Below, piece by piece: positions 1 through 37,224 of a DNA stretch of 37,224 nucleotides. This DNA is from Chitinophaga pinensis (GTDB lineage Bacteria > Bacteroidota > Bacteroidia > NS11-12g > UBA955): the NCBI GenBank assembly GCA_945860565.1, contig CAMAQS010000014.1, positions 1 to 37,224 on the forward strand. The letters are read 5' to 3'. Under the pieces are notes generated by a model that made no database searches, was not told the DNA's origin, and worked only from the letters and a program-made list of their open reading frames with translations. Position 1 is the stretch's first letter; every line of letters begins with the position of its first letter. Position numbers and translations under genes: made by a program.

Positions 1-344
1 GCACCGAAATGTGCGGTATTCGTTGCAAGTTTTATCAAAGGTTCCAGCCAATTTTCAGCAGGTTCGGCATCTGAATTTAACAAAATAAAATAGTCTGCTG
101 TTCTGTGCTCCAAAGCCTTGTTGTATCCTCCGGCAAATCCGTAATTTTCCGAAAATTCTATAAGTTCTATTTCAGGAAAATGAGTTCTGACATACTCAGT
201 AGAATCATCTTTACTGGCATTGTCAACCACCACAATTGAGGTATTCGGGTAAACACTATTCTTTACAACGTTCGGCAAACATTGCGCTAAAATATTTTTC
301 GTATTGTAATTTAATATAACGATTTCGATTTTTGGAGCCGCCAT
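1..344 (-). CDS. Glycosyltransferase family 2 (partial, runs off the left edge)
   Basis: Minus-strand frame from ATG at 344 reads MAAPKIEIVILNYNTKNILAQCLPNVVKNSVYPNTSIVVVDNASKDDSTEYV...FAGGYNKALEHRTADYFILLNSDAEP, the GT-A/GT2 N-terminus with VDNASxD and LLNSDAE motifs. Not in the supplied ORF track because it is open at the edge. Confidence 0.93.
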   Translation of the reverse strand, partial: MAAPKIEIVILNYNTKNILAQCLPNVVKNSVYPNTSIVVVDNASKDDSTEYVRTHFPEIELIEFSENYGFAGGYNKALEHRTADYFILLNSDAEPAENWLEPLIKLATNTAHFG

Positions 345-347
345 GGG

Positions 348-722
348 TTATTTGCTTTTAGCATTAGAGTTAAACGGCATAAAAACAAATCGTGTATTCT
401 CGCCAGAAATCCAGAAAATACACATGTTTTTGTTGGGATCTCCAAAAGCCTTTTTGAAATCTTCTACTTTAGATGCATTCAAAACAGTAAGCTCAATCAA
501 GCGTTCCATTGTAGAGGCGTTTATGCTGTATGGGAAACCATATTCTGTGCGATCAAATAACATTTCACCTACTTGGGCATTTTCCTGATGGGCCACAAAA
601 ATAGGATATTCGGTAAATTGGTGTTGGCGCATTTCATCACTCACCTCTTTTAGCTCAGTGCTGAGTTGTTTAATCTGCGTTTTTAATTCATCTAAAAGAC
701 GTTGAATATCTGAAGAAATCAT
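348..722 (-). CDS. Conserved hypothetical protein (124 aa)
   Basis: Complete ORF with coiled-coil-like N-terminus; ATG overlaps the stop of the upstream gene (ATGA at 719-722). Confidence 0.75.
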   Translation of the reverse strand: MISSDIQRLLDELKTQIKQLSTELKEVSDEMRQHQFTEYPIFVAHQENAQVGEMLFDRTEYGFPYSINASTMERLIELTVLNASKVEDFKKAFGDPNKNMCIFWISGENTRFVFMPFNSNAKSK

Positions 723-3193
723 GGATGGTGAATCATTATTTTGTGCGTACTAAAACCTTCTTTGGTTTTAATTCTTGCAAAATAAATACCTATTTCCATT
801 TTTTCTGTATTTAATTCATATTCTTGTTTCAAAGGATTGCTTGAATGAACCAATTTTCCTTGCATATCGTAAAGTTGAAACTGCTCAATTTGAGAAGACG
901 CTTTTATGCGGACAAAGTCTTTAGCAGGATTGGGATAAGTGTTAATTACTGCTTTTGATTTGCTGTCAACTGAGGAAACATCGCGCACTTTTAATTTTAA
1001 ATACCACATCCCACGTCCATGGGTAAAGGCAAACAAAGTTCTATCCGATGAACGAATCTTTACTTCAAACACGGCCACATTGGGAATGCTCATCTCTTTT
1101 TCCCAATTTTTCCCTCCATCTACAGTGTAATAAAGTCCATAATCGGTGGCAGCAAAAAGTACATTTTCAGGATCATTTGGATCAACTGCTACAAAATTAA
1201 CAGGTAAACTAGTTGGTAAATTACCCGAGATATTGGTCCAAATAGGCTTTGCACTGTCAAGGTTGCTTACCTTCCAAACTCTACCTTTGGAATTGATGTT
1301 GCTAAAAGAGACAAAAATTTGGTATTTATTTTTTGGATTTACCGCAATACAATTTAAAAAATCGTTGGTTACATCGTTGGGAACGGAGTTGTTGTAACTG
1401 ATTTCTCCACCAATTGCAGTTGCGGCATTCTCTATTTTATACAATTGAGCAGAACCTCCCCCAAAATAAAGAACAGGATTTTCGTCGTAACTACAAGAAA
1501 CAGATTTTAAACTAGACCGGTTAACGCCATTTACTTTTTCCCAGCTTTCACCGCCATCAACGGTTCTGTAAATGCCTTTGTTGGTACGATAGAATAACAT
1601 GTATTGATCCATGTAATTCATGGTATAAGCGTTTATAAAACTTACCCCGTCCGTCGTAAAATCATCAGAAGATATACTCTGTGAATATTGATTGGCCCCA
1701 CCAAAGTCTTCAAATCTTCTTATGCCTTCATTTTGAGTAGAACCATAGGCTACCCTTCCATCTTGCATCCCAACAAAACAATAAGCGCCATCACCACCAA
1801 ATATTTGAGAAGACACTAGCCTATTGGTGGCATAATGTGTGCCATTGTCTTGTGCTCCGGAAACTGCTTTTAATCCGTTGAAACCCGGCGCCCCCGCATA
1901 AAATTGCGTCACTTGGTAGCCAGTATTTAGAGTTTGAACCACATTGCTCGTGCCCCATTTGCAGCGGTACATTCCACCATCTGTGCCAATGAGAAATTCG
2001 TTTGAGGTTTGATTGAACCCAGCAAAGCTGTGATGGTCAGAATGGCTACCATTAAGGCTTCTCCAGCTATTCCCACCATCCATAGAGTAAGCAGCATCAA
2101 CGCCACCTGCAACTACATAATTTGAATCTACATTAGAAGCGCCCAACATAATGCAATATGCTTGATAACTCGCACCAATTTCAACGGGAGTGGTTTTTTT
2201 AACCCAAGTTCGTCCACCATCGCTGCTTTTGTAAAATGCCACTGGTTCAGATGTGAAATCATATCCTTCAAAAAGTGCATAAACTACATTTGGGTACTTT
2301 TGTGAATTCGCCAATTGAATGCGACGAAATGTTCCACCTGCTGGTCTGTTAGGAAAAGTTAGAGTATTAAATGTTCCAGTATTTCCATTGGAATCAGACG
2401 CAAGAACTCCACTTGATTGCATGGAGATAAGTACGCGTTTATTGGGTAGTACTAAAATGTCGTTCACTTGTTTATTGCCCCCACTGTAAGCACTTTCCCA
2501 AGTATTTCCACCGTCTTTACTTCTGTGTAATCCATTAGAATGTGTACCCACGAATAAAGTATTACTATCGTCTAAAGAGTGCGCAATATCCCAGATAGCC
2601 TCAAAGCCAAGTTTTCCAACGGTGGAAGTGACCTGCTTGAAGGTTTTGCCTCTGTCAAGAGATTTGAATATTCCATTTCCATTTACATCGGCACTGTTGG
2701 CCCTGCTTTCGCCGGTTCCATAATAGATAATGTTGTTGTTAAAAGGATTTGATGTAATACAACTTGCCATCAAAGAAACTTCATGGTCGTTCACAGGACT
2801 CCAGCTGTTTCCTTTGGTTTCAGACCTCCAAATACCACCTGAAATTGCAGCTGCAAGAATAAGATTGTCATTGGTTGGATCAATCCATACCGAACGTGTG
2901 CGGCCACCGATGCTACGGGGACCTAATTCTATGATGGTGTCAAATATTTCAGAATGATTTCTACTGGCATTGTTGCGCAAATCTGCTTGATGCCATTGCT
3001 GACGCAGCCATGCAGGAATTTTACCATTGGCGTCTTTTTTTTCTTCAAACCATTGATCGTAGTAACCAGGATTTTCACCAAAGTGTAGTGCTTTCTTTTT
3101 GGGGGATATTAATCGGCCAGCAAATGCCAATCCAATTCCTATGATAGTAAGTGATAATAAGGAAAAAAGAACATTGCTCTTAAATCTGCGCAT
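719..3193 (-). CDS. Secreted sortilin/BNR-repeat (beta-propeller) protein with T9SS type A sorting domain
   Basis: Repeated S-x-D-x-G-x-x-W motifs (SSDGGRTW, SMDGGNSW, TVDGGESW, TVDGGKNW); C-terminus NTYPNPAKDFVRI...GIYFARIKTKEGFSTHKIMI is a typical type A CTD. ATG at 3193 (MRRFKSN) preferred over the longer ORF start. Confidence 0.9.
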   Translation of the reverse strand: MRRFKSNVLFSLLSLTIIGIGLAFAGRLISPKKKALHFGENPGYYDQWFEEKKDANGKIPAWLRQQWHQADLRNNASRNHSEIFDTIIELGPRSIGGRTRSVWIDPTNDNLILAAAISGGIWRSETKGNSWSPVNDHEVSLMASCITSNPFNNNIIYYGTGESRANSADVNGNGIFKSLDRGKTFKQVTSTVGKLGFEAIWDIAHSLDDSNTLFVGTHSNGLHRSKDGGNTWESAYSGGNKQVNDILVLPNKRVLISMQSSGVLASDSNGNTGTFNTLTFPNRPAGGTFRRIQLANSQKYPNVVYALFEGYDFTSEPVAFYKSSDGGRTWVKKTTPVEIGASYQAYCIMLGASNVDSNYVVAGGVDAAYSMDGGNSWRSLNGSHSDHHSFAGFNQTSNEFLIGTDGGMYRCKWGTSNVVQTLNTGYQVTQFYAGAPGFNGLKAVSGAQDNGTHYATNRLVSSQIFGGDGAYCFVGMQDGRVAYGSTQNEGIRRFEDFGGANQYSQSISSDDFTTDGVSFINAYTMNYMDQYMLFYRTNKGIYRTVDGGESWEKVNGVNRSSLKSVSCSYDENPVLYFGGGSAQLYKIENAATAIGGEISYNNSVPNDVTNDFLNCIAVNPKNKYQIFVSFSNINSKGRVWKVSNLDSAKPIWTNISGNLPTSLPVNFVAVDPNDPENVLFAATDYGLYYTVDGGKNWEKEMSIPNVAVFEVKIRSSDRTLFAFTHGRGMWYLKLKVRDVSSVDSKSKAVINTYPNPAKDFVRIKASSQIEQFQLYDMQGKLVHSSNPLKQEYELNTEKMEIGIYFARIKTKEGFSTHKIMIHHP

Positions 3194-3197
3194 ACGA

Positions 3198-3205
3198 CAA
3201 AGATA
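3198..3205 (-). promoter_or_regulatory. Putative Bacteroidota -7 element TATCTTTG
   Basis: Reverse complement of CAAAGATA matches TAnnTTTG, 4 nt upstream of ATG 3193. Confidence 0.55.
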
Positions 3206-3282
3206 CAAAAAACCGCCCTTTTACTTAGAATTTGGTATGTTAAATGTGCAATTTTTACGTCTTTATTGTGAGTAGTTAAACA

Positions 3283-3813
3283 TTATTTTAACTTAAACGT
3301 ATTTATGACGTCATCGTTAATGGAAATAAAGTCGTTGTATGTTGTGGTTAAGAAGGTAGCCGTAATTAAATAAGCGCTTTTATCCCTCAAAATTATATAT
3401 TGATTCGTTTTGAGCTTAAATAAACCTTGTTTGAATATGTAGGTGATTTTAGCACATTCTCTTCCATTGATTTGAATGGTTTTGCGTTCTACAAATTCAA
3501 ATTCGTTCATAACCTTTCCAATCATTGCCAATGCAGTATCGGTTAGTCCCTTTAAGGTTGTGCCATTTTCAATGGGCATTACAATAATGTTAAAGTTTTC
3601 TAGAAATGAATCATTTTCTTGTTGTGGAGAAAGGGATATGACAGTGGTTCCCATTGAATCTGAATTGTTTAACTGCCAGTCTCCAGGGAAGTCAATAGAA
3701 AAATCCGCAGCGGAATAATTGTTTTTTCCTGAATGATTTGATTGTTTTTCAGCATTTTGTGCTGATACCTGTCCCAAAATAACTGTTGCGCAAAGTGCAA
3801 TAAATTTTAACAT
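3283..3813 (-). CDS. Exported hypothetical protein (PsbP/DcrB-like fold possible)
   Basis: Signal peptide MLKFIALCATVILGQVSAQ; 176 aa; pattern FSIDFPGDWQL...YLITATF resembles DcrB/PsbP-like proteins. Confidence 0.7.
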   Translation of the reverse strand: MLKFIALCATVILGQVSAQNAEKQSNHSGKNNYSAADFSIDFPGDWQLNNSDSMGTTVISLSPQQENDSFLENFNIIVMPIENGTTLKGLTDTALAMIGKVMNEFEFVERKTIQINGRECAKITYIFKQGLFKLKTNQYIILRDKSAYLITATFLTTTYNDFISINDDVINTFKLK

Positions 3814-3817
3814 ATAA

Positions 3818-3825
3818 CAAAGTTA
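3818..3825 (-). promoter_or_regulatory. Putative -7 element TAACTTTG
   Basis: Reverse complement of CAAAGTTA, 4 nt upstream of ATG 3813. Confidence 0.55.
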
Positions 3826-3899
3826 TGCAATTGGTTGAATAAACCTTGTTTGAAAACCCAAATTCTGCAATTGAAATGACTTCAATGTTGGAATGAACA

Positions 3900-4037
3900 T
3901 TATTCCACCACCAATTTCATTTTCCGTGAGGCTTGGGTTTCGAGGTTTACGGCTTCTACCATGTACAAACCCGAAGGTAGAGCGGAAATATCAAATGGCT
4001 CTGTGTCGTTGCGGGATTGTTTGCACACTAAATGTCT
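3900..4037 (-). pseudogene. Orphan T9SS type A C-terminal sorting domain fragment
   Basis: Minus-strand frame reads ...DVHRHLVCKQSRNDTEPFDISALPSGLYMVEAVNLETQASRKMKLVVE*, which has the form of the end of a T9SS CTD (LPSGLYMV...). No start codon or upstream cargo domain; an in-frame stop closes it upstream. Confidence 0.7.
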
Positions 4038-4108
4038 GTGAACGTCTTAAACAGTTTTATTTTTTAATTAATCAAACGTTAAGAATAAAACATATTGGTT
4101 TAAATGTG

Positions 4109-4116
4109 CATATTTG
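4109..4116 (+). promoter_or_regulatory. Putative -7 element CATATTTG (one mismatch to TAnnTTTG)
   Basis: Located 6 nt upstream of ATG 4123; the TTG used by the ORF track as a start lies inside this element. Confidence 0.4.
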
Positions 4117-4122
4117 AAAAAC

Positions 4123-5307
4123 ATGGGATTTGGAAAATTAAAAGGAGTAAAAATCATAGGCGTCGTTTGCGTTTTATTGATGCTATTATATGGGCTTGTT
4201 TGGGTCTCTCCATATAAGTATTTAATTAAAGGGGTTCGCCTTACCTATATGGTGGGAGAATCATCGGCAAGTTATTTGGATTGGAAGGGTTTTTCCACCC
4301 GAGTTATTTCAAACAATCCAGAAAAAAAAGTAGTCCAACCTATTTCAACGAACATCAAATCGGTTGTATTGAGCAAAGACTTAAATGCAATGTTAACAAA
4401 AACAGAATCGGGTTCCTATTTGGTTTACGGGAACGATACATTGGTTTGTGAGAAGTATTTTGGTCCAATTACAGATACTACTAAACAAAATTCCTTTTCT
4501 ATGGCTAAATCCATCACCACATTGTTGGTGCAAATAGCAATTCAAGAGGGTTACATTAATGGATGGGATGACAAAGTAAAAAAATACTTACCCTGGGTTT
4601 CAGGAGCTTATTCTGATTCATTGACGTTAAGACATTTAACTACCATGACGGCAGGTTTAAATTGGGATGAGGGCAATGCCTCTCCTTTTAGCATTGCTGC
4701 GAAAGCGTATTATACTGACAATATTGAAGGAGTAATGCGAACCATAGATGTAGTTGAAAATCCAGGTGCTAAATTTCAATATCAAAGTGGCAGTACTCAA
4801 TTATTGAGTTTTGTACTCCAAATGGCATTGCAAAAAGGAAAGAATTTGCCGAAATTTAATCAGGTATCAGATTATGCTTCCGAGAAATTATGGAAAGCAC
4901 TAGGAATGGAGTCTGGTGCATTGTGGTCTTTGGATAGAGAAGGTGGCAAGGAATTGGGTTTTTGTTGCCTGAATGCAATAAGTCGCGACTTCGGTAAACT
5001 CGGGTTGTTGGCACTTCATAGTGGGAAAATGTCTGGAGTGTCTATTATAGATAGTGCCTTTTTTGTTTTGGCTATCAAACCATATAAAAGTGAAAATTAT
5101 GGACATTCATTCTGGTTGAGTGGGACTGAAAATGCCGTACCATTTTATTATTATCAAGGATTGCAAGGACAATACATTTGTGTAATTCCAAGTAAAAATA
5201 TGGTGGTAGTGCGCACTGGAAATGGGATAGACCGGGTAAACGATCAACTGATTTTTGAATGTGTTAAAACTTATGTGAACGAGGCAATAAAGACGTTTGG
5301 AAAGTAA
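4123..5307 (+). CDS. Serine hydrolase, beta-lactamase / class C family, membrane-anchored
   Basis: N-terminal hydrophobic segment; SxxK motif SMAK, YQS in the Tyr motif position, HSFWLSG near the C-terminus. Confidence 0.88.
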   Translation: MGFGKLKGVKIIGVVCVLLMLLYGLVWVSPYKYLIKGVRLTYMVGESSASYLDWKGFSTRVISNNPEKKVVQPISTNIKSVVLSKDLNAMLTKTESGSYLVYGNDTLVCEKYFGPITDTTKQNSFSMAKSITTLLVQIAIQEGYINGWDDKVKKYLPWVSGAYSDSLTLRHLTTMTAGLNWDEGNASPFSIAAKAYYTDNIEGVMRTIDVVENPGAKFQYQSGSTQLLSFVLQMALQKGKNLPKFNQVSDYASEKLWKALGMESGALWSLDREGGKELGFCCLNAISRDFGKLGLLALHSGKMSGVSIIDSAFFVLAIKPYKSENYGHSFWLSGTENAVPFYYYQGLQGQYICVIPSKNMVVVRTGNGIDRVNDQLIFECVKTYVNEAIKTFGK

Positions 5308-5330
5308 ATATCCTTGATTAGGTAGAATAA

Positions 5331-5379
5331 AAAAACCACACCCAATTGAATTTGTTATTTCCAATTAGGTGTGGTTTTT
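5331..5379. terminator. Bidirectional intrinsic terminator between convergent genes
   Basis: AAAAACCACACC (5331-5342) pairs perfectly with GGTGTGGTTTTT (5368-5379), plus inner AATTG/CAATT; A-run and T-run on the two flanks. Confidence 0.85.
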
Positions 5380-5411
5380 AGAGCTAAATTATTCTATATA
5401 TTGTTTGTTGC

Positions 5412-7679
5412 TTATTGTGCAACTGACTTACGGATAATGTTTAATGCTCCCCCTTCTTTAAACCATTCTATTTGTTGGTCATTGTAACTATGGTTTACAA
5501 CTATATTGTCGGTTGTTCCATCTGAGTGATTCAAAACCAATGTAAGTGGTTCGTTAGGAGTAAAATTCGTTAATCCAAGTATGTCAATGCTGTCATTTTC
5601 TTGAATCTTATCGTAGTCCGATTTGTTGTCGAAAGTCAAAGCAAGCATGCCTTGTTTCTTCAAGTTTGTTTCGTGAATACGTGCAAAAGACTTTACCAAA
5701 ACCGCACGAACACCCAAATGTCTAGGCTCCATAGCGGCATGTTCACGGCTTGAACCTTCACCATAATTTTCGTCACCCACCACAATGCTGCCAATTCCTG
5801 CTGCTTTGTAAGCCCTTTGAACAGCGGGAACGGTGCCGTATTCTGAAGTGAGCTGATTTTTAACGTCGTTGGTTTTTTCTGTATAATAGTTTACCGCGCC
5901 AATTAAAAGATTGTTTGAAATATTGTCGAGATGGCCACGGAATTTCAACCATGGTCCAGCCATCGAAATATGGTCTGTTGTGCATTTTCCTTTTGCTTTT
6001 ATCAACAATTTCAACCCTTTTAAGTCAGTTCCTTCCCATTTTGCGAAAGGATCTAACAATTGTAAACGGTTGCTTTCTGGGTTAACTGCCACTTGAATCC
6101 CTGAGCCGTCGATTGCAGGTGCTTGATATCCTGCGTCTTTTACTTCGAATCCTAACAAGGGCAATTCAAATCCTGTTGGAGGGTCTAGTTTAACCATTTC
6201 ACCATTTTCGTTTTTAAGTGAATCTGTTAAAGGGTTAAAAGTAAGGTCACCTGCAATGGCCAATGCAGTTACCAATTCTGGAGAAGCAACAAACGCGAAT
6301 GTGTTGGGGTTACCATCGGCACGTTTGGCGAAGTTTCTATTAAATGAGTGTACAATGGTGTTTTTTTCTTGTTTTTCAGCACCCATTCTATCCCACATAC
6401 CAATACAAGGTCCACAGGCATTGGCAAAAACCTTGGCACCAATTTTATCGAATGTGTCTAGGAATCCATCGCGCTCTATGGTATATCTTACCTTTTCACT
6501 ACCAGGGGTAATGGTAAATTCTGCTTTTGTTTTGAGGTTTTTTTCGGCAACTTGTTTCGCCAAACTCACTGCTCTTGAAATGTCTTCATAAGAAGAATTT
6601 GTGCAGCTACCAATTAATCCAACTTCAATTTTTGTTGGCCATCCATTGGCAGCAGCGGCTTCTTTCATTTTAGATATTGGCGTAGCCAAATCTGGAGTAA
6701 AAGGTCCATTCAAATGTGGTTCAAGGGTATCTAAATTTATTTCGATAACTTCGTCAAAATACGCGCTTGGATTTGCATATACTTCTGCATCGGCCGTAAG
6801 ATGTTCTTTCACTGTATTTGCTAAATCCGCAACATCTGCACGGTCAGTGGCTCTTAAATAGCGTTCCATGCTCTCATCGTAGCCGAAAGTAGAAGTGGTT
6901 GCTCCAATTTCAGCACCCATATTACAAATTGTACCTTTACCCGTGCAGCTCATACTTGTAGCACCTTCGCCAAAGTATTCGACAATTGCACCAGTTCCGC
7001 CTTTTACGGTAAGAATGCCAGCAACTTTTAAGATAACATCTTTAGGTGCTGCCCATCCATTTAATTTTCCGGTTAATTTAACACCGATAAGTTTTGGCCA
7101 TTTTAGCTCCCAAGGAAGACCTGCCATAACGTCACAAGCATCCGCACCACCTACACCAATGGCAACCATGCCCAAACCACCTGCATTTACGGTATGTGAA
7201 TCGGTACCTATCATCATTCCACCTGGGAAAGCATAGTTTTCCAAAACCACTTGGTGAATAATACCAGCGCCTGGCTTCCAGAAACCAATTCCATATTTAT
7301 TAGATACAGAAGCCAAGAAATCAAAAACTTCTTTGCTTTCTGTGTTTGCTACTTCTAAATCATTGTTTGCACCATTTTTTGCTGTAATAAGGTGATCACA
7401 ATGAACAGTGCTAGGCACTGCAACTTTGGGTCTACCTGCTTGCATAAATTGAAGCAATGCCATCTGTGCGGTTGCGTCTTGCATGGCCACTCTGTCCGGA
7501 GCAAAATCTACATAATCCGCGCCTCTTTTAAAGTTTGCGGTTGCAGGATATTCCCACAAGTGGTTGTAAAGAATTTTTTCAGAAAGGGTGAGTGGTCTAC
7601 CGAGCATTTCGCGGGCCGCCTTTACATTCGCGGGCATCCTTTGGTAAACAGATTTTATTACTTCAATATCAAAAGCCAT
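5412..7679 (-). CDS. acn: Aconitate hydratase (mitochondrial-type)
   Basis: Full-length 755 aa; [37 protein letters not shown] and [14 protein letters not shown] motifs. Confidence 0.97.
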
Positions 7680-7778
7680 AGCGCGAATATCGTTATTTTT
7701 AGTCGATTTTCAACCAAAAAACCCTCAATTCGAGCCTGTTTTAGACGAATTTTAACGAAGGAAACCCAATTTTTAGTG

Positions 7779-7786
7779 CATCTTTG
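7779..7786 (+). promoter_or_regulatory. Putative -7 element CATCTTTG (one mismatch)
   Basis: 4 nt upstream of GTG start 7791 of ruvC. Confidence 0.4.
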
Positions 7787-7790
7787 TGCC

Positions 7791-8369
7791 GTGACACCTC
7801 CTCGCGTGATTTTAGGTATTGATCCAGGCACAAATCTTATGGGTTATGGGCTAATTCGTGTGGATGGACCAAAAATTGAATTGGTTTCTTTGGGAGTTGT
7901 TAGATTGGGTAAAATAAAAGACCACGGCGAAAAACTCTTTCACATTTATGAACGCGTTTCTCAAATTATCGATGGTTTTGGTGTTACAGAGCTGTCTATT
8001 GAAGCCCCATTTTTTGGAAAAAATGTACAGAGTATGCTAAAATTAGGACGGGCACAAGGCGTTGCCATTGCTGCCGGCATTTCTCGGAAAATTCCAGTAT
8101 TTGAATATGTGCCCCGTAAAATCAAATTGTCTATTTGTGGAAATGGTGCCGCGTCCAAAGAGCAAGTTTTGGCAATGTTAACCGCCCAATTTAGTTTCGA
8201 AGTGCAACCTGAAACATTGGATGCCACCGATGGACTTGCAGCTGCCTTGTGCCATGTGTATCAATTTAAACCCCGTATTTTTGGTGAGAATAATTCAACA
8301 TCCTCCCCCAAAAGCAAAGGAAATAGTTGGAGTCAATTTGTGAAAGACAATCCGGACCGACTCAAATAA
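7791..8369 (+). CDS. ruvC: Crossover junction endodeoxyribonuclease RuvC (GTG start)
   Basis: VTPPRVILGIDPGTNLMGYGLI; catalytic SIEAPFFGKN and LDATDGLAAALCH. The ORF track N-terminal extension from 7392 runs antisense through acn and is not RuvC-like. Confidence 0.95.
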   Translation: MTPPRVILGIDPGTNLMGYGLIRVDGPKIELVSLGVVRLGKIKDHGEKLFHIYERVSQIIDGFGVTELSIEAPFFGKNVQSMLKLGRAQGVAIAAGISRKIPVFEYVPRKIKLSICGNGAASKEQVLAMLTAQFSFEVQPETLDATDGLAAALCHVYQFKPRIFGENNSTSSPKSKGNSWSQFVKDNPDRLK

Positions 8370-8410
8370 AACCAATTTTAACTTTTAGTCATTTATAACG
8401 TCTAATCTAT

Positions 8411-9733
8411 ATGTCAACCCTTAAAATCCAAATTAAATCCATCTTATTTTTTGCGATTATCGCTTTTTTTAGCACTTCGTCCCTTACTGCACAATTCTAT
8501 TATCCCCCAAAAACAGGAGGAAACTGGGATACTTTGTCCGAAACGCGATTTGGATATTGTAAGCCGCAAATTGATAGTTTATATGCCTTTTTAGACCAAA
8601 CGAATACCAAATCTTTCATGTTGTTAATTGATGGCAAGATTGTTTTAGAAAAATATTTTGACAAATTCACAAAAGACAGTTCATGGTATTGGGCTTCAGC
8701 AGGCAAAACCATGACGGCCGCATTGATGGGCATTGCCAAGCAAGAGAACAAAGTTGATTTTAGTGACAAAACTTCTAAATATTTAGGCACAGGATGGACA
8801 AGTTTAAGTGCACAGCAGGAGGATTCCATCACTGTATTGCATCAATTAACAATGACCACAGGTCTAAATGACCGCGGTGCAAATGCCGATTGTACAGATC
8901 CTTCATGTTTAGATTACAAAGCGGCGGCTGGAACAAGATGGGCTTATCACAATGCACCTTATACTTTACTCGATGGGGTTTTAAGTAATGCAACAGGGGT
9001 AAGCATAAACAATTATTTCTTATCCAAAATTGGTTTGAAAACTGGAATGGGTGGATTGTATGTTAAATTGGATTATAACAATGTATTTTTTTCTACCACA
9101 AGAAATATGTCGCGTTTTGGTCTTTTGTTATTATCTAAGGGGATGTGGGACGGTGCTTCAGTAATAGATTCAAATTATGTGAAAACAATGTCCACGTCTA
9201 GTCAAACATTGAATCCTTCTTATGGATACTTAACATGGTTGAATGGTAAATCCAGTTTCATGGTTCCTGGCGTTCAGTTTTCCTTTCAAGGAAGTTTGAA
9301 TCCATCTGCTCCAAATGATGTATTTATGGCTTTAGGCAAAAATGCCCAATTGATAAATGTAGCGCCATCCAAAAAAATGGTATGGGTACGCATGGGTGAC
9401 TCTCCAGAAGAAAAAAATGAATTGGTTTCTCCATTGTACAATGAAGAAATTTGGAAACGGATAAACGCCTTAAAATGTGCGCAAAATAGCCTCACTGAGG
9501 TTCAAAAAACACAAATTTCTTCTTTCCCAAATCCAGTAATAAAAGGTGCTAAGCTGTCGATACTAGGAATTCCAATGGAAGGAAAAATGATTTCAATGAG
9601 TTCCGTTGATGGCAGAAAAGTATTGTCTTTGCAAATCCAAAATAATTCAATAGAAATTCCTGAGCATTTGGCTTCAGGTATGTATCTTTTGGGAAATGCT
9701 CAAACAGGATTTGTAAAAGTTGTTGTAGAATAA
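8411..9733 (+). CDS. Secreted serine hydrolase (beta-lactamase family) with T9SS type A sorting domain
   Basis: Signal peptide; SxxK motif SAGK; YxN motif YHN; C-terminal SSFPNPVIKGAKLSI...LASGMYLLGNAQTGFVKVVVE. Confidence 0.9.
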   Translation: MSTLKIQIKSILFFAIIAFFSTSSLTAQFYYPPKTGGNWDTLSETRFGYCKPQIDSLYAFLDQTNTKSFMLLIDGKIVLEKYFDKFTKDSSWYWASAGKTMTAALMGIAKQENKVDFSDKTSKYLGTGWTSLSAQQEDSITVLHQLTMTTGLNDRGANADCTDPSCLDYKAAAGTRWAYHNAPYTLLDGVLSNATGVSINNYFLSKIGLKTGMGGLYVKLDYNNVFFSTTRNMSRFGLLLLSKGMWDGASVIDSNYVKTMSTSSQTLNPSYGYLTWLNGKSSFMVPGVQFSFQGSLNPSAPNDVFMALGKNAQLINVAPSKKMVWVRMGDSPEEKNELVSPLYNEEIWKRINALKCAQNSLTEVQKTQISSFPNPVIKGAKLSILGIPMEGKMISMSSVDGRKVLSLQIQNNSIEIPEHLASGMYLLGNAQTGFVKVVVE

Positions 9734-9736
9734 AAG

Positions 9737-11614
9737 TTACATTCTATCAACGGTTGATATTCCCAATAATTCCAAGGCCGATTTTAATACGGTTGAAGTA
9801 TGTTGGGCAAGCTGTAAACGCATGTTTTTCAATTCTGCGTTTTCTTCTTTAAGAATTACAACATCATTATAAAGTCGATTGTATGCTTTCGCCAAATCCA
9901 AACAATATTGACAAATTGCTGCAGGGTTGTACTCATCGGCGGCAGCATTTAAAATAGAAGGATAAGCATAAAGTTGTTTAATAACTCCAATTTCTGAAAC
10001 ATGTAACGGTAGGTGTGAAATTGGTGAATCTACTGGTTTGGCTTGTTTTAAAATGCTCTGAATCCGGGCGTAGGTATAAATGATAAATGGACCAGTGTCT
10101 CCTTGAAAATCAATACTGTCTTCAGGGTTAAACAACATTCTTTTTTTAGGGTCAACTTTTAGGATGAAAAATTTCAATGCTGCCAATGATAGGTTATGGT
10201 AAAGTGTATCCAATTCATCGTGAGAAAGCCCCTCAGTTTTGCCCAGTTCAATGGTTTTTAGTTTTGCCGTTTCGTACATTTCATTTAGCAAGTCGTCTGC
10301 ATCAACAACTGTTCCTTCTCGGCTTTTCATTTTTCCCGATGGCAAATCTACCATGCCGTAACTGGCATGATACATCCCTAGAGCATAAGGTCGATCTAAT
10401 TTCTGCATGATTAAGAACAACACATTGAAGTGGTAATCTTGTTCGTTCCCAACTACATAAATACTTTTGTTAATTTTGAAATCACTGTATTTTAATTCGG
10501 CAGTACCCATATCTTGGGTCATGTATACTGAAGTTCCATCTGACCTTAAAAGGAGTTTGTGGTCTAGTCCATTTGGTGTTAAATCTACCCAAATAGAACC
10601 GTCTTCTTTTTGGTAAAAGACCCCCTTTTCGAGACCTTCTTGCACAAGTTTTTTTCCTAAAGTATAGGTTTTGCTTTCGTAATAATATTTATCGAAACAA
10701 ACTCCCAATCGCTTGTATGTATTTTCAAAACCTGCGTATACCCAATTGTTCATTTTGTTCCACAATTCAAGTACATCGGCATCTCCATTTTCCCATTTTC
10801 GAAGCATTTCTTGGCAAGACTGCATTAATTCGGATTGGTTTCTTACCAAATCTTTGATGTCGTCTTTTATTTTGCCTGATTGTTTTTCGTCTTGTGTTAT
10901 TTGTAATTTTTGAAACAAATCATTGTATTTGATTTGATTTTTTTCATTTATCGCAAAAAATTTCCCTTCAAACGCATCAGAAATTTCTTGTTCTGTTTGT
11001 TCTTTCAGTTTATTTTCAAAAACTACATAATATTTCCCAACCAAGTGATCACCTTTAAGGTTGGCAATTTCTGGTGTTTCATTATCCCCAAATCTTTGCC
11101 AAGCCAACATACTTTTGCAGATATGAATACCGCGGTCGTTAATAAGGTTTGCTTTTATTACGTTGTTTCCGGCAGCATCTAAAATTTGAGCAATGCTATA
11201 ACCCAGTAAATTGTTGCGAATGTGTCCAAGATGTAATGGTTTATTGGTGTTGGGGGAGGAATACTCTACCATAACCGTACTTTCTTTTTGTGGTAAAACA
11301 GTTTTTGGCAATAACCAATTATTCTGATGATATTCTGACCAAACACTGGGATTTAGTGACAGGTTTAAAAATCCCTTAACAACATTAAAAGATGCGATTT
11401 TTGCGTTTATAGATATCAATTCCTCTCCAATTTCTGAAGCGGTAATTTCGGGGGATTTTTTTGAAAAACGAACAAAAGGAAATACCACAAAAGTGTAATC
11501 ACCCACAAAATCGGCGTTTGTTTTTTCTATTTTAACTTCGGGTAAATTCGAGTTGCCATAGATATTTTCGATGGCACTTTGAATGGATATTACAATTTCT
11601 CCTTCTATGTTCAT
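9737..11614 (-). CDS. argS: Arginyl-tRNA synthetase
   Basis: VEYSSPNTNKPLHLGHIRNNLLG (HIGH motif), KMKSREGTVVDADDLL, C-terminal anticodon-binding domain ending LELLGISTVDRM. Confidence 0.98.
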   Translation of the reverse strand: MNIEGEIVISIQSAIENIYGNSNLPEVKIEKTNADFVGDYTFVVFPFVRFSKKSPEITASEIGEELISINAKIASFNVVKGFLNLSLNPSVWSEYHQNNWLLPKTVLPQKESTVMVEYSSPNTNKPLHLGHIRNNLLGYSIAQILDAAGNNVIKANLINDRGIHICKSMLAWQRFGDNETPEIANLKGDHLVGKYYVVFENKLKEQTEQEISDAFEGKFFAINEKNQIKYNDLFQKLQITQDEKQSGKIKDDIKDLVRNQSELMQSCQEMLRKWENGDADVLELWNKMNNWVYAGFENTYKRLGVCFDKYYYESKTYTLGKKLVQEGLEKGVFYQKEDGSIWVDLTPNGLDHKLLLRSDGTSVYMTQDMGTAELKYSDFKINKSIYVVGNEQDYHFNVLFLIMQKLDRPYALGMYHASYGMVDLPSGKMKSREGTVVDADDLLNEMYETAKLKTIELGKTEGLSHDELDTLYHNLSLAALKFFILKVDPKKRMLFNPEDSIDFQGDTGPFIIYTYARIQSILKQAKPVDSPISHLPLHVSEIGVIKQLYAYPSILNAAADEYNPAAICQYCLDLAKAYNRLYNDVVILKEENAELKNMRLQLAQHTSTVLKSALELLGISTVDRM

Positions 11615-11621
11615 TACATTG

Positions 11622-11629
11622 CAAAGGTA
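11622..11629 (-). promoter_or_regulatory. Putative -7 element TACCTTTG
   Basis: Reverse complement of CAAAGGTA, 7 nt upstream of argS ATG 11614. Confidence 0.55.
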
Positions 11630-11653
11630 CTTTTAGAAAAGCACATTAGAAAG

Positions 11654-12115
11654 TTATGTATGATGGTATCCCGTGCCTTTTTGAATTTGAAAAGCCCTAT
11701 ACAGTTGCTCAATTAAAACCAGTCTGGCAATTTGGTGGGGCATTACAAATTCACTTAGTTTAAGGGTAACATGAGATTGCAAAACCTCTTGGGTAAAACC
11801 GTAAGCTCCGCCTATAGCAAAGATGAGATTTCCACGGGAATTGGCCAATTCATTTGCAACGAAAGTTGAAAATTGGACAGAATTGTAAATAGAACCCCGT
11901 TCATCACATAAAATGAGCTTGTCGGTGGCTTTGCATTGCTTCAATACTGCGGCTGTTTCTAATTCTTGCTGTTTTTTAGGGTCAGTTACTTTGGAAGATG
12001 GCAGAGGAATAGCTTTTAAAGCAAAATTGCCTTGAGTCTTTTTTATGTAATCTTGACAAAGAACTTCAATGGAAGCATTTTTGTGATTTTCTATGTAAAC
12101 CACTAGAATGCCCAT
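11654..12115 (-). CDS. rlmH: 23S rRNA (pseudouridine1915-N3)-methyltransferase RlmH
   Basis: LILCDERG, FAIGGAYGF, and C-terminal MPHQIARLVLIEQLYRAFQIQKGTGYHH. Confidence 0.97.
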   Translation of the reverse strand: MGILVVYIENHKNASIEVLCQDYIKKTQGNFALKAIPLPSSKVTDPKKQQELETAAVLKQCKATDKLILCDERGSIYNSVQFSTFVANELANSRGNLIFAIGGAYGFTQEVLQSHVTLKLSEFVMPHQIARLVLIEQLYRAFQIQKGTGYHHT

Positions 12116-13080
12116 TAATTGGTATTTAAAATTTGAAGAATTTTGTCTAACTGTGGGGTTAAAATGATTTCGGTACGGCGATTTTTAGCACGACCCTCTG
12201 GGGTGTCGTTTGATGCAACTGGGTTGGTTTCTCCTCTTCCGTTGGCAGAAATTCGTTTGCCATTTAGTCCACCTTCATTGATCATAATTTTGGTTATGCT
12301 AGTCGCTCTTAATACACTTAAGTCCCAATTGTCCTTGATTTTATCAGAATTCATTGGTACATTGTCGGTATGTCCTTCTACGCTTATTTGAACATCTGGT
12401 TGTTTTTTTAGCGCTTTAGACAATTCAACAATGGCTTCAATTCCGCTTGGATCAACAGATGTGCTTCCGCTTTTAAACAATAACTTTTCAGGCAATATAA
12501 CATATACCTTGCCGTTTTTATATTCAACTTTAACGTCCAATTTTTCAAAACCAGCCAAAGCTTTTATAATGGCTTCTTTAAGTAGAAGAACAGCGCTGTC
12601 TTTTCGACGCAATTCTGATTCTAATTCTTTAACTCTGTTGCTAACCAATTCAAGTTCTTTGCGGAGTTTTTCTAATCTCAAACGCTCTTTTTCAGCCATT
12701 GCTAAGGCATCATTTAGCTCTAATTCCTTGTCTTGAAGAGTCTTGTTTTTCTTCTCGATTTCTAGTGCCAGTGCTTTTTGTCTTTCACCTAAATCGGCAC
12801 CTAAACTTCTAATATACGTTTGATTTTCGGCAAGTTCGTTTCCGCAAATTTGTAAACTATCCTGCAATGAAGAAACCAGCAATCGTTGGTTTTCCATTTT
12901 AGTATCAATGATTCTTAAAGCCCTTCTAAGTGAGTCCATATCTGCTTGAGAATTGGCTTTGTATAATCCGTAGTCTAAATTCAACGAATCTTTTGAATCA
13001 AGTGCTGCTTTGTATTGTTTTTTGCTTACACATGAAAACATTAAAAGTCCTACAAGAGGAAGAGCCCATTTAATTTGCAT
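12115..13080 (-). CDS. OmpA-family protein, probable lipoprotein with long coiled coil
   Basis: LLMFSC lipobox-like signal; heptad-rich middle; C-terminal ISVEGHTDNVPM...RATSITKIMINEG...AKNRRTEIILTP. ATG 13080 preferred (the track's TTG start sits inside a -7 element). Confidence 0.92.
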   Translation of the reverse strand: MQIKWALPLVGLLMFSCVSKKQYKAALDSKDSLNLDYGLYKANSQADMDSLRRALRIIDTKMENQRLLVSSLQDSLQICGNELAENQTYIRSLGADLGERQKALALEIEKKNKTLQDKELELNDALAMAEKERLRLEKLRKELELVSNRVKELESELRRKDSAVLLLKEAIIKALAGFEKLDVKVEYKNGKVYVILPEKLLFKSGSTSVDPSGIEAIVELSKALKKQPDVQISVEGHTDNVPMNSDKIKDNWDLSVLRATSITKIMINEGGLNGKRISANGRGETNPVASNDTPEGRAKNRRTEIILTPQLDKILQILNTN

Positions 13081-13086
13081 ATCTCG

Positions 13087-13094
13087 CAAATTTA
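13087..13094 (-). promoter_or_regulatory. Putative -7 element TAAATTTG
   Basis: Reverse complement of CAAATTTA, 6 nt upstream of ATG 13080. Confidence 0.5.
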
Positions 13095-13184
13095 GTACAC
13101 ACCCCGTTGGTGGCTGGGATGGATTTTACACATGTATTTATTTTTGGACAGTGATTGTTGTTTAAAATTGAATAAACAATGATT

Positions 13185-15671
13185 TTATAAAGAAAAGTCG
13201 ATTTTATAATAGAACAGGGGTAAAAATCCAAGTTGGTAAGCTATACGACGATTTGGAGGTTCATTGATATATGTATAATTGAGTATGTTTTTGTTATTGG
13301 TAACATTTATCAAATCCAAAGCGATTTCGTGGGATACTTTTTTGCCATTTATACGGTATGACACGCGCACGTCAAAACGCATATAAGGTCTTTCAAATTT
13401 TTCCGTATTTTTTTGGGCATCCAATTCTATATACTCTCGATTTTTTAATGAGGCCAATGAATCAATGGGTGAAAAGTGTCTAGCCCCCGCCAATGTGATT
13501 TTACCGCCAATGTTTAGGACTGCTTTGTTTTTAAAGGTAAATTCCTTTGCGATTAAGGCATTGGCTGCATAATTTGTATTGAAATCAGAATTTCTCAATA
13601 TCCCATCACTGCCTTTATATTTGGCATCAAACAAACTGGTTGAAATCAAAAAGTAGAATCCCTTACTAAAAAATCTTTCTAAAGTAAGTTCTATTCCATA
13701 ATTCATAGCAGTACCTGTGTTTTGTAAGTCTTCAGGAAAAAAACGAGAAAATCCAGAACCCGTATTGGCCAAGCTAAAAGAAGATGATATCTTTTCTACA
13801 GGTATATCCCATAGATTTTGATAATAGGTTTCTACTTTTAAACGATTGGATTTTCTGAATTGATAATCCCATCCCAGAATATAATGTGCACTTTTGGTAA
13901 GACCCATGTCTAAATTATGAGGTTGGAATTGCTCTGGTTTATTGTAAAAGTATATGTAAGGAGACTGTGTTTGACTGTGTATACCAAAGCCAAAGTTGAG
14001 GCTATTTTTAGCATTTAATTGGTACTTTGCTGAGATTCTCGGTAGAATCCAAGCTGCGTTAGTGTGGCTTTCATTTTTAGTGCCAGGTTTATTGTCCATG
14101 GGATTGTAGGCTAAATGAAATACGTGTGATTGTAGACCAGCAACCATAGTTAATTTGGGGTTGATTTTATACTTGAGTTGTATATATGGAATCAACATAT
14201 TTGACGTTCCAAGAGCATTCCATCTGCGCGACCAAGTCCAATAGTTGGCCAAATCAGGATTCAAATTCAAGGCTTCATCAAAGTAGGAATACATGCCCAT
14301 TGTATACTGTACTCCATACTTAAGTGTGGCTCGTGCATTTATAGAAGTATTTACAAATGCATGAAAAGCAATGTTTTGATTTGAAAAGCGATAGTTTAAA
14401 TTGTTTTTGGTGGAATCAATATTAAAACGGTTGTATACTTCTCCGTCTCGTTCAAAAGTATCTATGATGGTACGAAACACCAAGTGGTGAATGGCATTTA
14501 CTTGTTGAATATTGTAACTTCCAGTTATTTTGAAATATCCCTTTTTAGTTATGGGCATTTGGTAGGTAGCTCCAACCACACCCAATGAAGAGTTAAACAA
14601 TTGATCCCTGTCATTGTCGCCATATAGGTTTCTGGTGGATTCTAGTTTGTCACTAATCAATATGTCTATTTTACTGGTTCCTCCAATACCAAAGAAGCTA
14701 AGTTTTGCATTGTTTTTTAAAGGGAAATTTAATTTAAAGGAGGCGTCTTGATATCTAGGTATGGCATCGGTGCCAATCGGAATATTGAGTCTATTAAACA
14801 AATCAAGAGTAGAATAGCGGTAGGTGAATAAATAAGACGCCCCACTTTTTTTACTTAATGGTCCTTCCATGAGTAAATCCCATCCTAAAATACCCAGTTG
14901 AGAGCTCACTTCATGTTTTTTGGTATTGCCATTTCTTAATTTTAAATCAAATGCTCCTGCCACTCCATTTCCATATTCTGCTGGAAAGGCTCCAGTAAAA
15001 AAATCACTATTGGCCAATATTTTGTTGTTTATAATAGAAACGGATCCACCAGTAGTCCCCGGAATTGCAAAATGATTTGGGTTGGGAATGTCGATTCCTT
15101 CCATTCTCCACAATATCCCTCCGGGCGAATTTCCACGAACAACAATGTCGTTTCTGGAATCATCCGCTCCTTGTACACCGGCAAAATTTGACGCCATACG
15201 TGCTGGGTCTCCACGGCTTCCAGCAAAACGATCGGTCTCATCAACAGTAAATAGTCTCGCAGAAGTTAACGCCGCATCATTATTGGTTTGACCTTGGGCA
15301 GTCTTTTGGTTTATTTGAACAGTGCCCATGCGTTCAAACTGTAATTCTAACTCTATATTTAAAATGAGCTGTTTGCCAGAAGTAACAATTAATCCTTGTG
15401 CCTGATAAAAGTTGTATTTGGGATGGTTTATGCTCAATATTATGCGGCCTACAGGTACATTCTCAAATGTAAAATCACCCGAAGCACTAGAAATTACACT
15501 TTTAGTAATTGTTGATTCCTCATGTATAAGGCTGACTTCTGCTTTTTCTATGGGGGATGATGTTTCTTTGTCCCGAATAAAACCACTAACAGTTTGTAAT
15601 TGACCAAATAAAGTCAATTGACAACCTATAAAAAACAACAGCGAAATAGATTTTAAATTCATCACTTGCAT
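13185..15671 (-). CDS. TonB-dependent receptor with N-terminal carboxypeptidase-regulatory-like domain
   Basis: Signal peptide; QTVSGFIRDKETSSPIEKAEVSL; plug domain DIVVRGNSPGGILWRMEGIDIPNPNHFAIPGTTGG; beta-barrel. ATG at 15671 preferred to TTG 15677. Confidence 0.93.
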   Translation of the reverse strand: MQVMNLKSISLLFFIGCQLTLFGQLQTVSGFIRDKETSSPIEKAEVSLIHEESTITKSVISSASGDFTFENVPVGRIILSINHPKYNFYQAQGLIVTSGKQLILNIELELQFERMGTVQINQKTAQGQTNNDAALTSARLFTVDETDRFAGSRGDPARMASNFAGVQGADDSRNDIVVRGNSPGGILWRMEGIDIPNPNHFAIPGTTGGSVSIINNKILANSDFFTGAFPAEYGNGVAGAFDLKLRNGNTKKHEVSSQLGILGWDLLMEGPLSKKSGASYLFTYRYSTLDLFNRLNIPIGTDAIPRYQDASFKLNFPLKNNAKLSFFGIGGTSKIDILISDKLESTRNLYGDNDRDQLFNSSLGVVGATYQMPITKKGYFKITGSYNIQQVNAIHHLVFRTIIDTFERDGEVYNRFNIDSTKNNLNYRFSNQNIAFHAFVNTSINARATLKYGVQYTMGMYSYFDEALNLNPDLANYWTWSRRWNALGTSNMLIPYIQLKYKINPKLTMVAGLQSHVFHLAYNPMDNKPGTKNESHTNAAWILPRISAKYQLNAKNSLNFGFGIHSQTQSPYIYFYNKPEQFQPHNLDMGLTKSAHYILGWDYQFRKSNRLKVETYYQNLWDIPVEKISSSFSLANTGSGFSRFFPEDLQNTGTAMNYGIELTLERFFSKGFYFLISTSLFDAKYKGSDGILRNSDFNTNYAANALIAKEFTFKNKAVLNIGGKITLAGARHFSPIDSLASLKNREYIELDAQKNTEKFERPYMRFDVRVSYRINGKKVSHEIALDLINVTNNKNILNYTYINEPPNRRIAYQLGFLPLFYYKIDFSL

Positions 15672-15674
15672 AGA

Positions 15675-15682
15675 CAAAAATA
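15675..15682 (-). promoter_or_regulatory. Putative -7 element TATTTTTG
   Basis: Reverse complement of CAAAAATA, 3 nt upstream of ATG 15671. Confidence 0.45.
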
Positions 15683-15771
15683 GATTATTTTAGCAAATGT
15701 CAGATTCTAGTGAAAAATTTAATAGATTGGTAATTTAGCTAGATTTTTTTTGTGCAACCGTTAGAATTGCA

Positions 15772-15821
15772 AATCGTTGAATTTTATTTTTGAATTTTTT
15801 GAAAAATAAAACTCAACGATT
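15772..15821. terminator. Long hairpin (20-bp stem, one mismatch, 10-nt loop), possible terminator or mRNA 3' structure
   Basis: AATCGTTGAATTTTATTTTT / AAAAATAAAACTCAACGATT, located after the stop of the minus-strand gene 15855-18899. Confidence 0.55.
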
Positions 15822-15854
15822 TTTTGTAAAATCTGCAATTTTTTTTATAAAAAC

Positions 15855-18800
15855 TTATTTAACTATGGTAATGGTTCCCGAAAATGTTAACTCTTTCGCT
15901 TCTTTAGTGCTTTTTCCTGTTATTGTATACGCATATGCACCAGGTTGATCTGTTGGCTCAGGATTCCAAACTTCGGTTCCTTTACCTTCCCAGATTTTTT
16001 GTCCCCAACGATTGTAAATGCGTGTAACAGTGTTTTCTATTCCATGAACATAGAATTTAAAGTTGTCATTTAGTCCATCTCCATTAGGTGTAAGTGCGCT
16101 TGGAATATAAATGATAGGAGAGTAGTCCAAACAAAGTTCGTTGCTCTCACTCACATTGTTGTCGTTGCTAAAAGCTACAATTTTATAACATTTGCGGATT
16201 TCAGATTCCTTTATAAATTCTTCATCACGGTGAAAAGTGTCATTTAGCGAATTCATATTTTGCCATTCTTTTTCGTTACTATACTTGGTTAGAATGTTGT
16301 AATTTTTTATCCCTTCCTTCCATTCAATATATGGCGTAAATGAAACTAAAGTAGACTGATTATGTTGGGATTGGGTTTTGTCAATTTCTTGTACTTGGCA
16401 AAACAGGGTTCTCGCAACATTGCTTTCTAAAGTGCTTTTGCCGCAACTGTCTACCGCAATAACCGTAAACGAAAGTGGTTTGGTTATTTCAGAAGATGCA
16501 GAATATTCCCATTGGATATACTTCGTTGAGGCTAGAAATTTACCGTCCAACAAAATAGTATAAGAACTAGCGTGTGGAACAATTTCCCAAATTATCTGAG
16601 CACTAGAATTGTTCACTAAAGTGGCGTTGATTAAATAAGGGGTTTTTCCAAGTTCAATGCCTTGGGTAACCTGAATTAACTGACTGTCTCTGGTAACACA
16701 ACCCGATGGGCCATAAATGGTTTGCAAAATCCAGTAATTACCCCCTTTTGAAAAGGTGTACTCGTTGGGTTGATTTACAAATGGTGTTTTTTCAGAAGTT
16801 ACATTCCAAACCAAACTATCAATGGGATCTATAAAAGTTCGTTTGAATTTTACTGGTAAAGGAGAACAACCTTGCGTGGTGGAACACGTAATTCCAGGAC
16901 GTGGAGCTGGGAGAATTTCAATCTGAGAACTAAATGAATTGCTGCACCCTTTGTGTAAAACAGTATATAATACGTTATATTTACCCGGTTGTATATAGGT
17001 GTGTTTTGGTTTGAACGTTTTTAAGTCTTCCAACAAGAGTGAATATACAGTGTCAAATCCATCACCGAAGTTTACGGCGATTGAAATAGGGATGTTGGGA
17101 TAATTGTCAAATTTACTTTGATCTGTGAGGGTAAAAGGCGAAAATATACATCCATATTTTGGGTGAGCAAATTTAATAGTAGGCGGTGCGAAATATGGAA
17201 TTTCTGCCGAGTGTTTAATATCTACATCTTCGTAGGTTTTTCCAATGATTGAAATTTTATAAGTTCCAGTAGATGTTACAGATGGTCTAAACTTTGTTTT
17301 AGTGGATTTTTGATTTTCATATTGCCAAGTATGAGATTTGAATGCTTTGGCATTCCAAGTAAAACTTAAACTATCATCTATACACCACAACGTATCAACA
17401 TTTATTTGCAATTCATTGGCATTGAATTTCGCAATGATATTTGCAGCAGATTGCAACGAGCGAACAGACAAATCGTCTATATTGAAGGATTTTTTCTCAT
17501 CATAATAGTCTACACCCACCTCAATGCCTAAATAGATATTGCCAAGATTATCGCTGGTCATATCTAAAGTGCGACTATATGGAATTTTTGGAAAACTGAT
17601 GCATTCTTGATAAATCCCTTTGTTGTTAAATACCAAAATCAAGGCATTATATGAATATACGTCTATTTCAGAATTAGAAAATCTATATACTTTGCCATCT
17701 GGTAAGATAAATGGCGGTGCTGCAGTGTTGATTGAAGGCGCGAACTCTATATAAAAATTCCCAGTTGAATCCATGGTAAACTGGGGCTTTACGGCTTCTG
17801 TCTGCTTAAATACATAATGCCATTTATAATTCAAATTTGAATCTAATACCAAAATGAAATTTTCTATTTTAGAATTATTGTAATTTTTTCTTAGAATATG
17901 GTTGTCGAAATTCAGACTTTGTGAAGTTAAATAACCAGAAACAACGACTGTATTGTTGCCAAAAGTTTTAACTCTTCTTAGGTAATTTTCTTTTAAATCG
18001 GTGCCAGTTAGTTTTTTGGAAATGAGTTCCACCCCGTTTTCAGAAAATTTCGTTAGTGTAGGGAATTGGAAATTTTCGATTGGTTTTCTTTCTGTGAAAT
18101 TCAATGCGACATAAACTGAATTGTTTAGGCGGTCGCAGATATAATCATTCACATTTTGATGCCTAACAAATTCTGCACATTCAGAATATATGTGATGCCA
18201 TTGATATTGACCAGTGTTTTTGTCTATACCAAATACATATTGTTGACTTTCATAAAGGTTTATTGTGTTGCCATTAAGCTGTATTGATGCACGGTTTTTA
18301 CTATAACTACTGCTGTACAGCGTAAATCCTGTAAAAACAAGAGAAGTTTTAGTAACTGAAAAACTAAAGTATGGATTTATTGCTTGACGGGTGTTTGCCA
18401 CAAAGATTAAAGATTGAGGATTTCCAAATCGGTCAAATCTAAAAACACCCCAATCGTCGTATTTCGTTTTAATAGAAGATTGACCAAACTCGTAAGTTGG
18501 AAATTTCCTTAACTCCGCCAAAACATATAACTCACCATCATAAATGTCAAATTGATATGTTTTTGCGTTTATTAATGGAGTGCTCCAAATAAGTCTGCCT
18601 TTTCGATCTATTTTAGCAAACATGCAAAAATACTGGAGTCCAGAAGTAGTATCTTTTGCTAATGAGCTATAACTGTTATTATTCGAACAAATTAAGGATG
18701 TTGTATCGTGAAAGTTTAATTGTAGGTAGCTATTTCCTTCAGCATCGGTTCTAAGTAGTTTTATGGCAGAATTCGGATGCATGTTCAAATCCCCAGTGTC

Positions 18801-18899
18801 CGAATTTTTGGTCGCAGTTAATATCCAATCCCAATTCTGAGCTTTACTAGAATTAAAGCTCAGAATCAGAATGAATAATATGAATGCTCTAAATTTCAT
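15855..18899 (-). CDS. Large secreted protein with PKD-like region and gliding motility-associated C-terminal (T9SS type B) domain
   Basis: Signal peptide; NFGDGFDTVYSLLLEDLKTFKPKHTYIQPGKYNVLYTV (PKD-like); C-terminal IYIPSALTPNGDGLNDNFKFY...IYNRWGQKIWEGKG...GAYAYTITGK. Confidence 0.9.
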   Translation of the reverse strand: MKFRAFILFILILSFNSSKAQNWDWILTATKNSDTGDLNMHPNSAIKLLRTDAEGNSYLQLNFHDTTSLICSNNNSYSSLAKDTTSGLQYFCMFAKIDRKGRLIWSTPLINAKTYQFDIYDGELYVLAELRKFPTYEFGQSSIKTKYDDWGVFRFDRFGNPQSLIFVANTRQAINPYFSFSVTKTSLVFTGFTLYSSSYSKNRASIQLNGNTINLYESQQYVFGIDKNTGQYQWHHIYSECAEFVRHQNVNDYICDRLNNSVYVALNFTERKPIENFQFPTLTKFSENGVELISKKLTGTDLKENYLRRVKTFGNNTVVVSGYLTSQSLNFDNHILRKNYNNSKIENFILVLDSNLNYKWHYVFKQTEAVKPQFTMDSTGNFYIEFAPSINTAAPPFILPDGKVYRFSNSEIDVYSYNALILVFNNKGIYQECISFPKIPYSRTLDMTSDNLGNIYLGIEVGVDYYDEKKSFNIDDLSVRSLQSAANIIAKFNANELQINVDTLWCIDDSLSFTWNAKAFKSHTWQYENQKSTKTKFRPSVTSTGTYKISIIGKTYEDVDIKHSAEIPYFAPPTIKFAHPKYGCIFSPFTLTDQSKFDNYPNIPISIAVNFGDGFDTVYSLLLEDLKTFKPKHTYIQPGKYNVLYTVLHKGCSNSFSSQIEILPAPRPGITCSTTQGCSPLPVKFKRTFIDPIDSLVWNVTSEKTPFVNQPNEYTFSKGGNYWILQTIYGPSGCVTRDSQLIQVTQGIELGKTPYLINATLVNNSSAQIIWEIVPHASSYTILLDGKFLASTKYIQWEYSASSEITKPLSFTVIAVDSCGKSTLESNVARTLFCQVQEIDKTQSQHNQSTLVSFTPYIEWKEGIKNYNILTKYSNEKEWQNMNSLNDTFHRDEEFIKESEIRKCYKIVAFSNDNNVSESNELCLDYSPIIYIPSALTPNGDGLNDNFKFYVHGIENTVTRIYNRWGQKIWEGKGTEVWNPEPTDQPGAYAYTITGKSTKEAKELTFSGTITIVK

Positions 18900-18910
18900 G
18901 CGAATTTTTA

Positions 18911-21751
18911 TTAAAGTACTTTGTTGTATTTTAAAGTTTGTATCTCATGGTTTGAGGAAACGATTTTTATAATATAAATGCCCGATGCTTGGCTTTTTAA
19001 ATCAATTTGTGAAGGCAATTGTGAATTTTCATATATAATTGTTCCCATTGAATTATAGATAGTTATGGTTGAAGGTTTCTGTTCAGTTTTCCAATCTAGT
19101 TGAATGGTTCCATCCCCTGGATTAGGGTAAATGTTAACTATGTTTTGCGTTTTGTTAATTTCTTTTCTGTTTATATAAAAACCTTCACAAGATACTTTAC
19201 AATAATCAGTTTCACCAGTTATTTTTGGTGCTATTAAAATAAATGTGTGAAAAGGAAGTATCAAATGTTTTGGAGTTGGTCCTCCGCCATTGGTGCACGG
19301 GATAAAATTATCCCAATAAGTAAATCTTGGTCCAACATTAATTGCTTCAACATTTCTATAGGCAGTTGGTAAACAAGGTGAAGTAGCGTCAAATGAATTT
19401 AAAGCTCTCTGTGTAGGTCCTCCTTGGTCTTGCACTGGTCCGTTTAGAAATTTCAATGCAGAACTATAGGCTGCAGTAAAGTTATTGCATTCTACTTTGG
19501 TATTTGAATTGTCGCCTTCACAGATAACTCCGAGTGCATTTGTTAGGTTTGATTTATTATTATTAAAATTATTCGAAAGTACTTTGGTATTGTATGCCGT
19601 TGAAGAATTTAGAATATTTACGTTTGTAGAGTTTTCTCCCTCTGAATTGAATTGATTTTGTAGAATTAAGGTCATTTCATTCTGGTCTCCTGTGAAAAAT
19701 TCATGATGGGTTGAAATGACATTCAGGAACGGTGCATTATTTAATGGATTTGCATTGTCGGCCAAGTAGTCAAATTGATTTAAGAAAAGCCGAGCTACAC
19801 CTTTGCCACACTTCACTGAATATAGGCAGTTTATGAATTTAGCCTCTTGAACGCCAATGTCTGGATTTTGACCGTTTGTTTGTGTTGTTTCAGATGATTT
19901 TATTCCATAACTCCATCCTTTAAATAGACATACAGTGTTGCCTGTCCAACTAGGGCACCCTGCTTTAGGATTTGGAGTTTGGTTACCATCTTTATGGCAA
20001 GCAATCATGGCATTGGTGGCCAATATTGCAGTGCCTCGTTCGTTTTCAACAGTTCCATCGAAAATATTCGGATCGTCATTGCGGAATTCGCATCCCCCAA
20101 AATTAATAACACCCATATTTTCAAGAATAACTTGTTTGTATTTGTGAAAATCGCGTTTGTATCCAGCGTAGTAATTGTCGTTTGTGAAATACTTGCTCAC
20201 TTGGTCTTTAACAATAAAGTTGGTTCTTTCGAATCTCGAAATATTTACTTTATGATCGTGTGGACTAATATAGTCTTTCATGTAGATTGCGGTTCTACAG
20301 TCAATAAAGTCTGCATCTTTGCATTCAATCACCCCTCCATTTTCGCTTTTTATTGCAGTATAAGCACGCTGAATGGTTATTCGTCCGCCAGAACCATCAA
20401 TTTCGACTCTACCGTGTTGCATTGAAAAGGCACTTTCGGTTGGTACGCCAAACACTTTAATGCCAGGCCATCTGCATGAGTAGTATAGACGATCTTCTGG
20501 GTAAATATTGTTGCCATTAATATCTTTGGATGTTACTGCGCCATTGCTTTCACCCATGCTTGTTATTCCCCTGATGGTTGCTCCGGTTCGGATTATTAAC
20601 CTCCCGCCGGGTTGGGCGGCATTGCCTGCCATTACTTCAATGTCGCATGACTGATTTGTAAAGTAATCATCGAGTATTTCAAATACTTGACCGTTTTCTA
20701 TTATTAAAGTAGCTCCTGGTTCAATAGTTATTTTTCCCTGAACTTTGTGGACATTTCCCGAAGTTCCTAAAATCCTTGTACTACCTGTGCCTACAGTAAA
20801 TCCGGACGCTTCTGTGTATGCCCCAGTAATGGTTGTTCCATTGTTTTCATGCCTGCAATTGGCATCATAATCCCACCAAATATCATCAATCCAGGCATAC
20901 CACAACCACCAAATGTATACCGCACTACCACGGTTCGAATTTAGATTGCCCATTTGTGATTGTTCAGATTGCAGCCCAGTTGGACTTATATCAAAAGACA
21001 TATGTCCGTTATTGTTAAATTCATAGCGCATGAAATCCCCAAAATCTGTAGGATTCCTAAACGTATACGTTCTAGCTCCACTAATTTGCGAAGTGACATC
21101 ACACATGGTCTGATTGCTCCATAAGAAGTCTGGAAGTGGTGATAGGTCGATGACATTTAAACCATTCAGAAAATAAAACGTTCCGTATTGGTTAAATTTA
21201 AATCCGGGATAAGTGTTGTAATAATCTTCTCGTGTTCTACACCCAGTATTTAGGTTTGCATCATTGCATTTGGGTGAAATGTTGTTGAACGGATTTCCGG
21301 CTGGGTCGAATCCATTAAAATAAGCTGGCACGTCGTTGTCGGGATTCCATTTAGGCAGAGGGACATATTTTGCAAAGTTTTTATTTTGTACCTGACCTTG
21401 TTCTAAAATAAATTCCTCCAAGTCTTGCAAGTGGTCGCGGTACCAACGTAAAAAATCGTTTGATGTATAGAATTTCGATAGGTTGTCGCCATGATTGGAA
21501 ATAAAGTCCTCCGTGAGCCAAAGTTCAATCAAACCAAGCAGTTCTAGTTTTTCGGCGTCTGAAAAGGAATGAATATTGGGTCTAGCATTACGGGCTTCCG
21601 AAACTTGAATCATATTCAACATAATCAACATAATCAAGGCTTTGAGAGTTGTTTTGGTCTTTTTGATTATATTGTGTTGGTAATTTTTTGATAAAACAAA
21701 TTGAATTTTAAATAATAATTCACTCGTATTTTTTGTAAGTGCCAGTCTCAT
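18911..21751 (-). CDS. Large secreted parallel beta-helix-like protein with T9SS type A sorting domain
   Basis: Repeated short beta-helix-like segments (GKITIEPGATLIIENGQVFEI, GRLIIRTGATIRGI); C-terminal NIVNIYPNPGDGTIQLDW...GIYIIKIVSS. Exact N-terminus uncertain. Confidence 0.85.
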   Translation of the reverse strand: MRLALTKNTSELLFKIQFVLSKNYQHNIIKKTKTTLKALIMLIMLNMIQVSEARNARPNIHSFSDAEKLELLGLIELWLTEDFISNHGDNLSKFYTSNDFLRWYRDHLQDLEEFILEQGQVQNKNFAKYVPLPKWNPDNDVPAYFNGFDPAGNPFNNISPKCNDANLNTGCRTREDYYNTYPGFKFNQYGTFYFLNGLNVIDLSPLPDFLWSNQTMCDVTSQISGARTYTFRNPTDFGDFMRYEFNNNGHMSFDISPTGLQSEQSQMGNLNSNRGSAVYIWWLWYAWIDDIWWDYDANCRHENNGTTITGAYTEASGFTVGTGSTRILGTSGNVHKVQGKITIEPGATLIIENGQVFEILDDYFTNQSCDIEVMAGNAAQPGGRLIIRTGATIRGITSMGESNGAVTSKDINGNNIYPEDRLYYSCRWPGIKVFGVPTESAFSMQHGRVEIDGSGGRITIQRAYTAIKSENGGVIECKDADFIDCRTAIYMKDYISPHDHKVNISRFERTNFIVKDQVSKYFTNDNYYAGYKRDFHKYKQVILENMGVINFGGCEFRNDDPNIFDGTVENERGTAILATNAMIACHKDGNQTPNPKAGCPSWTGNTVCLFKGWSYGIKSSETTQTNGQNPDIGVQEAKFINCLYSVKCGKGVARLFLNQFDYLADNANPLNNAPFLNVISTHHEFFTGDQNEMTLILQNQFNSEGENSTNVNILNSSTAYNTKVLSNNFNNNKSNLTNALGVICEGDNSNTKVECNNFTAAYSSALKFLNGPVQDQGGPTQRALNSFDATSPCLPTAYRNVEAINVGPRFTYWDNFIPCTNGGGPTPKHLILPFHTFILIAPKITGETDYCKVSCEGFYINRKEINKTQNIVNIYPNPGDGTIQLDWKTEQKPSTITIYNSMGTIIYENSQLPSQIDLKSQASGIYIIKIVSSNHEIQTLKYNKVL

Positions 21752-22202
21752 GTTTTGTATTTTATATTTTGTTTGATTTGTTTTAAGTAATTATTAAACA
21801 ATCTATTAACATAAATAATGCACAGCAATTTCCATAGCATACCGCGTGAAAAGTGCTTTGTGTTAATGGTGATTGTATGAATTAATTATTGTCTTTTAGA
21901 TTCTGTTTATTTTGAGATAAATATTATACGAATTTGCATATTTATTTTAGTTTTTAATATTAAATTTAGTAATGATATTTTTGATAAATTGCGGAACCCT
22001 TGATTTTGTTGGATTTGTAAAGTTTAGAATTTAAAAAAATGACAATAACAAGACACATTGGTTTGTGTCGACAATGCATTGCCGAAAGTCAATATTGATT
22101 ATTATTTTGAAAACGAATGGAAAGATTGGAGGAAAAGGTTGTTGTACAACACGTCCTAAATGGTTGTTTACGTATGCCTAAACAATAAGGAATGTCTAGA
22201 AT

Positions 22203-22269
22203 CGGGTTTTCTGAATGCGAATACAAACAAATAGGATATTGCCCATTCAGCCAATCTGCGGAGAACCCG
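22203..22269. repeat. Nested inverted repeats downstream of rng
   Basis: CGGGTTTTC (22203-22211) pairs with GAGAACCCG (22261-22269, one G-T), inner TGAATG (22212-22217) with CATTCA (22244-22249). Confidence 0.5.
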
Positions 22270-22296
22270 CCTAAAGTAATTTGTAATTAGGGAATG

Positions 22297-23847
22297 TTAT
22301 TGTACAATGGGTTGCTTGTCGTCGTTTACAAATGTGTAAGACGTTAATGCAGCATGATTGTCGTTTTCCAACTGTAACCAACGGAAGTACTTAAACCACC
22401 ATTTAATTCTTAAAGAAGGGAAACCTGCTTTAAAATAATTGGTAACCAAAGGATTGGCTTTGAGTGTGATGCTTTTTTGGTTCATTTGTTCCCACAGATA
22501 CAAAATTTCGTTTTCAATTTTGCCTAAAAGTTGAACAGAACTATCAGAACGTCCTGTGCCTAAACAAGAACTGCAAAGTTCTGAGGTGGCAATTTCGAGG
22601 GCTGGGCGAACACGTTCACGGGTAATTTGAACCAAGCCAAATTTACTCATTGGCAAAATGGTATGTTTTGCGCGGTCTTTATCCATGGCATTTTTTAATG
22701 CTTGGTGTAATTCCTGCTTTTTCTTTGGGTCTCTCATGTCAATGAAATCAATGACAATGATTCCACCCATATCGCGTAGCCTTATTTGACGAGCAATTTC
22801 ATCTACCGCTTCTGTATTTACTTGAAAAACGTTTTCGTCTCTATTTTGTGGATCGAAAGAGGTATTTCCACTGTTTACATCAATTACGTGTAAAGCTTCG
22901 GTGTGTTCAATTACCAGATATGCTCCGCCACTAAAAGGCACGTTTTTACCAAACGAACTTTTAATTTGTCTGGTAATGCCATATTGATCAAAGATTGGGA
23001 CTTTCCCTTGGTACAGTCGAAGGATACTTTTGGTATCTACTTTATATTTATCGAGTGTGGTTTTGAGGGATGCGTGTACTTCTGTATCCTCAGTAGTAAT
23101 TTGAGTAAAGCTATCGTTTAAAATATCGCGAAGCAGCGTATCCAAACGATTTTCATTGTTTGCAATGCGTTCTCCGAATGAAGCTTTTTTAAGACCAATG
23201 ACCAATTCGTTCCATTTGCGGAGAAGGTCACGGAGATCTTTATCTAGTTCTTCGAGTGCTACACCTTCGGAAACAGTGCGGATGATAACACCAAAATTTT
23301 GGGGTTTAATACTTTGGGCGATTTCTTTTAATCTGGCTTTTTCTTTGGTGTTTCCAATTTTGCGGGAAACTGAAATGGTTTTAGAAAATGGCACAAGAAT
23401 AAAGTACCTACCAGGAATGGAAAGATCGCAAGTAATTTTTGGTCCTTTATTGGCTATAGGTTCTTTGATAACCTGAACCAAAAGGGGATCGCCGGCTCTA
23501 ATTATTTGTCCAATTTTCCCTGCTTTGTTTGTTTGCTCTTCGAAGTCGAATGCATCAAGATCGGCTGGTATTTGTCCGTTTTGACGTATTAGTTTGAAGA
23601 ACTTTTGAAAGCTTCGAATATTTGGACCTAAATCAAAATAGGTAAGAAACCCATCTTTTTCGGACTTCAAATCTACGAAGGCCGCATTGAGCGAAGGGGA
23701 AACTTTTCTTACTTTACCTAGATAGAAATCACCCACCTGAAAGGCGGCATCAAATTGTTCTTTATGGAATTCCGTTAGTTTTTTATCGGAAAGCAGGGCA
23801 ATTTCTAAACCAGACGAATTTTTTTGTATAACTAATTCGTTTGACAA
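22297..23847 (-). CDS. rng: Ribonuclease G/E family (Rne/Rng), TTG start
   Basis: AFVDLKSEKDGFLTYFDLG (S1 domain), VIDVNSGNTSFDPQNRDENVFQVNTEAVDEIARQIRLRDMGGIIVIDFIDM, zinc-link CSSCLGTG. Confidence 0.97.
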   Translation of the reverse strand: MSNELVIQKNSSGLEIALLSDKKLTEFHKEQFDAAFQVGDFYLGKVRKVSPSLNAAFVDLKSEKDGFLTYFDLGPNIRSFQKFFKLIRQNGQIPADLDAFDFEEQTNKAGKIGQIIRAGDPLLVQVIKEPIANKGPKITCDLSIPGRYFILVPFSKTISVSRKIGNTKEKARLKEIAQSIKPQNFGVIIRTVSEGVALEELDKDLRDLLRKWNELVIGLKKASFGERIANNENRLDTLLRDILNDSFTQITTEDTEVHASLKTTLDKYKVDTKSILRLYQGKVPIFDQYGITRQIKSSFGKNVPFSGGAYLVIEHTEALHVIDVNSGNTSFDPQNRDENVFQVNTEAVDEIARQIRLRDMGGIIVIDFIDMRDPKKKQELHQALKNAMDKDRAKHTILPMSKFGLVQITRERVRPALEIATSELCSSCLGTGRSDSSVQLLGKIENEILYLWEQMNQKSITLKANPLVTNYFKAGFPSLRIKWWFKYFRWLQLENDNHAALTSYTFVNDDKQPIVQ

Positions 23848-23863
23848 TGGCTAATAAATTGAC

Positions 23864-23953
23864 TTATTTTTTCTTATGACGATTTTTACGCAAGCGCTTT
23901 TTTCTTTTGTGCGTTGCAATCTTATGTCTTTTTCTTTTCTTTCCGCTTGGCAT
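23864..23953 (-). CDS. 29-aa highly basic small protein; candidate ribosome-associated (COX24_C / bS22-like)
   Basis: ATG at 23953 to TAA at 23864-23866: MPSGKKRKRHKIATHKRKKRLRKNRHKKK. 20 of 29 residues are K/R/H. Below the ORF track size cut-off. Lies 16 nt upstream of rng on the same strand. Confidence 0.85.
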   Translation of the reverse strand: MPSGKKRKRHKIATHKRKKRLRKNRHKKK

Positions 23954-23974
23954 AATATCTTATATTTTAGTGTC

Positions 23975-24784
23975 TTATTTTTTTGGTTGTTGCCTCTGTG
24001 TTTTCACTGCCAAATTCAAATAAACCTTGGCATTTACAGAGTCACCCATTTGTCCATATAAATCGCTTGTTTCATACAACCAATATGGATTTTGGGGTTG
24101 CAAAGATACTAATTTTTCACATTTTTTCACAGCTTTTTGAAGCTGATTTGATTTTTTTAGTAAATTAAGGTGTATGAAATTGAGTTCCACGTTGTTACTA
24201 TCGATGGTGTATGACTTTCTCAGTGTGCTCAAAAATTGCATCGGTTGGTTTAAAAACTCGCTTTGATATATGATCAGGGCATTGCGCAATGACATGTTGT
24301 TCGAGTCTTTACTTAGGCCTTTGTCTATCCATTTTTTACCCTGTTGAAATAAATAATTACGGACAGTTTCATTTTCTGAATATCCAGCACCTACAAAAAC
24401 CAACTCGCGGGCAACTTCTTCTATGTTGCCTTTTTTGAAATACTCAAATTGTTGGGATTTTAAATGCGCAAGCAGCGGACCATTATTTGTTTCAGTGGCC
24501 CATTTTATGGCCAGTGTTAAACTATCGGTTTTTAGGTCTTTGGGGGATGTTAGAATGGTTTTACCTATTTGACTAGGTGGTTTGGTTTTGTTGAAGAGGG
24601 AAGATAAAAACTCCACTAATTCTACTTCTTTGGTGGGCACAGCATTACCCATTGGACCCGGTTGTACGGAACCTTTATCGGTTGGTTTTCCAGTGGAAGT
24701 TTTCCAGCGATTCGCTGTAAATAGAACTGTCAAACCAACAGCCAGTATTAGAACGACTATTTGCTGGTTTGACAGTTTTTTCAC
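23975..24784 (-). CDS. Membrane-anchored tetratricopeptide-like protein
   Basis: N-terminal TM/signal anchor IVVLILAVGLTVLFT; C-terminal TPR-like helices KAVKKCEKLVSLQPQNPYWLYETSDLYGQMGDSVNAKVYLNLAV. Confidence 0.8.
   Translation of the reverse strand: MKKLSNQQIVVLILAVGLTVLFTANRWKTSTGKPTDKGSVQPGPMGNAVPTKEVELVEFLSSLFNKTKPPSQIGKTILTSPKDLKTDSLTLAIKWATETNNGPLLAHLKSQQFEYFKKGNIEEVARELVFVGAGYSENETVRNYLFQQGKKWIDKGLSKDSNNMSLRNALIIYQSEFLNQPMQFLSTLRKSYTIDSNNVELNFIHLNLLKKSNQLQKAVKKCEKLVSLQPQNPYWLYETSDLYGQMGDSVNAKVYLNLAVKTQRQQPKK
24725..24777 (-). repeat. Perfect 13-bp inverted repeat inside the first codons of the TPR-like gene
   Basis: AACTGTCAAACCA (24725-24737) and TGGTTTGACAGTT (24765-24777), 27-nt spacer; the gene starts at 24784. 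Confidence 0.85.
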
Positions 24785-24796
24785 AATCCGTTAAAT

Positions 24797-25099
24797 TTAT
24801 TTAAGTCGCTCGTTCAAGCTCTTACTTTCTTTTACCAGTTGTGCAAATTCTTTAGCGGGCTTAAAGCGCGCTACAAAATGTGCAGGTACAACCAAGGAAG
24901 TATTTCTTTTGATGTTACGGGCAACCTTTGTTTTTCTTTCTTTTAGTTCAAAAGTGCCAAAACCTCTTAAATAAATGTTATTTCCATTGATCATAGAATT
25001 TTTTACTACAACAAATAAGTTGTCAATAGTGTCCGCTATTGCAGCCTTTTCAAGACCAGTGCGCACGGCAATCTCGTTTACGATTTCAGACTTTGTCAT
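24797..25099 (-). CDS. HU/IHF-family DNA-binding protein
   Basis: MTKSEIVNEIAVRTGLEKAAIADTIDNLFVVVKNSMINGNNIYLRGFGTFELKERKTKVARNIKRNTSLVVPAHFVARFKPAKEF. Confidence 0.96.
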   Translation of the reverse strand: MTKSEIVNEIAVRTGLEKAAIADTIDNLFVVVKNSMINGNNIYLRGFGTFELKERKTKVARNIKRNTSLVVPAHFVARFKPAKEFAQLVKESKSLNERLK

Positions 25100-25107
25100 G
25101 ATTCAGA

Positions 25108-25141
25108 GTGCAAAAAAACTAAATAAAGCCGTTTTTTGCAC
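25108..25141. promoter_or_regulatory. Perfect 10-bp inverted repeat in the divergent HU/mutY promoter region
   Basis: GTGCAAAAAA (25108-25117) / TTTTTTGCAC (25132-25141). Confidence 0.6.
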
Positions 25142-25148
25142 CATATTT

Positions 25149-26183
25149 ATGAAAAGAGTTATCCCAAAGTTATTGACGTGGTACCAAAATTCACATCGTG
25201 AACTGCCTTGGAGAGACACCCGGAACCCTTATTTTATATGGGTTTCCGAGATTATTTTGCAGCAAACTCGCGTAGATCAAGGGCTGAACTATTATTATCG
25301 TTTTGTTGAAAAATTTCCAACAATATCTAATTTAGCAGACGCTACTGAACAAGAAGTGTTGATAATTTGGCAAGGATTAGGCTATTATGCCCGTGCCCGT
25401 AACATGCAATTTGCGGCAAAACAGATTGTAAATGAATTTAATGGAGAATTTCCCAGTCACATAAAAGACATTTTGACACTCAAAGGGATAGGTGAATACA
25501 CTGCTGCGGCCATTGCCTCCTTTGCTTTTCAACAACCATTTCCCGCAATTGATGGCAATGTGAAAAGGGTAACAGCAAGGTTTTTTGGTATCAATGCCCC
25601 AATAAATACCAGAGCATTCTTCCAAAATGCACAGAATTTATTGGAAGAAGCAATACCAAATGATTGCCCCGATTTATTTAATCAAGCCATGATTGAACTT
25701 GGCGCACTTATCTGTTTGCCAACAAAACCCAAATGCGATATTTGTCCACTTGCCGAACTTTGTTTTGCTTTACATCACAATGAAATTGACTCTTTGCCTG
25801 TGGTAATCTCTAAAACCAAAGCAAAACAAGTGTTTTTGCATTTTTTTTCATTAGAAGTTTTAGATAGTATTGTGTTGCATAAACGTCCATCCAGCGGAAT
25901 TTGGGGTGGTTTGTATGAATTTCCATCTATTGAATCTGATTCAATCGACCTACCCGATTATTCTAGCTTTTTGTCGGATAAATTTGGAATTCCGAAAAGC
26001 AGTGCGCCATTAAAAATAAAAGAAGTTAAGCACCTTTTAACACACCAAAACATTCATGCTACCCTTTGGGAAATAAAGTTAAATCCAGCACATTTTATCA
26101 TCAATTCGTCGTTTTACTTGGTAAAAAAGAATGAATTGTTTAATTTTCCCATCCACAAGTTAATGCTTAAATTCGTTACTTGA
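25149..26183 (+). CDS. mutY: A/G-specific adenine glycosylase MutY
   Basis: LPWRDTRNPYFIWVSEIILQQTRVDQ, LKGIGEYTAAAIASFAF, PAIDGNVKRV, 4Fe-4S ligands CLPTKPKCDICPLAELC. ATG 25149 preferred over the extended start that overlaps HU. Confidence 0.97.
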   Translation: MKRVIPKLLTWYQNSHRELPWRDTRNPYFIWVSEIILQQTRVDQGLNYYYRFVEKFPTISNLADATEQEVLIIWQGLGYYARARNMQFAAKQIVNEFNGEFPSHIKDILTLKGIGEYTAAAIASFAFQQPFPAIDGNVKRVTARFFGINAPINTRAFFQNAQNLLEEAIPNDCPDLFNQAMIELGALICLPTKPKCDICPLAELCFALHHNEIDSLPVVISKTKAKQVFLHFFSLEVLDSIVLHKRPSSGIWGGLYEFPSIESDSIDLPDYSSFLSDKFGIPKSSAPLKIKEVKHLLTHQNIHATLWEIKLNPAHFIINSSFYLVKKNELFNFPIHKLMLKFVT

Positions 26184-26270
26184 TTGCACCTCAAACAAAC
26201 ATCCCCCAAAACAAAACAAACAACTTTGTTCTAAGGATTTGTTTAGTGCACTCTTGTAAAATGTAAATGT

Positions 26271-26642
26271 ATGATTAATAAAGTTATCCTTCTTGGCCGT
26301 TTGGGCAAAGATCCCATTATTCGCAAATTAGATGGCAACAGAATTGTGGCGAATTTTACTTTGGCCACAAATGAAACCTACCTAAAAGACGGACAAAAAA
26401 TGGAAAGCACCGAATGGCATAACCTCGAAATGTGGGATCAACAAGCCAGCGTCGCTGAGAAATACTTGAAAAAGGGTAGTCTTTTATATATTGAAGGAAA
26501 AATTCGTACCGATAAATATAAAGATGCCGACGGCGTTGAAAAACAATTGCGTAAAATTCGTGTATTGAGTTTTCAAATGTTAGACAATTTAGCTCAAGGC
26601 AAAGATGCTGAAACACATGAAACTAATAGAAGTGAAGTATAA
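26271..26642 (+). CDS. ssb: Single-stranded DNA-binding protein
   Basis: MINKVILLGRLGKDPIIRKLDGNRIVANFTLATNETY...WHNLEMWDQQASVAEKYLKKGSLLYIEGKI. Confidence 0.97.
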   Translation: MINKVILLGRLGKDPIIRKLDGNRIVANFTLATNETYLKDGQKMESTEWHNLEMWDQQASVAEKYLKKGSLLYIEGKIRTDKYKDADGVEKQLRKIRVLSFQMLDNLAQGKDAETHETNRSEV

Positions 26643-26647
26643 TTAAT

Positions 26648-27994
26648 ATGGACGCAGGCCCGCAACTAAACAACATAACTTTATTGGGGATTTTTAACCC
26701 AATTTCAGCAAGCGATATACCGATTATTATAGGGACTTCCATTTGGATGATTGTCTGTTTGCTTATCTCAGCAATATCGTCCGCAAGTGAAAATGCCTTT
26801 TTCTCACACAAAGAAAGTGATCTTGAAGAATTATCCGAGCGAAACTCTCGGACGGATGTAGCCATTCTTAAACTTTTGTCAAATCCCAAACGGTTATTGG
26901 CAACCTTATTGTTAATGAACAGTTTAATTAACATTGCCTTTATTATTAGTTCACTATTTTTATTCGATAAACTTCTAAATAGTGCTGACTTTCCTTTGGT
27001 AAAGTTATTGCTAGATACCGTTTTGGTGACTTTGGTTATCTTGATATTTGGTGAAGTTGTGCCAAAGGTTTATGCTACCCAAAACTACAAAAAAACAGCG
27101 CAAACACTCGTATTTGTCATTCGTTCATTTGTTTGGTTGTTGTGGCCATTTACCACCATCTTAGAAAAATTAGCCAATGTGTTAGAAAGGAAAACCAAAG
27201 TTACAGGACCAAATATAACCACTGAGGAACTTTCACAGGCAATTGAACTTACAGCAGATAAAGATGATGCAACCCAAGAAAAAGAAATTCTTAAGGGCAT
27301 TGTGAATATGTCAAATATTCAAGTTAAACAAATTATGCGCTCTCGAATGGATGTTATTGCGGTTCCCGTTAGTCAATCTTTTCATGAAATTTTAAAAATA
27401 ATTCGACATAACGGGTATTCTAGAATGCCTGTTTATAAAGAGACTTTGGATCAAGTTATTGGTGTTTTGAACGTAAAGTCTTTGTTACCTCACCTCCAAG
27501 AAAGCGACACATTCAACTGGCAAGCAGTGATTTATCCTCCCTATTTTGTGCCTGAGAATAAATCAATCGATGACCTTTTACATGAATTACAACAAAAACG
27601 ACTACACATGGCAATTGTTGTAGATGAATTTGGTGGTACATCAGGTTTGGTTACATTCGAAGATCTTCTTGAAGAAGTGTTTGGCGAACTCAATGACGAG
27701 TTTGATGACCATACCACCGATTTTTCCCAAATTGATGAACTGACATATATATTTGAGGGAAAAACATTGATTGTAGATTTCTTGCGTGAAATTGAATTGC
27801 CCCTGGACTACTTTGAAGACCTAGAATTAGAATCTGATACACTTGCAGGTTTGTTAACAGAGCAGTTGGCGAAAATTCCAAAACGTGGCGAGAAAATAAA
27901 AGTAATGGGAATTCAGTTTATTGTTGAAGCAGCCGATCCCAAAAAGGTGAAGAAGGTAAAAGTTATATTGCCACATAATGAAGAAGCTAACTAA
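26648..27994 (+). CDS. gldE: Gliding motility-associated protein GldE (CNNM/CBS-domain, hemolysin-C family)
   Basis: CNNM transmembrane domain, CBS pair (MRSRMDVIAVPVSQSF...GYSRMPVYKETLDQVIGVLNVKSL), CorC_HlyC C-terminus; located directly upstream of gldD. Confidence 0.92.
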   Translation: MDAGPQLNNITLLGIFNPISASDIPIIIGTSIWMIVCLLISAISSASENAFFSHKESDLEELSERNSRTDVAILKLLSNPKRLLATLLLMNSLINIAFIISSLFLFDKLLNSADFPLVKLLLDTVLVTLVILIFGEVVPKVYATQNYKKTAQTLVFVIRSFVWLLWPFTTILEKLANVLERKTKVTGPNITTEELSQAIELTADKDDATQEKEILKGIVNMSNIQVKQIMRSRMDVIAVPVSQSFHEILKIIRHNGYSRMPVYKETLDQVIGVLNVKSLLPHLQESDTFNWQAVIYPPYFVPENKSIDDLLHELQQKRLHMAIVVDEFGGTSGLVTFEDLLEEVFGELNDEFDDHTTDFSQIDELTYIFEGKTLIVDFLREIELPLDYFEDLELESDTLAGLLTEQLAKIPKRGEKIKVMGIQFIVEAADPKKVKKVKVILPHNEEAN

Positions 27995-28565
27995 AATTAA
28001 TCTCTCTATTCTGAGTCTAATTCTCTTGATTTCTTGTAGTGGGGATGAGAATTACGTCCCCAAGCCACATGCATACCCGAGAATGATATTTCCGGTAAAA
28101 AAATATGCCCTTTTTCATCCTAAAAATTGTCCTTTTGAATTCAAACTGCCTACTTATTCACAGGTAAGAGAAGATGGACGCAGCCGAAAACTTTTTTGGT
28201 ATAATGTGGAATTTCCAACATATCAGGCCACGCTTCATTTAACGTATTATAAATTTAATGATTGGGCTGGATTTGATTCAATGGTAGCAGATACCCGCGC
28301 ATTGGTTAATAAACACCTTCAACGTGCTGAGGACATCCTAGAAGACCCAATTGAAAATTACAACCCAAATTTACATGGTGTGATGTTCCACATTCAAGGA
28401 AACACAGCCAGCAATCTGAACTTCTATGTCACCGATAGCCTTCAACATTTTGTTCGTGGCGCCTTATATTTTAACGAACAAACGGAAAATGACTCTATTT
28501 TACCCGTGTATCATTTTTTGCAAAAAGACGTAGAACAACTTCTTAAAACATTTAAATACAAGTAA
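27978..28565 (+). CDS. gldD: Gliding motility lipoprotein GldD
   Basis: Lipobox LISC; YVPKPHAYPRMIFPVKKYALFHPKNCPFEFKLPTYSQV is GldD-like; 17-bp overlap with gldE. Confidence 0.94.
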   Translation: MKKLTKINLSILSLILLISCSGDENYVPKPHAYPRMIFPVKKYALFHPKNCPFEFKLPTYSQVREDGRSRKLFWYNVEFPTYQATLHLTYYKFNDWAGFDSMVADTRALVNKHLQRAEDILEDPIENYNPNLHGVMFHIQGNTASNLNFYVTDSLQHFVRGALYFNEQTENDSILPVYHFLQKDVEQLLKTFKYK

Positions 28566-28567
28566 TT

Positions 28568-30475
28568 GTGAGAATATATTTAAAATTAGTGCCCTTGGTT
28601 TTGGTGGTTTTTGCAAATTGTGCAACGGCACAAACCAAACCCAAATGTCAAAAATTGCAAGATGATGCCTACGGGGCATATCAAATTCAGGAATTTGAAA
28701 TAGCCTTAAAATTGGTAAAAAAGGCCATAAAATGTGATCCTAGTGTCTCAACAGCCTATTCATTGCAGGCCATTATTTACGAAACCATGAACGACAGCAA
28801 TAATGCCGTTACTGCATATCAAAAATGCATTGAAACAGACTCGTTATACCAAGCAAATTATTACTATTACGCCAATTATTTGTTTCGACTTAAACGCTAT
28901 AACGAAGCTCTCGTGGCTTTGGATGGATATCAGAAAGCCCCAAAAATTTCAGGATATAAAGCCAATCGAGATGCCGCGTCACAGGTTATGGCCGACAAAG
29001 CCACTCGATTAAAAGCCTCCATTGAGATGGCTGCAAAGTCTAACTTTGATGTTAGTGCCTTAAATATTTCTAATATGGGACCAATGATTAATTCATCTCA
29101 ACATGAATATTGGCCGGGCATGCCAATTAATGGACAGACATTCGTGTTTACGAGGTTGGTGAATAGTCAAGAAGATTTTTATTTTTCAAAAAAAGAAGGC
29201 GAAGAATGGCAAAAAGCAAAAGCCGCACCCGGAAATATAAACACACCAGAAAATGAAGGTACCACTTCCGTTTTTATGGGACCTGATGTTGAAATTTTGT
29301 ATTATACAGTTTGTAATCAAGGCGGATTTGGAAGCTGCGATTTGTTTCACAGCAAACTTGACAAGGGACGCTGGGGTGCGAAAATGAATTTAGGAGAAAC
29401 GATTAACTCTGCATCTTGGGATGCGCAACCTTCTGTTAGTGGGGATGGCAATTTACTCATATTTGCGAGTGCTAGACCAGGTGGTTATGGAGGTAAAGAT
29501 TTATGGATGGCTAGAAAGTACAATGGTGTTTGGACAAAACCCACAAATCTTGGTCCAACTATAAATACAAGTCTCGATGAAGAAGCACCTTTTTTACATT
29601 ACGATGGCAAGACCCTTTATTTTTCTAGTGTTGGACATGCTGGTTTTGGAAATCATGATTTGTTCATCTCGCGTTTAGATGAAAACGACAAATGGTCAAA
29701 GCCAGAAAATTTAGGAAATACAGTAAATACTGAATCTGATGATGTTGGATTTTATGTGGATGCCGTCGGGGAAAAAGCGTATTTCGCTTCTGGTAGAAAA
29801 GGTGGTTATGGGGGATTGGATATCTATTCTATGAGTTTGCCTGAAAAACTCAAACCACAACCAGTAAATTATTTACTTGGTAGAGTCTTGGATAAATCTA
29901 ACAATGCGCCCATTCGGGCTCAAGTGAGATTGGTTGATTTAACCACTCAAAAACTGGTTTATCAAGACAGTGTTTTTCAGTTTTTAATTCCAATTATTCC
30001 AGGTAAAAATTATGCATTACATTCCAGTTGTCAAGGTTATTTATTTGATTCCCGTAATTTTCAACCTACGAAATCTACTTTAGAAGAACCATTTGAGGTA
30101 AACGCACTTTTAGATAAAATAACAACGGATCAAACTGTAGTGCTCAACAATATATTTTTTGATATAGATAAATTTGATATTAAGTCTGAAAGTGAAACAG
30201 AATTGCAAACCGTATTGAAATTATTGCGTGTGAATCCAAACATGAAGATAGAAATTTCAGGGCACACAGACATTACTGGGTCAGAAGAACACAACAAAAC
30301 ACTCTCGGCAAATCGTGCCAATTCCATTAAATCATATTTAGAAACCAAGGGAATTTCAGCAACAAGGTTAACCTCAAAAGGTTATGGTTCTACCAAACCA
30401 AATGCCAGCAACGACACTGAAGAAGGCAGGGCATTAAACAGAAGAATAGAAATCAAAATACTTAAAATTAATTAA
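28568..30475 (+). CDS. OmpA-family protein with TPR, PD40/WD40 propeller and CRD-like domain (PorE-like architecture)
   Basis: N-terminal TPRs; repeated PD40 blades (PSVSGDGNLLIFASARPGGYGGKDLWMAR, LHYDGKTLYFSSVGHAGFGNHDLFISR, GEKAYFASGRKGGYGGLDIYSM); CRD-like LLGRVLDKSNNAPIRAQVRLVD; OmpA_C ISGHTDITGSEEHNKTLSANRANSIKSYL. GTG start. Confidence 0.88.
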   Translation: MRIYLKLVPLVLVVFANCATAQTKPKCQKLQDDAYGAYQIQEFEIALKLVKKAIKCDPSVSTAYSLQAIIYETMNDSNNAVTAYQKCIETDSLYQANYYYYANYLFRLKRYNEALVALDGYQKAPKISGYKANRDAASQVMADKATRLKASIEMAAKSNFDVSALNISNMGPMINSSQHEYWPGMPINGQTFVFTRLVNSQEDFYFSKKEGEEWQKAKAAPGNINTPENEGTTSVFMGPDVEILYYTVCNQGGFGSCDLFHSKLDKGRWGAKMNLGETINSASWDAQPSVSGDGNLLIFASARPGGYGGKDLWMARKYNGVWTKPTNLGPTINTSLDEEAPFLHYDGKTLYFSSVGHAGFGNHDLFISRLDENDKWSKPENLGNTVNTESDDVGFYVDAVGEKAYFASGRKGGYGGLDIYSMSLPEKLKPQPVNYLLGRVLDKSNNAPIRAQVRLVDLTTQKLVYQDSVFQFLIPIIPGKNYALHSSCQGYLFDSRNFQPTKSTLEEPFEVNALLDKITTDQTVVLNNIFFDIDKFDIKSESETELQTVLKLLRVNPNMKIEISGHTDITGSEEHNKTLSANRANSIKSYLETKGISATRLTSKGYGSTKPNASNDTEEGRALNRRIEIKILKIN

Positions 30476-30501
30476 AATCCCAAATAAAAGCGACCAATCT
30501 C

Positions 30502-31224
30502 ATGGATAAACTGACAGAAAACGAGCGCAAAAGAATAGAAAAGGCATTTGCAAAAACCGAATGGCCTAGTATAGCAAGTACCATGAGTTGGGGTATTTTT
30601 AAAATCATGGCCGAATTTGTTGAGGGATATGATAAATTGGCCCGCATTGGACCCTGTGTTTCCATATTTGGTTCTGCCCGCACACAACCAGGGCACCCAC
30701 ATTACGAACTAGCGCAAAACACAGCGAAGCTTTTATCGCAAGCCGGTTGGGGAATCATTACTGGCGGAGGTCCTGGTATTATGGAGGCAGCAAATAAAGG
30801 CGCTAGGGAAGGGGGGTCGGCTTCTGTTGGATTAAATATCAATTTGCCTTTTGAAGCTACCAACAATCAATACCAAGACAATGATAAAAGACTCAATTTC
30901 GATTACTTTTTTGTGAGGAAACTGATGTTCCTAAAATATTCCCAAGGGATCATTGTTATGCCCGGTGGTGTAGGTACTTTAGATGAACTTTTTGAGGCAT
31001 TAACGTTAGTGCAAACAGACAAACGCGCAAAATTCCCCATTGTTTTGGTGGATAGTTCATTTTGGAATCCTCTTTTAGATTGGATAAAACTAACCCTTAT
31101 CCATCAAGAGCAATATGTGAGTCCCGAAGATTTAGAATTATTTACTGTTGTAGACAATGCAAATGAAGCCGTAGACGTGATTCTTAGTTTCTATGAAAAA
31201 TATTCAATGAAACCTAACTTTTAA
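30502..31224 (+). CDS. LOG-family (TIGR00730) Rossmann-fold nucleotide hydrolase
   Basis: VSIFGSART, GWGIITGGGPGIMEAANKGA, VMPGGVGTLDELFEALTLVQT. Confidence 0.94.
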   Translation: MDKLTENERKRIEKAFAKTEWPSIASTMSWGIFKIMAEFVEGYDKLARIGPCVSIFGSARTQPGHPHYELAQNTAKLLSQAGWGIITGGGPGIMEAANKGAREGGSASVGLNINLPFEATNNQYQDNDKRLNFDYFFVRKLMFLKYSQGIIVMPGGVGTLDELFEALTLVQTDKRAKFPIVLVDSSFWNPLLDWIKLTLIHQEQYVSPEDLELFTVVDNANEAVDVILSFYEKYSMKPNF

Positions 31225-31233
31225 TTGAATCTG

Positions 31234-32178
31234 TTAGTGATCACAATGTTCTAATTCAAATTGGGGCGATTGTGTAATGGGTTTTTCGTCGTTTAGAGAG
31301 TAGGGTAGATTTGGCTCACCCGCCAAAATCCATGCGGTATACCAGCAATTGGAAACCATTTTAATGGCAGAAATAAAGCGTTGTTCTACAACCGCATTTA
31401 GTCTTTTGTGATACATTGCAATAAATTCTTCACTGTATGTTTTTGAAATTATTTTGCCATTTTGCACGTATTGCTGCTGTTTTTGGATGTCGAGATTTTC
31501 CTTTACCCATTTTTCCGCTTCTAGTGTTAATGGTAAACAAGAATGACTTTCTTCAATAAACTTCCAAATACTATCAAGTGGAGATTCGAGATAATGAGGG
31601 CTTTCCATGCTGAATAAGATGGTGTCCATAAATAATTTTGGAACCAAAGTTTCCCAAAGGCCATGTATGCCTTTCTGATTGGTCAATTGGCCATTGTAAT
31701 TTTTAGTGGTGTGCAAAGGAACATGTGCATCGGCAACGTAATGCCCCAAATCCGCTGCAATTTTTAAAATCAACATTGTATCAGAAGCTTTAAAGGCATT
31801 TTTTAAATGGTGAATTTTAAAGAAAATATTCCAAGGCAATGAACCGAACTTCCGAATTTGATCGGCTGAATAATGGATGTTTAATGAGTCCCATCTTTGA
31901 GGGATACTGTCAATGGGCAAACAAAATTCGTGGTAATCTTCTAAATCAATGAAATGTTTGCCTGCTTCATTTGTGTCTATATAACGCCTTGAATCTGGAT
32001 CAGTCGCGTGATGGGTCAAAAAGTCGATGTGGTGTCTAAAGAAACCAAACATGGGCTCTGGCAACAATAAACAGGCCCGTCTATTAATTTGACGATGTGG
32101 CTCAAAACCCCAACTGATTAATCCCAGCGCTGCCAGAATTAAAACACTCATTTTAGGTATGTTTTTAAGTGACCACAT
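31234..32178 (-). CDS. Zinc-dependent phospholipase C / S1-P1 nuclease-like exported protein
   Basis: Signal peptide; SWGFEPHRQINRRA, HFIDLEDYH, DLGHYVADAHVPLHTTKNYNGQLTNQKGIHGLWE metal-ligand pattern. ATG 32178 preferred to TTG 32193. Confidence 0.85.
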   Translation of the reverse strand: MWSLKNIPKMSVLILAALGLISWGFEPHRQINRRACLLLPEPMFGFFRHHIDFLTHHATDPDSRRYIDTNEAGKHFIDLEDYHEFCLPIDSIPQRWDSLNIHYSADQIRKFGSLPWNIFFKIHHLKNAFKASDTMLILKIAADLGHYVADAHVPLHTTKNYNGQLTNQKGIHGLWETLVPKLFMDTILFSMESPHYLESPLDSIWKFIEESHSCLPLTLEAEKWVKENLDIQKQQQYVQNGKIISKTYSEEFIAMYHKRLNAVVEQRFISAIKMVSNCWYTAWILAGEPNLPYSLNDEKPITQSPQFELEHCDH

Positions 32179-32193
32179 TTTTAAGTTCCGCAA

Positions 32194-32922
32194 TTAATCT
32201 ATGGTCATTCTCGATAAATACATCTGTATGGTATTTTGTAAGCCATGATACAATGCATCACACACCAATGCATGTCCTATAGAAACCTCCAATAAATTCG
32301 GGATGTGTTTTGTGAAATAATGAATGTTATTTAAGTCTAAATCGTGGCCGGCATTTAATCCAATATCGCATTTTACAGCTTCTTCAGCGGTTTTTATATA
32401 TGGAAGGATGGCTTTTTCCGGCGATTCATCGTATTCTTTGGCGTACGATTCAGTGTATAATTCAATTCTGTCGGCTCCAGTCTTTTTTGCCCAAATTACC
32501 ATTTCGGGATTAGGCTCTAAAAATAAACTTACCCGGGCACCGCAAGTTTTAATTTCTGCAATAACCTCAATAAGGAAATACAAATGCCGTTTTGCATCCC
32601 AACCTGCATTTGAGGTAATGGCATCGGGCGGATCTGGAACTAAGGTAACTTGCTGTGGTTTCACTGCCAGAACCAATTCAATAAAATCTCTTGAAGGATA
32701 ACCTTCAATGTTAAACTCAGTACGCACGGATTTACTCAAATCTAGAACGTCCTGATATCGAATGTGTCTTTCATCCGGACGCGGATGCACAGTTATGCCT
32801 TCGGCACCAAACAATTCACAGTCTTTGGCAACCGCTAAAATGTTGGGATTGTTGCCACCACGGGCATTGCGAATGGTCGCAAATTTATTGATGTTTACGC
32901 TGAGATTGGTGTGACGTTTCAT
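32194..32922 (-). CDS. pdxJ: Pyridoxine 5'-phosphate synthase PdxJ
   Basis: LSVNINKFATIRNARGG, ITVHPRPDERHI, QVTLVPDPPDAITSNAGWD, VSLFLEPNPEMV, LNAGHDLDLNNI, VSIGHALVCDALYHGL. Confidence 0.97.
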   Translation of the reverse strand: MKRHTNLSVNINKFATIRNARGGNNPNILAVAKDCELFGAEGITVHPRPDERHIRYQDVLDLSKSVRTEFNIEGYPSRDFIELVLAVKPQQVTLVPDPPDAITSNAGWDAKRHLYFLIEVIAEIKTCGARVSLFLEPNPEMVIWAKKTGADRIELYTESYAKEYDESPEKAILPYIKTAEEAVKCDIGLNAGHDLDLNNIHYFTKHIPNLLEVSIGHALVCDALYHGLQNTIQMYLSRMTID

Positions 32923-34769
32923 TGTAGAATAAGTTGAACAAAAATACGGTGATTTGGTTGGCCAAGTTGACCGAGGGGCTCGATTTTTTTAAGTTGTGAG
33001 GCCATAATTTGAAATTTAAGGTGAGAATTGATTTCATAATTGGCATTCACTGAATAGAATACACCATTGTCTGAAAATACCCCCAATTGAATTCTGTTTG
33101 TAAAAGATGGAATGGTAGTATAAAGTATGTTTTCGTTGCCGCGAAATTGACCAAAATAGAAACCAACTTTTGCGATTTTCGCTATGGAATAATTAAACTT
33201 TATCGTATTTAGACTTCCCCAATTTTGAGCATCTTCTTCTTTTCTCTGCAAACATTGAATGTGAACCAACAAATTTGGCAACGGTGATATGTGCCAGGTT
33301 AAGACCATGTCATGGCTAATCCTTTCGCTTCTCACAGTTTGTTGAATGCGGAAACCTAGATTGTCTTTTTTGTTAAATTGGTGTTTCCAAACCAAACCTG
33401 TATACCTTTCTTGTTTTTCAAGTTTGTCACCGATTAATGGGTGAATCGGAGTGGAAAGTCCTCCTCTAATGAGAAGTTCATTCCTTGAATTTAAGTTCCA
33501 GTCAAATCCTATATCCAAAATACTACGGTTAATTTCATCGTATTTAAAAACAGACAACTCTGGCGAATAATAATCCGTTTGAATTCTTTGATAACGCACG
33601 CCGAATGATACTTCTTTACTTAGACTCCATAGGCCTGAAAGATAGATTGCCCATTTCAACTCATCATTTATTGCGGCATTTGCGATAATTCTACCATCTA
33701 AAAATGAGTTTGTAGTAAAAGACATTTCCAAAAGTGAAAAGTTATTTTTCGGGGATTTTGATGTATGAAATTTAGGGATTTTTGTGTGGTAAAAATATCC
33801 CCCAAGAAAAAGAGACCCGATTTTTAAGTTTCGTGAATTTGAAATGGCGGTTTGAATAAGGGCATTGTTGTTCTTGCGTGATTTTTCTAATTCTGAAACG
33901 TGATTTCCCCCAAAAATTTGTCTTAAAAATACCAATCCCGAATCTTGAATCTCGCTATCAAATTGATGATAACCTAAGCTGTAACTTGTTTTGCTCTTTC
34001 GGTGGTTGTATTCAGTTGAAATTCCCCAATACCCATTGTCTTCGTTCCAGCCACTGTGAGAAATGCTTTCTTGAATGCCGTGAGACCAGCTTTCTAAGGC
34101 ATAACGTCGTCCCACTGGGAAAGGTGCAGCAACGACCAAACCTTGATTGTTTGACAAAAAATACCGTCCTATGGTAAGATTTTGCAATTTGTTTAAATGC
34201 TTAATTTGTAAGCTATATGAATAAAAATCTATGCCTTTTTCATAGGCGTCCGTTTGAAAGCTACAGCCTATTTTCCCAATTTGAGGGATGTTGAATGTAT
34301 ATTTTAAGTAATAAGCTGGAAAATCCAACAATGGATTTAATTGGGATTGTGTTCCAAGAATCAAATGGTGTTTGTTTTTTCCATGCAGTGCCTGATTTAA
34401 AATATCTTTAAGAGACTGTTTGGTAGAGACACCAAAATCGATGCGGTTGCGAATTTCGCGAATCATTTCAAGATCTATCGATAAACGTTGCAGTTCAATC
34501 AAGTGTAAAAAGGGGCCAAATTTTTGCCTATAAGACAGAATTTCAAGAATTTCTGAGGATTTAAAAATCCCCAAAGATTCAAAATCCTCAAAGTTTAACT
34601 GATTTATTTTTATCTGTGTAGCAGAAGATTCTACTTTTTCGGGTAGTAAATCTGTAATTTGGGTGTTGATGTTTATATTGAGTTCACTGTCATCGGTTTG
34701 TCCCCTGAGTATTGTATTTAGGAGAAAACACATGAGAAGCAACCCGATTGGAAGTTTCGGATAACACAT
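32919..34769 (-). CDS. Exported helix-hairpin-helix (ComEA-like) domain fused to a predicted outer-membrane beta-barrel
   Basis: Signal peptide from MCYPKLPIGLLLMCFLLNTILRGQ; HhH region INQLNFEDFESLGIFKSSEILEILSYRQKFGPFLHLIELQRLSIDLEMIREI; remainder rich in alternating amphipathic strands ending LKFQIMASQLKK...HRIFVQLILQ. The ORF extends to 34883, but an internal ATG (34769 or 34733) fits a signal peptide better. Confidence 0.8.
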   Translation of the reverse strand: MCYPKLPIGLLLMCFLLNTILRGQTDDSELNININTQITDLLPEKVESSATQIKINQLNFEDFESLGIFKSSEILEILSYRQKFGPFLHLIELQRLSIDLEMIREIRNRIDFGVSTKQSLKDILNQALHGKNKHHLILGTQSQLNPLLDFPAYYLKYTFNIPQIGKIGCSFQTDAYEKGIDFYSYSLQIKHLNKLQNLTIGRYFLSNNQGLVVAAPFPVGRRYALESWSHGIQESISHSGWNEDNGYWGISTEYNHRKSKTSYSLGYHQFDSEIQDSGLVFLRQIFGGNHVSELEKSRKNNNALIQTAISNSRNLKIGSLFLGGYFYHTKIPKFHTSKSPKNNFSLLEMSFTTNSFLDGRIIANAAINDELKWAIYLSGLWSLSKEVSFGVRYQRIQTDYYSPELSVFKYDEINRSILDIGFDWNLNSRNELLIRGGLSTPIHPLIGDKLEKQERYTGLVWKHQFNKKDNLGFRIQQTVRSERISHDMVLTWHISPLPNLLVHIQCLQRKEEDAQNWGSLNTIKFNYSIAKIAKVGFYFGQFRGNENILYTTIPSFTNRIQLGVFSDNGVFYSVNANYEINSHLKFQIMASQLKKIEPLGQLGQPNHRIFVQLILQ

Positions 34770-35508
34770 AAATAAGACCAAAAGAAGGTTGAAAAGAAAA
34801 AAGAGAGGGGTGATAATTGGTTTTGATGCTAAAAGCCCATTGGCCTTTTTTGTAAGCCAATGCAGCATGGTATAAAAACTCACTCGAATTCAGGCCTAAA
34901 CTAGCCCATAATTCGGGAATGATTTGATAAGAAGCATTGGCCGATAGTACATAATTATTAGAATTTACGTCCATCGAAATACTACCCAAAAGGGATTCGT
35001 TCCACGAATGATTGTATGCCAATGATTGGCTAACGTGCTTAGGAATACCATGTAAACAGTAGGAAAGACTGTTTGATTTAGAAAGTTGGTAATTGGCAAA
35101 AATGCGGGTTTCGGCAGTTCGCTCTGTTTCAACAAAATGAACCAAAAATCCACCAGTTGCGCCAAATCCAACCGTTAATTTGGGATTGAACTTAAGGGCA
35201 TAATCGAAGTGTAAATTGGTATTGTTGTAATCGGGGGAGCCATTGTAATTGGCAAGAATTCTAAATCTATGTTTGCCGGTTTGCTGGGTATATTGAAATT
35301 GGGCTTGATTTAAATCAAGTCCCGAAAATTGTTTCTGTGCAATAAATCCAATTTTTTGAATATTGGTTGGCTGAAACTGTAAGGGCGAAAATGAATAGGT
35401 GGGGACGCTAAATTGAGTGATGTCGTTTCGATTGGCGAGATTTGTTTTTGCGATTTGTGCGAAAGATAATTGACAAATCAGCATTCCAAATATCGCGAAT
35501 CGTTTCAT
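34690..35508 (-). CDS. Predicted outer-membrane beta-barrel protein (PorP/SprF-like in general character)
   Basis: Signal peptide MKRFAIFGMLICQLSFAQ; strands such as KLTVGFGATGGFLVHF, TRIFANYQLSKSNSLSYCL, WAFSIKTNYHPSLFSFQPSFGLIYVL. Confidence 0.7.
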   Translation of the reverse strand: MKRFAIFGMLICQLSFAQIAKTNLANRNDITQFSVPTYSFSPLQFQPTNIQKIGFIAQKQFSGLDLNQAQFQYTQQTGKHRFRILANYNGSPDYNNTNLHFDYALKFNPKLTVGFGATGGFLVHFVETERTAETRIFANYQLSKSNSLSYCLHGIPKHVSQSLAYNHSWNESLLGSISMDVNSNNYVLSANASYQIIPELWASLGLNSSEFLYHAALAYKKGQWAFSIKTNYHPSLFSFQPSFGLIYVLSETSNRVASHVFSPKYNTQGTNR

Positions 35509-35834
35509 TCCAGCTGTTCTTTAAGTTTTAAAAGTTGTTCTTTAAAGTTTCTAAGTTCTTCTATCAAATGGAGTCGGGCGTCGGTCTGTAAAGGGTTTCG
35601 GCTTACTTTTTTTGATACGTGGGCGAGTCTCACACCCTTGTTATGTGAAAGATAGTAAATTTCTTTTAAGATTTCAATATCCTTGAGAGAGTAGATACGG
35701 TCACCTTTTTTGTTTTTCATTGGGCGTATTTGCGGGAAATTCTTTTCCCAGAACCTCAAGGTAGAGGCATTTACACCTAAAATTTCAGATACTTCACCAA
35801 TCTTGTAGTACTTTTTAATGATATCTTCTTCCAT
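35505..35834 (-). CDS. MerR-family transcriptional regulator (short)
   Basis: KKYYKIGEVSEILGVNASTLRFWEKNFPQIRPMKNKKGDRIYSLKDIEILKEIYYL. Confidence 0.93.
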   Translation of the reverse strand: MEEDIIKKYYKIGEVSEILGVNASTLRFWEKNFPQIRPMKNKKGDRIYSLKDIEILKEIYYLSHNKGVRLAHVSKKVSRNPLQTDARLHLIEELRNFKEQLLKLKEQLE

Positions 35835-35835
35835 A

Positions 35836-36792
35836 TTAATCGAAGCGATTTGCTTCCCTTTGTGATAATTCTAACATTCGTTTATAATCTTCGTCGCTCA
35901 GGTCATTTCGGTAAAAGAAAGCAGGATTCAACGGATTGTTGTTTTTACGCACTTCATAGTGCAAATGTGGACCTGTAGACCTTCCGGTGCTGCCCACATA
36001 ACCAATCAATTGCCCACGTTTTACAGCTGTTCCCGGCTTAACTGCAAATCTACTCAAATGTCCGTACAATGTGGTGTAACCGTAACCATGATTTACGATA
36101 ATGTGATTTCCATATCCCCAGCCGTCGCCAACCGATTTTGCCACTCGGCCATCGCCAGTTGCATATACTTCGGTACCTGTTTCGGCTGTAAAATCCATAC
36201 CGCCATGAAATGTAAATGTATGATAAAATGGATCGAGTCTATAACCAAATCCACTGGCCATTCGTTTTAAGTCTTTGTTTGCAACGGGCATGATTGCTGG
36301 AATGGAATTCACCATTTCAGATCTTTTGGTAATGAGTTTTTCCAATTGCAAATACGATTTTTCTTGAAGTTTAGCCAATGCCCTTAGTTCATCGAGTTTT
36401 ACCCGCAGTCGTTTTACCGTTTTGCCGTGATTTAAAGTTAACAATTCGTTATAGTCTTCACCTTTTAGGTTGTAAGGTTTTGGTGGAGCGACTCCGTAAA
36501 TTGAGCGGTAAATTTCGACATCTTTACTGCGTAGGTTTCCCATCTGATTGTCCAACTGTGCAATTTCTTTATCAATTTCATCGAGTTGTGATTTTATACT
36601 TTGATTCTCTTTTCTGAGTGCGGCTTCATACGGATCGGCCAAAAAACGGCTAAAAAGCAAGGACAATGCAACTACGGATACAATTATTAAAGAAGACAAT
36701 CCGACAGTGCGCCACAAAACATAGCTCCTATTTTCAGAGACTTTTTCGAAGCTTAGGCTTTTTGGATTGTAAAAATATTTGGTCCGTGACAT
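35836..36792 (-). CDS. M23-family metallopeptidase (LytM domain)
   Basis: N-terminal TM and coiled coil; FHGGMDFTAETGTEVYATGDGRVAKSV, NHGYGYTTLYGHLSRF, GSTGRSTGPHLHYEVRKNN. Confidence 0.96.
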   Translation of the reverse strand: MSRTKYFYNPKSLSFEKVSENRSYVLWRTVGLSSLIIVSVVALSLLFSRFLADPYEAALRKENQSIKSQLDEIDKEIAQLDNQMGNLRSKDVEIYRSIYGVAPPKPYNLKGEDYNELLTLNHGKTVKRLRVKLDELRALAKLQEKSYLQLEKLITKRSEMVNSIPAIMPVANKDLKRMASGFGYRLDPFYHTFTFHGGMDFTAETGTEVYATGDGRVAKSVGDGWGYGNHIIVNHGYGYTTLYGHLSRFAVKPGTAVKRGQLIGYVGSTGRSTGPHLHYEVRKNNNPLNPAFFYRNDLSDEDYKRMLELSQREANRFD

Positions 36793-36812
36793 TAACTACC
36801 TACAATAATACG

Positions 36813-36839
36813 AAATCAAGGTGTAATTGACCTTGATTT
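36813..36839. terminator. Perfect 10-bp hairpin, possible terminator
   Basis: AAATCAAGGT gtaattg ACCTTGATTT, between the gamma-carbonic anhydrase-like gene stop and the M23 gene start. Confidence 0.6.
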
Positions 36840-36843
36840 GATC

Positions 36844-37224
36844 TTAAATTTCGTCAAAGTACTGTTTATAAACTTGTGCCCGATTCATATAATCTTGAAC
36901 ATTGTGGTTAATGGAATCTTCTACTTTTGCATCCAATGTTTTTATGACTTTAGCGGGTATTCCCATAACCAATGAATACGGAGGGATTTTCATGCCTTGA
37001 GGCACCAACGCGTTGGCCCCAACAACGGAATATTCTCCAATTTCGGCCCCGTTTAAAATGGTTGCGTGCATGCCAACCAATACGTGGTGGTGCAACGTTG
37101 CTCCATGAACAATCGCAGAATGACCAACCACACAATCGGATGAAATAAAGCACGGAAATCCAGGATCCGCATGAATAACGGCATTGTCTTGAATGTTGCT
37201 TCTGTCTCCAATATGAATGGAATC
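36844..37224 (-). CDS. Gamma-carbonic anhydrase-family (hexapeptide repeat) protein, partial at right edge
   Basis: Frame continues open to 37224: DSIHIGDRSNIQDNAVIHADPGFPCFISSDCVVGHSAIVHGATLHHHVLVGMHATILNGAEIGEYSVVGANALVPQGMKIPPYSLVMGIPAKVI. Confidence 0.95.
   Translation of the reverse strand, partial: DSIHIGDRSNIQDNAVIHADPGFPCFISSDCVVGHSAIVHGATLHHHVLVGMHATILNGAEIGEYSVVGANALVPQGMKIPPYSLVMGIPAKVIKTLDAKVEDSINHNVQDYMNRAQVYKQYFDEI

Follow-up and report, generated by a model that had tools for sequence, protein, structure and literature searches.

The small ribosomal protein bS22 has been reported in mycobacterial and Bacteroidetes ribosomes, and the bS22 of Borrelia is closer to the Flavobacterium johnsoniae form than to the mycobacterial form (PMC10618245). 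The protein occupies a pocket of 16S rRNA helices h2, h27, h44, and h45, from which it contacts helix H68 of the 23S rRNA, and it is found in the same pocket in F. johnsoniae, mycobacteria, and Borrelia (PMC10618245). The 70S structure of F. johnsoniae includes bS22, whose contact to the 23S rRNA is described as a new intersubunit bridge (PMC10085706).

Here, we analyzed a stretch of 37,224 nucleotides (“the window”) that encodes a 29-residue basic peptide between a TPR-like gene and a gene for an Rne/Rng family ribonuclease. We consider it highly likely that this ORF is the bS22 gene of a Bacteroidota bacterium and that its product would act as a structural clamp in the 16S rRNA pocket. The gene and its surroundings are organized as follows.

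22297–23847, minus strand: rng-like gene, Rne/Rng family ribonuclease (PF10150, E = 3.6e-93; TIGR00757 above cut-off); TTG start 16 nt past the bS22 stop
23864–23953, minus strand: bS22 gene, 29 codons, ATG to TAA, peptide MPSGKKRKRHKIATHKRKKRLRKNRHKKK; identified by its frame, PDB match, conservation, and codon-level selection
23954–23974, minus strand: leader 5′ of the bS22 ATG, 21 nt, A/T-rich, no Shine-Dalgarno sequence, A at −3, essentially unfolded
23975–24784, minus strand: TPR-like gene, weak TPR matches only (PF13181 at E = 5.2e-4, under the cut-off); 21 nt separate its end from the bS22 start
24797–25099, minus strand: HU/IHF-family DNA-binding protein gene (PF00216, E = 7.5e-23)

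The 29-residue ORF and its identity

The 29-residue ORF is a real gene. The first-pass annotation had described an ATG-to-TAA frame on the same strand as rng; this frame lies exactly at 23864–23953 and is encoded on the minus strand. It had also been described as nearly filling the gap between its neighbors, and indeed, of the 127 bases that separate the end of the TPR-like gene (23975) from the TTG start of rng (23847), it takes up 90. The proposed basic content of ∼70% holds if histidine is counted (K+R+H, 69%), but not for lysine and arginine by themselves (K+R, 59%). An ATG start is present in 78 of 79 bS22 loci, preceded by an A/T-rich leader. The features of the window's leader agree with Bacteroidota initiation as described in PMC6847099, and bS22 would be translated from this A/T-rich, unstructured leader without the help of a Shine-Dalgarno sequence.

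The peptide is conserved well beyond the closest relatives. Within the same genus, family, and order, it occurs once each in 52 of 57 genomes, and it is single-copy in all 43 of those relatives that combine a completeness of at least 90% with a contamination of at most 5%; the five misses are genomes of 58–82% completeness. Across the phylum, 147 of 148 sampled Bacteroidota genomes carry one copy with 79–100% identity and no internal stops, the sole genome without a bS22 match being 99% complete (G203). Seventeen positions are invariant across diverse family members. Twenty-one distinct DNA sequences underlie the 22 loci that share an identical peptide; per site, the mean pairwise difference is 0.08 at the first codon position, 0.00 at the second, and 0.41 at the third. 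Because the peptide is kept while synonymous sites change, the protein is under purifying selection. The idea of a translated gene would have had to be given up, according to the first-pass annotation, if the peptide were not conserved or if conservation were confined to the nucleotides; the phylum-wide distribution and the synonymous-site variation are the reverse of this. A Bacteroidota-type bS22 with 97% identity was also found on a contig titled as a Streptomyces griseus MAG, which is probably mislabeled or part of a mixed bin.

When the PDB was searched with the window peptide, three distinct sequences were matched, each of them end to end. These are chain 5 of 7JIL, named S22 (E = 2.3e-10), the sequence of which is common to four further PDB entries; the AURKAIP1/COX24 domain-containing protein of 9I5V (chain 10) and 9I5X (E = 4.4e-10); and Borrelia bS22, chain V of 8FMW (E = 3e-6). 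With a family profile built from 19 relatives, all three matches were strengthened (E = 4.3e-15 with the profile). We take the 7JIL chain to be the F. johnsoniae protein, and an identical peptide is present in a genome of the phylum. The sequence shared by 7JIL chain 5 and its companion entries appears under two depositor names, 30S S22 and 50S L38. The bL38 of PMC10618245 is a different protein, located in the large subunit.

The earlier guess of a small ribosomal protein of the bS22/COX24 type was correct, as borne out by the whole-length match to bS22 chains and by the bS22 reported in a ribosome from the same phylum. The finding is real, was rightly interpreted, and is already known: the assignment as a ribosomal protein stands, whereas its possible novelty does not, because bS22 has been described previously.

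The COX24_C model (PF08213), suggested in the first-pass annotation as a test for the family, did not match the window peptide above its curated cut-off of 23 bits and gave only sub-threshold matches, with E = 0.063 at best, in 6 of 19 relatives; it is a poor detector for bS22 here. Scans of the window peptide against Pfam, NCBIfam, and PHROGs returned no match, so family libraries are uninformative at such a length. The window bS22 represents an annotation gap, that is, a phylum-wide ribosomal protein whose small size puts it out of reach of most gene callers and which the Pfam model misses.

The whole assembly from which the window derives gave no match to bS21, which is present in all 37 relatives searched alongside (37 of 38 genomes in all). 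A real loss of bS21 was rejected, as these 37 relatives have the protein and the assembly is 87.7% complete; we take the absence as assembly incompleteness.

Neighboring genes and other explanations for the peptide

Co-expression with RNase G had been suggested from the position of the ORF. In the near-relative loci, a set picked by best match and not a random sample, rng directly follows bS22 on the 3′ side in 30 of 30 cases (gaps of 12–40 nt), and HU lies upstream of bS22 in all 29 loci with a long enough contig. This strict adjacency is what would be expected if the peptide were a ribosome-assembly or RNase G-associated factor that takes part in 16S maturation together with rng and is not a stable part of the ribosome. 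However, bS22 persists in distant loci, and among 20 of these (12 kb each) HU is nearby in 13, whereas just 4 have rng within about 6 kb. An operon with rng that is conserved across the phylum was not found in this distant set, and the scarcity of rng makes functional coupling to RNase G weak. Moreover, in 70S structures the relatives of the peptide have been modeled as stable chains. Having considered functional coupling to rng, we downgraded it on account of synteny, and we regard a role as an RNase G-associated factor as very improbable. The proposed co-expression keeps its footing in the near loci, but not in the distant ones; the RNase G link is a lineage arrangement, and HU is the steadier neighbor. 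In the window, HU, the TPR-like gene, bS22, and rng are probably carried on one transcript, an operon suggested by spacing and strand only.

An antimicrobial or cell-penetrating peptide with an action outside the ribosome is an extremely improbable explanation, even though the bS22 of Cutibacterium acnes inhibits the growth of Escherichia coli and staphylococci in disk assays, and also inhibits cell-free protein synthesis in an E. coli system (PMC10085706). This activity belongs to the free peptide at high concentration, whereas the peptide studied here is near-invariant phylum-wide, is linked to housekeeping genes, and has no secretion or immunity gene among the adjacent genes. The probability of a chance basic ORF, or of nucleotide-only conservation of an intergenic spacer, is vanishingly small: the frame is short and of low complexity, but the window has one K/R/H-rich short ORF of this type, and 100 first-order Markov simulations of the window produced none; moreover, the confinement of variation to synonymous sites of a phylum-wide peptide refutes this explanation.

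bS22 homologues on giant viral contigs

When IMG/VR was scanned with the bS22 family profile, a single contig of 297,623 bases was recovered, which encodes MSGAKKKKPSKISTHKRKKQSRKNRHKTKK. A degenerate DNA pattern run on the same collection added a 231,285-base contig with MSGAKKKKKIKIATHKRKKRSRKDRHKTKR and an 18,050-base contig with MSGAKKKKSSKISTHKRKKQSRKNRHKTKK. The viral homologues follow the pattern MSGAKKKK..KI.THKRKK.SRK.RHKTK[KR] and are located at the following positions of the extracted loci.

L080, 5001–5093 (= L162, 9109–9201): viral bS22 homologue
L164, 3342–3434: viral bS22 homologue
L161, 8912–8820: viral bS22 homologue

The MSGAKKKK pattern alone mostly retrieved unrelated frames (L166–L172), which were rejected on reading, and a further candidate (L173) is a chance match. 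No match was obtained when the phage collection was searched with both peptides by tblastn, but the low-complexity filter probably masks such queries; this negative was given no weight, and degenerate DNA patterns were applied to IMG/VR in its place.

The two large contigs (297 and 231 kb) each carry a terminase gene as well as a gene for a T4-type Gp23 capsid (PF07068, E about 1e-63) and are therefore phages. Each of them also encodes bS21, a protein for which expression together with late genes has been reported in phages (PMC9723584). The bS21 of the 297-kb contig finds its best matches in the bS21 chains of 9I5V and 7JIL, the entries with the closest bS22 chains, and the capsid of the 231-kb contig is near those of, among others, Immutovirus phages of Flavobacterium. 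The bS21 and capsid similarities suggest Bacteroidota hosts for the bS22 phages. The phage bS22 peptide matches Borrelia bS22 with an E value of 2.1e-4 and the 7JIL chain with 4.3e-4. Between the two most similar phage copies, there are 2, 1, and 10 differing sites at codon positions 1, 2, and 3, respectively, a pattern that, from these few sites, suggests selection on the phage protein.

Phage-encoded bS22 is rare, and no credible bS22 was found among 16 further contigs selected for the similarity of their capsids, most of which are fragments. The case is weaker for a fourth contig, 17,874 bases long and bearing phage tail genes, on which MPSDRKWHRKKVKKHKRKKKRRKQRHKSKNR is encoded at 9557–9652 of the extracted locus (L163) by a frame that starts with TTG behind GAGGAGG and matches Borrelia bS22 with an E value of 0.0035. 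S22 and COX24 go unmentioned in the main text of a survey of virus-encoded ribosomal proteins (PMC6375957). In the part of the literature covered, there was no report of phage bS22, and it may be new.

We tentatively propose that both bS22 and bS21 are encoded by some giant T4-like phages, the hosts of which are probably Bacteroidota, and that these phages may swap both proteins in host ribosomes, favoring phage messages. We hold this exchange to be possible rather than probable, as the genes look real and their function is predicted only. If true, the known phage bS21 strategy would be extended to a protein at the base of h44 and the subunit interface. Functional phage copies would add bS22 to the virus-encoded ribosomal proteins and would make it possible to test, in a concrete case, the simultaneous replacement of two 30S proteins by a virus.

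Proposed role and comparison with known ribosomes

In the proposed mechanism, bS22 would fold into a bent, highly basic helix within the 16S rRNA pocket of h2, h27, h44, and h45, a site taken from the papers on its relatives. The helix would also contact the 23S rRNA (H67/H68), bracing the small subunit at its neck and providing an extra intersubunit contact. In this way, bS22 would fill and stiffen the pocket, which lies at the neck and the base of h44, and would hold the subunits together. By analogy with the solved ribosomes, we infer the same binding and stabilizing role in the ribosome of this organism.

Among the described systems, the window bS22 is most readily compared with that of the F. 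johnsoniae 70S ribosome (7JIL chain 5), which comes from the same phylum, belongs to the same length class (30 amino acids), and aligns over residues 1–29. In contrast to the window peptide, the 7JIL chain has three substitutions in 29 residues (positions 12, 21, and 23) and an extra C-terminal lysine. The AURKAIP1/COX24 domain-containing protein of 9I5V/9I5X likewise aligns over residues 1–29, again with three substitutions. Borrelia burgdorferi bS22 (8FMW chain V) shares the MP.G+KRK start, the THKRKK core, and the RKNRHKK end and sits in the same pocket (PMC10618245), but it stems from another phylum, has a 28-residue chain, and uses a GUG start.

More distant counterparts are related by site. 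The bS22 of Mycobacterium and Cutibacterium was not reached by sequence search with either the window peptide or the family profile; it occupies the same rRNA pocket, and the C. acnes and F. johnsoniae proteins share 37% identity (PMC10085706). mS38 (AURKAIP1) and eL41, neither of which matched the window peptide in the PDB search, are placed at an equivalent site (PMC10618245). Unlike the window bS22, mS38 is longer, and eL41 is a straight helix of about 24 amino acids.
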